From Flavobacterium sp. 11 (GTDB lineage Bacteria; Bacteroidota; Bacteroidia; Flavobacteriales; Flavobacteriaceae), in NCBI RefSeq assembly GCF_002754315.1, contig NZ_PEFE01000001.1, positions 992,001 through 1,056,000 on the forward strand: 64,000 nt of DNA, read 5' to 3'. Both the position numbers and the translations under genes were made by a program. This document shows, piece by piece, positions 1 to 64,000 of the stretch (positions are counted from its first letter, which is position 1; the number at the start of each line of letters is the position of its first letter). Under the pieces are notes generated by a model. The model did not search any database and was not told where the DNA came from. It worked only from the letters and a program-made list of their open reading frames with translations.

Positions 1-1
1 A

Positions 2-664
2 GCATCCGAAAAAAAGCGAGCGATTGAAGTCGTTGGTTATAAACCTAAAAGTGTAATGGTATTCAATAATTGTATTGAGCCAATAACTAAAACTCAACCC
101 TTACTTATTACTAAAACTTGGCCTGAAGATTATATTTGTACCGTTGGGCGTCCATCGTATCAAAAAAACATTGAACAAATGATACGGGTAATGTATGAAG
201 TTAATAAAGAAGCTAAAATTCATTTAATCGTAATGGGAGTTGGCCCAGTATCTGGACAGTTAGAATCCGTTAAAAAGTTGATTCAGGAATTAGACATGAC
301 TAATGATGTCACTCTTATAAAGTGGACAGAAAGAACCGATGTTTTTAATATAATTAATCAATCTAAATTCTATATTTCAACGTCCAGATATGAGGGAATG
401 CCATATTCTATTATTGAAAGTTTGGCATTATCTAAAGCTTGTGTAGTTACTAACTGCGATGGAAATAAAGATTTAATTATTGATAATTATAATGGATTTG
501 TTATTGAAAATGAGGATTTAAAAGGTTTTAAAAATAAAATTTTGAAGCTATTGAGTGATAAAGAATTATTGGATAAATTGTCAAAAAATGCGTTTACTTC
601 TTATTCCGAAAACTATGATATTAAAAAAAATATTTTCGAACTAGAATCTATTTATTTGGAATAA
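2..664 (+). CDS. Glycosyltransferase, GT4/GT1-like C-terminal part (5' end outside window)
   Basis: The reading frame is open from base 2, before the first ATG at 56, so the gene begins upstream of the window and only its C-terminal Rossmann lobe is seen. The visible part has the sugar-nucleotide-binding half of a GT-B retaining transferase: a strand and loop with CTVGRPSYQKN, then the E-x7-E region seen as EGMPYSIIE, then DNYNGFVIEN near the end. Enzymes of this family move a sugar from a nucleotide donor to a growing lipid-linked glycan at the inner face of the membrane. The following methyltransferase, UDP-xylose synthase-like and WcaJ-like genes make a capsule, O-antigen or exopolysaccharide locus likely. 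Donor and acceptor cannot be read from the sequence. Confidence 0.85.
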   Translation, partial: ASEKKRAIEVVGYKPKSVMVFNNCIEPITKTQPLLITKTWPEDYICTVGRPSYQKNIEQMIRVMYEVNKEAKIHLIVMGVGPVSGQLESVKKLIQELDMTNDVTLIKWTERTDVFNIINQSKFYISTSRYEGMPYSIIESLALSKACVVTNCDGNKDLIIDNYNGFVIENEDLKGFKNKILKLLSDKELLDKLSKNAFTSYSENYDIKKNIFELESIYLE

Positions 665-699
665 ATGCTGTTTATTTAATATTGAAAAAAAGAATTTTA

Positions 700-1428
700 A
701 TGCATAAAGAGTTCATCAAACAAAAGATTAAGAAAGAAAAATTTCATCCCGGGATTATAGGTTTTTTCATTAATTATAATTTTCTTATCCGAAAATCAAT
801 TCGAAGCGCCATAAAAAATAATGCTCATAAACTCAATGGTTCTTTGTTGGATTTTGGTTGTGGAACAAAGCCTTATAAAAATCTATTTGTAAATGTAAAG
901 GAATATATTGGTGTGGATTATAAGATTGAAGGGAGAGAACAAAACTATAATGAAGTAGATAAATTTTATGATGGAAAAGAAATTCCATTTGAAAATGAAC
1001 GGTTTGATTCTCTTTTGTGTACCGAAGTTTTAGAACATGTTTTTAATATTGATGAATTATTAAAGGAATTTAATAGAGTATTAAAGAAAAATGGGACGGC
1101 TTTAATAACGACTCCATTTATGTGGGAAGAACATGAAATGCCATATGATTTTGCAAGGTATACAACACCAGCTTTACAACATTTGTATCAAAAAAATGGT
1201 TTCAAGGTGGTTGACAATTTTAAAACAGGAAATTATATAGAAGTTATTTTTCAATTCAATTTAAATTATATAAAGAATATACTGCCAAACAATAAAAACG
1301 TAAGACAGGTTTTCCTAATTCCTTTCATTGTCTTTTTTAATTTTTTTGGAATGCTTTTCAGTTTTGTATTGCCAATTGATAAAACAGCTTATTTCAACAA
1401 CGTGTTTGTTTTAGAAAAAATAGGATAA
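700..1428 (+). CDS. Class I SAM-dependent methyltransferase
   Basis: Residues from about 45 carry the SAM-binding motif I as LLDFGCGTKPYKNLF, followed by an acidic motif II (YIGVDYKIEG) and a motif containing LCTEVLEHVFNIDELL, the standard order of a Methyltransf_11/25 fold. The last 50 residues are strongly hydrophobic (VFLIPFIVFFNFFGMLF), which suggests membrane association. I chose the ATG at 700; an in-frame TTG at 682 would add six residues. It lies 35 bases after the glycosyltransferase and probably belongs to the same polysaccharide transcript, where it would methylate a sugar or a lipid-linked intermediate. The substrate is not deducible. Confidence 0.85.
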   Translation: MHKEFIKQKIKKEKFHPGIIGFFINYNFLIRKSIRSAIKNNAHKLNGSLLDFGCGTKPYKNLFVNVKEYIGVDYKIEGREQNYNEVDKFYDGKEIPFENERFDSLLCTEVLEHVFNIDELLKEFNRVLKKNGTALITTPFMWEEHEMPYDFARYTTPALQHLYQKNGFKVVDNFKTGNYIEVIFQFNLNYIKNILPNNKNVRQVFLIPFIVFFNFFGMLFSFVLPIDKTAYFNNVFVLEKIG

Positions 1429-1576
1429 TTTGAAATGTTTCACCAATAACGGGACATAAATAAAAGGTTATTAAAAAAATATTTTGCCTTATTTCTTTCA
1501 CAATCCTAATGATAAGTTTATTTTTGACAGAAACCTCTTTATGAGGTCAAGAATAGTTCTAAACTATAAAATCTAT

Positions 1577-2560
1577 ATGAAAAGAATACTTATCACCGGA
1601 GCAGCTGGATTTTTAGGATCACATCTTTGTGACCGTTTTATTAAAGAAGGCTATTTTGTTATTGGAATGGATAATCTCATTACGGGAGATTTAAAAAATA
1701 TAGAACATTTGTTCAAACTGGAGAATTTTGAATTTTATCATCATGATATTACAAAATTTGTTCATGTTCCGGGTCAACTAGATTATATTCTTCATTTTGC
1801 TTCGCCTGCAAGTCCAATAGATTATTTAAAAATCCCGATACAAACCTTAAAAGTAGGCTCTCTTGGGACGCACAATCTTTTAGGTTTGGCAAGAGTAAAA
1901 AATGCCAGAATTCTTATTGCATCTACGTCTGAAGTGTACGGAGATCCATTGGTTCATCCACAAACGGAAGAATATTATGGAAATGTAAACACAATCGGAC
2001 CAAGAGGTGTTTATGACGAAGCAAAACGTTTTCAGGAATCTATAACGATGGCGTACCATACATTTCATGGCGTAGAAACCCGAATTGTTAGAATTTTTAA
2101 TACCTATGGACCTAGAATGCGTCTTAATGATGGCCGCGTAATTCCTGCTTTTATTGGTCAGGCAATTCGTGGGGAAGACTTAACTATTTTTGGGGACGGA
2201 ATGCAAACCCGTTCGTTTTGTTATGTGGATGACCAAGTCGAAGGTATTTTCAGATTACTGCATTCCGATTATGTTTATCCGGTAAATATTGGAAATCCAG
2301 ATGAAATCACCATCAAGGATTTTGCGGAAGAAATTATAAAATTGACAGGAACTAATCAAAAAGTTGTATATCATCCATTACCGGTAAATGACCCTTTACA
2401 GCGTCAGCCAGATATCACGAAGGCAAAAGAATTGCTTGGATGGGAAGCCAAAATAGGTCGTGCTGAAGGAATGAAAATCACCTATGATTATTTCAAATCG
2501 TTATCTAAAGAGGAACTTTCTAAAGAGGAACATAAAGATTTTTCCAGTTATATAAAGTAA
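1577..2560 (+). CDS. UDP-glucuronate decarboxylase-like NAD-dependent epimerase (UDP-xylose synthase)
   Basis: The product is 327 residues, an extended short-chain dehydrogenase with the NAD-binding motif GAAGFLGSH at residues 8-16 and the YxxxK catalytic pair in YDEAKR. The segments [19 protein letters not shown] and [14 protein letters not shown] are characteristic of UXS-type enzymes, which convert UDP-glucuronate to UDP-xylose; dTDP-glucose dehydratases are the nearest alternative. The open frame extends to a TTG at 1484, but the ATG at 1577 gives the normal start, [11 protein letters not shown], and normal length. It would provide a pentose donor for the surrounding polysaccharide genes. 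The C-terminal tail has a short duplication ([10 protein letters not shown]). Confidence 0.88.
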
Positions 2561-2611
2561 CAGGAATTTTTTTAAACCGATAAAAAACCAACCAGGTTAT
2601 ATTCGTTAATT

Positions 2612-3979
2612 ATGAGTGCATCTCGAACAGGAAGATATTCAAAGTACATTAGACCCATTAGTATCTCAATAGATCTAATGGTTATTTTGACTCTTGGTTT
2701 TTTCTTTTTCAAAGACCTTAATTTTAAGATTGAGCACTTTCTTATTTATCAGATACTTGGATGGGGTACAGTTGCTTTTTTTGTAAGGTTCTACGGAATA
2801 TATCGCTTTACAACTCCGCTTGAAATAATATCAAAACTAGTAAAACAGGGCGTTTTGTTTCTTTTAATAACCATTGCTTTTTTTCCGTTTTCAAAACAAG
2901 TCGTGTTTAACGGAGTAGTGATTGCCCTATTTATATCCTCTGTGATGTTACTAATTACTATTTCAAAATTTTTGTTGTTTTACTATTTAAAAGAATATAG
3001 GATTATAACCGGAAGTAATTATAGAAGTGCTGTCATTATTGGATATACTCCTGAGGCGATAGAATTAAAAAATCTTTTTGAAACCAGAAATGATTATGGG
3101 TATCGCTTTTTAGGCTATTTTTCAGATAAAAAATCAAATCAAAATATTAAAGGGAAATTAGCAGATTTGAAACCCTTTGTAATTGAAAATTGTGTAGATG
3201 AAATTTATTGCTCATTAAACGAAATTTCCAATGAGCATTTGAAAGATTTAATTGATTTTGCAGATGAAAACAATAAAGCGATAAAATTCATACCGGATAC
3301 AAAAGAGATTTTTTCAAAAAATTTGAAAATTGACTACTACGAATTTTTCCCGGTACTCTCTTTAAAAAAAACCATGCTTCATGAGCCTGCTACAATGATC
3401 TTTAAAAGGATTTTTGACATTGTTTTCTCTAGTATAATTATTGTATTTCTCTTATCGTGGTTAATTCCATTATTGGCAATTTTAATAAAGTTAGAATCCA
3501 GAGGTCCGGTTTTTTTCAAACAAGGAAGACCAGGAATTGATGAAAATGAATTTTTCTGTTATAAATTTCGCTCGATGAAAATCAATAAAACAACAGAAAA
3601 AGAAGCTTCAAAAAACGATCCGCGTGTTACCAAAATAGGGAAGTTTATGAGGAAAACAAGTTTAGACGAAATGCCTCAATTCTTAAATGTTTTACTCGGA
3701 GACATGTCAGTTGTAGGTCCGCGGCCACATCTTTGGGCTCAAAATAAAGCCTATGGAAATAAAGTTAAAAAATACATGGTACGCCATTATGTTAAACCAG
3801 GGATTACCGGATTAGCACAGGTGAGTGGTTTTCGAGGTGAAATCGAGACAGAAGCCGATATGATTAATAGAATAAAATTTGATGTTTTTTATATTGAAAA
3901 TTGGTCCTTAATTTTAGATTTAAAAATAATTTCTCAAACAGTTGTCAATATTTTTAAAGGAGAAGAAAAAGCGTATTAG
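2612..3979 (+). CDS. Exopolysaccharide initiating sugar-phosphate transferase (WcaJ/WbaP type)
   Basis: The product is 455 residues. The N-terminal 120 residues hold about four hydrophobic membrane segments, then comes a Rossmann-like CoA-binding_3 region (residues about 130-240), then the bacterial sugar transferase domain from about 265 to the end. Landmark motifs of that domain are KRIFDI, the SRGPVFFKQGRPG loop, YKFRSM, and SLDEMPQFLNVLLGDMSVVG followed by PRPH. Such enzymes place the first sugar-1-phosphate on undecaprenyl phosphate. Its last four bases overlap the end of the convergent gene at 3976. It is the likely committing enzyme for the polysaccharide made by this locus; the sugar (glucose, galactose or other) cannot be told from sequence alone. 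Confidence 0.93.
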   Translation: MSASRTGRYSKYIRPISISIDLMVILTLGFFFFKDLNFKIEHFLIYQILGWGTVAFFVRFYGIYRFTTPLEIISKLVKQGVLFLLITIAFFPFSKQVVFNGVVIALFISSVMLLITISKFLLFYYLKEYRIITGSNYRSAVIIGYTPEAIELKNLFETRNDYGYRFLGYFSDKKSNQNIKGKLADLKPFVIENCVDEIYCSLNEISNEHLKDLIDFADENNKAIKFIPDTKEIFSKNLKIDYYEFFPVLSLKKTMLHEPATMIFKRIFDIVFSSIIIVFLLSWLIPLLAILIKLESRGPVFFKQGRPGIDENEFFCYKFRSMKINKTTEKEASKNDPRVTKIGKFMRKTSLDEMPQFLNVLLGDMSVVGPRPHLWAQNKAYGNKVKKYMVRHYVKPGITGLAQVSGFRGEIETEADMINRIKFDVFYIENWSLILDLKIISQTVVNIFKGEEKAY

Positions 3980-5160
3980 AAAACATTTTGTTGAATCAAA
4001 TCTTCTATTTGTATATCAAGATTAAACGAAGTTTGAACGTCATTAAAAATTCGTTTTTTCATTAAATCTAATTCTGCTTTTTGAATATTTGAAATAGTTT
4101 GCAGTTTTTCGTTCAAATCATCATAGTTTCCTACTTTGGCTACCCAGCCTAAATTATGCTTTTCTGTTATGATTTCTCCTTCACCACCACCAAAGTATAA
4201 AACAGGAAATCCTAATGCGCCATACTCGAAAATTTTAGAAGGAACTGAACCATAAATTCTTGTTTTTAATGGTACTATTGTGATATCAAACGTTTTTAAC
4301 ATTTTATGCAAAGTGTTGCGGTCCATCATTCCGTAAAAAATAATTTTCTTATCTGTTCTGGACTGAATTAGGGCTTCTATTTGTTTTTTTTCAGCGCCAT
4401 CACCAAATAGGTGTAACTCGATATTTAATCCTTCTAAGTTGATTTTTTCGCACAATTCTAAAACACCTTGTGCCACCCCAAAAAGACCGGCATAGAAAAT
4501 TTTAACAGGCTCATTTTCTCGGGTTTCTAAATCCATTTCAATGGTTTTATGGTCAGGAAAATTGCGATATAAAAAACACTTTTTTTCAGGAAAAATAGAG
4601 TGGACATGAGTAATAATTTCGTTGGATTGGCCTAAAATTAAACTTGCTTTTTTGTAGATAAAACGTTCTAAAAATAAAGAAACACGATGCGAAAATGAAT
4701 TGGCTTTTAAAGCATTTAATTCAACTGCAGCCAATGGCCATAAATCAGAAACATTCAGAATAATTTTTTTCCGCTTCAGCGAAAGAACTAAAACTGAAAT
4801 AAAAGAAAGTAATAATGGAGGTGATTGAACCACTACTTTTTGAGGTGTTTTTTGAAATAATAAGTAAAAAAACAATCCAAAAGAAAAGGATAAAACCGAT
4901 AATAGTCTCTTGATTATATTTTTACTGTTGCTCGGATAAATCCAAAGACGTTTTACAATAATATTTTGTAGATTTTCAGTAACAGAAAATTTGCCTTTGT
5001 ATTCCGGAAATAGTTCGCCTTTTGGATAATTCGCCAAGGGACAAATTACAGAAACTGTATAATTATTTTGATGTAATTTTAAAGCCAGCTGCTCGATTCG
5101 ATTCGCTGCCGCACCTTTCTCCGGTGGATAATAATTAGATATGATGAGGATTTCTTTCAT
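3976..5160 (-). CDS. Glycosyltransferase family 4 (WbuB-like)
   Basis: The product is 394 residues with a GT-B fold: the N-terminus ILIISNYYPPEKGAAANR is typical of WbuB/WcaI-like transferases, and the C-terminal lobe has IFYAGLFGVAQGVLEL and VPSKIFEYGALGFPVLYFGG. A hydrophobic patch around residues 85-130 suggests peripheral membrane binding. It is the last gene of a tight minus-strand operon; its start overlaps the stop of the WecB gene by four bases, implying translational coupling. In related clusters such enzymes add an N-acetylated amino sugar (FucNAc type), which would suit a neighbour making UDP-ManNAc, but that assignment is inference. Confidence 0.9.
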   Translation of the reverse strand: MKEILIISNYYPPEKGAAANRIEQLALKLHQNNYTVSVICPLANYPKGELFPEYKGKFSVTENLQNIIVKRLWIYPSNSKNIIKRLLSVLSFSFGLFFYLLFQKTPQKVVVQSPPLLLSFISVLVLSLKRKKIILNVSDLWPLAAVELNALKANSFSHRVSLFLERFIYKKASLILGQSNEIITHVHSIFPEKKCFLYRNFPDHKTIEMDLETRENEPVKIFYAGLFGVAQGVLELCEKINLEGLNIELHLFGDGAEKKQIEALIQSRTDKKIIFYGMMDRNTLHKMLKTFDITIVPLKTRIYGSVPSKIFEYGALGFPVLYFGGGEGEIITEKHNLGWVAKVGNYDDLNEKLQTISNIQKAELDLMKKRIFNDVQTSFNLDIQIEDLIQQNVF

Positions 5161-6248
5161 TGTTTTTTTGAAAGTAAAATATCAATTATTCGTTCAGAAG
5201 CTTTTCCATCCCAAAGTTCAGGAATTCCTGCTTTTCGACTACCATTTTGAACAAAATCGCTAAACATTTTCTTTAGATTCTCAATCGATGTACCAACTAA
5301 AGTATTAGTGCCTATGGTTTGTGTTTCGGGTCTTTCGGTATTGTTTCGCATGGTGAAACAAGGAATCCCTAAAACCGTTGTTTCTTCTGAAATTCCGCCA
5401 GAATCTGTAACTACAGCAAAACTGTTTTTAATTAAAAACATAAAATTTAAATACCCTTGTGGTTCAACAAATAGAATGTTTTTTAAGTTCAAATTTGTTT
5501 CTCCTAAAATCGCTTTTGTTCTCGGATGAATAGGAAAAATCACTTTTTTATCACCAACCATTTTATCAATTCCTTGCAAAAGTTGAATCAATGATTGCTC
5601 TTCATCAACATTTGAGGGACGGTGTAAAGTCAAAATGATGTAATTTTTGGTTTCTAAATTGAATTCATTCCAAAAAACCGGTGCTGAAATTCGATTTATG
5701 TTTTGATACAAAGTGTCTATCATTACGTTTCCAACAAAATGAATATTCGAAGAATCTGCTCCATATTTCAACAAATTTTCTCCTGCCCAAGTTGAGGTTG
5801 TGAAAAAATAATCGGTTATACTATCCGTAACAATTCGATTGATTTCCTCTGGCATTGTCATATCACCTGAACGAATACCAGCCTCTACATGAGTTACTTT
5901 AATATTTAATTTTTTAGCAACAATCGCACAGGCCATAGTCGAGTTGACATCGCCAACCACCAAAATTAAATCACATGGATTTTGCAGTAATTCTTGTTCA
6001 AAAGCAACCATTATTGTGGCAGTTTGTACCGATTGTGTGCCGCTTTTTACTTCTAAGTTTGCATTGGGCTCAGGAATATTTAATTCTTCAAAAAATGTAT
6101 TGCTGAGGTTTTTGTCATAATGTTGTCCAGTGTGAACCAATCGATACGAGATTTTCGCTCCTTCAGCTTGTTTTTTCTCTATCGCTTTTATGATAGGGGC
6201 GATTTTTATAAAATTGGGTCTTGCGCCAGCAACTATTGTAATTTTCAT
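5157..6248 (-). CDS. wecB: UDP-N-acetylglucosamine 2-epimerase, non-hydrolysing
   Basis: The product is 363 residues, the usual length for WecB/MnaA. Seen motifs include GARPNFIKIAPII at the N-terminus, HTGQHYD, VVGDVNSTMACAIVAKKL, HVEAGIRSGDMTMPEEINR, TLHRPSNVD and the effector/UDP-binding VTDSGGISEET. The enzyme interconverts UDP-GlcNAc and UDP-ManNAc in the cytoplasm and so feeds ManNAc or its derivatives into surface polysaccharide. It sits between a CapK-like gene (four bases apart) and a glycosyltransferase (overlapping), so the three are almost certainly co-transcribed. Confidence 0.95.
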   Translation of the reverse strand: MKITIVAGARPNFIKIAPIIKAIEKKQAEGAKISYRLVHTGQHYDKNLSNTFFEELNIPEPNANLEVKSGTQSVQTATIMVAFEQELLQNPCDLILVVGDVNSTMACAIVAKKLNIKVTHVEAGIRSGDMTMPEEINRIVTDSITDYFFTTSTWAGENLLKYGADSSNIHFVGNVMIDTLYQNINRISAPVFWNEFNLETKNYIILTLHRPSNVDEEQSLIQLLQGIDKMVGDKKVIFPIHPRTKAILGETNLNLKNILFVEPQGYLNFMFLIKNSFAVVTDSGGISEETTVLGIPCFTMRNNTERPETQTIGTNTLVGTSIENLKKMFSDFVQNGSRKAGIPELWDGKASERIIDILLSKKQ

Positions 6249-6252
6249 AGTG

Positions 6253-7566
6253 TTATTTTACAAATGAAATAAATTGTTTTAATTTTCCTCTGTTGTTTCG
6301 TTCTAATTTTTCTTTTTTATGGAAGATGAACACCAAATCATTTTCTAAATAAAGTGCTATCGCCTTTTCAATTTTTTCAATTTGTGCCAAATTTAATTCG
6401 ATTTCGCTCACATATTCAATTTCAAAAGTATCTATTTTAGTTTGTTTTATCACAAATTCTTTTACATTTCCGTCATCTTCAATGATGCTTTTTGTCACAT
6501 AATAAAAGGTAAGTCCAGGTGATTTTTTCCCGCTGGGTAAAGTGGCAACATCATTGGTCCGGCCTATTAATTTTTTGAGAATCGGTTTTTGTAACGTACT
6601 TTTTTCGTCTAGAATTCCAATATCGCCAATATCATATCGTATGAACGGATGTGCTTTATTGAACAAGGAAGTGATTACAATCCGGCCTGCGGTACCATTT
6701 GGAACGGCTTTATTATTATCATCCAAAATCTCTACAAACAACGTTTCCGAATTGACTTGCCATTCGTCTTGAGGATTTTCAAAAGCAATCAAATCCAGTT
6801 CCGAAGCACCATATTCATTGACAATAGGAATGCCAAATTGTTTTTCTAAAAGGAGTTTGTCTTCTTCAAAAAGCATTTCTGAAGTTACCATACATACTTT
6901 CAAAGTGGGACAAATTGCGTTTAATATGATATTTTTCTTTTGTAAAAATTTAGCAAACAAAACAATCGAACTCGTATAACCATTGATGTAATCAAATTTT
7001 TTGGTTCGAAAATGATTCAAAAAACCTTCTAAAATTTCATCCGATAAATCAAAAATGGAGAACCGAAACCGATGGCTCAAAAAATCCTTGAAACGTTCTT
7101 TTTTGTTTCCGATAAAATCCATCGGAATACCATAAAAACGTGCTTGATAGGAGGTATTAAAATCAATTCCATACCAACCAAAACGGTATATGTTTGAAGC
7201 CCAAGTCAACGCATGACAGTATTTATCTTTGGCAAAAATAAAAGGAGTCCCGCTCGATCCGGACGTTTTGTTTACGTAACTATTTTTAGGAAAATAACCT
7301 TTCGAAAGCCTATCCAATAATGGTTTTTGTAAGTTTTTCTTATTCAAAACGGGTAAATCTTCCCAGTTTGTAAAAGATGTCATTCCCGCTAAATCTTTAT
7401 AAAAAGCATTATTTTGTAAATGAAAATGGACAATTTCTAACTTTTTATTTTCAACAAAAACGCCATGTTCTTTTTCAGAAAACGCTACGATTTTCCGCAA
7501 TTCGGCTTTAGCCTCCTTCATTTGGAAGCCATTTATCTGCAACGATAAGTCGAATAGTGGAAACAT
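6253..7566 (-). CDS. CapK/phenylacetate-CoA ligase-like adenylate-forming protein
   Basis: The product is about 437 residues and resembles the PaaK/CapK branch of adenylate-forming enzymes: a P-loop-like NKTSGSSGTPFIFAKD, INGYTSSIVLFAKFL, NEYGASELDLIAFENP, and the HPFIRYDIGDIGIL motif. Members are common in polysaccharide loci, where they are thought to activate or transfer an acyl or amino acid decoration; the true substrate is unknown. The frame opens at an ATG at 7587, but a TATTTTTG -7 box on the minus strand lies at 7585-7592, on top of that codon, so I prefer the ATG at 7566. It is the first gene of the operon with wecB and the family 4 glycosyltransferase. Confidence 0.85.
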   Translation of the reverse strand: MFPLFDLSLQINGFQMKEAKAELRKIVAFSEKEHGVFVENKKLEIVHFHLQNNAFYKDLAGMTSFTNWEDLPVLNKKNLQKPLLDRLSKGYFPKNSYVNKTSGSSGTPFIFAKDKYCHALTWASNIYRFGWYGIDFNTSYQARFYGIPMDFIGNKKERFKDFLSHRFRFSIFDLSDEILEGFLNHFRTKKFDYINGYTSSIVLFAKFLQKKNIILNAICPTLKVCMVTSEMLFEEDKLLLEKQFGIPIVNEYGASELDLIAFENPQDEWQVNSETLFVEILDDNNKAVPNGTAGRIVITSLFNKAHPFIRYDIGDIGILDEKSTLQKPILKKLIGRTNDVATLPSGKKSPGLTFYYVTKSIIEDDGNVKEFVIKQTKIDTFEIEYVSEIELNLAQIEKIEKAIALYLENDLVFIFHKKEKLERNNRGKLKQFISFVK

Positions 7567-7584
7567 TTTAAAGGTATATTTCAC

Positions 7585-7592
7585 CAAAAATA
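7585..7592 (-). promoter_or_regulatory. Candidate -7 promoter box for the capK-wecB operon
   Basis: On the minus strand this reads TATTTTTG, a full match to the Bacteroidota -7 consensus TAnnTTTG. Its position makes translation from the ATG at 7587 unlikely and supports the ATG at 7566. I did not find a convincing TTG -33 element at standard spacing. Confidence 0.4.
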
Positions 7593-7666
7593 ATATTTAG
7601 CAACAACTAATGACGGAGAACCAACAACTTTTTGAAAATTAATTATTTTTTAAGTTCAAAAGCAAT

Positions 7667-7675
7667 TATTTTTGC
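7667..7675 (+). promoter_or_regulatory. Candidate -7 promoter box for purD
   Basis: The sequence TATTTTTGC matches TAnnTTTG and lies about 24 bases before the purD ATG, leaving a short leader. The -33 element is not clear. Confidence 0.45.
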
Positions 7676-7698
7676 ACCACAACTAAACACAACTACAC

Positions 7699-8973
7699 AT
7701 GACAATTTTACTACTGGGATCGGGCGGAAGAGAACATGCTTTTGCATGGAAAATGATTCAAAGTCCGCTTTGTGACACACTTTTTGTAGCTCCGGGAAAT
7801 GCTGGAACAGCTTCAATAGCTACGAATGTTGCTATCAGCCCAACCGATTTTGAAGCTATAAAAACGTTTGTTATTCAGGAAAAAGTAGCAATGGTTGTCG
7901 TAGGACCAGAAGATCCTTTGGTAAAAGGAATTTATGATTTCTTTTTAAACGATGCTGCATTAAGTCATATTCCGGTTATCGGTCCATCAAAAATTGGTGC
8001 GCAACTGGAAGGAAGTAAAGAATTTGCCAAAGAATTTCTAATCAAACATAAAATCCCAACTGCTGCGTACGATAGTTTTACTGCTGAAACGGTAGAAAAA
8101 GGATGTGAATTTCTGGAAACATTGCAACCGCCATATGTTTTGAAAGCAGATGGTTTAGCCGCAGGAAAAGGAGTTTTAATTATTCAGGATTTGGCAGAAG
8201 CCAAAGAAGAATTAAGAAACATGTTAGTGCATCAAAAATTTGGAGATGCAAGTTCTAAAGTCGTTATCGAAGAATTCTTGGACGGTATAGAATTAAGCTG
8301 TTTCGTTCTTACAGATGGAAAAAACTACAAAATATTACCAACTGCCAAAGATTACAAACGTATTGGTGAAGGCGATACAGGATTAAATACAGGCGGAATG
8401 GGAGCGGTTTCTCCAGTTCCTTATGTTGATGCTGTTTTGATGGAAAAAATCGAAACACGCATTGTAAAACCTACTATTGATGGTTTTCAAAAAGACGGAA
8501 TTCCATACAAAGGTTTTGTTTTCATAGGATTGATTAATGTGAAAAACGAGCCAATCGTAATTGAATACAATGTGAGAATGGGTGATCCGGAAACCGAAGT
8601 CGTTATCCCAAGATTGAAAACAGATTTAGTCGAATTGTTTTTGGCTGTAGCCAATGAAAAACTGGACGAAATCAATCTGGAAATTGACGAAAGAAGCGCC
8701 ACTACAATTATGGTAGTTTCTGGTGGATACCCTGAAGATTTCGAAAAAGGAAAAGTAATTTCAGGATTAGAAAATATTGAAGATTCAATTGTTTTTCACG
8801 CAGGAACTAAACTTGATAACGGAAACGTAGTCTCAAACGGAGGAAGGGTTTTAACCGTAACTTCCTATGGAAATGATTTTGAAGAGGCCATAAAAAAATC
8901 TTACCAAAACATAGATAAACTAAATTTTGATAAGATGTATTTTAGAAAAGATATTGGAAACGACTTAAAATAG
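7699..8973 (+). CDS. purD: Phosphoribosylamine--glycine ligase
   Basis: The product is 424 residues, the standard PurD length. It starts with the family signature LLLGSGGREHAFAWKM, has the ATP-grasp core (PPYVLKADGLAAGKGVLI; VVIEEFLDGIELS), and the metal/phosphate region YNVRMGDPETEVVIPRLKTD. The enzyme joins glycine to 5-phosphoribosylamine to give GAR in de novo purine synthesis, in the cytoplasm. It stands alone on the plus strand with its own promoter; the next gene is on the opposite strand. No unusual residues are seen. Confidence 0.97.
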   Translation: MTILLLGSGGREHAFAWKMIQSPLCDTLFVAPGNAGTASIATNVAISPTDFEAIKTFVIQEKVAMVVVGPEDPLVKGIYDFFLNDAALSHIPVIGPSKIGAQLEGSKEFAKEFLIKHKIPTAAYDSFTAETVEKGCEFLETLQPPYVLKADGLAAGKGVLIIQDLAEAKEELRNMLVHQKFGDASSKVVIEEFLDGIELSCFVLTDGKNYKILPTAKDYKRIGEGDTGLNTGGMGAVSPVPYVDAVLMEKIETRIVKPTIDGFQKDGIPYKGFVFIGLINVKNEPIVIEYNVRMGDPETEVVIPRLKTDLVELFLAVANEKLDEINLEIDERSATTIMVVSGGYPEDFEKGKVISGLENIEDSIVFHAGTKLDNGNVVSNGGRVLTVTSYGNDFEEAIKKSYQNIDKLNFDKMYFRKDIGNDLK

Positions 8974-9004
8974 TTTCCAATTATCGTTCACTTTTTTTTA
9001 ATTC

Positions 9005-9235
9005 TTATTTTAAGAAAGAGTGAGCGGTAGTATCTTGCTTCTCTGTTCCGGCGTCTTCAAAAATTTTCAATTGCTTGATCCAGTATACCATTGCCGAAGC
9101 ACAAATAATCATGAAAATCCAATTGATTGTATTAGCCGCAAACCAAGATGACAACTCTAATGAGCGTAAAAAGTCTAGAGGAGCAAATAAAATATTTACA
9201 AATAAGTATTGTATTCCTTCGAAAAATGCTTTCAT
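9005..9235 (-). CDS. Small conserved membrane protein (DUF6341-like)
   Basis: The product is 76 residues with one clear hydrophobic helix (WIFMIICASAMVYWI) preceded by an amphipathic N-terminus (FEGIQYLFVNILFAPLDFLRSL) and a short polar tail. I recognise the position between purD and a DUF6427-type membrane protein as conserved in flavobacteria, and this product as the small family often called DUF6341; the family name is from memory. No function is known. It is transcribed away from the downstream gene at 9378, sharing a 142-base intergenic region. Confidence 0.7.
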   Translation of the reverse strand: MKAFFEGIQYLFVNILFAPLDFLRSLELSSWFAANTINWIFMIICASAMVYWIKQLKIFEDAGTEKQDTTAHSFLK

Positions 9236-9377
9236 AATGTATAAAATTAATTTTATTAATTGTTTTTGAGGAACTCTGGGTGTTAAAAGTTCTTATTTGA
9301 AGAATCTTTTTGAACTTGCAGGGCTTACTTTTTAAACAAGTATTATATTTACGAACACAAAAGTATAAAATATCCTT

Positions 9378-10307
9378 ATGATAACAAGTGTTTTTAGAAA
9401 ATCTACACCATTAAATTTTTCATTGGTCGTAATTTTAATGCTGGTTTTCTTTTCTATATACCAATTTCAAGATTTATCCTGGATGAATTCCTTTGTATTA
9501 ATTTCAAAAAAGGGAATGTTGTTTTGTGTTTTATTGGCATCTGTTTTTATCACGAATTTTGTTGTTAAGAAAAACGGATTGAGTAAAGACAGCAGCTACA
9601 CAGTTTTTTTTTACTTTTTGTTTCTACTTTTTTTTCCTTCAGTATTAGATAATTTAAATCTGATTTTGTCTAATTTCTTTATTCTTTTGGCGCTTCGCCG
9701 ATTGATTTCATTGCAATCCCTGAAAGCTTCCAAAGAAAAAATATTTGATGCCTCTTTATGGGTTTTTTTAGCGGCACTATTTCATTTTTGGAGTATAATT
9801 TTCATAGTGCTGGTTTTTATATCCATAATTTTCCATGTTTCCAGAGATTATAGAAACTGGATATTGCCTTTTATCGCTTTTTTTATTGTTGGAATTCTGT
9901 TCATGATTTATGCAACAGTTTTCGATTTGGATGTTCTTGAATACATCATTAAAAGTGTACAAATCAATTTTGAAATCGACTATTTCACGAATAATTATCA
10001 AAACGGGGCTTTATCAATTTACGCGACTGTAGCTTTGTTTTTCTTGGTTTCCATGTTTGCCACATTATCAAACAGACCACAATTGTTACATACTTCTTTC
10101 AAAAAAATCATCGCCTCTTTCTTCATCGGAGTTGTGATTTTTCTGATTTCGGCAAATAAAAGTAATGATTTGTTGCTGTTTACATTTGCGCCTTTGGCCA
10201 TGATGGCAACCAGCCATATTGAAATTCCTCAAGAAAAATTAAATCAGGAATTAGTGATGTATGTGCTGACTGCCTGCAGTTTTTTTGCTTTTTTCTCCCA
10301 ATTATAA
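9378..10307 (+). CDS. Polytopic membrane protein (DUF6427-like)
   Basis: The product is 309 residues and is almost entirely made of hydrophobic stretches, with roughly eight to nine predicted membrane spans and no signal peptide. The N-terminus MITSVFRKSTPLNF is typical of the flavobacterial family I know as DUF6427. No enzymatic motif is visible. Its last six bases overlap the end of the convergent upp gene. The arrangement with the small membrane protein at 9005 and DUF4254 downstream suggests an envelope role, but this is only a context argument. Confidence 0.75.
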   Translation: MITSVFRKSTPLNFSLVVILMLVFFSIYQFQDLSWMNSFVLISKKGMLFCVLLASVFITNFVVKKNGLSKDSSYTVFFYFLFLLFFPSVLDNLNLILSNFFILLALRRLISLQSLKASKEKIFDASLWVFLAALFHFWSIIFIVLVFISIIFHVSRDYRNWILPFIAFFIVGILFMIYATVFDLDVLEYIIKSVQINFEIDYFTNNYQNGALSIYATVALFFLVSMFATLSNRPQLLHTSFKKIIASFFIGVVIFLISANKSNDLLLFTFAPLAMMATSHIEIPQEKLNQELVMYVLTACSFFAFFSQL

Positions 10308-10955
10308 TTTTTCACCGTACGCTAAATCTCCAGCATCTCCCAATCCTGGTACAATATAACTGTGCTCGTTTAGTTTTTCATCCAAAGCAGCAACCCAAAG
10401 ATGACAGTTTTCCGGCAAATGTTCTTCAAGATAAGCAATACCTTCCGGAGCGGCAATCACAACAGCAATGTGAATTTCTTTTGGCGTCCCTCTCTCCATT
10501 AATTTATTGAAAACGGCAACAATAGATTGACCGGTTGCAAGCATGGGATCTACTAATACTAGGTTTTTTTCATTTATAGCAGCAATGGCTTGGTATTGCA
10601 CTAAAATATCAAAATAATCGTCATTGTTTGGATGGTGTCTAAAGGCGGAAATGAAACCATTTTCGGCATTATCAAAATAATTCAGAAACCCTAAATGTAA
10701 GGGTAAACCAGCGCGTAAAATGGAACATAAAACCAATTGATCCTTAATCTCAGTTGTTGTTTTTATACCTAAAGGAGTTTGGATTTCGACACTTTTGTAG
10801 TGTAATTTTTTACTTAATTCATACGCCATTATTTCACCAATACGTTCAATATTTCTTCGGAAACGCATGCTGTCATTGTGAACATTTACATTTCGTATTT
10901 GTCCTAAAAAATGATTTAGGATGCTATTGTCTTCTGATAAATAATGGATTTGCAT
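10302..10955 (-). CDS. upp: Uracil phosphoribosyltransferase
   Basis: The product is 217 residues. It has the PRPP-binding loop LVDPMLATGQSIVAVF and the uracil-binding C-terminus IVPGLGDAGDLAYG, both diagnostic for Upp. The reaction converts uracil and PRPP to UMP for pyrimidine salvage. The gene is transcribed divergently from DUF4254 across about 87 bases and convergently with the DUF6427-like gene. Confidence 0.95.
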   Translation of the reverse strand: MQIHYLSEDNSILNHFLGQIRNVNVHNDSMRFRRNIERIGEIMAYELSKKLHYKSVEIQTPLGIKTTTEIKDQLVLCSILRAGLPLHLGFLNYFDNAENGFISAFRHHPNNDDYFDILVQYQAIAAINEKNLVLVDPMLATGQSIVAVFNKLMERGTPKEIHIAVVIAAPEGIAYLEEHLPENCHLWVAALDEKLNEHSYIVPGLGDAGDLAYGEKL

Positions 10956-11015
10956 GTTTTTATTTTTGCTATTAAACTTATAAATATTTTTATAATCTAT
11001 AAAAGTATAAAAAAG

Positions 11016-11023
11016 TATCTTTG
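11016..11023 (+). promoter_or_regulatory. Candidate -7 promoter box for DUF4254/GT9 operon
   Basis: TATCTTTG matches TAnnTTTG and lies 20 bases before the ATG at 11043. It also argues against the longer open frame that begins at 10944. Confidence 0.4.
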
Positions 11024-11042
11024 TCCTTTAAAATATAAAGAT

Positions 11043-11648
11043 ATGTTTTCAAAATTAGCTTATTCAGTATTCGAACAAAGTATTAAAGATTATCATCAGT
11101 TTGATAATGTAGACCAACCGATTAATAACCCTTTCCCAAAAGATAAATTTGAGCATTTGTTGTATCACAAAAACTGGATTGATACCGTTCAATGGCATTT
11201 TGAGGACATTATTCGTGATCCAAACATTGATCCTGTTGCTGCTTTGACTTTGAAAAGAAGAATCGATGCTTCTAATCAAGAACGCACTGATATGGTGGAA
11301 TATATTGACAGTTATTTTCTTCAAAAATACAGTCATGTAAAAGTAAAAGAGAATGCAAAAATCAACTCAGAAAGTCCGGCTTGGGCTTTTGACAGATTGT
11401 CTATTTTGGCATTGAAAATTTATCACATGCAAGAAGAAGCTACTCGTGCCGAAGCTTCACAAGATCATAGAGATAAATGTCAAGCAAAGTTGAATATTTT
11501 ATTGGAACAAAGAACAGATTTGTCTTTGGCTATCGATGATTTATTGACAGACATTGAAAATGGAGATAAATTCATGAAAGTGTACAAGCAAATGAAAATG
11601 TACAACGATGATGATTTGAATCCTGTTTTGTATCAAAACAAGAAGTAA
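11043..11648 (+). CDS. DUF4254 family protein
   Basis: The product is 201 residues starting MFSKLAYSVFEQSIKDYH, helical in character, with no signal peptide or membrane segment. It matches the Bacteroidota family DUF4254, almost always found just upstream of a heptosyltransferase-like gene, as here (three bases apart). That linkage suggests a role in LPS or glycolipid biosynthesis, but no biochemical function is established. The open frame extends upstream to 10944; the ATG at 11043 is chosen because it follows a -7 box and gives the usual N-terminus. Confidence 0.88.
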   Translation: MFSKLAYSVFEQSIKDYHQFDNVDQPINNPFPKDKFEHLLYHKNWIDTVQWHFEDIIRDPNIDPVAALTLKRRIDASNQERTDMVEYIDSYFLQKYSHVKVKENAKINSESPAWAFDRLSILALKIYHMQEEATRAEASQDHRDKCQAKLNILLEQRTDLSLAIDDLLTDIENGDKFMKVYKQMKMYNDDDLNPVLYQNKK

Positions 11649-11651
11649 TTT

Positions 11652-12707
11652 TTGACAACCTCAAAATTGTCAAATAAAATAAAGCATATAGCCGTCATGA
11701 GACTTTCCGCAATGGGAGATGTCGCCATGACGGTTCCTGTTTTACGCACTTTTGTAAACCAGCATCCGGAAATTAAAATCACAATGATTTCCAGACCTTT
11801 TTTCAAACCTTTTTTTGAAGGGATTCCTAATATTACTTTTTTTGCTTTCGATGAAAAAGAACGACACAAAGGATTTTTGGGGTTGTTGCGTTTGTTCCAA
11901 GATTTAAAAGGTTTAAATATTGATGCTTTTGCCGATTTACACAACGTGTTGCGCTCTAAAATTATCCGAAACCTTTTTGCTTTAAGCGAAAAAAAAACAG
12001 CTTCGGTTGATAAGGGAAGAGCAGAAAAAAAAGCATTAACACAACCCGAAAATAAAGTGTTCCAGCAACTGCCAACAATGTTTGAAAGACACGTAAAAGT
12101 TTTTGAACAACTCGGTTTTACGGTTGATTTATCATCCCGAAGTGTCGGGACAGTTTTTCCTGAAAAAGCAGTTTTGAGTCCGGAAATTCTAGCGGTAATT
12201 GGAGAAAAAAGTAAAAAACTAATAGGAATAGCTCCTTTTGCACAATACGATTCTAAAGTATATCCGCTGGATTTGATGCAGGAAGTCATCAATCAATTAT
12301 CGAAAAATTTAGACTATAAAATTTTACTTTTTGGTGGTGGAAAAAAGGAAATCGAAATCCTGGATTCGTTTTCTGCTAATAAAGAAAACGTCATCAATAT
12401 GGCGGGCAAAATTAAATTCCAACAGGAATTGCAACTCATCAGTAATCTGGATGTAATGCTTTCCATGGATTCCGGAAATGCCCATATAGCAGCTATGCTT
12501 GGGGTTAAAGTCATTTCACTTTGGGGCGCGACGCATCCGTATGCGGGATTTTCACCGTTTAATCAGCCTTTAGAAAATGCGTTGGTTTCGGATAGAAATC
12601 AGTTTCCAAAACTACCCACTTCAGTTTATGGAAATAAAAAAGTAGAAGGATATGAAGATGTCATGCGAACGATTACTGTCGACTCTATTATAAAGGTTTT
12701 AAATTAG
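11652..12707 (+). CDS. Glycosyltransferase family 9 (heptosyltransferase-like)
   Basis: The product is about 351 residues with the N-terminal motif RLSAMGDVAMTVPVLRTF (the acceptor-side loop of ADP-heptose:LPS heptosyltransferases) and the C-terminal donor-binding MDSGNAHIAAMLG followed by LWGATHPYAGF. The start is uncertain: a TTG at 11652, three bases after DUF4254, fits translational coupling; the first in-frame ATG at 11697 would remove residues expected before the motif. A small perfect palindrome (TCCCGA-AGTG-TCGGGA) lies inside the gene at 12135-12150 and resembles an intergenic repeat captured in coding sequence. The 3' end has a degenerate partial duplicate at about 16609-16660. Confidence 0.9.
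   Translation: MTTSKLSNKIKHIAVMRLSAMGDVAMTVPVLRTFVNQHPEIKITMISRPFFKPFFEGIPNITFFAFDEKERHKGFLGLLRLFQDLKGLNIDAFADLHNVLRSKIIRNLFALSEKKTASVDKGRAEKKALTQPENKVFQQLPTMFERHVKVFEQLGFTVDLSSRSVGTVFPEKAVLSPEILAVIGEKSKKLIGIAPFAQYDSKVYPLDLMQEVINQLSKNLDYKILLFGGGKKEIEILDSFSANKENVINMAGKIKFQQELQLISNLDVMLSMDSGNAHIAAMLGVKVISLWGATHPYAGFSPFNQPLENALVSDRNQFPKLPTSVYGNKKVEGYEDVMRTITVDSIIKVLN
12135..12150. repeat. Palindrome inside the GT9 gene
   Basis: TCCCGA, a four-base loop AGTG, then TCGGGA. It encodes part of DLSSRSVGT in frame. The sequence style matches short palindromic units that normally sit between genes in flavobacterial genomes, so it may be a tolerated insertion in a surface loop. Confidence 0.4.
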
Positions 12708-12954
12708 TGTAAACAAGTGAGTTTAATCAAATTCATAGTTAGGTTTATTGTTTTTTTAGCTATTTATTTGAAGGAATAATTTTATAAATTATTTAACAAA
12801 TAGGTTTTAAATTATTAGTATTAAAAATACTACTTTGGCTTGCTGTGAGTTAGACCTTACAAATCAAGTTTCAATTAGGAGAAAGAGGCGCTTTTTTAAT
12901 CAAGTTGCTTTTAGAAATCCTGAAATGCTAATACAATAAAAATAGAAACTATTT

Positions 12955-15734
12955 ATGCTAAAAATTACTGTAACAACTGCAATTTTGTTCTTATTCTCTT
13001 TATCGGCGTTTTCTCAAAAAGCAAACCTTTCGGGTGTTTTAAAGGAAGGAAGCGAAAAAACCCCCATTTACAATTCGGTTGTTGCTTTATTAACCCCCAA
13101 AGACTCTATTTTATATAAGTTTACCCGATCGGATAAAGACGGAAACTTTAATCTCAAAAATGTAAAAGCAGGAAATTATATACTGATGACAGCTCATAGC
13201 CAATATGCTGATTATGTAGATGCCATAACTGTTGAAGAAGGCGAAAAAAAAATGGGGACAATTGCATTGATAAGCAAAATTAATGCGCTAAGAGAAGTAA
13301 TTATAAAGACGGGTTCTATTAAAATTAAAGGAGATACGACCAGTTATAGGGCAAGTGATTTTAAAGTAGATGCCAATGCCAATGTAGAAGAATTACTAAA
13401 AAAACTACCAGGAATACAAGTAGATAAAAATGGGACCATAAAAGCCATGGGCGAAACGGTAGAAAAAGTATTGGTAGATGGCGAAGAATTTTTTGGTGAC
13501 GACCCTGGCATGGCGGTAAAAAACTTACGAGCAGATGCGGTAAAAGAAGTACAAGTTTTTAATAAGAAAAGTGATCAAGCCGAGTTTACAGGAATTGATG
13601 ATGGCGACACAAAAAAAACAATTAACCTAAAATTAAAGGAGGATAAAAAGAAAGGCTATTTTGGTAAAGTAGATGCTGCAAACGGACCATTAGCAAATAT
13701 GGATTCCAGATACAATAGCAATCTTATGTTTAGCTCTTTTAAAGGCAAAAGAAAACTATCCGCTTTTTTATTAAATGGGAATACAGGTCAGGATGGACTT
13801 GATTGGCAAGACAGTGAAAAATTTGGAGCACGGGATGATATAAGCATGAACATGGATGACGATGGAAATGTAAGTTATGAATGGACGGGCGGCAATACTG
13901 ATGAAGAACCGTATGTTGACACTCAAAATGGTTTTATCAAAAACACCAACGCAGGATTGCAATACAGCAACAAGTGGAATGATAAGCAAACATTGAATCT
14001 ATCGCCAAAATATAATAAGCAAATTTACACCAACAATAATAGCAGGATTACTCAAACACAAGTGGGAGAAACCCAGTTAAACAATTCTACATCCACGGTA
14101 AGCAATGTAAACAGAAGTAATTTTAAATTAAATGCTACTTACGACGTAAAATTAGATTCTGTTAACTCGATAAAATTTACCGCCAAAACCAATTTTTATG
14201 ATACGGAAAGCGATGAATTTACAAACGGAAGTACCACAGGAGGTGACGGATTGTTAAAAAACAAACAGGAAAAAACATTCATTACAAAATCGGATAAGGA
14301 ATCGTTGTTTGCCAGTGTTTTGTTCAAACATAAATTTACCAAAGCCCGTCGTACATTTTCCGCAAACGGTAGTTGGAACACGTTGAATACAGATGCAAAT
14401 AATTTTTTAAAGTCTTCCAACGAAAGTTATGAAGGAGGTGTTTTTTCCTCCAGAGATGATGTGGACCAAAACAAAATAGGAGAAAAAACAAATCAAAATC
14501 TTGCTGTAAACGTTAATTATACAGAGCCTATTGGTAAGAAATTTGCATTGCAATTTGCCTATCAAATTACTCATAACACTGGCGAAAGCAATTATTTAAC
14601 CTACGATTATTCAGATGTTACAGGCAAGTATGATGTGATTGTAGATTCTCTATCAAACCAGTTCAAACAGACAATAACAACGAACAAGCCCAATATAAAA
14701 TTGAGTTATAATGCCAAAAAAATAAATTATAGCTTAGGAAGTGGCTTTGGTTTTACTTCGTTTGATTTGCAAGATCAAACCTTAAACAAAGAATACAAGC
14801 GCAGCTATACCAACTTTTTCCCAACTGCAAATTTCTCCTATAAGTACAAAAGCAACAGTAATTTACGTTTCAATTATCAAGGGGCAACCAAACAGCCTAC
14901 TATAGATCAATTACAGCCTTTGAGGAATAATCAAGATTTTTTTAATCAAACTTTAGGGAATCCGGATTTAAAGCAATCCTTTACCAATAGTATAAGCATA
15001 TCACACAATACTTATAGTATTTTGACAGAATCGCATTTTTACCAAAATATTTTTTTAGAACGACTTCCAATTTAATTTCTTACAATAAAGATATAGATCC
15101 GGAAAGTGCTAAAACGATTACCACACCTATAAACACAAACGGTAATTTTTCTGGTAATTTTTATTTTGGATATGGGTTTAAGGTAAAAAAAATAGATTTA
15201 CAGGTTAATCTTAATCCATCTGTTAGCTACAACAAATCGGTACTTAGTATTAATAGCAAAATCAATAATTCCAGTACTTTAAATTCAGGATTTTCAATTT
15301 ATTTAAATAAATCAAAAGATAAGAAATACGAATTTAGTTTAAGTAATAGATTTTCAAATAACAGAAACAGTACTTCTCAAAACGATGAAGTAAAATCATT
15401 TAACACTAATAATTTGGATCTGAATATAGGGGTTTATTTTAGAGAAAAATGGAAATTGTCCACCGACTACAATTTAAATTCTCGTCAAAAAACGACCGAC
15501 TTCCAAACCAATCTTACCAATCAATTGTGGAATGCAAGGTTGCAACGCACTTTCAAAAACGATGAGTTTACGGCTTATATTCTCGTAAGGGATATTTTGA
15601 ATCAAAATGTAGGCATCAATAGATATGTTTATGAAAACATAATAGGTGAGGAACGAAACGACAGGCTAAAAAGATATGCTATGATAGGCTTTACCTGGAA
15701 TTTTAAAAACAAAGGAGAAAAGGAGAAACAGTAA
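12955..15734 (+). pseudogene. Outer membrane beta-barrel (TonB-linked, CarboxypepD_reg-like) protein with a -1 frameshift
   Basis: The first frame (12955-15075) gives 706 residues: a signal peptide ending near FSLSAFSQ, a carboxypeptidase-regulatory-like domain (residues about 22-100), a plug-like region with VEELLKKLPGIQVDKNG and VLVDGEEFFGDDP, then beta-barrel strands. It stops in the barrel at 15073-15075. The protein continues without a break in the -1 frame from about 15057 to a stop at 15732-15734. Joined, the product would be about 926 residues, a normal family size. The shift is at a run of seven T (15050-15056); eight T would restore one frame. The heptamer T TTT TTA at 15051-15057 is in the right phase for -1 slippage. 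The gene is followed by a GLPGLI-family gene, a common pairing in Bacteroidota. It may be a sequencing error, a real mutation, a phase-variable tract or recoding. Confidence 0.75.
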
Positions 15735-15750
15735 AGAAATAAATTAGCAA

Positions 15751-15775
15751 CTGTCCTGAACGAAGTTCAAGGAAT
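15751..15775. repeat. Degenerate intergenic hairpin repeat
   Basis: TCCTGAAC-GAA-GTTCAAGGA forms an imperfect hairpin. It resembles the dispersed element with core CCTTCGAC...GCTCAGG found between genes in many flavobacterial genomes. It lies between the frameshifted receptor and the GLPGLI gene. Confidence 0.4.
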
Positions 15776-15813
15776 TGCAATAATGAGCATTCAAAAAATC
15801 TAATTATCAACAT

Positions 15814-16575
15814 ATGAAATCAATACTTTTTTTTATAGCAGCACTACTTTTTACAACTACATCAAAAGCACAGCAATTTATAGATGAAGCTGTAATTGAA
15901 TATGAAGTAAATACTAATCTCAAAAAAACGATGAGCAATGACAGTTGGGATGAGATGATGAAAGAGAACCTGTCCGACCTAAAAATATCCTATTTCACCT
16001 ATACTTTTGCGGATAACAAAAGCATCTACAAATTTGACAGATGGAGTCCAAAAACAAGAATACCAAAACACGAAAAAGATGCGGATGAAGAAAACATCTG
16101 GTATTCTGATTTTGCGACAAGAAAAATGAATATGCAAAAGCAAATAGTGGGAACTAATTTTGTAATAGATGACAGCATACCAAATATACAATGGAAAATC
16201 ACCAATGAGCATAGAGAAATTGCAGGTTATAATTGCCGAAAAGCCGTTGGAAAAATAATGGATGACGTATATGTGTTTGCTTTTTACACGGATGACATCA
16301 CCATTTCTGGCGGTCCATGTTCTATAAATGGTTTACCGGGTATGATTTTGGGGCTTTCAATACCAAGATTATATACTTCGTTTATAGCTACCAAAATAGA
16401 TTTAAAAATCATTAACCCATCTGACATAAAACCAATCACAGCCAAAAAAACCTATGATTTAGTGGGTCTGAAATCGATGATAGAAGAAAAAACAAAGGAT
16501 TGGTTCAAATATGGCGAGGATAAAGAAGAAAACAAAAGACAAAAAAATCTTTTCTTGTGGAATGCTTTTCTATAA
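15814..16575 (+). CDS. GLPGLI family protein
   Basis: The product is 253 residues with an N-terminal signal peptide (FFIAALLFTTTSKAQQ). The family-defining motif is present as SINGLPGMILGLSIP around residues 168-182, preceded by the conserved AGYNCRKAVGKI region. GLPGLI proteins are exported Bacteroidota proteins, commonly encoded beside TonB-linked outer membrane proteins as here, and their function is unknown; a role in peptide or metal handling with the partner receptor has been guessed. It ends 245 bases before the next gene; that gap holds a relic of the GT9 3' end. Confidence 0.9.
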   Translation: MKSILFFIAALLFTTTSKAQQFIDEAVIEYEVNTNLKKTMSNDSWDEMMKENLSDLKISYFTYTFADNKSIYKFDRWSPKTRIPKHEKDADEENIWYSDFATRKMNMQKQIVGTNFVIDDSIPNIQWKITNEHREIAGYNCRKAVGKIMDDVYVFAFYTDDITISGGPCSINGLPGMILGLSIPRLYTSFIATKIDLKIINPSDIKPITAKKTYDLVGLKSMIEEKTKDWFKYGEDKEENKRQKNLFLWNAFL

Positions 16576-16608
16576 TGGGTTAATAAGTTGATTTTAAATT
16601 TGGTACTA

Positions 16609-16660
16609 CAACTCATCAGTAATTAAGATGTGATGCGAAGGATTGCTGTTGAAGTGATTG
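16609..16660 (+). pseudogene. Relic of a GT9 gene 3' end
   Basis: Bases 16609-16623 match 12432-12446 of the intact GT9 gene exactly (15 bases), and the match continues with few differences to 16636. The bases from 16627 on match the GT9 end from 12657 (gatgt.atgcgaa.gatt.ctgt.ga). The two matched parts are 225 bases apart in the intact gene but share one GATGTNATGC block here, as if an internal deletion had occurred between the two Asp-Val-Met codon sites. It has no coding capacity. It suggests that the receptor and GLPGLI genes entered by an event that duplicated, or brought in a paralogue of, the GT9 3' end. Confidence 0.6.
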
Positions 16661-16753
16661 TTTAAAAAATTTAAAGTGTTTTGAACCATTAAGGAATTTA
16701 GAAAAATTAAGTCTTAAATTATATATCACAAGATGTTTTTACAACATTTAGTT

Positions 16754-16790
16754 AAAAAAAAGAGTTTGCACATTGCAAACTCTTTTTTTT
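16754..16790. terminator. Bidirectional rho-independent terminator
   Basis: AGAGTTTGCA, three-base loop, TGCAAACTCT, flanked by an A run on the left and a T run on the right. The perfect 10-base stem serves the plus-strand genes ending before it and the minus-strand gene ending at 16822. Confidence 0.9.
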
Positions 16791-16821
16791 AATTGAACAC
16801 CGCTAAAAATGAAACAGTTTT

Positions 16822-17874
16822 CTATACGTCATCATAATCTACATAAATAGTTTCTGATGTTGGATGCGCTTGACAGGTAAGAATCAAACCATCTGCTATT
16901 TCTTTATCGGTAAGAATAGAGTTTTTAGTCATTTCGGCAGTTCCGGAGGTAACGCGAGCCAGACAGCTGCTACAGATTCCGCCTTGGCAAGAATACGGAG
17001 CATCAATGCCTTGTTTTAAAGCAGCATCAAGAACAGTTTGTTTTTGTGACATTTCGAAAGTCGTTTCCTCATCATCTACCATTATAGTGATTTTAGAATG
17101 TCCTTCTAATGATTTTTCTATTTTGTTTTCTTTGGTAGAAGAAGAAAATAATTCAAATTTTATGGCTGATTCTTTAATATTATGCTCTTTCAAAACGCCA
17201 GAAACAGTATTGATCATTTCTTCCGGTCCACATAAATAGAACTTATCAAATTCTAATTCTTTGTGTTTGTTATTCAAAACAAAATTCACAGTCGATTTTT
17301 CAATTCGCCCAAACAAAGCATTTTCTGCTTTGGCTTGACTGAAAACATAATGTACAAAAAGGCGACCCACATATTGCAATTGCAAATCGTGTAATTCTTG
17401 ATGAAAGATGGTTTCTTCGGGAGATTTGTTTCCGTAAACCAATACAAAAGAACTTTTAGGTTCATTTTTTAGTATTGATTTTAAGATGGAAAGTACTGGT
17501 GTAATTCCGCTTCCGGCTACAAAAGCGACGTAGTTTTTTTGTCGGCCAACTTGTGGTTCGAAAGTAAATTTTCCTTCCGGTTTTCCTACTTCAAGAACAT
17601 CTCCAGCTTTTAGTTTTGTGTTAGCAAACTGAGAGAAAGCACCGTTTTTCACTGCTTTCACTGCAATACGCAATTCTCCGCTGTCAGGAGCCGAACAAAT
17701 AGAATACGCACGACGAATTTCCTCGCCGTCCAAGGTTAATCTTAAATTGATATATTGACCTGCAACAAAAGTATAATTTGCTTTTAATTCCTCAGGTACG
17801 TTAAAAAGTATGGAAACAGCGTCTTTGGTTTCGCGTTTTACTTCTTTTATTATTAGTTTTAAAAAAGATGGCAT
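16822..17874 (-). CDS. PaaE-like NAD(P)H:ferredoxin-type oxidoreductase with C-terminal 2Fe-2S domain
   Basis: The product is 350 residues in three parts: an FAD-binding barrel (residues 1-110, with RAYSICSAP), an NAD(P)-binding domain (GSGITPVLSILKSIL; FYLCGPEEMI), and a plant-type ferredoxin domain from about 265 with the cluster cysteines in PYSCQGGICSSCLARV and a fourth in ILTCQAHP. This is the layout of phenylacetyl-CoA epoxygenase reductase PaaE and related monooxygenase reductases. No paaABCD genes are in the window, so it is likely a stand-alone reductase feeding an oxygenase or desaturase encoded elsewhere. Confidence 0.92.
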   Translation of the reverse strand: MPSFLKLIIKEVKRETKDAVSILFNVPEELKANYTFVAGQYINLRLTLDGEEIRRAYSICSAPDSGELRIAVKAVKNGAFSQFANTKLKAGDVLEVGKPEGKFTFEPQVGRQKNYVAFVAGSGITPVLSILKSILKNEPKSSFVLVYGNKSPEETIFHQELHDLQLQYVGRLFVHYVFSQAKAENALFGRIEKSTVNFVLNNKHKELEFDKFYLCGPEEMINTVSGVLKEHNIKESAIKFELFSSSTKENKIEKSLEGHSKITIMVDDEETTFEMSQKQTVLDAALKQGIDAPYSCQGGICSSCLARVTSGTAEMTKNSILTDKEIADGLILTCQAHPTSETIYVDYDDV

Positions 17875-18008
17875 GTGATTATTTTTTTACAAAAGTAGGA
17901 AATGGCAAATAAATGAAGATTATAAATAAGTGTTTTTTTATATTTGATGTAACGTTTTCTTATTTTGACTACATACTATAAAACCAAAATAACCAAAATA
18001 ACCAAACT

Positions 18009-19478
18009 ATGATTCAAAAATTTCTTTATCTCGAATGGAAAGCATTTTTTAGATCGGCTTCCTTCGCAACTAATTTGGCTTTAAAAATCCTGATGGGTTT
18101 CGTGGCCGCTTATTTCATTTTAATTTTCTTAGCATTAGGAGTCGGGGCATTTTATATTCTGAAGAAAATGAATTTAGACCCAATTGTAACGGTAAACAAA
18201 TTCATGATTTATTATGTATTGATGGATTTAATCATCCGATTGCTGTTGCAAAAAATCCCCGTGATGAACATTCGTCCCATGTTGATTTTCCCCATAAAAA
18301 AAGCCACAATTGTTCATTTCTCTTTAGGAAAGACGGTTTTGTCCTTCTTCAATTTGGTGCATGGTTTTTTCCTGATTCCGTTTAGTGTTGTTTTGATTAT
18401 TGAAGGTTATGATCCAGTCTCTGTGGTACTTTGGTATACTGCGTTGTCATCTTTGATATACATCAACAATTTTCTAAATATTCTACTGAGTAATAAAGAC
18501 AATTTATTTGCTATTTTCTTGGCAATAGCAGCCGTTTTAGGAGGATTACAGTATTATGGATTGTTCAATATCACGGAGTATACAGCGCCATTTTTTGATG
18601 CTATTTTCAATACGTATTGGGCTTTTGCCATTCCGGTAGTGGCTTTAATCGCTTTATATTATGTCACGTTCCAATATTTCAAAAAGAATTTATACCTGGA
18701 TGCGGGATTGTCAAACAAACACGATGTTGCCAAAACGGAGGAGTTGACTTGGTTGAATCAATTTGGAACCATTGGAACTTTCTTGAAAAATGACATTAAA
18801 TTAATCAAAAGAAACAAGCGTTCAAAAACCACTGTAGGACTGAGCATAATGTTCCTTTTTTATGGTTTTCTTTTCTTTACCAATGCAATTGAAGTGTACA
18901 ACAATCCTGTAATGCACATTTTTGCCGGGATTTTCGTTTCGGGAGGATTCTTAATCACTTTCGGACAATTTGTACCGAGCTGGGACAGCGCCTATTATCC
19001 CTTAATGATGACGCAAAATATTCCTTACAAAGGCTATTTGAGTTCTAAATGGTGGTTGATGGTAATAGCTACAATAGTCACCACAACAATTGCTTCTTTC
19101 TACCTCTATTTTGGATGGCAGGTGTATTTAACCATTGTTGTAGGTGCGATTTATAATATTGGAGTCAATTCCCATTTGGTTTTATTGGGTGGCGCGTATA
19201 CCAAAACGCCAATCGATTTGAGTTCAGGTAAAGGCGCTTTTGGAGATAAAAAAGCATTCAACGTAAAAACCATGCTAATTTCACTGCCGCAATTAGGATT
19301 GCCCGTTTTAATGTATTGGTTAGGTGCTAAATTAGGCAATCCCAATGTAGGATTAGCGTTAGTGGCGTCGATGGGAGTGATCGGATTTGCATTAAAAAAC
19401 AAAGTTTTCTCCTTGATTGAGAAAATTTACAAATCAGAGAAATACGCGACCATTGCTGCATACAAACAAAAAGGATAA
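18009..19478 (+). CDS. DUF5687 membrane protein, probable ABC transporter permease
   Basis: The product is 489 residues beginning MIQKFLYLEWKAFFRSASF, with about eleven to twelve hydrophobic segments, no signal peptide and no soluble domain larger than about 60 residues. It fits the Bacteroidota family DUF5687, whose members resemble ABC-2 permeases. The next gene, 48 bases downstream, encodes the matching ATPase, so both probably form one exporter complex in the inner membrane. The substrate is unknown. Confidence 0.85.
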   Translation: MIQKFLYLEWKAFFRSASFATNLALKILMGFVAAYFILIFLALGVGAFYILKKMNLDPIVTVNKFMIYYVLMDLIIRLLLQKIPVMNIRPMLIFPIKKATIVHFSLGKTVLSFFNLVHGFFLIPFSVVLIIEGYDPVSVVLWYTALSSLIYINNFLNILLSNKDNLFAIFLAIAAVLGGLQYYGLFNITEYTAPFFDAIFNTYWAFAIPVVALIALYYVTFQYFKKNLYLDAGLSNKHDVAKTEELTWLNQFGTIGTFLKNDIKLIKRNKRSKTTVGLSIMFLFYGFLFFTNAIEVYNNPVMHIFAGIFVSGGFLITFGQFVPSWDSAYYPLMMTQNIPYKGYLSSKWWLMVIATIVTTTIASFYLYFGWQVYLTIVVGAIYNIGVNSHLVLLGGAYTKTPIDLSSGKGAFGDKKAFNVKTMLISLPQLGLPVLMYWLGAKLGNPNVGLALVASMGVIGFALKNKVFSLIEKIYKSEKYATIAAYKQKG

Positions 19479-19526
19479 TCAAGCGATTAACGAAATCAAC
19501 AAATAACCGAATAAACTTTTTCAAAA

Positions 19527-20222
19527 ATGATACAAGTAAACAACCTTTCGAAAACATACAACGGAACAACCGTATTAAAAATAGATACTTTAGAAATAAA
19601 AAAAGGCGAAAGCTTTGGATTAGTGGGGAATAACGGAGCCGGAAAAACCACTTTTTTCAGCCTTTTATTGGATTTAATCCAGCCTTCAACAGGGAATATT
19701 GTCAACAACGAGGTACAAGTAAACACCAGCGAAAACTGGAAACCATTCACGGCTTCCTTTCTGGACGAAAGCTTCTTGATTGGCTACTTAACGCCCGAAG
19801 AATATTTTTATTTCATAGGCGATTTACGCGGACAAAATAAAGCCGATGTCGATGCTTTATTGGCCACACACGAAGAATTTTTCAACGGCGAAATCCTTAA
19901 AAACAAAAAATATTTACGCGATTTATCCAAAGGAAATCAGAAAAAAGTGGGCATCATCGCCACATTAATCGGGAATCCGGAAGTTATTATTCTGGACGAA
20001 CCGTTTGCTAATTTAGATCCAACGACACAATTTAGATTAAAGAAAATCATCAAGGATTTAGCTGATAATCCAGATGTTACCGTACTGGTTTCCAGCCACG
20101 ATTTGTTGCATACCGTTGAGGTAAGTGACAGGATTGTCGCTTTACATAAAGGCGAAGTGGTCAAAGATATTCAAACTTCTGAGGAAACATTAAAGGAATT
20201 AGAAGCATTTTTTGCGGTTTAA
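19527..20222 (+). CDS. ABC transporter ATP-binding protein
   Basis: The product is 231 residues. It contains Walker A as GNNGAGKTT (residues about 35-43), the ABC signature as LSKGNQKKVGI, Walker B with VIILDEPFANLDP, and the switch His in VSSHDLLH. It is a single nucleotide-binding domain that would dimerise on the DUF5687 permease encoded just upstream. The signature LSKGN is typical of ABC-2 type exporters in Bacteroidota. Substrate unknown. Confidence 0.93.
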   Translation: MIQVNNLSKTYNGTTVLKIDTLEIKKGESFGLVGNNGAGKTTFFSLLLDLIQPSTGNIVNNEVQVNTSENWKPFTASFLDESFLIGYLTPEEYFYFIGDLRGQNKADVDALLATHEEFFNGEILKNKKYLRDLSKGNQKKVGIIATLIGNPEVIILDEPFANLDPTTQFRLKKIIKDLADNPDVTVLVSSHDLLHTVEVSDRIVALHKGEVVKDIQTSEETLKELEAFFAV

Positions 20223-20292
20223 ACAGAATATAACTCAACCGCTAATTCGCAGTTTATTTTTAGTTTGTCAAATGCCAATAAGAGTTTAATTT

Positions 20293-20396
20293 GGGCGTGA
20301 CCCGGAAAAAAATCCGGGTCGGGCTTTCACTCCCAATCTTTTTTATTCTTGAAAAAAAGAATAAAAAAGGATTTCCGTTACATCCCTCACGCGCAC
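20293..20396. repeat. Structured intergenic repeat (three-stem element)
   Basis: An outer stem (GCGTGA near 20295 with TCACGC near 20386) encloses two hairpins: GACCCGGA with TCCGGGTC (20299-20320) and an AT-rich one with AATC...TATTCTT against AAGAATA...GGATT (about 20336-20373). A related, diverged element lies at 32105-32190. It occupies most of the 286-base gap before the PorW/SprE-like gene. A short open frame across it is not a gene. Confidence 0.55.
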
Positions 20397-20508
20397 AACA
20401 GACTCAAATAAACCCCGATAATTTTCACGATATCAAAAAGAAACGTATTTTTACCAGTCAGTATACTAAAAAGCATATTTAAAAGTTAATTGATAAAAAC
20501 GTTTTCCA

Positions 20509-23136
20509 TTGAAAGTCAATAGATTTAAACAGTTATTTTTCTTCTTATTCTTCGGTTTTTTAGTAGCCTGTTCTACTAAGAGAGATACTTTTATGGCCAG
20601 AAATTCCCACGCCTTAAGTACAAAATATAATATTTTATACAACGGTCAAGTAGGTTTGGACAAAGGAGTCAAGGAAATAAAATCCAACAGCGATGACGAT
20701 TTCTGGAAACGTCTGCCAATAGAAAAAATGCAAATTGTAGAAGACTTGACTTCCACAACAAAACCTAAAAACACAAATTTTGAATTGGCTGAAGCTAAAG
20801 CGACCAAAGCCATCCAGAAACATTCCATGAACATTGGCGGAAGAGAGAAAAACACTCAAATTGACGAAGCGTATCTGATGCTTGGTAAATCCCGTTATTA
20901 CGACCAACGATTTGTTCCTGCACTTGATGCATTCAATTATATTTTGTACAAATATCCCAACAGCAGCAAGATTTATGAGGCTAAAATTTGGCGCGAAAAA
21001 ACAAATATGCGTTTAGGAAATGACGCTTTGGTAATAAAAAACATAAGTAAATTATTAGAAGACCACGAAGTAAAAAAACAAGTTTTTGCGGATGCAAATG
21101 CGCTTTTATCAGAGTCTTTTTTGAACTTAGAAGAAAAAGACAGCGCAGTTGCTAAACTAAAATTAGCCATTGAGTTTACCAAAGTAAATCAGGAAAGAGC
21201 ACGATATCGTTTTGTTTTGGGACAATTGTATCAGCAATTGGGATACAAGGACAGTGCTGTAGCTTCGTATCAATCAGTGATTGACATGAACCGAAAAGCG
21301 GACAGGAAATTTGTTATTCAGGCGCATGCTAAAAAAGCAGAATTGTTTGATTATCAAAACGGGGATTTCAATTCCTTTACAAAAACATTTGATAAGCTGG
21401 CAAAAGATAGAGAAAATAGACCATATAAAGATTTAATTTTTCATCACATGGCAGTGTTTTATGATCAGAAAAACGATCAGAAGAAAGCGTTAGATTTTTA
21501 CAACTTATCCTTAAGAACAGATTCTAAAGACTCGTATTTAGTAGCTTCAAATTACCGAAATTTAGGAAATATGTATTTTAGAAATGCAGAATATCCTGCT
21601 GCTGCAAAATATTATGACAGTACATTGGTAAAACTCAATGACAAAACGAGAGAGCATAATAAAATTAAAAAAATTAGAACTAATCTGGATGAGGTGATTT
21701 TGTATGAGGCTCTTGCCAAAAGAAATGACAGTATTTTGAATGTTGTTTCATTAAATGAGAGCGATAAAATAGCTTATTTTGAAAAGTACATCGTCAAATT
21801 AAAAGAAGAGGATGAAATCAAGAGAGTTTTAGAAGAAAAACGAAAAGAAAAACAAGAAAACATAGAAAGGAATAGTACAACCAGTTCTATTGATCCGGCT
21901 TCTAGTCAGGAACCGGGAAAACCGGCCAAAAAATCGGCGTTGATGCCGCCGGCTATTCCAAATGTTTCCTCACAACAAGCAGGAAGTATTTTCTATTTTT
22001 ATAATCCTACAACCGTAGCTTTTGGAAAAATAGAATTCAAAAAAACGTGGGGCGACAGAACCCTGAATGGTAATTGGAGAATATCATCCAGTGCTGTAAA
22101 TCCAACTTCAGCAGATCCGTTGAATGATGATAAAGAAACTGTTGAAGAGGCATCAACAGCGGAGAAAATCGTGGAGCAATACACCACAGATTTTTATTTG
22201 AAACAACTTCCCATAGTACAAACGGAGATAGACAGCATAGGTAAAGAACGTAATTTTGCCTATTACCAATTAGGGATTATTTATAAAGAAAAATTCAAAG
22301 AAAATAATTTGGCCATCGCTAAACTGGAACAATTATTAAACAATAATCCAGAGGAAAAACTGGTGCTGCCATCGATGTATAATTTGTATAAACTATATCA
22401 AATTACAGATGTAAGCAAAGCGGAAGCGATGAGAAAAAGAATATCGGCTCAATATCCGGATTCTCGTTATGCACAAATTATGAACAACACAAGCTCTAAT
22501 GCGGCTTCAGTAAATGAAACACCGGAAAGTGCCTATACTAAATGGTATAAATTATACCAACAAGAACAATTTGTTTCGGTTTTGGAGAACTCAGACGCTT
22601 TGATTAATCAGTTTTCGGGAGATGAAATTGTATCAAAATTCGAACTGCTTAAAGCAAATGCTATTGGAAAACTGAAAGGACTAACGGCTTACAAAAATGC
22701 ATTGCAAGGAGTAGCGGATAATTATCCAAATAGCGAAGAAGGCAAAAACTCACAAGAAATCCTGACGAGTCAGATTCCGTTTTTAGAGAAAATGGAGTTG
22801 AGTACAACGGATTCAAATAATTGGAAAATTTTATATCGAGTAGGTTCACGAGAGGATAAAAATACAAAAGCAATAGAGGAAAAAATCAAAATGTTAGTTG
22901 CTGCAGAAAGCCCTCAGAAACTATATTATTCCTATGATATTTATACTGAAAAAGAAAATTTCATCACCATTCACGGAATAAAATCAGAACTTTATGCTAA
23001 AGACATTGTATTTGTATTGAAGGATAATGTAAAATATAAATTGGTCGATCCTGCTATTGTGGTTTCGGGTGAGAACTACAAAGTGATTCAAATCAAGAAA
23101 AATATGGACACTTATTTAGCACCAAAAAATCCATAA
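20509..23136 (+). CDS. PorW/SprE-like gliding motility and type IX secretion lipoprotein
   Basis: The product is 875 residues. A lipoprotein signal ends in FLVACS, and many TPR-like helical pairs follow (for example AYLMLGKSRYYDQRFVPALD; RFVLGQLYQQLGYKDSAVAS; YRNLGNMYFRNAEYPAAAKYY). N-terminal ARNSHALSTKYNILYNG plus the length and the synteny with bactofilin and atp genes match SprE of Flavobacterium johnsoniae and PorW. These lipoproteins are needed for type IX secretion and gliding. The start is a TTG at 20509; no ATG gives a complete signal peptide. A charged, low-complexity linker lies near residues 440-480. Confidence 0.88.
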   Translation: MKVNRFKQLFFFLFFGFLVACSTKRDTFMARNSHALSTKYNILYNGQVGLDKGVKEIKSNSDDDFWKRLPIEKMQIVEDLTSTTKPKNTNFELAEAKATKAIQKHSMNIGGREKNTQIDEAYLMLGKSRYYDQRFVPALDAFNYILYKYPNSSKIYEAKIWREKTNMRLGNDALVIKNISKLLEDHEVKKQVFADANALLSESFLNLEEKDSAVAKLKLAIEFTKVNQERARYRFVLGQLYQQLGYKDSAVASYQSVIDMNRKADRKFVIQAHAKKAELFDYQNGDFNSFTKTFDKLAKDRENRPYKDLIFHHMAVFYDQKNDQKKALDFYNLSLRTDSKDSYLVASNYRNLGNMYFRNAEYPAAAKYYDSTLVKLNDKTREHNKIKKIRTNLDEVILYEALAKRNDSILNVVSLNESDKIAYFEKYIVKLKEEDEIKRVLEEKRKEKQENIERNSTTSSIDPASSQEPGKPAKKSALMPPAIPNVSSQQAGSIFYFYNPTTVAFGKIEFKKTWGDRTLNGNWRISSSAVNPTSADPLNDDKETVEEASTAEKIVEQYTTDFYLKQLPIVQTEIDSIGKERNFAYYQLGIIYKEKFKENNLAIAKLEQLLNNNPEEKLVLPSMYNLYKLYQITDVSKAEAMRKRISAQYPDSRYAQIMNNTSSNAASVNETPESAYTKWYKLYQQEQFVSVLENSDALINQFSGDEIVSKFELLKANAIGKLKGLTAYKNALQGVADNYPNSEEGKNSQEILTSQIPFLEKMELSTTDSNNWKILYRVGSREDKNTKAIEEKIKMLVAAESPQKLYYSYDIYTEKENFITIHGIKSELYAKDIVFVLKDNVKYKLVDPAIVVSGENYKVIQIKKNMDTYLAPKNP

Positions 23137-23138
23137 AT

Positions 23139-23546
23139 ATGTTTGATAAAAAGCAAAAATCATACACTGATCTTTTGGGTAAAACCAATAGAATTGTTGA
23201 AGGTACTACTATAAAAGGCGATATTATTTCGCATGCTGATTTTAGATTAGATGGAAACTTGATAGGTAATTTCCAGTCTGGCGGGAAAATTGTTATTGGT
23301 CCGGCCGGAAGCGTTACTGGAGATATTGTATGTAAAAATGCAGATATTGAAGGAAAATTTGACGGAAAAATTCAAGTAACCGAAGTGCTGAATGTAAAAT
23401 CAAAAGCCAGTATCCATGGAGAAGTTACCACTGGAAAACTATCAGTAGAGCCGGGAGCTGATTTTAGCGCTTCTTGTACAATGAAGACTAATGTAAAAAA
23501 TCTAATCCAGAACGATGGACAACAATCCCAAAAAAAGAGCGAATAA
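23139..23546 (+). CDS. Bactofilin (polymer-forming cytoskeletal protein)
   Basis: The product is 135 residues. The N-terminus is polar and the core from about residue 20 to 115 is the repeating right-handed beta-helix pattern of bactofilins (IVEGTTIKGDI, GNLIGNFQSGGKIVIGPAG, GDIVCKNADIEGKFDG). Bactofilins self-assemble into filaments without nucleotide and act as scaffolds at the inner membrane. It starts two bases after the PorW/SprE-like stop and its end overlaps the AtpZ-like gene by 32 bases, so co-translation is likely. Confidence 0.93.
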   Translation: MFDKKQKSYTDLLGKTNRIVEGTTIKGDIISHADFRLDGNLIGNFQSGGKIVIGPAGSVTGDIVCKNADIEGKFDGKIQVTEVLNVKSKASIHGEVTTGKLSVEPGADFSASCTMKTNVKNLIQNDGQQSQKKSE

Positions 23547-23739
23547 ATGGCTTGCGCTGATTAACATTCCGATTCAAATGGGGGCCATCATCTTTCTGTT
23601 TTCCTATCTGGGAGACTGGTTAGACGAAAATCATCCGCATCCAAAAGTATATTACAGTAAAATTTTAGTAATGGTAGGCGTTGCACTGGCTTTGTATAAT
23701 GTGATACGACAGGTAAACGAAATCAATAAAATGCAGTAA
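23515..23739 (+). CDS. AtpZ/AtpI family protein
   Basis: The product is 74 residues with two hydrophobic helices (ALINIPIQMGAIIFLFSYLG and ILVMVGVALALYNVI). The size and hairpin topology fit the AtpZ/AtpI family of small membrane proteins that help assemble the c-ring or carry divalent cations. The reading frame overlaps the bactofilin gene by 32 bases in another frame. Position upstream of atpB supports the assignment. Confidence 0.85.
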   Translation: MDNNPKKRANKWLALINIPIQMGAIIFLFSYLGDWLDENHPHPKVYYSKILVMVGVALALYNVIRQVNEINKMQ

Positions 23740-23802
23740 TTTTTCAAGAGGGAAAAGGAATACAAACGAGCTGTAAACGTCCGGATGGTCGAATAAATTA
23801 AA

Positions 23803-23832
23803 ATAACTTTGCGCCTTAGTGCCGTTGCGGCA
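23803..23832 (+). repeat. ACTTTGCG-type dispersed repeat upstream of a gene
   Basis: The sequence with ACTTTGCG, CCTTAGTG and GTTGCGG resembles a unit seen again at 32840-32873. Such units commonly precede genes in flavobacterial genomes; function unknown. It contains the GTG at 23819 that would extend the next gene, which I therefore reject as start. Confidence 0.45.
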
Positions 23833-23845
23833 AAAAATAAATACA

Positions 23846-24238
23846 ATGAATTTAAAAAATTACAAACCGCTTCTGTCTTTATTGGCACTTGCGGGATTGG
23901 CTTATGTGGTTCATCGAGTTGCTTTTTATCTATTAGATATAAATGATGCGACTTTTTATTATTCGATAGAAACCCTTTATATGGTATTTCTGGTTTTGTC
24001 TATTATGGTATTTGTAGTTTTGTTAAAAGTCAAAGAACGCAGTTTTGATAATGTGGGTATGTCATTTCTTTTGAGTACCAGTATTAAAATGATTGTTTGT
24101 TATCTGATTTTAAAGCCTATATTGCAGGTTACAGCACAAAACAATGCAATAGAGAAAAAGAATTTTTTTATGATGTTTATTCTCTTTTTAGCAATTGAAA
24201 CCATATTAACAATACGTATATTAAACGAAAAGCAATAA
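23846..24238 (+). CDS. Small membrane protein of the ATP synthase locus (DUF6168-like)
   Basis: The product is 130 residues with four hydrophobic helices, starting MNLKNYKPLLSLLALAGLAY. It has the size and topology of ATP synthase subunit I-like proteins and sits between AtpZ and atpB, a position that in flavobacteria is taken by the family I know as DUF6168. A role in F0 assembly is plausible but not shown. I chose the ATG at 23846 over a GTG at 23819, because the extra residues would fall in a dispersed repeat. Confidence 0.78.
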   Translation: MNLKNYKPLLSLLALAGLAYVVHRVAFYLLDINDATFYYSIETLYMVFLVLSIMVFVVLLKVKERSFDNVGMSFLLSTSIKMIVCYLILKPILQVTAQNNAIEKKNFFMMFILFLAIETILTIRILNEKQ

Positions 24239-24285
24239 ATATGTTATTCAAGGAACAAATCCATCAAAAATAATTTTTTATATTC

Positions 24286-24316
24286 TTTTGAATATTAATA
24301 AAAGATGTACATTTGC
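24286..24316 (+). promoter_or_regulatory. Candidate promoter of the atpBEFHAG operon
   Basis: A -33 element TTTTG at 24286-24290 and a -7 element TACATTTGC at 24308-24316 are separated by 17 bases, a full fit to the Bacteroidota consensus. The atpB start codon lies 43 bases downstream. Confidence 0.65.
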
Positions 24317-24358
24317 ACCAAATTTCAGAAACGTAATAAATTAAGATAATTAACTGTT

Positions 24359-25492
24359 ATGGTGATTTCAAACAAACCACTTAGATTTATATTAGCGACT
24401 TTAGTAGCGTGTCTTCCTTTAATTAGTTTTGCAAATCCTGAACAGGATACTGTAAAAGTAAAAACAGAAGTTGCCCATGAGGCAGCCGAAGGAGCTCATG
24501 CTGAACCAACAGATGTAAAATCTAAAATTAAGGCATTTATTAATCATCACCTTTTGGATGCGCATGATTTTACCTTTTCAGCAAATGAAGAAACAGGCGC
24601 GCATTATGGTTTTTCATTGCCAATTATTCTTTGGGACAATGGTTTGCAAGTATTTTCTTCTTCAAAATTTCACCATGGTGAAGAAGTTGCTGAACACAAT
24701 GGAAACTTCTACGTATTACACCACGAAAAAATATACAAAACGGATGCTTCTGGAACTTTAACAGAAGAGCACGGTCACCCTACAAATGCAACTCCACTAG
24801 ATTTATCTATTACAAAAAGTGTAATCGGTATTTTAGGAATAGCAATCTTAATGTTTGTATTGTTTACAAGTTTAGCAAAATCGTATGCTAAAAATGGCGG
24901 TATAGCTTCTGGAGCTGGTCGTTTCTTTGAGCCGCTTGTTCTTTATGTAAGAGACGAAATTGCCATTCCAAACATTGGAGAAAAAGGATATAAAAAATAC
25001 ATGAGTTATTTATTGACTATATTTTTCTTTATTTTCTTTTTAAATATATTAGGATTAACTCCGCTAGGATTTAACGTAACTGGAAATATTGCTATTACAG
25101 CATCACTAGCTTTGTTGACGTATTTAATCACAACTTTTACAGCTAATAAAAATTACTGGGGACACATTTTCTGGATGCCAGGTGTGCCAACTCCAATGAA
25201 ATTTATTTTGGCTCCAATTGAATTATTGGGAACAATCATCAAACCATTTTCATTAATGATACGTTTGTACGCTAACATTTTAGCAGGACACGTTGTATTG
25301 ATGAGTATTATTGGTTTAATGTTTATCTTTAAAAGCTGGATTGGAAGTACTTTGTCATTTGGATTGGCATTCGCACTTTCTATCCTTGAAATATTAGTTG
25401 CGTTTTTACAAGCGTATATTTTCACCATGTTATCTGCACTTTATTTTGGAGCAGGAAACGAAGAGCATCATCACGACGAAGCTCATCATTAA
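24359..25492 (+). CDS. atpB: ATP synthase F0 subunit a
   Basis: The product is 377 residues, longer than the 270 of Escherichia coli because of a signal-like N-terminus (residues 1-24) and an extra periplasmic stretch of about 110 residues rich in His and Glu, typical of Bacteroidota. The membrane part follows, with the essential arginine in SLMIRLYANILAGHVV and the LAPIELLGTIIKPFS segment. The protein ends in a histidine-rich tail (NEEHHHDEAHH). Subunit a forms the two half-channels that pass protons to the c-ring. It is the first gene of the atpBEFHAG run. Confidence 0.95.
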   Translation: MVISNKPLRFILATLVACLPLISFANPEQDTVKVKTEVAHEAAEGAHAEPTDVKSKIKAFINHHLLDAHDFTFSANEETGAHYGFSLPIILWDNGLQVFSSSKFHHGEEVAEHNGNFYVLHHEKIYKTDASGTLTEEHGHPTNATPLDLSITKSVIGILGIAILMFVLFTSLAKSYAKNGGIASGAGRFFEPLVLYVRDEIAIPNIGEKGYKKYMSYLLTIFFFIFFLNILGLTPLGFNVTGNIAITASLALLTYLITTFTANKNYWGHIFWMPGVPTPMKFILAPIELLGTIIKPFSLMIRLYANILAGHVVLMSIIGLMFIFKSWIGSTLSFGLAFALSILEILVAFLQAYIFTMLSALYFGAGNEEHHHDEAHH

Positions 25493-25594
25493 TAGGTTAA
25501 CCGTTTAGCCGTTAATTTGTTTAACCGTTTCAACGAATAAACAAATCATCGATTAAACCATAAAAAAGAATGTTTAATTTTTAATATATATATT

Positions 25595-25786
25595 ATGGAA
25601 ATTCCAACTATTGTAGGAGCAGGATTGATTGTTATCGGAGCAGGTTTAGGTATTGGTAGAATTGGTGGTTCAGCAATGGACGCTATTGCTCGTCAGCCAG
25701 AAGCTTCTGGAAAAATCCAAACAGCTATGCTTATCGCAGCTGCACTTATTGAAGGTATTGGTTTCGCTGCGTTATTCGCATCGTAA
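25595..25786 (+). CDS. atpE: ATP synthase F0 subunit c
   Basis: The product is 63 residues, a two-helix hairpin with the polar loop ARQPEA. The ion-binding carboxylate is the Glu in AALIEGIGF. The Gln in helix 1 and the Ser or Thr after the Glu that mark sodium-binding c subunits are absent, so the ring is probably proton-driven. The 102-base gap after atpB contains imperfect repeats of TTAACCGTTT. Confidence 0.96.
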   Translation: MEIPTIVGAGLIVIGAGLGIGRIGGSAMDAIARQPEASGKIQTAMLIAAALIEGIGFAALFAS

Positions 25787-25903
25787 TTAAAACTTAAAAA
25801 AACGATAGTTACAACGGTTGGTTGTAACTATTGTTTTTAAAATTAAAACATTACAAATTGCGATTAAAAGCAATTCATACTTTAAAATTTATAATTAGAT
25901 ATA

Positions 25904-26404
25904 ATGGATAAGTTAATAAATGATTTTTCGTTTGGTTTGTTTATTTGGCAAATAGCAATATTTGTTGGATTAATACTCTTGTTAAAAAAATTCGCTTGGA
26001 AACCAATTCTTGATGCAGTTAATGATAGAGAAGAAGGAATTAAAAATGCATTACTTTCTGCTGAAAATGCTAGAAAAGAAATGCAAAATCTTCAAGCTGA
26101 CAACCAACGTATTTTACAAGAAGCAAGATTAGAGCGTGACAACATGCTTAAAGATGCTCGTGAAATGAAAGAGAAAATGGTTGCTGATGCTAAAAATGAA
26201 GCGCAAGCTCAAGGATTGAAGATGATTGAGCAAGCGAAAGCAGCAATTGAAAGCGAAAAAAATGCAGCTATGGCAGAATTGAAATTACAAGTTTCAACTT
26301 TATCATTGAGTATCGCAGAAAAAATATTGAAAGACGAATTATCTAACAAAGAAGCTCAAACTAAATTAGTTGAGAAAATGTTAGGTGACGTAAAGTTAAA
26401 CTAA
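25904..26404 (+). CDS. atpF: ATP synthase F0 subunit b
   Basis: The product is 166 residues: one N-terminal membrane helix (FIWQIAIFVGLILLLKKF) followed by a long charged helix (DAVNDREEGIKNALLSAENA and onward) that dimerises as the peripheral stalk. Length and layout are standard. It is followed after five bases by atpH. Confidence 0.95.
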   Translation: MDKLINDFSFGLFIWQIAIFVGLILLLKKFAWKPILDAVNDREEGIKNALLSAENARKEMQNLQADNQRILQEARLERDNMLKDAREMKEKMVADAKNEAQAQGLKMIEQAKAAIESEKNAAMAELKLQVSTLSLSIAEKILKDELSNKEAQTKLVEKMLGDVKLN

Positions 26405-26409
26405 CAATT

Positions 26410-26943
26410 ATGGCAAGTACAAGAGCAGCAATTCGTTATGCAAAAGCAATTCTAGACTTAGCAAACTCAAAAGGTGTTGCCGAAGTTGTAAATAACGACA
26501 TGAAATTGATTGCTTCAACAATTAGCAGTAATTTGGAATTGAGTACTTTTATTCAAAATCCAACTACTAAAGTTGAAGTAAAAGAGAAAGCACTGTTAGA
26601 AGTTTTTGCAGGTATCAATGGCGTAACTCAAGGGTTGTTTCATTTGTTATTTGAAAACAAAAGATTCGAAATTCTAGAAGCAATTGCAATAGAGTACAGT
26701 AAATTATCTGATATTATGAATGGCGTTGAAGTAGCTCAGGTTACTACAGCTATTCCTATGGATGCAGCATTAGAAGCACAAGTTTTGGCTAAAATTGCAA
26801 CCCTTTCGGATAAAAAAATCACAATAGAAAATATAGTAGATGCTTCAATCATTGGAGGATTTATTCTAAGAATAGGCGACAAGCAATACAACGCTTCGGT
26901 AGCCAACAGATTACAAGTATTAAAAAGAGAGTTAAGTAATTAG
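26410..26943 (+). CDS. atpH: ATP synthase F1 subunit delta
   Basis: The product is 177 residues. It has the OSCP/delta signature: N-terminal RAAIRYAKAILDLA, central KALLEVFAG, and C-terminal IVDASIIGGFILRIGDKQYNA. Delta joins the peripheral stalk to the alpha-beta hexamer. It lies between atpF and atpA, as expected. Confidence 0.95.
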   Translation: MASTRAAIRYAKAILDLANSKGVAEVVNNDMKLIASTISSNLELSTFIQNPTTKVEVKEKALLEVFAGINGVTQGLFHLLFENKRFEILEAIAIEYSKLSDIMNGVEVAQVTTAIPMDAALEAQVLAKIATLSDKKITIENIVDASIIGGFILRIGDKQYNASVANRLQVLKRELSN

Positions 26944-26981
26944 TTTTATTGCACATTTAAGTGTCTAAATTATAAATTAAG

Positions 26982-28559
26982 ATGGCGGAAATCAAACCTG
27001 CTGAAATTTCAGCAATATTAAGAAAGCAAGTAGAAGGTTTTGAATCTGGTGCTACACTAGAAGAAGTAGGAACAGTACTTCAAGTTGGAGATGGTATTGC
27101 TCGTGTTTACGGGCTTTCTAATGTTCAATATGGAGAGTTAGTTGAATTTGACAATGGATTAGAAGCTATTGTTTTGAATCTTGAAGAAGACAATGTTGGT
27201 GTGGTACTTTTAGGACCATCAACAGGAATCAAAGAAGGTTCAACTGCTAAAAGAACACAACGTATTGCTTCTCTTAAAGTAGGAGAACAAATGGTAGGTC
27301 GTGTAGTAAACACTCTTGGTTTTCCAATTGATGGAAAAGGACCAATCGGTGGAGATTTATACGAGATGCCTTTGGAAAGAAAAGCTCCTGGAGTTATCTT
27401 CCGTCAACCAGTTACTGAACCATTACAAACAGGTATTAAAGCAGTAGATGCTATGATTCCAGTTGGTCGTGGACAACGTGAGCTAGTTATTGGTGACCGT
27501 CAAACAGGTAAATCAACTGTTTGTATCGATACTATCTTAAATCAAAAAGAATTTTATGATGCTGGGAAACCAGTATTCTGTATATATGTTGCAATTGGAC
27601 AAAAAGCGTCAACTGTAGCAGGAATTGCTAAAATGTTAGAAGAAAAAGGGGCAATGGCGTATACGATTATTGTTGCAGCTAATGCTTCTGATCCAGCTCC
27701 GATGCAAGTTTATGCTCCTTTCGCAGGTGCTGCAATTGGAGAATATTTTAGAGATTCAGGTCGTCCGGCTTTAATTGTTTATGATGATTTATCTAAACAA
27801 GCTGTTGCGTATCGTGAGGTTTCTCTTTTATTAAGAAGACCACCGGGACGTGAAGCATATCCTGGAGACGTTTTCTACTTACACAGTAGATTATTAGAGC
27901 GTGCTTGTAAAGTAATTGCAGATGATGGAATTGCTAAAAACATGAACGATTTACCAGATTCTATCAAATCAATTGTAAAAGGTGGTGGTTCATTGACTGC
28001 TTTGCCAATTATTGAAACTCAAGCGGGTGACGTTTCTGCATATATCCCAACAAACGTAATTTCGATTACTGATGGTCAAATTTTCTTAGATGGAGATTTG
28101 TTTAACTCTGGGGTTCGTCCAGCAATTAACGTAGGTATTTCGGTATCTCGTGTTGGAGGAAATGCACAAATTAAATCGATGAAAAAAGTAGCGGGTACTT
28201 TGAAACTGGATCAAGCACAATTCCGTGAATTGGAAGCGTTTGCTAAATTTGGTTCTGATTTAGATGCTGTTACTTTAAACGTAATTGAAAAAGGAAAAAG
28301 AAACGTTGAAATCTTGAAACAAGGTTTGAACGATCCTTATACTGTTGAAGATCAAGTTGCAATTATCTATGCTGGTTCTAAAAACTTATTGAGAAATGTT
28401 CCTGTGAATAAAGTAAGAGAATTTGAGAAAGATTTCTTGGAATTCTTGAACAACAAACACAGAGCAACTCTTGATGCTTTGAAAGCAGGAAAATTAACAG
28501 ACGAAATTACAGATGTAATCGAAACTGTAGCAAAAGAATTATCAGCAAAATATAATTAA
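26982..28559 (+). CDS. atpA: ATP synthase F1 subunit alpha
   Basis: The product is 525 residues with the nucleotide-binding P-loop GDRQTGKST (residues about 173-181), the [17 protein letters not shown] motif and the alpha signature [14 protein letters not shown]. The catalytic partner beta (atpD) and epsilon (atpC) are not in this window, in line with the split atp loci of many flavobacteria. The gap to atpG holds a short repeat-rich palindromic stretch. Confidence 0.97.
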
Positions 28560-28562
28560 TAT

Positions 28563-28625
28563 AAGTGAATAGTGAATAGTGATTAGTGAAGAACTAATTA
28601 CTATTTACTTATTACTAATTACTAG
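28563..28625. repeat. Low-complexity palindromic stretch between atpA and atpG
   Basis: Repeats of GTGAATA and AGTGATTAGTGA are followed by roughly complementary CTAATTACTATT and TTACTAATTACTAG, giving a weak AT-rich hairpin inside the operon. It could tune the relative expression of alpha and gamma, but such stretches also occur elsewhere in these genomes. Confidence 0.4.
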
Positions 28626-28631
28626 AAAACA

Positions 28632-29492
28632 ATGGCAAATTTAAAGGAAATCCGTAATAGAATTACTTCCGTTTCATCTACGATGCAAATTACATCGGCA
28701 ATGAAAATGGTTTCTGCAGCAAAGCTAAAGAAAGCACAAGATGCAATCACAGCAATGCGCCCTTATGCCGAAAAATTAACGGAATTATTGCAAAATCTTT
28801 CTGCTACACTTGAAGGTGATGCAGGTGGAGAGTTTACAACACAACGTGAGATTAAAAAAGTTTTAGTGGTAGCCATAACTTCAAATAGAGGTTTATGTGG
28901 TGCATTTAATACAAATGTTATCAAAGAAGCTAAAAGCCGTTCGGAAGTTTATGCCGGAAAACAAGTTGATATTTTTGCTATTGGTAAAAAAGGAAATGAT
29001 GTTTTGAGCAAAACATTGTCAGTAGTAGATAATCAAAGTACTGTTTTTGACGATTTGACTTTTGATAATGTAGCTAAAATTGCTGACCTGTTAACGGAGA
29101 AATTTGTTTCTGGTGAATACGATAAAATTGAGTTGATTTATAATCAATTTAAAAATGCTGCGACACAAATCGTTCAAACAGAACAATTTTTGCCATTAGC
29201 ACCTATAAAATCTGATCTTACAGTTTCGACTGGAGATTATATTTTTGAACCTTCAAAAGAAGAAATCGTGTTGACTTTGATTCCAAAATCTTTAAAAACA
29301 CAATTGTATAAAGGAATTCGTGATTCATTTGCTTCAGAGCACGGAGCGCGTATGACTGCCATGCACAAAGCAACTGATAACGCAACTGAGTTGAGAAATC
29401 AATTGAAACTGACTTATAATAAAGCACGTCAAGCGGCCATTACTAATGAAATCTTAGAGATTGTTGGTGGAGCGGAAGCATTGAATGGGTAA
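28632..29492 (+). CDS. atpG: ATP synthase F1 subunit gamma
   Basis: The product is 286 residues. The N-terminal rotor helix ITSVSSTMQITSAMKMVSAA and the C-terminal helix ending in QAAITNEILEIVGGAEAL are the family hallmarks, and the middle has SNRGLCGAFN. Gamma is the central rotor shaft. It is the last gene of the operon and is followed by a strong terminator. Confidence 0.97.
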   Translation: MANLKEIRNRITSVSSTMQITSAMKMVSAAKLKKAQDAITAMRPYAEKLTELLQNLSATLEGDAGGEFTTQREIKKVLVVAITSNRGLCGAFNTNVIKEAKSRSEVYAGKQVDIFAIGKKGNDVLSKTLSVVDNQSTVFDDLTFDNVAKIADLLTEKFVSGEYDKIELIYNQFKNAATQIVQTEQFLPLAPIKSDLTVSTGDYIFEPSKEEIVLTLIPKSLKTQLYKGIRDSFASEHGARMTAMHKATDNATELRNQLKLTYNKARQAAITNEILEIVGGAEALNG

Positions 29493-29517
29493 TAATTATT
29501 GATTCAAAATATATTCT

Positions 29518-29548
29518 AAGAGCCAACAGATGTTGGCTCTTTTTTTGT
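29518..29548 (+). terminator. Rho-independent terminator after atpG
   Basis: AGAGCCAACA, a two-base loop, TGTTGGCTCT, then a T run. It closes the atp operon. Confidence 0.9.
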
Positions 29549-29581
29549 TTAATTTTATAGTTTAAAACAATACTAGGAAGA

Positions 29582-30025
29582 ATGAAATTAGAAATTAGAG
29601 AACTGACTACAGTAGAAGAAATGCTTAGTAACATTGAAGTAATGCGGTTTTTATATCCCACATTTACGGTAGAAAAGTATGAATCGTATTTAGTAGAAAT
29701 GATTCCGTATAATTACAAGCAGGTAGCCGTTTTTGAAAATGAGGTTTGTGTGGCGGTTTCCGGATTTTGGTCAGGAACAAAACTTTGGTCGGGAAAATAC
29801 ATCGAGATTGATAATTTTATTGTTCATCCAGAGCATCGTTCCAAAGGTTTGGGCAAAATGATGACCGATTATGTTGATGTTTTGGCTAAAGAAACCGGCT
29901 GTACAATGATTGTTTTGGACGCTTTTACCGGGAATTTTACGGCACATCGTTTCTATTACAATCAAGGTTATGTCCCAAAAGGATTCCACTTTCTTAAGAT
30001 TTTAAACGAAGAAGGATTAAGTTAA
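29582..30025 (+). CDS. GNAT family N-acetyltransferase
   Basis: The product is 147 residues. The acetyl-CoA-binding motif A is seen as DNFIVHPEHRSKGLGKMMTD (residues about 79-98), with motif B in HRFYYNQGYVPKGFHFLK near the end. It is a soluble single-domain acetyltransferase. The substrate is unknown. It is separated from atpG by a terminator and from the next gene by ten bases. Confidence 0.9.
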   Translation: MKLEIRELTTVEEMLSNIEVMRFLYPTFTVEKYESYLVEMIPYNYKQVAVFENEVCVAVSGFWSGTKLWSGKYIEIDNFIVHPEHRSKGLGKMMTDYVDVLAKETGCTMIVLDAFTGNFTAHRFYYNQGYVPKGFHFLKILNEEGLS

Positions 30026-30035
30026 ATAGAACAAT

Positions 30036-30497
30036 ATGAAAGGATATAAAAGAATCGTTGCCTTATTTATTATTGCAATCAGCCTGACTTTTTGTGCCAT
30101 GAAACCAGAATTTCAAACGGAATTTCCTCAAGAAATACAATCTGCTTTTTACCAGAAATGGGTAGACGGCAAGCAAAGTAGCGGAATTGATTTTTATATT
30201 GAATTCAAAAAATCGCTTGCGGCAAACATTAAGCTGGAGAAAATCTATTTTCAAAATCAGGAATTAGTTATAAAAGGAATTGTCAAAAATACTTTTACAG
30301 CCCATTTTTACAAAGAAAATAAAAAGGAAGATTTCATTCTGCACAAAGACCCTTCAAAAGAATATGGGAATAAAGCGCCGGTAATTCAAAAAACTAAATT
30401 TGATTTGAAACCTAATGAAGCGGTGTTAGAATACAAGAAAGATGATAAAACCTATTTTTTCAAAATAATTAATCCCATAGAAAAGCCATTAAGGTAA
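30036..30497 (+). CDS. Small putative lipoprotein of unknown function
   Basis: The product is 153 residues. The N-terminus is a signal sequence with a possible lipobox (ISLTFC, Cys at about residue 20). The remainder is a small soluble domain with alternating strands (KIYFQNQELVIKGIVKNTF; EAVLEYKKDDKTYFFKI). I do not recognise a family. Ten bases separate it from the acetyltransferase gene, so they may be co-transcribed. Confidence 0.7.
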   Translation: MKGYKRIVALFIIAISLTFCAMKPEFQTEFPQEIQSAFYQKWVDGKQSSGIDFYIEFKKSLAANIKLEKIYFQNQELVIKGIVKNTFTAHFYKENKKEDFILHKDPSKEYGNKAPVIQKTKFDLKPNEAVLEYKKDDKTYFFKIINPIEKPLR

Positions 30498-30583
30498 TTT
30501 TGGTGAAAATGAATCAGTTCTTGTCGTGGTATTTCTGTTCTAAAACAAATATTCACTTCAGATGATTAAACCAAAGAATTCGT

Positions 30584-30591
30584 TATTTTTG
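30584..30591 (+). promoter_or_regulatory. Candidate -7 box for the flippase gene
   Basis: TATTTTTG matches TAnnTTTG and lies 29 bases before the TTG start at 30621, supporting that start. Confidence 0.4.
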
Positions 30592-30620
30592 TTTTTATAA
30601 ATAGTAATAGACACATCATT

Positions 30621-32087
30621 TTGGGATTATATAAAAATCTTTTTAAACAGACTGCCATTTATGGATTGGCTACGGTCATACCAAGAATGTTCAGTTTTAT
30701 ACTGGTTCCATTATACACAGATTTGCTTCCAAAAGCCGAATATGGTAAGGTTTCCATCATTTTTGCCTGGATGATCTTTTTTAATGTAATTCTAGCTTAC
30801 GGATTTGAGACTGCTTTCTTTAGGTTTTACAATAAAGAAACAGATAAGAAATCAGTGGTGGAAACGACATCTGTTTCCCTTTTTTGGACTTCACTTTCGT
30901 TTTTATTCCTAGCCTTATTATTCCGAAATAAATTAGCCATTTGGTCTGGAATTGATGCGCAGTACATTACGTACACCATCTGGATTTTAGTCCTGGATGC
31001 CTTGGTGATTGTTCCTTTTTCTAAATTAAGGGTCAATCAGCAACCCATAAAATATGCTATAATCAAAATTGGAAATGTTGCAATCAATCTGGTTTTAAAC
31101 CTTTTCTTTTTAAGTTATTTGCCAGTAATTGCACAATCCAACCCAGATAGTTTTTTAAGTTCTTTTTACTTAGAAGATTTTCAAATAGGCTATATTTTTG
31201 TGTCTAATATCGTTGCGAGCTTAGTTACATTCTTAATACTTTCCCCTAATTACCTTTTGCTGAAATGGCATTTTGATTACAAGCTTTGGAAACGAATGAT
31301 GGGGTATGGTTTGCCTATTATGGTGGCCGGAATCGCATTTGCGATCAACGAACAATTCGACAAAATTTTATTGGGTAAATTACTGCCTGCAAATATTGCA
31401 GATGCCGAAGTAGGAGTATATTCGGCGTGTTATAAACTGGGATTATTTATGGTTTTGTACCGTACGGCCTACACATTAGGAATCGAACCTTTCTTTTTTA
31501 GCCACGCTGATAAGGAGGATGCGCCTCAAACCTATGCTACGATTACCAAATATTTTGTCATTTTTGGTTCTTTTATTCTGTTGTCAGTAATCGTTTTTGC
31601 CGATGTTTTAAAATACATTATGATTCAAGATGAGTCGTATTGGGAAGCGATGAAAGTGGTGCCGTTAATCATTTTGGCTAACTTTTTCCTGGGCATTTAC
31701 ACCAATCTTTCCGTTTGGTACAAACTGATAGACAAAACCCATATTGGCGCTTATATTTCTATTATTGGCGCAATAATTACACTGGCGTTAAATTACCTGC
31801 TAATCCCAACAATGAGCTATTACGGCTCAGCAATTGCCACGATTGCGGCTTATGGAAGCATGATGTTTATCTCCTACTATTTTGGAAATAAATATTACCC
31901 CATTCCGTATGATACGAACAAAATTGCCATGTATCTATTTATTTCAATAGGATTTTCGGCAGTTTCATTTTATGGCTTCAGGGAAAATTATTATGTAGGA
32001 ATCACATTATTACTCGCGTTCATGTATTTCATATACCACAACGAAAAAGAATTATTAATCAAAATTTTGAACCGAAAAAAGAATTAG
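30621..32087 (+). CDS. Wzx-like lipopolysaccharide or polysaccharide flippase
   Basis: The product is 488 residues with about fourteen hydrophobic segments, the layout of MOP-superfamily flippases. The N-terminus MGLYKNLFKQTAIYGLATVI followed by PRMFSFILVPLYT is typical. It would flip a lipid-linked sugar across the inner membrane. The start is a TTG at 30621; no ATG is available before the first membrane helix. It heads a run (flippase, dut, nucleotidyltransferase, TPR, DUF4292, EnvC-like) that I recall as syntenic in flavobacteria. Confidence 0.88.
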   Translation: MGLYKNLFKQTAIYGLATVIPRMFSFILVPLYTDLLPKAEYGKVSIIFAWMIFFNVILAYGFETAFFRFYNKETDKKSVVETTSVSLFWTSLSFLFLALLFRNKLAIWSGIDAQYITYTIWILVLDALVIVPFSKLRVNQQPIKYAIIKIGNVAINLVLNLFFLSYLPVIAQSNPDSFLSSFYLEDFQIGYIFVSNIVASLVTFLILSPNYLLLKWHFDYKLWKRMMGYGLPIMVAGIAFAINEQFDKILLGKLLPANIADAEVGVYSACYKLGLFMVLYRTAYTLGIEPFFFSHADKEDAPQTYATITKYFVIFGSFILLSVIVFADVLKYIMIQDESYWEAMKVVPLIILANFFLGIYTNLSVWYKLIDKTHIGAYISIIGAIITLALNYLLIPTMSYYGSAIATIAAYGSMMFISYYFGNKYYPIPYDTNKIAMYLFISIGFSAVSFYGFRENYYVGITLLLAFMYFIYHNEKELLIKILNRKKN

Positions 32088-32104
32088 AGCTTAAATTTAA
32101 ATTT

Positions 32105-32190
32105 TTAGGAGCTATTTCCTGCTATTCGTTGCAATCTTTTCCTTTTTAAAGAAAAAAGGAAAAGGATTTTCACTATTATCAGGGCTATAA
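32105..32190. repeat. Structured intergenic repeat related to 20293-20396
   Basis: It begins AGGAGCTATTTCCTGC and contains an AT-rich hairpin (AATCTTTTCC... against ...GGAAAAGGATT) and ends near AGGGCTAT. The central AATCTTTT...AAAAGGATT hairpin is shared with the element before the PorW/SprE-like gene. Confidence 0.5.
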
Positions 32191-32269
32191 CTCAAAATAA
32201 TCGAAACATAGTTACAGACAAGAAGGGACAAGTCGCGATTTGTCCCTACATATTTAAAATAAAAAAACA

Positions 32270-32704
32270 ATGACAATAAACATAATCAACAAATCACAAC
32301 ACGCCTTGCCAAACTATGAAACCATAGCATCGGCAGGAATGGACTTAAGAGCAAACTTAACGGAATCGATAACCCTAAAACCATTGGAAAGAACCATTGT
32401 AAAAACAGGTCTTTTCATAGAATTACCCATAGGTTACGAAGCACAAGTGCGTCCAAGAAGCGGTCTGGCTGCCAAAAAAGGAATTACAGTCCTGAATTCT
32501 CCAGGAACAGTAGATGCAGATTATCGTGGTGAAATTGGTGTGATTTTAGTAAATTTATCCAATGAAGATTTTGTCATTGAAAACGGGGAACGTATCGCAC
32601 AACTTATCATAGCAAAACACGAACGTGCTGAGTGGATTGAAGTACAGGAACTAACAGAAACTTCCAGAGGTGAAGGTGGTTTTGGAAGTACAGGAGTGAA
32701 GTAA
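32270..32704 (+). CDS. dut: Deoxyuridine 5'-triphosphate nucleotidohydrolase
   Basis: The product is 144 residues, the normal size of trimeric dUTPase. All five motifs are visible: [41 protein letters not shown] and the C-terminal GEGGFGSTG. It hydrolyses dUTP to dUMP and pyrophosphate. No anomalies. Confidence 0.97.
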
Positions 32705-32706
32705 GT

Positions 32707-32880
32707 ATTCAGTACTCAGTTTTTAGTGTTCAGTCCTAGTGTAGCGGTCAAGAAACATGTAATAAATTAATTAAAAGTCTGTGGGAATCGGTTTAATCCG
32801 TTTAATCTGTGGCTAAAATAGAACAGTAATATCTTCGTGAACTTTGCGAAAAACTTCGCGACTTTGCGGTTAAATAACCA
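32707..32880. repeat. Repeat-rich gap between dut and the nucleotidyltransferase
   Basis: The gap holds three kinds of simple repeat: AGTACTCAGTTTTTAGTGTTCAG, GGTTTAATCCGTTTAATCTG, and the ACTTTGCG unit (32840-32873). No open frame or clear promoter is seen. Confidence 0.45.
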
Positions 32881-32886
32881 ATAAAA

Positions 32887-33897
32887 ATGAAAATAATTGT
32901 CCCAATGGCAGGTCGTGGTTCACGTCTTCGCCCGCATACATTAACCATTCCTAAACCATTAATTCCTATCGCTGGAAAACCAATCGTTCACCGTCTGGTC
33001 GAAGATATTGCTGGCGTGTTGAATCAAGATATTGAAGAAGTAGCCTTTATTATTCACGAAAGTTTTGGTAAAAAAGTAGAAGAAGAATTACTTGCGATCG
33101 CACAAAAATTAGGCGCCAAAGGCACTATTTATTATCAAAATGAAGCTTTAGGAACCGGTCACGCGATTATGTGTGCCAAAGATTCTTTGAGCGGACCCGC
33201 TGTTATTGCTTATGCCGATACTTTAATTCGTGCCGATTTCGATTTAGATCAAAATGCCGATAGTGTTATTTGGGTAAAACAAGTGGATCATCCAGAGGCT
33301 TTTGGTGTGATAAACCTAAACGAAGCGAATGAAATTGTAGAACTGGTAGAAAAACCTGCGGCGTTTGTTTCGGACCTTGCCGTTATTGGAATTTACTATT
33401 TTAAGGATGTTGCCGTTTTAAAAAGCGAACTTCAATTAGTATTAGATAATAATATTATTCACGGTGGAGAATATCAAATTAACGACGGAATCAAGCAAAT
33501 GATGGCAAAAGGCATGAAATTTGTACCAGGAACAGTCGATGAGTGGATGGATTGTGGAAACAAAGACGTTACGGTAGAAACAAATTCCAGGATGTTAGGT
33601 TTCTTGCATAATGACGGGACACATTTGGTAGATTTTGATGTCAAATTAGAGAACTCCACAATTATTCCGCCATGTTATATTGGGGAAGATGTAGTGTTGA
33701 TAAATGCAACGGTTGGTCCTAATGTTTCCTTAGGAAAAGGATGTCATGTAATAAACAGCAGTATTAAAAACAGTTTGGTACAAACGCACTCTAACATAAA
33801 AAACGCGAATTTAGATAATGCGATGATTGGGAATCATGCCAGTTTTGATGGTAACTTTACAAGCATCAGTATTGGAGACTATTCGGTTTTAGAATAA
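32887..33897 (+). CDS. Sugar-phosphate nucleotidyltransferase
   Basis: The product is 336 residues. The N-terminal pyrophosphorylase domain has the nucleotide-binding loop IIVPMAGRGSRLRPHTLT and the lysine-bearing PKPLIPIAGKPI; ALGTGHAIMCAKDSLSG and YADTLIRADFDLD follow. The last 80 residues look like a left-handed beta-helix of hexapeptide repeats. It activates a sugar-1-phosphate with an NTP; glucose-1-phosphate with dTTP or UTP is the nearest guess, but mannose-1-phosphate cannot be excluded. Confidence 0.9.
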   Translation: MKIIVPMAGRGSRLRPHTLTIPKPLIPIAGKPIVHRLVEDIAGVLNQDIEEVAFIIHESFGKKVEEELLAIAQKLGAKGTIYYQNEALGTGHAIMCAKDSLSGPAVIAYADTLIRADFDLDQNADSVIWVKQVDHPEAFGVINLNEANEIVELVEKPAAFVSDLAVIGIYYFKDVAVLKSELQLVLDNNIIHGGEYQINDGIKQMMAKGMKFVPGTVDEWMDCGNKDVTVETNSRMLGFLHNDGTHLVDFDVKLENSTIIPPCYIGEDVVLINATVGPNVSLGKGCHVINSSIKNSLVQTHSNIKNANLDNAMIGNHASFDGNFTSISIGDYSVLE

Positions 33898-33949
33898 AAA
33901 ATGGTTCAATTCTTGTATGTATAAGAAAGATTCAAGATTAAAAAATAGA

Positions 33950-35299
33950 ATGAAAAAAAGCGCTTTAATAGTTTTATTTCTGGTTTTGCAATGCAATTCA
34001 GCTTTGCTATTGGCACAAACGGAACCCGAAGAAATTAAGCTCGATGCAGATCAGTTTCAGGAATTTTTTTATGAATCATTGCTTCAAAAAGGAATCGAAA
34101 ATTATGACAAAGCAGTAGTGGCTTTGGATAAATGTATCAAGATTAAACCGAATGATGCCGCTGTGTATTATGAATTAGGGAAAAATTATTTAGCATTAAA
34201 GGAATATAAAAATGCCTATTCTTCATTTGAAAAAGCCACACAAATTGATCCAAAAAACAAATGGTTTTGGGTGGGAATGTATGATGTGAGTTATGAAACG
34301 AGCGATTATAACCAGGCAATAATGGTTATCAATAAATTGATAGAATTTGATGAGAAGTATAAAGAGGATTTGACATCGCTTTATATGGGAACCAAACAAT
34401 TTGACAAAGCGTTGGATTTAATCAACGAGTTAAACGAAACATTTGGAAAAACGGACAGAAGGGATTTATACAAAAGCCAGATTTTATCGGAAGGGAAATT
34501 TCAGAATATGGAAGCTTCAAATTTGTTAGAGCAAATTGAAAAGAATCCCAAAGAAGAATCTAATTATATCAGTTTGATTGTTTTGTATTCTAAAAATAAT
34601 GAGGAAGAAAAAGCGTTTGAAATTGTCAAAAAACTGGAAAAAGCTTTACCAAATTCCGAATGGGCTCAAGTAACATTATTCAAAAATTATTTGGATAGTA
34701 ATGACGCTCCAAAAGCAATAAACGCCATGAATGTGGTTTTGGCCAGTACCAAAATAGATGCTAAAATAAAGCACCGAATACTGAATGAGTTTTTGATTTT
34801 TGCAGATAAAAATCCGCAATACACAGCTGATTTAGAAAAAGCGATTTCGTATTTTGATAATGACGCAGCGGTTAATGTCGCTAAGGAAATAGGAAAGTTT
34901 TACCACGCTAAAAAGCAATGGGCAAAAGCGACAAAGTATTATGAGCAAGCATTAAAAAACGGTTCAGGAGATGATATCGAAACTAATTTGCTTTTGCTTC
35001 AAACCTATACAGAGACAAAGCAATTTGAATTAGTTGCCAAAAAAGCCTCCGCAATGGTGGATACTTTTCCAACACAGCCTCAGTTTTACTACTATTCAGG
35101 GATGGCAAATAATCAATTGCAACAATTTAAAAAAGCCAAGGATATGCTGGAAATGGGCTTGGATTATTTAGTAGAGGACAGAGCATTAGAAATAAATTTC
35201 AACATTCAGTTGGGAGAAGCATACAACGGTTTAGGAGATTTCAAGAAAAAAGAAATGTATTTTTCTAAAGCCAATCAATTATTAAAAGAAAAAAAATAA
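33950..35299 (+). CDS. Secreted TPR-repeat protein
   Basis: The product is 449 residues with a signal peptide (ALIVLFLVLQCNSALLLAQ) and about eight TPR-like units, for example AAVYYELGKNYLALKEYKNA and AKEIGKFYHAKKQWAKATKY. An upstream in-frame ATG at 33917 would add eleven polar residues before the signal peptide, so 33950 is preferred. It probably acts as a periplasmic scaffold. Its stop overlaps the next start (TAATG), showing tight coupling with the DUF4292 lipoprotein. Confidence 0.88.
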   Translation: MKKSALIVLFLVLQCNSALLLAQTEPEEIKLDADQFQEFFYESLLQKGIENYDKAVVALDKCIKIKPNDAAVYYELGKNYLALKEYKNAYSSFEKATQIDPKNKWFWVGMYDVSYETSDYNQAIMVINKLIEFDEKYKEDLTSLYMGTKQFDKALDLINELNETFGKTDRRDLYKSQILSEGKFQNMEASNLLEQIEKNPKEESNYISLIVLYSKNNEEEKAFEIVKKLEKALPNSEWAQVTLFKNYLDSNDAPKAINAMNVVLASTKIDAKIKHRILNEFLIFADKNPQYTADLEKAISYFDNDAAVNVAKEIGKFYHAKKQWAKATKYYEQALKNGSGDDIETNLLLLQTYTETKQFELVAKKASAMVDTFPTQPQFYYYSGMANNQLQQFKKAKDMLEMGLDYLVEDRALEINFNIQLGEAYNGLGDFKKKEMYFSKANQLLKEKK

Positions 35300-36087
35300 T
35301 GAAAAAAATAGCAATAATAATAGTACTCGCTCTTTTTGTGGTTTCCTGTAAATCCAAAGCCATTGCGGTTGCGGCCAGTAATGCGCCAACAACGGAGGCG
35401 GCGGGTTATATGACGTCCAAAAAAATAATAGAAAATCACTACAACAATAAAAATCAATTTTCTACATTATATATTAAGTCAAGCGCCCGTTATGCTGACA
35501 ACAAACAAACTCAAAATGTTACGGCCGAAATTAGGATTAAGAAGGACGAACAAATTTTGGTAAGCATTCGTTTTCTTGGAATTACAATGGCGAAAGCATT
35601 GATTACGCCAAAATCAGTGAACTATTATGAAAAGATAAACGGTAGTTATTTTGAAGGTGATTTTAGCAGTTTAAGTCAATGGCTGGGAACTGATTTGGAT
35701 TACAATAAAATTCAAAATATGTTATTGGGACAAGCAATTGATGATTTGACAAAAGGGAAATATCTTGAATCATTATTGGAACAAACGTATCGATTAGATG
35801 ATGTTTCAAATTCAAATACGAAAAAATCGTTCTTTTTAGATGCCGATAATTTTTTGGTTCAAAAACAAGAAATCACACAAACTGCCGAAGAACGAATGAT
35901 TAAAGTGGCTTATGCTGACAGTAAAGTGTACAATGAGGCAACGTTGCCTACAAGTGTTCTGATCAATACTTTTCAGAAGAAAGGCAATACCGAAATTAAT
36001 CTGGATTACAACACGGTAACTTTCAATGAAGAACTTTCTTTTCCATATAGTGTTCCAAATGGGTACAAAAGAATTATAATTAAGTAA
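35299..36087 (+). CDS. DUF4292 family lipoprotein
   Basis: The product is 262 residues with a lipobox (VVSCK) at about residue 15. The body (RIKKDEQILVSIRFLGITMA; VNYYEKINGSYFEGDFS) fits DUF4292, whose members resemble the LolA/LolB fold and may handle lipoproteins or lipids at the outer membrane; this structural link is from general knowledge, not shown here. It is coupled to the TPR gene before it and the EnvC-like gene 23 bases after it. Confidence 0.85.
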   Translation: MKKIAIIIVLALFVVSCKSKAIAVAASNAPTTEAAGYMTSKKIIENHYNNKNQFSTLYIKSSARYADNKQTQNVTAEIRIKKDEQILVSIRFLGITMAKALITPKSVNYYEKINGSYFEGDFSSLSQWLGTDLDYNKIQNMLLGQAIDDLTKGKYLESLLEQTYRLDDVSNSNTKKSFFLDADNFLVQKQEITQTAEERMIKVAYADSKVYNEATLPTSVLINTFQKKGNTEINLDYNTVTFNEELSFPYSVPNGYKRIIIK

Positions 36088-36110
36088 ATTAGCAAAAATA
36101 TTTTTTTAAT

Positions 36111-37364
36111 ATGCCAAAATTTCTCCTTAGCCTAATCTTTATCTGTATGACTTCATTACTATGGAGTCAGGAATCCCAACAAGAAAAATTAGAAGAACGT
36201 AAAGCTCAAATTCAAAAAGAAATTAGAGAAAATGAAAGGTTATTACAAACCGTTAAGAAAAAAGAAAAATCTGCTGTGAATGTAATAGTGATTCAAAGCA
36301 CTAAAATAAAGCTTAAAGAAAAATTGATAAACACTACCGAAAAGCAAACTAAATTGCTTGGAAATGATATGTATATCAATCAAATGCAAATTAATAAGCT
36401 AAAAAAAGAATTGGCTTTACTCAAGGAAGATTATGCTGAAATGATTGTGAAATCATATAAAAGCCGTTCCGAAGAAAGTCGTGCGATGTTCTTATTGTCT
36501 TCCGAGAATTTTTTACAAGCGTATAAAAGAGCGCAGTACATGAAACAATATACTGGTTTCAGAAAAATGCAAGGTGAAGAAATAAAATCGAAATCTAATC
36601 AGCTTACGGATTATAACGAGAAATTAAATGTTCAGAAAAAAGCGAAACAAAAACTGATAGCTGAGAACGAAAAAGAGCGATTAACATTAGAAAAAGAGAA
36701 GCAAGAGCAACAAAAGCTAGTCAATTCCATAAAAAAAGACAAAAATAAGATTGCCCGAGAAATTAAGCAAAGACAACAGGAATACAGAACAATCGACAGG
36801 CAGATCAATAAATTAATACGTGAAGCTATTGCGGCTGCCAATAGAAAAGCAGCTTTAGAAAAAGCAAAAGCAAATCCAAGTGCTCCAGTTTCAAAAGCTG
36901 CGGTTTCATCATCAAAAATAGAATTAACACCAGAGGCTAAAATAATTGCGGATAATTTCAGAGCCAATAGAGGAAGGTTGCCTTATCCTGTGGAAAAAGG
37001 ATTTATATCACTTGGTTATGGAAATCAAACGCATCCATTATTCAATACTATAACGGTTCACAATAGTGGTGTTGAAATTACAACAGACCGTGGTGCAAAT
37101 GCAAGAGCTGTTTTTGGAGGAGAAGTAACTAGTGTTATTGTTTTGTCACCTGTAAACAAAGCCGTAATGATACAACACGGGGATTTCTTCACCGTATATC
37201 AAAATTTAAGTTCCGTAAGCGTAAGTAAAGGTGATAAAGTAAGCATTAAACAAAGCATTGGAAAAGTAAGAACCAATGGCGAGACCGGAAAAACAGTAAT
37301 TAAATTCCTAATTCTTCAAAATACAACTTACAATAATCCCGAAGGTTGGTTGTCACCAAGATAA
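36111..37364 (+). CDS. EnvC-like murein hydrolase activator with degenerate M23 domain
   Basis: The product is 417 residues: signal peptide (residues 1-20), a long coiled coil to about residue 255, then a LytM/M23 domain from about 280. In active M23 peptidases the metal ligands are an H and D in HxxxD and an HxH pair; here the first motif reads HNSGVEITT (Asp replaced by Glu) and the last reads QHGDFFTVYQNL (second His replaced by Asn). This pattern is like EnvC, which does not cut peptidoglycan but activates amidases. It closes the operon before a terminator. Confidence 0.88.
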   Translation: MPKFLLSLIFICMTSLLWSQESQQEKLEERKAQIQKEIRENERLLQTVKKKEKSAVNVIVIQSTKIKLKEKLINTTEKQTKLLGNDMYINQMQINKLKKELALLKEDYAEMIVKSYKSRSEESRAMFLLSSENFLQAYKRAQYMKQYTGFRKMQGEEIKSKSNQLTDYNEKLNVQKKAKQKLIAENEKERLTLEKEKQEQQKLVNSIKKDKNKIAREIKQRQQEYRTIDRQINKLIREAIAAANRKAALEKAKANPSAPVSKAAVSSSKIELTPEAKIIADNFRANRGRLPYPVEKGFISLGYGNQTHPLFNTITVHNSGVEITTDRGANARAVFGGEVTSVIVLSPVNKAVMIQHGDFFTVYQNLSSVSVSKGDKVSIKQSIGKVRTNGETGKTVIKFLILQNTTYNNPEGWLSPR

Positions 37365-37380
37365 AACGGTTATTTTACAT

Positions 37381-37428
37381 AAAAAAAAGCACTATTAATT
37401 CATTCGAATAAATAGTGCTTTTTTTTTG
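37381..37428. terminator. Bidirectional rho-independent terminator
   Basis: AGCACTATT and AATAGTGCT form the stem, flanked by A and T runs. It sits between the EnvC-like gene (plus) and the transglutaminase gene (minus). Confidence 0.9.
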
Positions 37429-37462
37429 TTATGAAATTTTAGAACTAACTAAGTGGCATTAA

Positions 37463-38434
37463 TTATTGCTGCTGCTGTTGTTGCTGTTGCTTCTGCTGTT
37501 GTTGGAGTTGTTCAATATAATCCAATTGTTGTTGAATTTCTATTGAAACTTCTTCGAGTTGTACATCATTTATGTCTTCAAATTGTCGTCCATCCTCATA
37601 GCCAATCGAAACACAAACGGAAAGCGTTTGCCTGGAAAGACCTTTGAAAGTTCCTTTTACAGGAGTGCAATCATAGAAATTACGCCCAACGGAAAGTTTC
37701 ACATGATTGTCCATCGTCCAGATATTATTGGTGGGATCTAAGCCAAGCCAACCTTGTTTTGGAGTGTAAATCTCAACCCAAGCGTGTGTGGCACCTTCGC
37801 CTCGAAGACCACTTTCGTTAGGGCAAATATAACCGCTCACATATCGGGAAGGAATTCCTGCCGTGCGTAAAAGTTGTAATAACACATGTGCAAAGTCTTG
37901 GCAAACTCCTTTTCTAATTTCTAAAATCTCGTCTACTGTGGTTTCAATATTAGTGATTCCTTTGGTGTACTTAAAATTTGTAAAAATATATTGATTGCAT
38001 TGTTGGGCAATTTCTATAATGGGTTTATCGAAACAATTTATTTCATTGAGAATCGCATTGATTTCGTCTTGTTTTCTAATCGTTTCGGGATAACAAAGTC
38101 GGAGTAAAGAAATACTTTTTTCTTTTTCCTTGACTAAATCTTTTACCGTTGTGTGATCTATTTCGGGAATTTTTAGCGAATGATTGACACGTACCAACAT
38201 TCTGGATTCTATAGTCATTTCGGTATGGGATTCCAAAGTATTGAAATTCCCCACGCGATTGCCGTAGTAATCCTGCGAAATCTCAACTTCGGGATTGTTT
38301 GTTATCAATAGCTGGTATTGAAGCACATCTTGGTTGTCAAAATGATGTGGAAATAAACGAATTTCATTAATGCTTTCTTTTATAGGCCAGTTGTATTGGT
38401 ATTTTGTGATGTGTACTATTTTGAAAATCGCCAT
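37463..38434 (-). CDS. Transglutaminase family protein with polyglutamine tail
   Basis: The product is 323 residues. An N-terminal beta-rich domain (residues 1-150) is followed by a transglutaminase core with Cys in GVCQDFAHVLLQLLR, His in THAWVEIYTP and Asp in GLDPTNN, the full catalytic triad. The C-terminus is almost pure Gln (QLQQQQKQQQQQQQQ), encoded by mixed CAA and CAG codons. The gene is last in a three-gene operon with an alpha-E protein and a circularly permuted ATP-grasp enzyme, a set predicted to make and process a peptide or peptide-like bond; the substrate is unknown. Confidence 0.92.
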   Translation of the reverse strand: MAIFKIVHITKYQYNWPIKESINEIRLFPHHFDNQDVLQYQLLITNNPEVEISQDYYGNRVGNFNTLESHTEMTIESRMLVRVNHSLKIPEIDHTTVKDLVKEKEKSISLLRLCYPETIRKQDEINAILNEINCFDKPIIEIAQQCNQYIFTNFKYTKGITNIETTVDEILEIRKGVCQDFAHVLLQLLRTAGIPSRYVSGYICPNESGLRGEGATHAWVEIYTPKQGWLGLDPTNNIWTMDNHVKLSVGRNFYDCTPVKGTFKGLSRQTLSVCVSIGYEDGRQFEDINDVQLEEVSIEIQQQLDYIEQLQQQQKQQQQQQQQ

Positions 38435-38439
38435 TTTTA

Positions 38440-39393
38440 TTAGGTGTAAGAGAAAAATAATTTTGAAAAATCCGTCGAAAATTGAATCAGTTGCGTTCTT
38501 GTGTTGTTAAGTATGTCTTCCAGTTCTTTGTTGGTAAGATGATGATAATCTGTAAATTCAACATAACTTTTGAGTCTTCCAAATTGATTGTGCAATGTTC
38601 TCGCTTCGCTCAGATTATTGTCTTTAAATAAGCTGTTTAAATAGGTGTCTATTAATTCTAAAGTGTAAATCACTGAGTGTGCAAAATCTCTGTTGAAGAT
38701 GACTTGTTGCACCACTTTACGATTGTGCGGAATATTACTGTAGCTTTTTAAATATAGCTCATAGCCCGAAAGTGATAGTAATAATCGTCTCCAATACAAT
38801 AAATCTTCTTCGCCGTCCAGATTATAATCAATAGGAGCATAGTACGCTTGGGTTAAAGAAATAGTTTGTAAACATCTCTCAATGTGTTTGCCAATGCTGG
38901 AAAAACACCAACCCAATCCTCTGGGCATTGTAACTTGCAAAATACCATTATACAGCAAAAAATCTTTATTGAGCTTAGAAATAATATTACTCGCATCAGA
39001 AGTTTCCAATTTTTTTGGCAAATCAGGTGAATTCATGAAGTGGTATAAAGAATTGATATGTTCCCAAAGTTCTTTTGTAATTTTATCCTGTGAACCTCTC
39101 GCATTTTCTCGTGCTTTGATAACTAGATTTTTCACTGAATTATAATTTGGGCTGTCGCAAATAATATACTTTAGAACAAAATTAGTGTCGTATTGCACTT
39201 GATTTATTTGTTCCATAGGCAAATCAGTATAGTATTCCAATAACGGTTTGTAACCCTGAGAATCGTTCATTTCCTTATCAAAAGATAAGATATAAAAAGT
39301 ATTTAGGGTAAGTAACATTCCATCTGTTCTTTCCATATATCGGTTAAGCCAAAACATTCCGTCTGCAACCCGGCTGAGCATATTTACTTTCAT
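38440..39393 (-). CDS. Alpha-E domain protein
   Basis: The product is 317 residues, entirely helical in character, starting MLSRVADGMFWLNRYMER after a short lead (MKVN), the alpha-E signature. Conserved polar residues (ARENARGSQDKITKELWEHI; PRGLGWCFSSIGKHIERC) mark the family. Its function is unknown; it always occurs with circularly permuted ATP-grasp and transglutaminase genes, as here, and may be a structural partner. It lies five bases upstream of the transglutaminase gene. Confidence 0.93.
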   Translation of the reverse strand: MKVNMLSRVADGMFWLNRYMERTDGMLLTLNTFYILSFDKEMNDSQGYKPLLEYYTDLPMEQINQVQYDTNFVLKYIICDSPNYNSVKNLVIKARENARGSQDKITKELWEHINSLYHFMNSPDLPKKLETSDASNIISKLNKDFLLYNGILQVTMPRGLGWCFSSIGKHIERCLQTISLTQAYYAPIDYNLDGEEDLLYWRRLLLSLSGYELYLKSYSNIPHNRKVVQQVIFNRDFAHSVIYTLELIDTYLNSLFKDNNLSEARTLHNQFGRLKSYVEFTDYHHLTNKELEDILNNTRTQLIQFSTDFSKLFFSYT

Positions 39394-39435
39394 TCTGTTA
39401 TTTTTTTTAAGAGAGTGTAGAGTTAATTCTGTGAT

Positions 39436-40872
39436 TTATTTTACAATCCACGTGTCTTTACTTCCTCCTCCTTGGGAAGAATTAACGACTAATGAACCCT
39501 CGGTAAGCGCCACTCGGGTTAGTCCGCCCGGAACTATCTTTACACCATTCGGACCGCACAAAGCATAAGGTCTCAAATCCACATGACGCAGTTTTAGTTC
39601 GCCGTCGATAAGGCAAGGAACTGTGCTGAGTTGAATGATGGGTTGTGCAATGAAATTTCGTGGATTGTCGACAATGGCAATTTTTGCGTCTTCTAATTCT
39701 TGTTGGGTTGCTTTGTTTCCCATTATCATTCCATAACCACCACTTTGATTGGTTTCCTTGATTACCATGTTTTCCATATTGGCAAAAACCATTTCTCTTT
39801 CGTCCAGATTTTCCATTCTGTACGTAGGAACATTTTTTAGAATCGGCTCTTCGTTCATGTAATATTTTATCATGTCAGGCACGTAAGCATATACAGCTTT
39901 GTCATCGGCAACGCCATTTCCCACAGCATTCACAAGTGCTACATTTCCTTGTCGGTAGGCACTTATAAGTCCGGGAACACCCAAAGTACTGTCTGGTTTA
40001 AAAACCAAAGGATCAAGATATTCATCATCCAGTCGTCTGTAAATAACATCTACCTGATGAAGTCCCGAAGTGGTTTTCATATAAACTTTATTGTTATTCA
40101 CGACTAAATCTCTTCCTTCGACCAAAGGGATTCCCATTTGCCTTGCTAAAAAAGTATGCTCGTAATACGCCGAGTTGTACACTCCCGGTGTTAGTAAAAC
40201 TACATTTGGGTTGGAAATGCTTCTTGGAGAAAGTGAAACCAGAATATTATGAAAAATCATCGGATAATTGCTCACCATACTGACATGGTTTGAAGTAAGC
40301 ATTTCAGGAAAAATCCGTTTGGTTATTTCTCTGTTTTCAAGCATGTAACTTACACCGCTTGGACACCTCAGATTATCTTCGAGTACATAAAATTCTCCTT
40401 TGGCACCTCTAATTAAATCAATTCCTGCAATGTGTACATGAATGTTGTGAGGAACTTTAATCCCGTGAACTTCTTGAATGTAATGAGGACAAGAGGCGAT
40501 TAATGCTCCGGGAATTATACCGTCTTTTATAATATGCTGCTCGTTATAGATATCTTCCAAGAATAAATTGAGTGCTTTCAGCCTTTGTTTTATTCCAGAT
40601 TCTACTTCGTTCCAGTCACTTTGGGTAATAATTCTTGGGATTATATCAAAAGGAAAAATTCTTTCGATACCTTGATTGTCGTCACTGTAAACCGTAAAAG
40701 TGATTCCTTGATTCATAAAAAAATCAGAAGCCTGTCGGTGTTTGTCGTTCAGATTATCGTGGTTTAGGTTTTGTAATGTTTGTAGTACCTGACGGTAAGA
40801 TTCCCGAACACCTTCATTAGAAAACATTTCGTCCCAGCCGTTCGGGTTTAAATTAGGTATCGACTTCATCAT
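39436..40872 (-). CDS. Circularly permuted type 2 ATP-grasp protein
   Basis: The product is 478 residues. Motifs include VLEDNLRCPSGVSYMLENR, the RRLDDEYLDPLVF segment and GGYGMIMG, typical of circularly permuted ATP-grasp type 2 enzymes. These are predicted ATP-dependent carboxylate-amine ligases. It is the first gene of the operon with alpha-E and transglutaminase. The region upstream (404 bases) carries no other gene. Confidence 0.93.
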   Translation of the reverse strand: MMKSIPNLNPNGWDEMFSNEGVRESYRQVLQTLQNLNHDNLNDKHRQASDFFMNQGITFTVYSDDNQGIERIFPFDIIPRIITQSDWNEVESGIKQRLKALNLFLEDIYNEQHIIKDGIIPGALIASCPHYIQEVHGIKVPHNIHVHIAGIDLIRGAKGEFYVLEDNLRCPSGVSYMLENREITKRIFPEMLTSNHVSMVSNYPMIFHNILVSLSPRSISNPNVVLLTPGVYNSAYYEHTFLARQMGIPLVEGRDLVVNNNKVYMKTTSGLHQVDVIYRRLDDEYLDPLVFKPDSTLGVPGLISAYRQGNVALVNAVGNGVADDKAVYAYVPDMIKYYMNEEPILKNVPTYRMENLDEREMVFANMENMVIKETNQSGGYGMIMGNKATQQELEDAKIAIVDNPRNFIAQPIIQLSTVPCLIDGELKLRHVDLRPYALCGPNGVKIVPGGLTRVALTEGSLVVNSSQGGGSKDTWIVK

Positions 40873-41276
40873 ATTTTACACCATTATTAAATAATTAAAC
40901 TTAACAGCATTTTGTTATTTAAAACGCATTATAGTAGCTAAAATACCAATTTTAAAGCGATGTAAATGATGATTATGTGACTATTTAATAATTTTTACAG
41001 CATTCTTTTTTTGATAATTCTTTTTTGATAATTCTTATTTTTTGCAATGTTGTTTTTTGTGATTTCGCAGTGAAAAATATTTATTGAAATAAAAAACCCT
41101 GTTAATAAAGGAGTATTGGTGTCAATTGTTGTAAAAAATAAATCAAAATAGAGATTAAAGCAGGGGTGTAGAATTAAAAATAAAAAAGATTCAATTTATT
41201 TTTTGAACAAAAAAAATCTCAATTATTAAGATGATTTAATAATTGAGATTGTTTGTGTTTTTAAACAAATAGTGTT
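40873..41276. other. Intergenic region upstream of the ATP-grasp operon
   Basis: No open frame of note. It contains an exact tandem duplication of TTTTTTGATAATTC (41007-41020 and 41021-41034) and the terminator at 41209-41252. The promoter of the ATP-grasp operon must be here, but I see no full TAnnTTTG match on the minus strand close to the start. Confidence 0.5.
41209..41252 (-). terminator. Terminator of the deacetylase operon
   Basis: AATCTCAATTATTA pairs with TAATAATTGAGATT; on the minus strand the stem is followed by a T run. It follows the gene ending at 41277. Confidence 0.85.
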
Positions 41277-42125
41277 TTATGGATTTTTATTAAAGGAAGA
41301 ATTAACAGCCTTCATCATTCCTTCAGTAGACCAAGTTCCAGAAACGATGATGCGTCTGATGGTGTACAATGGATCTACAGAATCCCTTTTGGTAGACAAG
41401 ATATAGGCCATTTTATAATCGCTCTTTTTTATTTCAGGAATTGCCGCTGTATTCCATAAACCAAACGGATAGGCAAAATCTTTAACCGGTTTTCCTATTA
41501 TATCTTCCAATTTTGCTTTTGGTTTTACCAATTGCGTATTCCAGTCATCTCCTGCATATTTTGTAACCATATGATGATCCCAAGTGTGCGCGCCTACAAC
41601 ATGCCCGTTGTCAGATAAGCTTTTAATTTGCTCTTTGCTCATATATCCGGGACGGTTAATAGAAACGGTCATGATAAAAAACACGCCTTTGAAACCGTAT
41701 TTTTTCATTTCGGCAGCACCAATGCTGAATTGTTCTTCTCTCGTGTCATCAAAGGTTATCATAATAGGTTTTGCAGGCAATGGACCGTCATAGACTAAAT
41801 AGTCATACAATTGTTCCGGCAAAATAGTTTCGTAACCTGCATCGGCCAAAGCTTTCATTTGTTCTGCAAAAGCGGGAGGTTTTACGGTGTACACTTTTAT
41901 GTTTCCGCTCGCACTGGCGCTAAAATCCCTGATGTTATGATAACATAAAATGGGTACTTCTTTTTTTGAAAGAATAGTCGCTGCATCCGCCATGACTTTT
42001 TTGGTCACAACTTTTTTTACGGGTACTGCAATAAGTGGTGTTTCCGGGACTATTTTACGAGGTTCTGATTGACAGCCAACTAATATTATAAATGCACCAA
42101 AAATAAGACATAAGATATTTTTCAT
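41277..42125 (-). CDS. NodB-domain polysaccharide deacetylase, lipoprotein
   Basis: The product is 282 residues with a lipoprotein signal (FIILVGCQ). The NodB core has the catalytic and metal Asp pair in ITFDDTREEQ and the His pair in GAHTWDHHM, followed by FAYPFGLWN. It should remove N-acetyl or O-acetyl groups from a periplasmic or surface glycan. The gene is 14 bases after an uncharacterised lipoprotein gene, so the two share an operon, and it is followed by a terminator. Substrate unknown. Confidence 0.92.
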   Translation of the reverse strand: MKNILCLIFGAFIILVGCQSEPRKIVPETPLIAVPVKKVVTKKVMADAATILSKKEVPILCYHNIRDFSASASGNIKVYTVKPPAFAEQMKALADAGYETILPEQLYDYLVYDGPLPAKPIMITFDDTREEQFSIGAAEMKKYGFKGVFFIMTVSINRPGYMSKEQIKSLSDNGHVVGAHTWDHHMVTKYAGDDWNTQLVKPKAKLEDIIGKPVKDFAYPFGLWNTAAIPEIKKSDYKMAYILSTKRDSVDPLYTIRRIIVSGTWSTEGMMKAVNSSFNKNP

Positions 42126-42139
42126 AAATCAAATAGTAA

Positions 42140-43165
42140 TTATTGGTACTGAATGTAAATTGGTTTCGGAGTGAATTTCACTAACTCTTCCGGGCTGTAC
42201 ATTTTCCAATCCTTTTTGTTGTCATTTTTATAGAACAATTTAAAACCGGTAAACTGTACGGGCTCTCTATAAATATAACTCAGGTAAGTGGATTTTTTTA
42301 GAATTTTACTACCAAAACCATCCATATCCATTACAATTTGAACTTCAGGAACGGTTTTAATCGCTTTGTAATTTTTAACCATTCCTTGAGTAAAGCGGTG
42401 TATTACGAGCACTTTTGGAGTCAATTTGTTTTTGCGCACAATGTTTGCCAAAATATCAATTGCATCATTAATATCTTCAGCATTAAAACTACCAATTTTG
42501 GATCCTGGACGCTCTCCATTTTTCATCGAAAATTCAGGGTCAATTCCTAGATGAACATTTGGCAAAGCAAGATATTGTTCCAGTTGTTCCACTTCGTCCT
42601 TAACGGTACTGTGTCCTACTTGTACATCTAAAAAAACCAAGGCATTGATTGGTTTAGCCCAACTTATAATAGTGTCTATTTGTTTAAACGGCATTCGCAT
42701 GCGGTGCATATTATTTTTTCCCGGAGCGCCTTGAGCGGTTACAGCAATGTAATGCAAAGCAGGAATTGCTTTCACAGTAGAGTCAGCTGCTTGCCATTTG
42801 GCGACTTCGCCTTGTAGTTTTGCCAGCATTTCTTTTCGGGGAAGTTCACCCAATATTCCCATTCTGGTAGAATATAGATTTCCGTAATACGCAATAATTC
42901 TATTGTACGGTAATAATGCGCCGGGCAAAGGATAGGGCGCTTTTACAGGCCATCTCCCGGTAGTGTCATTATTGCTTAATGCCACCATTCTTTTGTTATA
43001 GTCAACAGTATCAATGGTAAGGGTTGTCGTTTTTTCTGTAGTATCCGTTTTTACGGTATCTGATTTCTCTGTACCATTTACAGCATCAGCCGCTTTTCCT
43101 TTTTCACAAGAAATATTTAAAAGCAGTAAAGGAAGTGTAATAAATGCAATAGCTGATTTTTTCAT
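42140..43165 (-). CDS. Uncharacterised lipoprotein paired with the deacetylase
   Basis: The product is 341 residues. A lipobox (LLNISCEK) is followed by a Thr-, Lys- and Asp-rich linker, then a compact domain from about residue 75. Segments such as NRIIAYYGNLYSTRMGILGE, INALVFLDVQVGHSTV, VHLGIDPEFSM and VQIVMDMDGFGSKIL have the alternating strand and helix pattern of a TIM barrel with acidic residues at strand ends, as in many glycoside hydrolases. I do not recognise a named family. The operon link to a NodB deacetylase suggests a joint action on one glycan; this is inference. Confidence 0.75.
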   Translation of the reverse strand: MKKSAIAFITLPLLLLNISCEKGKAADAVNGTEKSDTVKTDTTEKTTTLTIDTVDYNKRMVALSNNDTTGRWPVKAPYPLPGALLPYNRIIAYYGNLYSTRMGILGELPRKEMLAKLQGEVAKWQAADSTVKAIPALHYIAVTAQGAPGKNNMHRMRMPFKQIDTIISWAKPINALVFLDVQVGHSTVKDEVEQLEQYLALPNVHLGIDPEFSMKNGERPGSKIGSFNAEDINDAIDILANIVRKNKLTPKVLVIHRFTQGMVKNYKAIKTVPEVQIVMDMDGFGSKILKKSTYLSYIYREPVQFTGFKLFYKNDNKKDWKMYSPEELVKFTPKPIYIQYQ

Positions 43166-43472
43166 AAATTAATTCTATTTATTTTCAATGTAAAGATAAA
43201 GTATTTTAGAAGTGTGATATCAATTATAATAGTGTTTCAACGGGCTATTTTTTATATAATTCACGGATTTTAATTTTTTTCAAACTACCCGAATTCGATC
43301 TTCAAGCTTCTTTCAATTTAATATTCAAACGGAATGTACATCAGTTAATTGTTTGGCTTTTAATTTTTATAAAAAGGCAGTTTACTTTTATCATAATTTC
43401 AGAATAGCTTTTGGGAAATACAAAGAAAAGGCTAACTTTATAAAAGTTTTTACTCATCTAAATACCAAACAA
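43166..43472. other. Divergent intergenic region before the TonB receptor
   Basis: The plus-strand frame of the receptor is open from a TTG at 43353, but the encoded stretch is not like a signal peptide. No repeats or clear promoter matches are seen. It must contain promoters for both divergent units. Confidence 0.4.
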
Positions 43473-45551
43473 TTGTTCAAAAAATTCCTTTCTTTTCTTC
43501 TTTTTTTATGCAGTGCCACTGCTATTTTTGGACAAATAAAAAAAGATACTATTGCACTTTCAGAAATCACTTTGAAAGGTTCGCCTATCAAAAATGTGCT
43601 TCAAAATGTTGCTTCCTCCGTTTCAGTGATTACTACAGCTGACATTAATAAAAGTGACGGAATTATATTGACTCCAATTTTAAACAAAATCCCTGGCGTT
43701 ACGATGCAACAAGGCGCTTTCAATACCAACAGGATTACTATTCGTGGTATTGGCGCGCGATCTCAATACGGAACCAATAAAATAAAAGCCTATTTTGATG
43801 GGATTCCATTGAGTTCCGGTGAAGGCGAAACTACTATTGATGATATTGATTTGGCTTCAATCGAAAAAATAGAAATTATAAAAGGACCAAATTCCACCAG
43901 TTTTGGTTCCGGTTTGGGTGGAGTGATTCAGCTGTTTTCAAGAGAGACGCCTTTGCTGGAGTCGTTTGGAAAATCTACGGTCACTTTTGGGAGTTTTGGG
44001 TTGTTGCAACAACGTCTTTCTGCAGGATACAGTGATTCCAAAACGAATGTATTCACAAGTTATACTAATTTACAAAGTGACGGATTTAGAGCCAATAGTT
44101 CCTACAACAGAAAATCATTTAATCTCCACGGCAAACAAAAAATGGGTTCCAAGGGCAGTTTGTCATTTTTGGGAACATTCACTCGATTGAAAGCTTTTAT
44201 TCCGAGTTCTATCAATGAAACGGATTTAAAAAACAATCCTGAAAAAGCAGCTGCTACTTGGGCTGCGGCACAAGGTTTTGAGTCGTATGATAAATTCATG
44301 CTCGGATTAGGGTACGACCATCAATTTTCTGAAAAATGGTCCATGCAAACCAGTGTTTTTTCTAATTTTAAAGACGCTTATGAGCCCAGACCTTTTGATA
44401 TTTTGGATGAAAAAACAAGTGCTGCAGGTTTTCGTTCCAATGTGAATTATAAAGACCGATTGTTTTCTTTGCCGTTTGAACTGAGTTTGGGAACCGAATT
44501 ATTAACGGAAAAGTATGCGTATTCGCTTTTTGAAAATTTGTACCAATCGCAACCGGGGCAAGGAAGTATAAAAGGCGACGAGTTCAGCGCTATCAAACAA
44601 AATCGGAATTACACCAACTACTTTTTACAAATGGAACTTTGGATTTCAGAAAAGCTACATATGGAAACCGGAGTGGCATTAAACACAACCAAATATTCGT
44701 TAGAAGATGTTTTCGAAAATAATTCTGGCGGTAAAAAGATGCCGTTTACATTTGGAAATGTTTGGTCGCCAAGAGTTGGTTTCTCGTATAAAATAAGCAA
44801 TGGAAAAAACATATTTACATCCGTCAGCAAAGGATTTTCGGTTCCATCAGTTGCAGAAACATTAACTCCCGAAGGTCAAATAAACACCGATTTGAAACCA
44901 GAAATAGGTTGGAATTATGAATTGGGATTCAAAGGGAATTGGCTTAAAAATAAAGTATACACCGAAGTAACTTTTTATACCACACAAATTCAAAATTTAT
45001 TGGTGGCACGTCGTACTGACAATGATCAATTTGTAGGGATTAATGCGGGTAGCAGTTCGCATACGGGTTTAGAATTCTTGGTTAATTATACACTTTTAGA
45101 ACTGACCCAACTTCAAATTAAGCCTTATTTTTCAGGTGCGGTGAATAATTTTAAATTTAAAGAATTCTTGGATGGTGATGCTGATTATTCGGGAAACCAA
45201 CTTACGGGCGTTCCCGAAAAGCAATTTAATTTTGGAGTGGATTTGAACACCAAAAATGGATTTAGTGTAAACACGTCTTTCCGAACGATGGGTAAAATTC
45301 CGTTAAATGATTCCAATACAAAATACAGTGAGCGGTATTCGTTGCTCGATATTAAAACGACGTATGTTTTTACGATTCTTAAAATCCTAAAAACAGAGCT
45401 GAATGCCGGAGTCAATAACGCATTGGACACCAAATATGCGGCTAATATTTTGCCTAACGCAGTTGGTTTTGGAAATGCTGCTCCACGTTATTTTTACCCC
45501 GGAAATCCCGTAAATTTTTATGGTGGTTTTTCGGTATCGTATGTTTTTTAG
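43473..45551 (+). CDS. TonB-dependent outer membrane receptor
   Basis: The product is about 692 residues from a TTG at 43473: signal peptide FKKFLSFLLFLCSATAIFGQ, a plug domain (NVASSVSVITTADINKSDG; ITIRGIGARSQYGTNKIKAY; IEIIKGPNSTSFGSGLGG) and a 22-strand-type barrel with the C-terminal end FYGGFSVSYVF. There is no N-terminal carboxypeptidase-like domain, so it looks like a siderophore or metal-complex type receptor rather than a SusC. Starting at the TTG at 43353 would add 40 residues before the signal peptide. Next to it, on the other strand, are a cytochrome c and a sugar dehydrogenase. The ligand is unknown. Confidence 0.92.
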   Translation: MFKKFLSFLLFLCSATAIFGQIKKDTIALSEITLKGSPIKNVLQNVASSVSVITTADINKSDGIILTPILNKIPGVTMQQGAFNTNRITIRGIGARSQYGTNKIKAYFDGIPLSSGEGETTIDDIDLASIEKIEIIKGPNSTSFGSGLGGVIQLFSRETPLLESFGKSTVTFGSFGLLQQRLSAGYSDSKTNVFTSYTNLQSDGFRANSSYNRKSFNLHGKQKMGSKGSLSFLGTFTRLKAFIPSSINETDLKNNPEKAAATWAAAQGFESYDKFMLGLGYDHQFSEKWSMQTSVFSNFKDAYEPRPFDILDEKTSAAGFRSNVNYKDRLFSLPFELSLGTELLTEKYAYSLFENLYQSQPGQGSIKGDEFSAIKQNRNYTNYFLQMELWISEKLHMETGVALNTTKYSLEDVFENNSGGKKMPFTFGNVWSPRVGFSYKISNGKNIFTSVSKGFSVPSVAETLTPEGQINTDLKPEIGWNYELGFKGNWLKNKVYTEVTFYTTQIQNLLVARRTDNDQFVGINAGSSSHTGLEFLVNYTLLELTQLQIKPYFSGAVNNFKFKEFLDGDADYSGNQLTGVPEKQFNFGVDLNTKNGFSVNTSFRTMGKIPLNDSNTKYSERYSLLDIKTTYVFTILKILKTELNAGVNNALDTKYAANILPNAVGFGNAAPRYFYPGNPVNFYGGFSVSYVF

Positions 45552-45573
45552 ATAGAAATCCTAAGCCTGAATT

Positions 45574-46017
45574 TTATTTTTTAATGGCTGCGACTTCTTT
45601 CTCAGTAACGATTTTGGTTTGTTTATTGCTCCAAGAAGTCATGATGTAATTCATGACATCAGCAACTTCCTGATCCGTAAGTCCCATGGCTGGCATGCTG
45701 CTATTGTACTTGATTTTATTGACAACAATTTCGCCACTTTGTCCAAATTTCACAGCAGCAATACTTTGATTTCTTTTGGTTTTCAACCAGTCAGAACCAT
45801 CAAGAGGAGGGAAGTTCTTAGTATCTCCTTTGCCATTTGCGCCATGACATTGCATGCAAAAATCAGCATAGATTTCCTTTCCGGGTGACTGAAATTTTGA
45901 AACAACAGCGGTTTCTTTATTCAATTCAATATAGTTGTCTTGGGAAAATGGGTTTTCAAAAGAGAAGCTTCCCAATATAAACACTCCAAATCCTAAAAAT
46001 AATTTCGTTGTCAACAT
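45574..46017 (-). CDS. Exported c-type cytochrome
   Basis: The product is 147 residues. A signal sequence is followed by one haem site, CMQCHGANGKGD, and a distal Met in SSMPAMGLTDQEV. It is a mono-haem class I cytochrome of the kind that accepts electrons from periplasmic dehydrogenases. It begins three bases after the sugar dehydrogenase gene stop, so the two proteins very likely form an electron-transfer pair. Confidence 0.93.
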   Translation of the reverse strand: MLTTKLFLGFGVFILGSFSFENPFSQDNYIELNKETAVVSKFQSPGKEIYADFCMQCHGANGKGDTKNFPPLDGSDWLKTKRNQSIAAVKFGQSGEIVVNKIKYNSSMPAMGLTDQEVADVMNYIMTSWSNKQTKIVTEKEVAAIKK

Positions 46018-46020
46018 AAT

Positions 46021-47145
46021 TTAATTTGGTATAATTTTGAGTATTCCTTTTCCTTCAACGCCCATATAAATATAGCCATCCGGACCTTGCACCACATTAC
46101 GCACACGACCAATATCGGTTGCAATTTTTTGTCTGCCTATAACTTCATTGCCTTTCAATTTTAGCAATTCAAGATATTGGAATTTTAAAGAACCAACCAA
46201 TAAATGTCCTTTCCAGTCTGGATACTTATCACCGGTCACAAAAGTCATTCCACTTGGAGCGATAGAAGGCAACCAATAATAAATAGGTTTTTCAATACCT
46301 GGTTTTTCGTTTTCTTTACTAATGGTTGTTCCGTCATAATCGATTCCATAAGTAACAATAGGCCATCCGTAATTGACTCCTTTTTTTATGATGTTGATTT
46401 CATCGCCACCCTGAGGACCGTGTTCATGTGCCCAAATTGCTCCTGTTACGGGGTTTTTTGCCATTCCTTGCGGGTTGCGATTCCCATAAGTGTAAATAGC
46501 TTCTTTGGCTCCGGGCTGACCGACAAACGGATTGTCTTTAGGAATGCTTCCGTCGTCATTTAAACGGTATATTTTTCCACCATCGCGTTTAATGTCTTGC
46601 GGATTTACAAAATGTTCGCCACGCTCACCAACAGAGAAATACAAATAACCATCGTTGTCAAATACAATTCGGGAACCAAAATGCTGTCCTTTTGTAGTGT
46701 TGGGCGTAGCTTTATAAAGCGATTCGATTTGTGTCAGACTTCCGTCCAATAATTTTGCTCGAATAAGTTTAGTGTTACCGCCGGTACCTTCACCTTCATC
46801 GGAAGCATACGTCATATAAATCCAACCATTTTTAGCATAATCAGGATGTAAAACGATATCTAACAATCCGCCTTGTCCACGAGAATATACTTTGGGAACA
46901 TTTTTGATTTCGGTTTTTATACCGTTTTTGATATGATACAGAATACCACTTTTTTCCGTAACTAACATTGTTCCGTCTGGCAACCAAGTCATTCCCCACG
47001 GAATTGCAATATCTGAAGCTACGGTTTCAATGGTATAATTTTTCACCTCGTCTTTTATAGAAATATCATTTGGCTTTACTTGTGCTTCGCAACTGAAAGA
47101 GAGAAATGAAAGAATCGAGAGGGAGACTATTATTATTTTTTTCAT
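46021..47145 (-). CDS. PQQ-dependent aldose sugar dehydrogenase-like protein
   Basis: The product is 374 residues from the ATG at 47145: lipoprotein-type signal (ILSFLSFSCEAQ), then the six-bladed propeller of the soluble glucose dehydrogenase/sorbosone dehydrogenase family. Motifs seen: IPWGMTWLPDGTMLVTEKSG, GQGGLLDIVLHPDYA, YGNRNPQGMAKNPVTGAIW and HEHGPQGGDEINII. It would oxidise an aldose in the periplasm and pass electrons to the linked cytochrome c. PQQ synthesis genes are not in the window. The longer frame from 47247 adds 34 residues with no function I can see. Confidence 0.92.
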   Translation of the reverse strand: MKKIIIVSLSILSFLSFSCEAQVKPNDISIKDEVKNYTIETVASDIAIPWGMTWLPDGTMLVTEKSGILYHIKNGIKTEIKNVPKVYSRGQGGLLDIVLHPDYAKNGWIYMTYASDEGEGTGGNTKLIRAKLLDGSLTQIESLYKATPNTTKGQHFGSRIVFDNDGYLYFSVGERGEHFVNPQDIKRDGGKIYRLNDDGSIPKDNPFVGQPGAKEAIYTYGNRNPQGMAKNPVTGAIWAHEHGPQGGDEINIIKKGVNYGWPIVTYGIDYDGTTISKENEKPGIEKPIYYWLPSIAPSGMTFVTGDKYPDWKGHLLVGSLKFQYLELLKLKGNEVIGRQKIATDIGRVRNVVQGPDGYIYMGVEGKGILKIIPN

Positions 47146-47307
47146 GAGTATAATTTTTAATCTTTTAAAGAAAGAAATCTTTTTTAAAGGTAGTAAAAGC
47201 GGATTTAAAAAGACAAATAAGTCTTTAATTTTGCGTAGAATTAACAAAACAAAGCGATTGGATCTCTTTTTTATCGTCAGAATTCAAATTCAAATTTGGA
47301 ATTGGAC

Positions 47308-47340
47308 ATAAAAAAACCACCTAAATAGCTAGGTGGTTTA
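47308..47340 (-). terminator. Terminator of the GH3 gene
   Basis: AAACCACCT and AGGTGGTTT form the stem; on the minus strand a T run follows. It lies 13 bases beyond the GH3 stop. Confidence 0.85.
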
Positions 47341-47352
47341 AATATAATTTGT

Positions 47353-49683
47353 TTATTTCTTGACGCTGTATTTTGCAGTTCTGGCATCTTTGATTACCCC
47401 TTTCCAGTTTAATCCAAAACCAAAATCATACACATTTCCAGTAGCATCTTTATAGGGTGTCATGTCGTGAGGAACGTCTTCCATTTGTTTTTCAACGGTA
47501 GTCATATTCAACGGCATTTGTAAAGGCAACAATCCGGAAGGTTCTGTTTTACCCGAAACAATATCCAATAAAGCTTCTACTTGTACGCCAAATTCTCCCA
47601 CGATTGCATCGACTTCTTTTTCAAATTCTCCAAAAACCATCGGATTAGAAATATTCACAGATACCAATACCGGTTTTCCATTCATCGCTTTCTTCGTTTC
47701 CAGAATGGTGTTTAAATCTGGGTACGAATTTGATTTTGACGTTTTATTCAAATACGAACGGTTGGTAATCGTTGGGTCAATTACAGGATCTCCGGCAGCA
47801 ATACTTTGTGCTCTGGCATCGACTGCGGTATAATCTTTTAATTGCAAACTAATGGGCACATATCCATTTCCACCAGCTTCTCTATCGGCTCTGCTGTATC
47901 CGCCACTTATCGGACTTTTGATAAATACGATGGCAAAATCCGCTTTATTTGGGTCATCGGTTACCGTATAATATTTTTTAATCAATTCTAGATTAACTGG
48001 ATATTCAATTTTTTCTGGTGATGGTTGTCCAAAAAAGTTGATTCCTGCCGGAGTAACTCTTTTTGGGATGTATACCGTCTTACCTTTTGCAATTGGCAAC
48101 GTTTTATTTTGGTTTTTAATCATCACAACCGACTTCAATTGCGCGTCATAACCTGCTTTCATAAAATCAGGTTTTCCCACAATAGCTTTGGTCTCGTTAG
48201 GATCTAAATAGGAGTTTTCGAACAATCCCACTCTGAAAATATTCAAAAGCAAACGAACTGCTGATTGCTCAAAACGCTTGCGCATAAATGATTCTCCGTG
48301 TTCTTTTATACCCATTTGATATGCTTCCAGCACTGGATTGATATCATTATTTCCGCCAAATTGATCCACACCCGCCATTAGGACTTTATAATGTCTTTCG
48401 GCAACACTTAATTTTTCAACACCCCAAGATTTTCCTGAAAAGATATCTGGCTTAGCGCCTTCATCTGCAGTAATTAACCAATCGGTGCAAACGACTCCAT
48501 CATACCCGTATTTGTCTCTTAACAAATCTGTAATAATGTATTTACTGAATCCGTTACCCACATTCTCACCGTATTTTTTATCCTGACCATACGAAATAGT
48601 GTAATACGGCATGACTGCTGAGGCTTTTTTAGTAGCTCCTTTTAACTGAAAAGCACCATCGGTAAAGGGTTTTAAGTGGGTTTCGAAATTATTTCCCGGA
48701 TATACTGCAAATTTTCCATATGCAAAATGTCCATCACGACCTCCTTCTTCCGGACCACCACTTGGCCAGTGCTTAATCATCGCATTGACACTTTGATTTC
48801 CCCATCCTTCATACGCATTAATCGATTTTGGTGATGTTTGAAACCCATCTACATACGCTCTTGCCATATCAGTCGCAAGTTTTGGGTCTTCGCCAAAAGT
48901 ACCCACAAAACGATTCCACCTTGGTTCTGTTGCTAAATCAATCTGTGGCGATAGCGCTGTGGTGATTCCCATGGCTCTGTATTCTTTGGCAGCAATTGCA
49001 CCAAATTGTTCCGTGATAGCGGCATCAAAAGTAGCAGCTAATCCTAGTTCTTCCGGCCATTGTGATATAGCTCCACCGGAACCTGCATTGTATTCGGCAT
49101 CTTTATTAGCTCCATTTCTTGGATCAGAACTGTTGTTGGAAGGGATGCCCATTCCAATACCTTCCACTAATGCTTGTATATTATTATTCCATGTTGCAGC
49201 AACTACTGGACTTTCAACAGATGTCATTAGTACATGGCGTAAATTGTCTTTTGTTAAAAATGCAATTTGCTGATCAGACAAATCAGATGATTTTGCACCA
49301 CTTTTAGAAAATGGTTTTTCATTATAGGTTCCAGTAAACATTCCTGCTTCCTGAGCTGGAATAGCTTGATGCCTGCTGTATAACATTAACCCGGCCATTT
49401 GTTCTACCGTCATTTTAGAGGCAAGATCTTTGGCACGTTCTGCTACCGGTTTTCTCCAATCTTCATAAATATCTAACTTCCCATTTTTGTTGAGGTCTTT
49501 AAAAGCCAAGCCGTCTGCTTGTATAATTTTAATTCCTGATTTTGGAGAATATCCTAATGTTTGTCCTCCTTGGTTTTGAACAATGTTATGGGAGTTTTTA
49601 GGTGTTTCTGTCCATTTTTTTTGGGCATACGTTTGCGTTCCAACAAGTAAAAGTAACGCAGGTAATACAATTCTTTTTTTCAT
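47353..49683 (-). CDS. Glycoside hydrolase family 3 protein
   Basis: The product is 776 residues. Signal peptide (ALLLLVGTQTYAQ), then the N-terminal TIM barrel with AERAKDLASKMTVEQMAGLM, ALSPQIDLATEPRWNRFVGT, the catalytic nucleophile region VVCTDWLITADEG, then the alpha/beta sandwich domain (KSVVMIKNQNKTLPIAKG). It fits exported beta-glycosidases (beta-glucosidase or beta-xylosidase). The exact sugar is not readable. The neighbours (sugar dehydrogenase, cytochrome c, DUF1080) suggest a periplasmic glycoside degradation route. Confidence 0.93.
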   Translation of the reverse strand: MKKRIVLPALLLLVGTQTYAQKKWTETPKNSHNIVQNQGGQTLGYSPKSGIKIIQADGLAFKDLNKNGKLDIYEDWRKPVAERAKDLASKMTVEQMAGLMLYSRHQAIPAQEAGMFTGTYNEKPFSKSGAKSSDLSDQQIAFLTKDNLRHVLMTSVESPVVAATWNNNIQALVEGIGMGIPSNNSSDPRNGANKDAEYNAGSGGAISQWPEELGLAATFDAAITEQFGAIAAKEYRAMGITTALSPQIDLATEPRWNRFVGTFGEDPKLATDMARAYVDGFQTSPKSINAYEGWGNQSVNAMIKHWPSGGPEEGGRDGHFAYGKFAVYPGNNFETHLKPFTDGAFQLKGATKKASAVMPYYTISYGQDKKYGENVGNGFSKYIITDLLRDKYGYDGVVCTDWLITADEGAKPDIFSGKSWGVEKLSVAERHYKVLMAGVDQFGGNNDINPVLEAYQMGIKEHGESFMRKRFEQSAVRLLLNIFRVGLFENSYLDPNETKAIVGKPDFMKAGYDAQLKSVVMIKNQNKTLPIAKGKTVYIPKRVTPAGINFFGQPSPEKIEYPVNLELIKKYYTVTDDPNKADFAIVFIKSPISGGYSRADREAGGNGYVPISLQLKDYTAVDARAQSIAAGDPVIDPTITNRSYLNKTSKSNSYPDLNTILETKKAMNGKPVLVSVNISNPMVFGEFEKEVDAIVGEFGVQVEALLDIVSGKTEPSGLLPLQMPLNMTTVEKQMEDVPHDMTPYKDATGNVYDFGFGLNWKGVIKDARTAKYSVKK

Positions 49684-50007
49684 ATCTTGATTCTTGTTTT
49701 TGGTAATTAAATAGCTAAATTATAGTGGTTTATATTTTGTAATCTTGTTTTTAAAAGGCAAAATTGTAATTGACACTCTTTTTTGTTTCCGTTAAATTTA
49801 CGAAAACGATTTCAAATATAATAAATAATGTGTCACATCAACACAATGATATAAAAAAACATTGTTAAAATACAGCTATAACTGACTCAAAATATAGGTT
49901 TTACGATGGTTATAATAAGTAAAAGGCATTTTGATTATGAGACAAAAACAAAAAAGACCATCAATACCGATAGTCTTTTACGTATTATTTTCTATAATTA
50001 TGAATGC
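49684..50007. other. Intergenic region upstream of the GH3 gene
   Basis: AT-rich with no open frame. It contains the DUF1080 terminator at 49951-49980 and presumably the GH3 promoter on the minus strand. No repeats are seen. Confidence 0.4.
49951..49980 (-). terminator. Terminator of the DUF1080 gene
   Basis: AAAAGACCATC and GATAGTCTTTT form a stem with one mismatch; a T run follows on the minus strand. Confidence 0.75.
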
Positions 50008-50748
50008 TTACTCCAACTCTTTTATTTTGATATTTCTTAAAGATACTCCATTTGCCCAATCCTGAAATGCAATTTTACCGCTAGTTGCTTTTCCAAAAGA
50101 CGGAAATTTTCCCAAATTACTTTCTGCAACTAACTCCTTCCAACGACTGCTCTTCATATCTTCCTGACCCGTTAAAACACCATTTAACCAAAATGTAATT
50201 TGGCCATTTTGTTGAAGGATTCGAGAAGTATTCCATTCACCAAATTTTTTTGACTGTACTTTATTTTTTAATGGAGACAAACTATAAATACAACCGGATA
50301 AGCGCTTTCCATCTTTCAAATTATGGCTTGAGGCATTTGCATTATCCAATAGTTGGTATTCAGGACCAGTTGTCCAGGCTGTTGGAAACTCGGCTGCTTC
50401 CTGAACATTGATAAATACACCGCTATTTCCCCCTTTGGTAATCTTCCACTCAAAAGTCAAATCATAATTATCATAGGCTTTATCTGAAACCAGATCTCCA
50501 CGAACAACTTTTTCTGTATTTGGGTCACATACCAATTCTCCTCCTGCAGCTGACCAAGCCGATTGGATATTTCCTTCATTGTAAAGGTGCCATCCTTTGG
50601 TTGTTTTTCCGTCAAAAAGCAGTGCCCAACCCTCTTTGCTTTCTTCTTCTGTCAGCGTATTTTGATTTTCTATTTTCTGGGAATGGGACAGCAAACTTAT
50701 TGAACACAATAAAATAGCAGACCAAACGGAGAGATTGTTTTGTTTCAT
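50008..50748 (-). CDS. DUF1080 (3-keto-disaccharide hydrolase domain) protein
   Basis: The product is 246 residues with a signal peptide (ILLCSISLLSHSQ). The concanavalin-like fold has the family marks ALLFDGKTTKGWHLYNEG near the start, FEWKITKGGNSGVFINV, TGPEYQLLDNANA and the closing GKIAFQDWANGVSLRNIKIKE. DUF1080 proteins bind or hydrolyse 3-keto-glycosides in the periplasm. It fits the carbohydrate theme of the GH3 and dehydrogenase genes. Confidence 0.93.
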   Translation of the reverse strand: MKQNNLSVWSAILLCSISLLSHSQKIENQNTLTEEESKEGWALLFDGKTTKGWHLYNEGNIQSAWSAAGGELVCDPNTEKVVRGDLVSDKAYDNYDLTFEWKITKGGNSGVFINVQEAAEFPTAWTTGPEYQLLDNANASSHNLKDGKRLSGCIYSLSPLKNKVQSKKFGEWNTSRILQQNGQITFWLNGVLTGQEDMKSSRWKELVAESNLGKFPSFGKATSGKIAFQDWANGVSLRNIKIKELE

Positions 50749-51041
50749 TCTTTTACCTTAAAATTTATTTATAAAATTGATATTCTCTTTTCAAAACTGC
50801 TTTTTGGAAAAACAACTTAAAAAAACCATTTCCAAATATAAAAAAATAATGCTTCGTTAAAACACAAAGAATATTTAAAACAGTATAAGTTTTTTTAGAA
50901 CTCATTAAAAACAAACCTTTTAAAGGTAGATTTTACTTTTTAATGAAATCTGATGGTTTTCGAATTATGCCGAATTAAAAGGAAGCCTTTAAATCATTCT
51001 TTTTTAATCGTATTTTTATCCGTGTAATAATAAAAGGCGGT

Positions 51042-51605
51042 ATGGAAGAAATTTTAAGAAGACAAATTGAGAAAATTGTACCATTAACAGATGATGAATT
51101 TCAATTGGTGCTCTCTCACTTTTCTGTTGGTAAGTATAAAAAACATCAATACATTGTCCAACAGGAAAATCCTGTTCCGTATGTTCATTTTGTTGTAAAA
51201 GGGCTGTTGAAATCTTTTTATATAGACAAATCAGGTAAAAGCCATATTTTGCAATTCGCCATGGAAGATTGGTGGATAACGGATAATCAGGGTTTTTATA
51301 ATAACCAGAATGCCACACTCAATATTGACTGCTTAGAAGATGCACAAACCTATTACATTACTCTTGATGATAGAGAAAAGCTGTGTGCCGAGTTGCAGAA
51401 AATGGAATTCTTCTTTTTGCAAAAAATGACAGCTGGTAATATTGCGCTTCAAAACCGAATTCTATCACTGATGAGTAAGAATTCAGAGGAACGATACACG
51501 CAATTTATCCAGTTATATCCAGATTTGATTCACCGCATTCCTAAAACTTTGATAGCATCTTATCTTGGTATTTCAAGAGAAACATTGAGTCGCTTGTCGC
51601 ATTGA
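51042..51605 (+). CDS. Crp/Fnr family transcription regulator
   Basis: The product is 187 residues. A cyclic-nucleotide-binding-like beta roll (residues 25-115: KKHQYIVQQENPVPYVHFVV) is followed by a helix and a C-terminal helix-turn-helix with PKTLIASYLGISRETLSRL. It has no Fnr cysteines. The protein ends right after the recognition helix, so the wing is short, as in many Bacteroidota Crp-like regulators. It probably controls the SDR gene 95 bases downstream. Confidence 0.9.
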   Translation: MEEILRRQIEKIVPLTDDEFQLVLSHFSVGKYKKHQYIVQQENPVPYVHFVVKGLLKSFYIDKSGKSHILQFAMEDWWITDNQGFYNNQNATLNIDCLEDAQTYYITLDDREKLCAELQKMEFFFLQKMTAGNIALQNRILSLMSKNSEERYTQFIQLYPDLIHRIPKTLIASYLGISRETLSRLSH

Positions 51606-51700
51606 TGTGATATAGGTCACAAGTTTTCTGTGAGGTATGTCCTTTATAATCCATAGAATGTTTTCGAATTTTGTACTTCATAAAATTTTAAAATAGAATT

Positions 51701-52768
51701 ATGGAAAATATAGCGTTAGTCGTTGGAGCGACCGGAATAACGGGTAGCAATCTCGCAGAAAAACTTATTGCCAAAGGCTGGACGACTTTCGGTTTAGCCA
51801 GAAACCCAAGAAAAGACATAGAAAACCTTCAGCCAGTTGCTGCAGATCTTTTGGATTTGGAGAATTTAAAAATAGCTTTAAAAGATATTTCTCCCACACA
51901 CATTTACATCACAAGTTGGATGCGTCAGGACTCTGAAGCCGAAAACATACGCGTGAACAGCTTAATGGTCAGAAATCTTCTTGAAGCATTATCGTCTAAA
52001 AATTCAGTGCAACACGTAGCGCTTGTTACAGGACTGAAACATTATCTTGGGCCGTTTGAGGCTTACGCCAAAGAAGGATTTTTGCCTGAAACTCCACTTA
52101 GGGAAGAGCAACCGCGTCTTGAAATAGAGAATTTTTATTATGCTCAAGAAGATGAAGTGTATGCCGCTGCAGCGCGAGATAGTTTTACATGGAGCATTCA
52201 CCGCCCGCATACGGTTATAGGAAAAGCGGTAGGCAACTTAATGAATCTGGGCACTACGCTTGCAGTATATGCCAGCATTTGTAAAGAAACAGGAAAGCCA
52301 TTTCAGTGGCCGGGTTCGGCAGCACAGTGGAATGGACTTTCAGATGTTACGGATGCCAGAGTATTGGCAGAACATTTAATATGGGCTTCCACTACAGAAG
52401 CGGCTCGTAACGAAGCATTCAATGTAGTAAATGGAGATTTTTTTCGTTGGAAATGGCTTTGGAAAAAAATAGCAGCATCATTCGGGATTGAAGCAATAGG
52501 GTACGATGGCACGATTCATCCACTAGAAGAACAAATGAAAAATGAAGCTCCGGTTTGGAAAAACATTGCCGTTCAATATGCGCTTGAAGAGTCTGATTTA
52601 AACAAGTTGGCTTCTCCGTGGCATACTGATCTTGACTTAGGGCGACCAATTGAAGTCATGACGGATATGTCTAAAAGTCGTAAACTCGGATTTCCTGTTT
52701 TTCAAAGAACGGAAGATTCCTTTTACGATTTGTTTGAACAGCTTCGTATGGACCGATTAATTCCGTAG
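51701..52768 (+). CDS. PRISE-like short-chain reductase
   Basis: The product is 355 residues. It begins with a Rossmann NAD(P) motif (VVGATGITGSNLAEKL) and NADPH-type basic residues (ARNPRK). Further motifs, ALVTGLKHYLGPFEAYA and NFYYAQED, correspond to the catalytic Lys and Tyr regions of the PRISE group (progesterone 5-beta-reductase/iridoid synthase-like SDRs), which reduce activated enones. The physiological substrate in bacteria is unknown. The gene is next to a Crp-like regulator and ends at a bidirectional terminator. Confidence 0.85.
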   Translation: MENIALVVGATGITGSNLAEKLIAKGWTTFGLARNPRKDIENLQPVAADLLDLENLKIALKDISPTHIYITSWMRQDSEAENIRVNSLMVRNLLEALSSKNSVQHVALVTGLKHYLGPFEAYAKEGFLPETPLREEQPRLEIENFYYAQEDEVYAAAARDSFTWSIHRPHTVIGKAVGNLMNLGTTLAVYASICKETGKPFQWPGSAAQWNGLSDVTDARVLAEHLIWASTTEAARNEAFNVVNGDFFRWKWLWKKIAASFGIEAIGYDGTIHPLEEQMKNEAPVWKNIAVQYALEESDLNKLASPWHTDLDLGRPIEVMTDMSKSRKLGFPVFQRTEDSFYDLFEQLRMDRLIP

Positions 52769-52793
52769 TTGTCGAAACTAAAGTAGTGCGCAT

Positions 52794-52833
52794 AAAAAAG
52801 GGTTTCAATATTTATTTCTTGAAACCCTTTTTA
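52794..52833. terminator. Bidirectional rho-independent terminator
   Basis: AAAAGGGTTTCAA and TTGAAACCCTTTT form a 13-base stem between the convergent SDR and Dabb genes. Confidence 0.9.
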
Positions 52834-52876
52834 GTTTTGTTTTTCTTGTGTTGGCAACAGCCAACACCTTCAATAT

Positions 52877-53269
52877 TTATACATCTATAGCATCATAAAC
52901 CACTACTTTTTCCCATAAATGAGAACAGTTCTTTATAAAATCCTGATGAATAGGATGGTCCTGATATATTTTTTGTCCGGCTTCATCATCAAAAAACATC
53001 AGCTCTGAAACATCCCAAGAAGTGTCTACAACTTCCCGTTTCTCGGTCGAAGCTAAAACGCCCACGTGAATTTGACGAATCGTTGGAATTCCCGCCAAAG
53101 TTTTCAAACCAGTAATCAATTGTTGTCTATCAGCTTCTGATTGTGGGTTCTTTAACCAAAAAAATACATGGTGCAACAAGAATTTTTTCTTTGGACGCAT
53201 TGCAAAGCCCATAATACCTGCAACTCCAAATAAAGCTGCGGAACCTATAAATCTTCTTCGTATCATCAT
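52877..53269 (-). CDS. Dabb (stress-responsive A/B barrel) domain protein
   Basis: The product is 130 residues. A twin-arginine-like signal (MMIRRRFIGSAALFGVAGIM) precedes the Dabb domain, which has the family pattern KFLLHHVFFWLKNP, GLKTLAGIPTIRQIHVG and the final FIKNCSHLWEKVVVYDA. Dabb domains form small dimeric ferredoxin-like folds; function is mostly unknown. It lies between terminators on both sides, so it is a single-gene unit. Confidence 0.9.
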   Translation of the reverse strand: MMIRRRFIGSAALFGVAGIMGFAMRPKKKFLLHHVFFWLKNPQSEADRQQLITGLKTLAGIPTIRQIHVGVLASTEKREVVDTSWDVSELMFFDDEAGQKIYQDHPIHQDFIKNCSHLWEKVVVYDAIDV

Positions 53270-53356
53270 TAATTTATTTTTAATAAGGTAAATATCGAAA
53301 TTTTAAAAATATAAAAGAAAAATAACTCTTTTTATTTGTTTGAATAGCCTTGCATA

Positions 53357-53392
53357 AAAAAAGGTTTCAAGATACTCTCTTGAAACCTTTTG
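53357..53392 (-). terminator. Terminator of the outer membrane protein gene
   Basis: AAAGGTTTCAAGA pairs with TCTTGAAACCTTT; a T run follows on the minus strand. It closes the gene ending at 53417. Confidence 0.9.
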
Positions 53393-53416
53393 GAATAGTA
53401 TTCTATTTCTACAGTC

Positions 53417-55903
53417 TTATTTTATGGCAGGCATACCACCTTGATTGTTTTGATCTCCTTCTTTAAGGTCATCATTATTAACCCCTTTCTTTTTAGCGCC
53501 AGTGAAATTCATTGAACCAAAATTATAACTGAATGTAACTCCAAAAGAACGAATTGGAAATTTAAAAGTACTGCTTTGGCTGAAGCCTTGTCCACTTGAA
53601 TTTTGTTTAAATTCTAAATCCTTTTTGAATGGCGATACCATGTTCAATCCAAAGGATGCTGTTTTTTTCCACAATTGTTTTTTAACTCCAAAAACCATTA
53701 AATTAAAAGCTGGACTGGTGCCTTGCAGCGTTTTCTTAGAAGAATTTTGGATTACAAAAGCTTCCGCAGAAATGTCATTTTTAAATTGAAGTGTCCCACT
53801 CACGAACGCAGAATATTGTATCGATGTACCATTCGAAGATTGTTCCAGGTTGTATAATCCTGTTGGATCTGGTTTGTAGGTAAAGGCATTAAAATTTCCA
53901 CGTAAAGTCAATATTTTAAATGGATTTACAGAACCGAAAAGACTCATTCCAAACGATTTATTGTTTCCAATATTTTGATAATTAGTGATTGTTCCTGTCT
54001 CGTCTGACAAAGGTGTTGCAATACCTTCAATTAAGTCTGATGTATATTTATAATAGGCCGAAATATTCAGCGTGCGCTTTTGCGAAAATGTGGAATATCC
54101 AAATTCTACAGTTTGTGAAACTTCAGGATCAAGGGTTGGATTTCCTTGAGTTTGTGCTTGAATATTTGATTTATTAATAAATGGGTTGAGGTACGTAAAG
54201 CTTGGTCTCGAAATACGTTTGCTGTACGTTAATTTTAAAGAGGATGATTCTGATAATGCTTTCTGTACTGTAAAACTTGGGATAAATGTCCCATAGTCAA
54301 TTTTGAATGGACTTAAATCGGTTTGCAATGCATTTGTAGGATCACCTTTGATAGCTGTGTTTTCAAAACGCGCACCTGCCATTACAGTAAAACCTTTAGG
54401 CAAATTAACCGTTCCTACTGTATAAAGCGACGCAACATCCTGATCGTAATTGTATAAATTAGAACTGATTGGGTCAAACACAAATGCATTTTGTGCATCA
54501 GGAACATAATTTTGAAAATCACTCGAAATCTTTCTGATGATGGTTTTACCGCCAGCTTCCAGTTTAAATTTTTCAGTTACCGGCAAGGTGTAATCCAATT
54601 GAAGCGTGTATTCATCATTATTTCCGTCATTATTTGCTTTTTGATTGGTATAAAAACCGGAGTAGATATTTTGATAATTAGTCTCCACTATATTGTGACT
54701 CCATTGTGATGAAAAGGTAAGTTCGTGTCCTTCCTTTGCAAATTTATGTGCATAATTCAGGTTCCAGTCAAATCCTCCAAAAGAGTTTTTTGCGCTGCTT
54801 TGTCCCGTATAAACAGTACTGTTTGAAGGATTCATATAATCAGTAAACTGATTTTCATTCGTACCTGTTCGTTCAAATCCTCCGTCATTATATCTAAAGG
54901 TTGTGCTTAAACTGTTGAAAGCATTAAAGTCATATCCTGCCGTTACAGATGCTACTACGCCACTACGTTGCACTTCATTGGTACCTTTGGTCGTTTGTAA
55001 ACTGTTGGCAGTACTATTGTTCAAAATTTGATTCGATTCGGAATCGGATTCTTGTGGCCAGCCGTTGTTGAATCCAACATTTGCCGAAAGGCTAAAACGA
55101 TTTTTGTTATAATTAATGTTGGCATTAAGGTTATTTTGTCTCGTCCCAATACCACCACTTACGGATCCACTCACTCCTGAAACACTTTTTTGTTTGGTGA
55201 TAATGTTTATGATTCCGGCAGATCCTTCGGCATCATATTTTGCAGATGGCGAAGTAACCACTTCGATATTTTTGATTTGGTCAGCCGGTATTGTTTTCAA
55301 AACATCCGCAAGGTTGGCAGAAGTTGCTCCCGATGGTTTTCCGTTGATAAGCACACGTACATTTGCATCTCCACGAATGGATACATTGCCGTCAATATCT
55401 ACATTTACCATAGGAACTTTTTGCAAAACATCTGTAGCATTACCGCCACCTGCCGTCAAATCTTTTTCTACGTTATAAACAATTTTATCAATCTTGTTTG
55501 TTACTTGTTGCGTTTTTCCAACCACGACAACTTCTTTCAACGTGTTTGTTTCCGGACTTAGAATTACTTTCCCAATCTCAAGATCCAGTTTTGCATCTGT
55601 TGTAATTATGGATGTAATAGTTTTGTCATTGTAGCCAATAAACGAAATGGTGACAGTATAGGTTCCAGCTTCAACTTCACTCAATTTGAAATTTCCGGTA
55701 GCATCGGTCAAAACGCCTGTCACTGGTTTCGTTGAGTTAATTTTGAAAAGGCTTACCGAAGCATAATCTACCGGTGCCTGAGTTATCGAATCAATTACGG
55801 TACCAGAAATTTTTCCTTTTAAGCTGTTCGTTCCAGTAAAATTTTGGGATTTTACAGATAAAATAGCAAAAAGCATTACGGTAATAAGGATGATTTTTTT
55901 CAT
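53417..55903 (-). CDS. Outer membrane beta-barrel protein with CarboxypepD_reg-like and plug domains
   Basis: The product is 828 residues: signal peptide (ITVMLFAILSVKSQ), a carboxypeptidase-regulatory-like domain (residues 28-115, with GKISGTVIDSITQAPVDYA), a TonB plug (DVLQKVPMVNVDIDGNVSIRG; VLINGKPSG), and a large barrel ending FGVTFSYNFGSMNF. It belongs to the OMP_b-brl_3-like group, the same general group as the frameshifted gene at 12955. It is encoded 147 bases downstream of a LytTR response regulator, so it may be its target. The ligand is unknown. Confidence 0.92.
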   Translation of the reverse strand: MKKIILITVMLFAILSVKSQNFTGTNSLKGKISGTVIDSITQAPVDYASVSLFKINSTKPVTGVLTDATGNFKLSEVEAGTYTVTISFIGYNDKTITSIITTDAKLDLEIGKVILSPETNTLKEVVVVGKTQQVTNKIDKIVYNVEKDLTAGGGNATDVLQKVPMVNVDIDGNVSIRGDANVRVLINGKPSGATSANLADVLKTIPADQIKNIEVVTSPSAKYDAEGSAGIINIITKQKSVSGVSGSVSGGIGTRQNNLNANINYNKNRFSLSANVGFNNGWPQESDSESNQILNNSTANSLQTTKGTNEVQRSGVVASVTAGYDFNAFNSLSTTFRYNDGGFERTGTNENQFTDYMNPSNSTVYTGQSSAKNSFGGFDWNLNYAHKFAKEGHELTFSSQWSHNIVETNYQNIYSGFYTNQKANNDGNNDEYTLQLDYTLPVTEKFKLEAGGKTIIRKISSDFQNYVPDAQNAFVFDPISSNLYNYDQDVASLYTVGTVNLPKGFTVMAGARFENTAIKGDPTNALQTDLSPFKIDYGTFIPSFTVQKALSESSSLKLTYSKRISRPSFTYLNPFINKSNIQAQTQGNPTLDPEVSQTVEFGYSTFSQKRTLNISAYYKYTSDLIEGIATPLSDETGTITNYQNIGNNKSFGMSLFGSVNPFKILTLRGNFNAFTYKPDPTGLYNLEQSSNGTSIQYSAFVSGTLQFKNDISAEAFVIQNSSKKTLQGTSPAFNLMVFGVKKQLWKKTASFGLNMVSPFKKDLEFKQNSSGQGFSQSSTFKFPIRSFGVTFSYNFGSMNFTGAKKKGVNNDDLKEGDQNNQGGMPAIK

Positions 55904-56052
55904 TTCAAGATATTTTAAGTTCCAAATCCACTAGAATTATTTCAATAAATTCATTTGGATTACGGTACAAAGCAACATCTTAAGAGGAACATATGCCAGC
56001 ACATTCGACAGAGAGGCGGAGAACGTCGACGGAATTTTAACAATTCAAATTT

Positions 56053-56805
56053 TTAAGCCCAGTCTTGGAAAAATTTCATGAAATTATCTTTGTATTGGTC
56101 AGTGACAGCAATGGTGATTTTGTCAATTTGGACGGAGTTTTTTGTAGCAGATTTTATTTTATCAAGCGATACAATATAAGACCTGTGAATGCGCATAAAT
56201 TTATTTTCAGGAAGCTTTTCCTCTAATGATTTCATACTTGTCAGTGACAATAAAGGCTTGTCTTCGCTGAGGCGGAATACTTTTACATAATCTTTCATGC
56301 TTTCTACATAAATGATATCATCGACTGCGATTCTAACGAGCTGGTATTCAAATTTTAGATAAATATAAGCAACTTCAGTTTCGGGAATTGGCGGACTCAG
56401 TTTTTGTACTTCCTGTTCCGGGTTTCGGATGAGCTCAAAATAACCCAGCGCCTTTGCAACGGATTTACTGAAATCAACAAAACTAAAAGGTTTAAGAAGG
56501 TAATCAAGCGCATCAACCTTGTAACCATCAAGCGCGTACTGGTCAAAAGCCGTTGTAAATATGATTCTTAAATTACCTTTTACACGGTATTGTTCGACAA
56601 TTTTTGCCAGTTCAATTCCGTTTATGTCCGGCATTCGAATATCAAGAAAAATCAGGTCAATATCCTGTTCATGGATCGCTTTTAATGCTTCGATTGCATT
56701 CGAAAACTGTCCCACTAATGCTAAGGATGGCGTTTGTTCTATATAAGAAACTAGAATTTGTAACGCCAGCGGCTCGTCATCAACCGCGATACATTTTAAT
56801 ATCAT
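56053..56805 (-). CDS. LytTR family response regulator
   Basis: The product is 250 residues. The receiver domain has the acidic pair in AVDDEPLAL and the phospho-acceptor Asp in LIFLDIRMPDINGIEL, with the conserved Lys in DYLLKPFSF. The C-terminal LytTR DNA-binding domain has YVESMKDYVKVF and KFMRIHRSYIVSLDKI. It pairs with the histidine kinase that overlaps its start by four bases. Confidence 0.96.
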   Translation of the reverse strand: MILKCIAVDDEPLALQILVSYIEQTPSLALVGQFSNAIEALKAIHEQDIDLIFLDIRMPDINGIELAKIVEQYRVKGNLRIIFTTAFDQYALDGYKVDALDYLLKPFSFVDFSKSVAKALGYFELIRNPEQEVQKLSPPIPETEVAYIYLKFEYQLVRIAVDDIIYVESMKDYVKVFRLSEDKPLLSLTSMKSLEEKLPENKFMRIHRSYIVSLDKIKSATKNSVQIDKITIAVTDQYKDNFMKFFQDWA

Positions 56806-57860
56806 GAGATTTGTAATTTTAAGATTACCGTGTATTCCATTTGAAGGGTATCTTCATTAGTAGACAATTCATACTTGCCCGGATAAATCAAATCGAGTCT
56901 TCGGCGGGTATTGATTAAACCAATTCCGTTGCTTTCTTCTTTGCTTAGGGTTTGATTTTCAAATATAGAATTGCGGACTTCAATTTGGAGAAATTTTTCG
57001 GACTGTTCAATTCCGATGTAAATATAGCTTGGATAAATACCGCTTATTCCGTGTTTATAGGCATTTTCGACAAAAGGTAAAAATAGCATTGGCGCTACTT
57101 CGACATCCTTTACATTGGTAGGTTTTTCAAATATTACCTGCACTTTATCTGTTATTCTGAGTTCCATCAATTTAAGATAATCGGTTACAAAACCTATTTC
57201 TTTGCTTAGCGTTGTCAGGTTGTTTTTAGTATCATAAAGCACATAGCGCATCATGTGTGACAACGTATATATTGCTTCCCGTGCCGGTTGGTTTTCGGTT
57301 CCCGCCAAAGCATAAATACTGTTTAGAATATTGAAAAAAAAGTGAGGATTGATTTGGGATTTCAGGAATGATAATTCCGAAGTGACTTTTTCTTTTTCAA
57401 GATTTTGTCGCACTTGGGTTTCCACTTGCAGTTTTTTGGCAACACTTATGACTGTGCTGGCTCCTACAATTAATAAGGTTATTATGATTTCGCTTAAATT
57501 TGATATCAAAGCACCTTGCAAGTTATCTTTTTTCGAAATTTTAAAATGCTGATTTAAAATAGTATCAAGGTTTATGAGTGAGTTGAAAGTGTCACTAATA
57601 TACAGAACCGACACTATAAGAATGCATATTGCAATAAAGAAAAAGCCGTTCTTGCCTTGAAATAAAAGAGTAGGGATGATTATTTTATAGGTAAGATAAA
57701 ATACGGAAATCCATAAAATATACATGAAGATTTGTTTGATCCAAAATTCCATTGGAAAACTAATATTCATGTATAGCGGCATACTTTGAACTATAAGCAA
57801 CCCAAGAAAGAGTAAAGCTTTTGAAAAAATCGAAATGTCTTTGACTGAAAATGGTTTCAT
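56802..57860 (-). CDS. LytS/YehU-type sensor histidine kinase
   Basis: The product is 352 residues. The N-terminal half has four hydrophobic segments; the C-terminal half is the His_kinase domain with LSFLKSQINPHFFFNILNSI (phospho-His) and the ATPase motifs PFVENAYKHGI and GIGLINTRRRLDLIYPG. The frame extends to a TTG at 57905, but the ATG at 57860 (MKPFSVKDISIF) gives a usual start. It lacks a large periplasmic sensor, so the signal may be sensed in or near the membrane. Its stop overlaps the response regulator start. Confidence 0.92.
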   Translation of the reverse strand: MKPFSVKDISIFSKALLFLGLLIVQSMPLYMNISFPMEFWIKQIFMYILWISVFYLTYKIIIPTLLFQGKNGFFFIAICILIVSVLYISDTFNSLINLDTILNQHFKISKKDNLQGALISNLSEIIITLLIVGASTVISVAKKLQVETQVRQNLEKEKVTSELSFLKSQINPHFFFNILNSIYALAGTENQPAREAIYTLSHMMRYVLYDTKNNLTTLSKEIGFVTDYLKLMELRITDKVQVIFEKPTNVKDVEVAPMLFLPFVENAYKHGISGIYPSYIYIGIEQSEKFLQIEVRNSIFENQTLSKEESNGIGLINTRRRLDLIYPGKYELSTNEDTLQMEYTVILKLQIS

Positions 57861-58061
57861 CCGGTACAATTTAAAAATAAATATACGCAATAAATTAAGT
57901 CCCAAAATGAGAATCGGCAGTTTCCTATAGAATATCGACAGATAGCCTTAGTTCATCTGAGAAAAAATAAATGTATTGAGATAAATAGTTGAAAAGTACA
58001 AATTTAATCTGGTCAACGAATTTGTGGAAAACATAAAAAGCAATTGCAAATTTTCAGCCAT

Positions 58062-58092
58062 AAAAAAACCCGACATTACTGTCGGGTTTTTT
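58062..58092 (-). terminator. Terminator of the HxlR-linked operon
   Basis: AAAACCCGACA and TGTCGGGTTTT form the stem; a T run follows on the minus strand. It lies 30 bases beyond the last gene of the operon. Confidence 0.9.
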
Positions 58093-58121
58093 ATCCAAGA
58101 ATCATCGAATTTATGAATCAA

Positions 58122-58817
58122 TCATTTCTTCGTTACTTTCAAATCTTTAAAATATCCTACTGTTCCTATTTCAACCCAAAGTGCAATACTGCCAGTTTTA
58201 GAAGTCCCCAGCATTTTAGTAACGATAAATGAAGGCGATTTTTGGTTATTGATGTATAAAACTGCCTTTTCATCTTGAAACTCAATACGCACATCAATCC
58301 ATTCGTTTAAACCAATATCAGCATAGGTTTCATATAAACCGTTCGCTTCTTTTCTCAAGCGGCCAAAGGTATTTCCCGGATAGGAAAAATACTGAATGGT
58401 GTGGTTGCGCCTCAATTGATCATCGGCTCTCCCATTACTTGGACGAAGATAAATAGCATCAAAATTTTTATTCTCTTGATTTACGCGGTATGCTACGCCA
58501 ATAAATCCGCGCGCAGCAGGAAAAGGAGAATTTTCCATGATTCGGCTTAACATTTTAACTTCAATCGTCCCGTTCTCCATAGCAACATTCGTTAATTTAA
58601 CGTATGTAGGACCATCCGTTGAAGTGTCTATGTTTTTTTCGTCAAAAGGAAAGGCAATTAAATCACGCTCCACTTTTAAGACTTTAACACCGTCCATATT
58701 TACGATTTCTGCTTTGGTATTTACAGCTTCAAATTCATGTTTATCCCAGGTGAATTTTTGAGCAAATAGTCCCGTGATTTGTAAAATAAGGGTACTCAAT
58801 AAAAGTGCTTTTTTCAT
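58122..58817 (-). CDS. Secreted concanavalin-like (LamG/DUF1080-like) protein
   Basis: The product is 231 residues from the ATG at 58817, with signal peptide MKKALLLSTLILQITGLFAQ. The rest is a beta-sandwich pattern: NGTIEVKMLSR, RGFIGVAYRVNQENKNFDAI, EWIDVRIEFQDEKAVLYINN and the final SIALWVEIGTVGYFKDLKV. This matches the general shape of LamG and DUF1080 proteins, which bind or cut glycans. The longer frame from 58865 is not used because it overlaps the end of the hydrolase gene and precedes the signal peptide. It is third in the operon. Confidence 0.85.
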   Translation of the reverse strand: MKKALLLSTLILQITGLFAQKFTWDKHEFEAVNTKAEIVNMDGVKVLKVERDLIAFPFDEKNIDTSTDGPTYVKLTNVAMENGTIEVKMLSRIMENSPFPAARGFIGVAYRVNQENKNFDAIYLRPSNGRADDQLRRNHTIQYFSYPGNTFGRLRKEANGLYETYADIGLNEWIDVRIEFQDEKAVLYINNQKSPSFIVTKMLGTSKTGSIALWVEIGTVGYFKDLKVTKK

Positions 58818-58828
58818 TTTGAACGGAT

Positions 58829-59692
58829 TTAGTTTTCTTTTATAAACGGAGCGATACTTGCCCAAGTGGCGTTAAAATTTACTATAAAAGCAGGATGACC
58901 AGCATTTGGAATAATCGCTAACTGATGATTGGGAATTAGCAATGCGGCATTTAAAACATTTTGTACGGAGTTGCCCTCATCTCGGTCGCCCGCCATCACT
59001 AAAACGGGACATTGAATGGTGCTTAGTAATTCGGTGCCTACGGTAAGTTGGCTATAACAAGTCGCAATTTGCTGAAACACCTCTTTCAGTCGATTCGGTT
59101 CGGGCATTAAGTCGCGTTGTTGTGCCCAAAATTCCGCATCCATTTCCATCGCTTGATTGAAGTTAAAACTAAAATCCCTTAATCCGGGATATAAAATACC
59201 GGCACCTATAACAATCATTTTTTTAACTTTATCAGGATACATCGAGCCAAATTTATAAGCGGTAAATCCGCCATCACTAAATCCAAGAATCATTACTTTT
59301 TCTGAAGTTGCTTTTTGGATTACTGCCAGTACATCATTCGCTCTTTGTTCTAATGTCAATGGTTCGGTTCCTATTTCCGATTTCCCATGCCCACGGGTAG
59401 AAACAGCGATTATCTGAAAATCAACTGAAAGACTATCTATGAATTTTGCCATTTCTACGTTTGAACCAAACAATCCGCCATGTAATACTACAATGGGTTG
59501 CCCTTTGCCGTATACTTCATAGTAAATTTTGGCATTTTTAGATTGTACATAATGCCCTGCCTGTGGATTATTACCATAGGGAATGGTATTAATTACATTT
59601 GGTGGCTGCATAAAATGTCGTAACGGTTTTTGTGCAAACGCGTCACAACAAAAAACTACATTTACTAAAAATACCAGTATTAATTTTTTCAT
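58829..59692 (-). CDS. Exported alpha/beta hydrolase
   Basis: The product is 287 residues. A signal peptide (VFLVNVVFCCDAFAQ) is followed by the hydrolase fold: oxyanion loop VVLHGGLFGSN, nucleophile elbow ILGFSDGGFT (Ser), acid in MAGDRDEGNSV and His in NAGHPAFIV. The substrate is unknown. It starts 12 bases after the DinB-like gene and lies 11 bases before the concanavalin-like gene, so all three are one operon of exported proteins, divergent from the HxlR regulator. Confidence 0.92.
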   Translation of the reverse strand: MKKLILVFLVNVVFCCDAFAQKPLRHFMQPPNVINTIPYGNNPQAGHYVQSKNAKIYYEVYGKGQPIVVLHGGLFGSNVEMAKFIDSLSVDFQIIAVSTRGHGKSEIGTEPLTLEQRANDVLAVIQKATSEKVMILGFSDGGFTAYKFGSMYPDKVKKMIVIGAGILYPGLRDFSFNFNQAMEMDAEFWAQQRDLMPEPNRLKEVFQQIATCYSQLTVGTELLSTIQCPVLVMAGDRDEGNSVQNVLNAALLIPNHQLAIIPNAGHPAFIVNFNATWASIAPFIKEN

Positions 59693-59704
59693 TTTATAAA
59701 TAAA

Positions 59705-60226
59705 TTAAAATAATTTTTCAGCGGGAGGTGTAGCGCCCACTAATCTCAAATAAACAGTAGTTTGTGCTCTATGATGGGTTTGATGTTCAAAACACTTGTT
59801 TAAAACCTGCTCTCTGTTCATATCAAATTGTCCGAACAATTTAATAGGCTCCGAAAGTTTTGCATTAGGATATTTTTTGATAGCATTAATAGCAAAATCA
59901 TAGGAAGCCATTACTTTGGCGGTAACGCTTGCTTTGTCCTCATCACCGGATTTTTCTAAATCCCCAAAACCTACTGGGGGTTTCTCATCGGTTGCGGAAC
60001 CCACAAAACCATATATTGCATCGCTCAAGTGTAAAACTTGACCTGAGAAAGAACGCATTTCTTTTGTTGGTTTAAAGGAATAGCCGCTTTCAGGCATTGC
60101 ATCCAGATATTCTTTAGTATAGGCTTTGGCTCTTTCCCAGTCTTTAACGATATCAGCTGTTGTTGTTTGTGCATTTAAATTGCTCATAGATAAAAATACG
60201 GTCAGAAGTAATACAATCTTTTTCAT
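59705..60226 (-). CDS. Exported DinB-like (DinB/YfiT fold) protein
   Basis: The product is 173 residues with a clear signal peptide (LLLTVFLSMSNLNAQ). The DinB four-helix fold has its metal-binding histidines in GQVLHLSDAIYG and FEHQTHHRAQTTVYLR. DinB-fold proteins are mostly thiol transferases or hydrolases in the cytoplasm; an export signal is notable. It is the first gene of the operon and is transcribed divergently from HxlR. Confidence 0.9.
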   Translation of the reverse strand: MKKIVLLLTVFLSMSNLNAQTTTADIVKDWERAKAYTKEYLDAMPESGYSFKPTKEMRSFSGQVLHLSDAIYGFVGSATDEKPPVGFGDLEKSGDEDKASVTAKVMASYDFAINAIKKYPNAKLSEPIKLFGQFDMNREQVLNKCFEHQTHHRAQTTVYLRLVGATPPAEKLF

Positions 60227-60250
60227 GTTTCTTGTTTTTATAGTTTTTTA

Positions 60251-60258
60251 CAAATTTA
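60251..60258 (-). promoter_or_regulatory. Candidate -7 box for the DinB operon
   Basis: On the minus strand it reads TAAATTTG, a match to TAnnTTTG, about 25 bases before the DinB-like start. Confidence 0.4.
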
Positions 60259-60270
60259 CAATCATTAGTG

Positions 60271-60278
60271 TATATTTG
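60271..60278 (+). promoter_or_regulatory. Candidate -7 box for the hxlR-type gene
   Basis: TATATTTG matches TAnnTTTG, 48 bases before the HxlR start, and abuts a GTAACC half-site at 60278-60283. Confidence 0.4.
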
Positions 60279-60299
60279 TAACCAACAAATTAAATACCG

Positions 60300-60315
60300 G
60301 TAACCAGTAGGTTAC
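60300..60315. promoter_or_regulatory. Palindrome, candidate HxlR operator
   Basis: GTAACC-AGTA-GGTTAC is a perfect inverted repeat 11 bases before the regulator start codon; an extra GTAACC half-site lies at 60278-60283, overlapping the end of the -7 box. The position fits autorepression and control of the divergent operon. It is not matched to a known operator. Confidence 0.45.
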
Positions 60316-60325
60316 TACAAATTAT

Positions 60326-60670
60326 ATGAGATATATAGAAAACCCTTATGATTGTCCTGTAACAAGAGCCATGTCCATTTTTGGCGGTAAATGGAAGCCT
60401 ATAATATTGAATTGTATTGGTGAAAGTTCATTGCGGTTCGGGAAATTGAACCAATTAATGCCTGCTATTTCTAACAAAGTGCTTTCTAATGAATTAAAAG
60501 AATTAGAGACTTTAGGATTAATTGAACGAAAAGAGTTTAAAGAAAGCCCGCAAAGAGTAGAATATACATTGTCCGATTCGGGGAAAAGTTTGATGCCTGT
60601 TTTGCATGAAATCGCAAGCTGGGGTAATTCGAATGAAGCAAAAAAGATTGTTACGGAAATGGTTAAGTAG
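60326..60670 (+). CDS. HxlR family winged-helix regulator
   Basis: The product is 114 residues with the family start NPYDCPVTRAMSIFGGKWKP, the helix-turn-helix SLRFGKLNQLMPAISNKVLS and the wing with ETLGLIERKEF and PQRVEYTLSDSG. The single conserved Cys in YDCPV is the one that senses electrophiles or oxidants in related proteins. It is divergent from the DinB-hydrolase-concanavalin operon, which is its likely target. Confidence 0.95.
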   Translation: MRYIENPYDCPVTRAMSIFGGKWKPIILNCIGESSLRFGKLNQLMPAISNKVLSNELKELETLGLIERKEFKESPQRVEYTLSDSGKSLMPVLHEIASWGNSNEAKKIVTEMVK

Positions 60671-60723
60671 AAAATCTCATCTATAAATTACGTTAAACAA
60701 ATTCTTTAAAATTTCAATCCCTG

Positions 60724-60796
60724 AAAAATCAGGAATCCCTAATTTCTGTGCATAAAAAAGCCCGACATTGCTGTCAGGCTTTACAGCTCCCTTTCT
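60724..60796. repeat. Direct repeat, copy 1 (contains a terminator)
   Basis: This 73-base unit is about 90 percent identical by eye to 61857-61931. The two copies flank the sugar isomerase-like gene. It includes the terminator stem AGCCCGACA / TGTCAGGCT (60759-60780). Confidence 0.75.
60752..60783 (-). terminator. Terminator of the isomerase-like gene
   Basis: The stem AGCCCGACA / TGTCAGGCT has one G-T pair and is followed by a T run on the minus strand. It serves the gene ending at 60818. Confidence 0.85.
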
Positions 60797-60817
60797 AAGA
60801 AAAAAGCCTATATAAAT

Positions 60818-61771
60818 TTAAAGCGACTTTAAATAATCGATACTTTTTTTCAATGCTATTTCAGGTGATTGTACCATATCTTGTTCCACGAAGAAATGCT
60901 CCACACCATTTTGTTTAGCAGCAGTAAGTATTGTAGGCAAATCTAGCACACCTTCACCACACGAAGTCATATATGGAAAAAGACTGATCCATTGTGATGC
61001 ATCGCCACCATCTCCTGCAAATCTTTTAGCTTCTTTCATGTCTTTTATATGGACCATTTTATACCTGTCTTTGTGCTTTTTGAATAATTCAACAGGATCT
61101 GCTCCGCCGGCTATTGTCCAATAAAGATCCATTTCAAAATAAACCAAGCTAGGGTCAGTTTGGTCAAAAATAATATTTAACGGTATTACGCCATTCACAT
61201 TGTTTAAACCATAACCATGATTGTGATAGGCAAAACGAATTCCTTCTTTCTTGGCTTCAGCACCAATCGAGTTGAATTTTTCTGCTACTCGTTTATAATC
61301 GTCCAAGTTTTTTCTTTCAGCATCTGGAATGGAAGGTAGTACCACATATTTTGCACCGATTAAATTAGCGGCTTCCGCCAATGGGCCCATATTATTTGAT
61401 AGTGTATCTAAATCAGTATGCATGGCAGGAATACTAATGCCATTTGATTTCGCTGCTTTAAAAAAATCAGCAGCAGTTTTGTTGAAGAAGCCGCTCCCTT
61501 TGAACCCTAGTTGAGGTGTAACAGCATTCCATGAAGCTTTTGCTTTTTCAGTACTGAATTCATAAGGACCGAAACATTCCACTTCTTTGTATCCCATTTT
61601 AGCTAACATAGCAAAAGCACCATCAAAGTCATTCTCTAACATTTTTGGGATAGAGAATAAACCTAAGCCTGCTTTATTGATTAATGGAGTTTTGGCAAAC
61701 AGTTCATTTGCGTTTACTAAAGAGGCCACAGAAAACAGGGCAGTACTTTGAAGAAATTGACGACGTTTCAT
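60818..61771 (-). CDS. Tat-exported sugar phosphate isomerase/epimerase-like TIM barrel protein
   Basis: The product is 317 residues. A Tat-like signal (MKRRQFLQSTALFSVASLVN) leads into a xylose isomerase-like TIM barrel: MLAKMGYKEVECFGPYEF, GISIPAMHTDL, FAYHNHGYGL, YFEMDLYWTIAGG, MVHIKDMKEA and FFVEQDMV. The acidic and His metal ligands are in HNHG, EMDL and VHIKD. Exported members take part in 3-keto-sugar or inositol metabolism. It is flanked by 75-base direct repeats. Confidence 0.92.
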   Translation of the reverse strand: MKRRQFLQSTALFSVASLVNANELFAKTPLINKAGLGLFSIPKMLENDFDGAFAMLAKMGYKEVECFGPYEFSTEKAKASWNAVTPQLGFKGSGFFNKTAADFFKAAKSNGISIPAMHTDLDTLSNNMGPLAEAANLIGAKYVVLPSIPDAERKNLDDYKRVAEKFNSIGAEAKKEGIRFAYHNHGYGLNNVNGVIPLNIIFDQTDPSLVYFEMDLYWTIAGGADPVELFKKHKDRYKMVHIKDMKEAKRFAGDGGDASQWISLFPYMTSCGEGVLDLPTILTAAKQNGVEHFFVEQDMVQSPEIALKKSIDYLKSL

Positions 61772-61856
61772 AGTAAATAATTTAGAACCTCTAATTTATC
61801 AATTATTTGGTAATAAAAATTATTTTATATAAAATGGATGTCTTTTTTAGAAATTT

Positions 61857-61931
61857 AAAAATCAGGAATCACTAATTTCTGTACATAAAAAAAGCCCGAC
61901 ATTGCTGTCAGGCTTTTAAAGCTCCCTCTCT
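61857..61931. repeat. Direct repeat, copy 2 with orphan terminator
   Basis: The copy carries the stem AAAAGCCCGACA / TGTCAGGCTTTT (61890-61917) with its T run on the minus strand, but no minus-strand gene lies before it. It is the second copy of 60724-60796. Confidence 0.75.
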
Positions 61932-62148
61932 TGGGCTCGCCCCTCGGGACAGATTAGCAGTTAAATCAAGACTTGACGTTGTTTTACTTTTATTATGATG
62001 GCCAATTTGATGCCTATTAATAATTAATTTTAATGTTTTTATACAAATGTAATAATGTTCTTCCTTGATAATTTATTATTCATTCATTATTTTTTATGTA
62101 GATTATAATTGAGTAGTCGATTACCCATTAATAATATATTTATTATAG

Positions 62149-62177
62149 TTGCAATTTGGAAAGAATGAATATTTTTG
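62149..62177 (+). promoter_or_regulatory. Candidate promoter of the AAA ATPase gene
   Basis: TTG at 62149-62151 and TATTTTTG at 62170-62177 are 18 bases apart, a good fit to the Bacteroidota -33/-7 consensus; the start codon follows 46 bases later. Confidence 0.55.
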
Positions 62178-62223
62178 TCCTGTCCGTATATGTATTTAAT
62201 AAAATGGACAATATTTTTTTATT

Positions 62224-63327
62224 ATGGATGATGATTTAGATTTAGAAGGAACTGGTAGTGGTTTAAGTCAAGATGAATTAACTGAATTGTTTAATTTGCA
62301 TGAAGTGCATGACTTTACTGAGTATGATGATACATCAATTACAACAACTAAATGCATATCACCTGAGCCTAAAATAGAACTAAAAAAAATTGATACAACT
62401 TTTTCAAACGCATTTGAACTATACGAGCAGAAAGTTGAAGTTATCCCAAAGTTATTGCATCCATTTTTGCAAAAAGTAGGCTTAGCATCTTTAGTAGGAA
62501 CTTCAGATTCTGGTAAATCAACATTTCTAAGACAATTAAGCCTGTCTGTTGCTTTAAATCTTAAAACTTTTTTAGGCTTCAGTCTAGAGAGTAAAAGCAA
62601 TAAAGTTATTTATGTGAGTACGGAAGATGATTCGAATGCAATAAGCTTTTCTATTAGAAAACAGGTGGACTATTTACTAAAAGAAAACAAATCAATCGAT
62701 TTGAATCTATTGAATAATCTTCAATTTATTTTTGAAACTGACAACCTCTTAGAGAAGTTAAGTAAAGAATTAGAAAATGAATCTGTTGACTTGATAGTTG
62801 TAGACGCATTTACAGACGTTTTTAGCAAAGAATTAAATGCTAACATACAAGTTAGACAGTTTTTGAATGATTACGATAAATTAGCAAAGAAACACGATTG
62901 TTTGATATTATTTCTTCACCACATAGGTAAAAATACTTTACGGTCAGCTCCTAGTAAGGATAGTATTATAGGAAGCCAAGCATTCGAAGCAAAGATGAGG
63001 GTGGTACTTGAGTTAAGACCCAATCGATTCAAAATTAATCATAAAGATTTATGGGTGTTAAAAGCTAACTTTCTAGATGCTACTCAAAAAGCAAAAAGCC
63101 ATGTTATAGAAATGAATGAAAATCTTATTTTCGAAGCAACTGGACTAAGAAGTGAAAAGACTCAAACTTCTAAATCAGCTAACCCTCTATTAAAAGATAA
63201 AATATTAGAATTAAAAAGTCAAGGCTTATCTTATAGAAAAATTGAAGATGTTCTTAAAGAAACAGATCTTAAAATTGGAAAGTCAGCTATTGCAGAAATT
63301 ATAAATAAAGCCTCAAAAACTAAATAA
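62224..63327 (+). CDS. RepA-like AAA family ATPase
   Basis: The product is 367 residues. After an acidic N-terminus (MDDDLDLEGTGSGL) the RecA-like domain has Walker A GTSDSGKST (residues about 94-102), Walker B DLIVVDAFTD and the FLHHIGKNTL segment, as in hexameric RepA/AAA_25 proteins. The C-terminal 60 residues look like a helix-turn-helix (LKSQGLSYRKIEDVL). Such genes are usual in plasmids and integrative elements of Bacteroidota. It lies upstream of a type III restriction subunit gene, at the start of what seems to be an acquired segment. Confidence 0.85.
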   Translation: MDDDLDLEGTGSGLSQDELTELFNLHEVHDFTEYDDTSITTTKCISPEPKIELKKIDTTFSNAFELYEQKVEVIPKLLHPFLQKVGLASLVGTSDSGKSTFLRQLSLSVALNLKTFLGFSLESKSNKVIYVSTEDDSNAISFSIRKQVDYLLKENKSIDLNLLNNLQFIFETDNLLEKLSKELENESVDLIVVDAFTDVFSKELNANIQVRQFLNDYDKLAKKHDCLILFLHHIGKNTLRSAPSKDSIIGSQAFEAKMRVVLELRPNRFKINHKDLWVLKANFLDATQKAKSHVIEMNENLIFEATGLRSEKTQTSKSANPLLKDKILELKSQGLSYRKIEDVLKETDLKIGKSAIAEIINKASKTK

Positions 63328-63465
63328 AGGGGCCTCTGATAAAATATATCTTTAGATTTATTATGGGTTGTGATTTTTAATATATCCCCAAACCTTTTGG
63401 GCTGTTACTTTTTAGGAATCATAATTGAATTTAAGTTTTTTACAATTTAATATTTGGATAAACTG

Positions 63466-63473
63466 TATATTTG
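63466..63473 (+). promoter_or_regulatory. Candidate -7 box for the res gene
   Basis: TATATTTG matches TAnnTTTG, 33 bases before the ATG at 63507. The -33 element is unclear. Confidence 0.4.
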
Positions 63474-63506
63474 ATTTAATTATAATAAAATAATATTTTT
63501 CTGTCA

Positions 63507-64000
63507 ATGGAGTTACAATTAGAAAGCCTTAAATACCAAGACTTAGCCGTTCAATCCGTAGTAAAACTTTTTGAGGGAACAGAAAAAAACACATTTGATA
63601 ATGCTTGTTTTGAAGGTATTCGTTCTAATTTTAGCAAACTTACTCGAGATGAAATTGAAACGAACATTAAAAACATATTGACTGAAAATGGTATAAATGA
63701 AGTTGTAGCCAAACTTTCAAATGATAAAGATATTTGTGTGGAAATGGAAACTGGAACAGGTAAAACGCTTGTTTACGTTAAAACCATTTATGAATTATTC
63801 AAACATCACGGCTTTACCAAGTTTATAATTTTAGTGCCGTCGGTAGCCATTCGTCAAAACATTATTGGAACCTTCAAATCATTTGATAAACAATTAGAGA
63901 GTATCTATGGTTTTAAGCCAAATGCTTTTGAATATGATAGTAAAAAACTTCAGAAAGTAACGCAATTTATAGAAGACCAGCATCCACAAGTGATGATAAT
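63507..64000 (+). CDS. Type III restriction enzyme Res subunit (3' end outside window)
   Basis: The 164 visible residues start MELQLESLKYQDLAVQSVVK and contain Walker A as METGTGKTLVYV and motif Ia-like FIILVPSVAIRQNI, the pattern of type III restriction endonuclease helicase subunits. The frame is open to the end of the window. Res translocates or switches on DNA with ATP and cuts when paired with a Mod methyltransferase, whose gene is not in view. It is probably part of a defence cassette on an island. Confidence 0.9.
   Translation, partial: MELQLESLKYQDLAVQSVVKLFEGTEKNTFDNACFEGIRSNFSKLTRDEIETNIKNILTENGINEVVAKLSNDKDICVEMETGTGKTLVYVKTIYELFKHHGFTKFIILVPSVAIRQNIIGTFKSFDKQLESIYGFKPNAFEYDSKKLQKVTQFIEDQHPQVMI

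Follow-up and report, generated by a model that had tools for sequence, protein, structure and literature searches.

Two nearly identical terminators flank a single isomerase-like gene in the genome of Flavobacterium sp. 11, both pointing to the same strand; one stands behind the gene, whereas the other has no gene in front of it. The question raised by this locus, which lies near the right edge of the window (the whole stretch of 64,000 nucleotides that was analysed), is where such a pair came from and what the orphan member of it records. The features from which any answer has to start are the following.

60724..60796, minus strand: left repeat, made of flank, terminator and an 11-nt tRNA-Asn tail, with a hairpin fold
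60755..60782, minus strand: terminator hairpin of the left copy (pattern match and fold)
61857..61931, minus strand: right repeat, made of flank, terminator and the start of a tRNA-Asn tail
61889..61916, minus strand: terminator hairpin of the right ('orphan') copy (pattern scan, core pattern match and fold)
58063..58090, minus strand: third, weaker terminator copy, without tRNA tail (core pattern match)
60818..61771, minus strand: isomerase-like gene, 317 aa, AP_endonuc_2 TIM barrel (Pfam PF01261, E 3.3e-16)
60326..60670, plus strand: HxlR-type regulator, left neighbour (Pfam PF01638)

An initial sequence-only reading of this DNA had held that the repeats are alike well past the stem-loop and represent a true duplication, which the alignment bears out: the two copies are 92% identical over 75 aligned columns, and the likeness takes in about 30 nt ahead of the hairpin and about 15 nt behind it. 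Both hairpins fold on the minus strand with a GCAA loop and a U run, in agreement with the orientation originally assigned to them, with fold z-scores of -2.8 and -3.1 and equally good shuffles in 1 of 200 for each. A terminator pattern scan of positions 57000-64000 listed the right hairpin and missed the left one, and terminator-like sites in that interval were not enriched (5, against a shuffle mean of 4.2). The left terminator does lie behind the isomerase-like gene, as had been noticed, and the right one is indeed without an upstream minus-strand gene, the nearest minus-strand ORF to its right (L003:10198-10479, counting ORFs of 70 aa or more that are free of overlap with a longer plus-strand gene) being 6.3 kb off. 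Comparison of the repeats and the gene between them with Rfam gave best E-values of 0.036 and 0.099, under the gathering scores and for unrelated families.

A dispersed terminator or REP-like element, found by chance on both sides of the gene, would be one way to account for the pair, and a similar terminator with its flank does occur at a non-tRNA locus of another genome (L012 in G003). Nevertheless, a query of positions 60700-60820 against the 3.76-Mb single-contig genome returned the two repeats and no other place (E <= 0.001), and the terminator core, allowing up to two mismatches over the whole genome, matched at three places, 58063, 60755 and 61889, all within 3.9 kb (a fourth row of this search was the 58063 hairpin on the opposite strand). 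The many dispersed copies that the sequence-only reading had named as evidence against itself were not found. With the core matches confined to one locus, a dispersed repeat was rejected for this genome, and as an explanation of the pair it is very improbable.

Two features were absent from that reading, the terminator copy at 58063 and a stretch of tRNA tail behind both repeat hairpins. The second of them links the repeats to the DNA lying to their right, whose features are listed here.

61921..61939, minus strand: 19-nt scar of the tRNA-Asn 3' end, left attachment end of an island (exact matches here and at an intact tRNA-Asn)
60786..60796, minus strand: putative remnant of the tRNA-Asn 3' end, 10 of 11 nt (11-mer search of the window)
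61940..64000, no strand assigned: left part of the island, which runs past the window edge as far as G000:C1:1066617 (genome G019 has a homologous island whose ends are the same)
62224..63327, plus strand: AAA_25 ATPase gene of the island (Pfam PF13481)
63507..64000, plus strand: island gene for a type III restriction enzyme-like helicase, leaving the window (Pfam ResIII and DEAD)

The 19-mer, searched with up to one mismatch in the 3.76-Mb genome, was found at two places, both exact: contig position 1053921 and G000:C1:1066618. The latter belongs to an intact tRNA-Asn(GTT) predicted by ARAGORN at G000:C1:1066618-1066692 (L003:16618-16692), 12.7 kb to the right of the right repeat and beyond the window, inside whose 64 kb the same program found no tRNA. 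The tail of the left copy is short, 11 nt with one mismatch, compared with the 19 exact nt of the right one, and the two tails are in register. Within the 64-kb window the 11-mer, again with up to one mismatch, matched behind the left and right repeat hairpins and nowhere else; 0.24 matches were expected, and 2 of 100 shuffles reached at least two.

A tyrosine integrase of 401 aa (L003:15189-16394), with Phage_integrase, Arm and SAM-like domains, adjoins the intact tRNA-Asn. Since a copy of the tRNA 3' end lies at the far end and this integrase beside the intact tRNA, the DNA from 61.94 kb on is, as judged from its sequence, an island inserted in the 3' end of tRNA-Asn, and a relative holds a different occupant at the site. 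The GC content falls from about 61.75 kb. Besides the two genes listed, the island contains a DUF3871 gene, an AAA_24 gene and five ORFs without a Pfam family. The restriction-like helicase scored 199.8 bits against NCBIfam NF012027, short of the cut-off of 564; its gene has 701 aa for a model of 986 positions and may be truncated, and an IS21-type transposase pair follows directly behind it (G000:C1:1057773-1060075, L003 7773-10075). Relaxase and conjugation families did not appear in a Pfam scan of 12 non-overlapping island ORFs of at least 70 aa, 5 of which match no family, and a classification as ICE or IME, which calls for such genes among those 12, was set aside. An integron cassette was likewise discarded, the island integrase reaching 30.9 bits against TIGR02249, where the cut-off is 265. 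The island came to stand between the right terminator and the tRNA gene, and this is what made the terminator an 'orphan'. It had been supposed that an upstream gene was lost when DNA from about 61.93 kb was replaced; this holds in so far as foreign DNA starts near there, but the tRNA-Asn was moved by 12.7 kb and neither lost nor replaced.

Related genomes offered a wider view of this site. Flavobacterium yafengii (L022, same contig as G242) matches the left side up to 61908 with 96.6% identity over 2.2 kb, apart from one extra gene at 59.7 kb, and the match resumes at 74575 (extended window numbering) with 92.9%; a HigB-HigA-like pair is found in place of the island. With flanks that match and a HigBA-like pair inside, the island is inserted DNA, and the occupant of its site varies. 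The genome G019 carries the homologous island with the same left end, the same tRNA and the same tRNA scar, and the ends of its island have 88 bp in common, 86 of them identical, comprising 19 nt of tRNA tail, the terminator and the flank; the island ends of G178 share 129 bp at 91.5%. In G358 the scar includes 27 nt of the tRNA tail. With 75% over 64 columns, the scar terminator of G146 differs from the one next to the tRNA, which shows that terminator duplication is not universal; the scars of G146 and G273 have a tRNA-Arg gene within about 0.2 kb. In F. gawalongense (G368) an intact tRNA-Asn at C44:114474, a scar near 132224 and isomerase copies at 141.5 kb and 162.5 kb form an arrangement that looks like a stack of insertions.

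The genus was also surveyed more widely. Related integrases (E <= 1e-80) numbered 28 in 23 of 199 genomes, own genome included, and 20 of the 28 loci contain a tRNA (7 Asn, 6 Met, 3 Asp, 3 Ser and 1 Ala), with 8 lacking one, these loci being taken with about 1.5 kb of flank and ending in some cases at contig edges, some of the tRNA-less 8 among them. At 69% identity or more, seven of nine integrases stand beside tRNA-Asn, and the other two (G070 and one of three matches in G146) contain a stop. A pattern for the right-copy terminator followed by the tRNA-Asn tail gave 16 matches, which fall in 15 of 398 genomes, own included, a figure for the combination, since the pattern required the tail, and not for the terminator elsewhere. 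Outside the own genome, 13 of 15 such matches abut an intact tRNA-Asn, and the remaining ones, in G080 and one of two in G009, are scars: an intact tRNA-Asn lies about 0.4 kb from the G009 one and about 1 kb from the G080 one. A scar pattern consisting of the 19-mer and then a non-A base was present in 15 of 398 genomes, own included, although it overlooks longer tails such as that of G358.

Other small units were observed at tRNA-Asn genes of the genus. Six loci, L192 (G324), L196 (G009), L197 (G180), L198 (G341), L202 (G004) and L204 (G284), hold a small gene for a GIY-YIG nuclease, with an intact tRNA-Asn on one side of it and a 3' fragment of tRNA-Asn on the other; the genes encode 94-149 aa, all six match Pfam PF01541, and the unit measures about 0.4 kb. 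In the tRNA-Asn 3' fragment beside the gene, an 18-bp palindrome (TCCCGATAGCTATCGGGA or near) replaces AAC, and the whole looks like a homing gene equipped with the 3' end of its own target. This palindrome, which interrupts tRNA scars of other species, is absent from the present genome at up to one mismatch. Elsewhere, at L133 (G036) 10700-12825, a single 371-aa gene lies between two intact tRNA-Asn genes, with 75% DNA identity to window positions 46021-47084.

The segment between the repeats is sparse: it has no integrase, and its ORFs of at least 60 aa are the isomerase and one overlapping 61-aa frame. The resemblance of the isomerase to IolE stays under the threshold. Within the genus the gene is rare, being present in 5 of 398 genomes, own included (E <= 1e-60), and a relative with 91% identity in Lutibacter oceani indicates that it was probably transferred between genera. 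In strain AED the isomerase comes after a susC/susD pair, without full repeats. G358 (L138, L139) has two isomerase copies far apart, both after the same gene end, one of them followed by a half repeat consisting of a tRNA-tail-like stretch and half a terminator. A general association of the isomerase with tRNAs was examined and rejected: of 75 distant homologue loci fetched, 35 were scanned, and two of them had a tRNA, in both cases more than 3 kb away.

Both repeats flank the isomerase in this genome and, at the same places, in F. yafengii; the right copy of the latter breaks off within its hairpin and lacks the tRNA tail. The repeat-isomerase-repeat arrangement would then probably predate the split between the two. 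The alternative proposal of a tandem duplication that had collapsed fares badly, at least as a recent event, which is unlikely given that the F. yafengii repeats occupy the same two positions, the right one being broken within its hairpin. The history of the left copy is nonetheless not that of a simple old orthologue: its identity of 94.5% to its own right copy, against 90.4% to the F. yafengii left copy, is a poor fit to such a descent, and the left copies of both genomes are grouped by small indel-type markers and by nothing else. On the HxlR side of F. gawalongense a single repeat is followed by other DNA and no isomerase, so a one-repeat state, which may be earlier or later than the other, exists; the sequence-only reading had suggested that the repeats might let the gene excise. 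Four degraded repeat copies were also seen in relatives (L022 7863-7914, L024 7866-7913, L025 7788-7838 and, downstream of the gene, L113), in which the likeness ends inside the hairpin, near its tip.

Altogether, we consider it quite probable that the locus is an integration hotspot at tRNA-Asn and that the repeats are old scars of mobile DNA landing there. Judging from the relatives, an incoming element would bring a substitute tRNA 3' end with its own terminator, leaving the tRNA complete, and the terminator and tRNA tail that stood there before would be pushed outwards as a scar. The first insertion may have duplicated the tRNA tail alone, and later elements of the same family, arriving in succession, would each leave their own terminator and tail. 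The right repeat would be one of these scars, orphaned since the tRNA-Asn moved away, and the left repeat an older one of the same kind, which now lies by chance behind the isomerase and could serve as its terminator. For the isomerase segment itself we lean, by a small measure, towards its having come from an earlier tRNA-Asn element, as a remnant or as cargo, with the left repeat as the older scar. The duplicated island ends of G019 and G178, which have the same make-up of flank, terminator and tRNA tail, argue for the left copy as a scar; on the other side stand its tail of 11 nt with one mismatch, the isomerase segment without integrase, and the broken, tail-less right copy of F. yafengii. 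The terminator and a similar flank are moreover known without tRNA tail, at 58063 and at L012 in G003, a 3-kb locus in which no tRNA lies and where the likeness is 94% over 53 nt; the repeat must therefore have other ways of spreading open to it as well.

The chief rival for the isomerase segment is a local duplication, of the terminator segment alone or together with the isomerase, followed by shuffling between the copies, in which case the island would be real but unrelated to the left copy. Three terminator copies stand within 3.9 kb with no further ones found in the genome, and within it the left copy agrees with the right one at 94.5%, all of which suits this explanation. So does F. gawalongense. 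On the stop-codon side of one of its isomerases stands a hybrid copy that combines the 58063 and 60724 types; the window segment between these two types is missing at the hybrid, and the missing segment is found about 16-20 kb away, beside the second isomerase copy. From this hybrid it follows that recombination between terminator copies was also involved. Duplication of this sort does not, however, sit well with the left-copy tRNA tail being in register with the right one, or with the duplicated ends of the G019 and G178 islands, and we regard it as possible but unlikely.

A small element without integrase, formed by the isomerase gene and its two ends and moved in trans by the tRNA-Asn integrases of resident islands, would explain why a 1.1-kb unit has a terminator and a tRNA tail at both ends and why two copies exist in F. 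gawalongense and two in G358; the gene also has a tRNA-Met next to it in G275 and, in Lutibacter oceani, a tRNA-Arg at a distance of 0.6 kb. Such mobility is hard to reconcile with strain AED, where the gene follows susC/susD without full repeats, with the two G358 copies following the same gene end, with the lack of a tRNA tail behind the gene in G275 (by eye, over 330 nt), and with the scarcity and distance of tRNAs at the distant homologue loci scanned, which together make it improbable. A wider version, in which single genes with ends of tRNA tail plus terminator would be cassettes moved in trans at Flavobacterium tRNA-Asn, the isomerase unit being one of them and the hairpins their preferred break points, is a speculation that we find slightly more doubtful still.

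Taking the repeats as scars of a tRNA-Asn hotspot, an 'orphan' terminator can be regarded as fossil evidence: the tRNA 3' end and terminator that remain after mobile DNA lands. Such scars could give the order of insertions at a hotspot, and also the edges of an island when a window stops short of the tRNA. The cargo of the hotspot comprises restriction-like genes here, a toxin-antitoxin-like pair in F. yafengii and, in addition, a sugar-enzyme-like gene.

Tandem accretion of genomic islands at tRNA genes, which results in stacked elements with copies of the tRNA 3' end between them, is the closest general precedent. As in those cases, several elements would share one tRNA here with 3'-end copies between them, but at this locus the terminator, too, belongs to the repeated ends, and a single gene is all that one segment retains. 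Events of this kind are already known, and the terminator within the repeated end together with the one-gene segment between scars is a modest addition; among the literature matches listed (titles and beginnings of abstracts), this locus is undescribed. Riemerella anatipestifer belongs to the same class as Flavobacterium, Flavobacteriia. Its 10K genomic island, for which integration and excision were reported, has a tyrosine integrase beside tRNA-Arg and 53-bp attL/attR repeats (PMC6764341), and it resembles the present case both in the integrase by a tRNA and, by eye, in a repeat ending in a terminator-like hairpin. It differs in its tRNA-Arg and in being, in the available portion of that report, one island with no single-gene segment between the repeats, in contrast with the tRNA-Asn and the proposed stack of scars here (PMC6764341). 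In the unrelated Klebsiella pneumoniae, asparagine tDNAs have also been described as integration hotspots (PMC4891358), a likeness of the hotspot gene and not of the elements. Closer to the present locus, an island at tRNA-Asn has been reported in F. psychrophilum, in the same genus and at the same kind of tRNA (PMC8400371).
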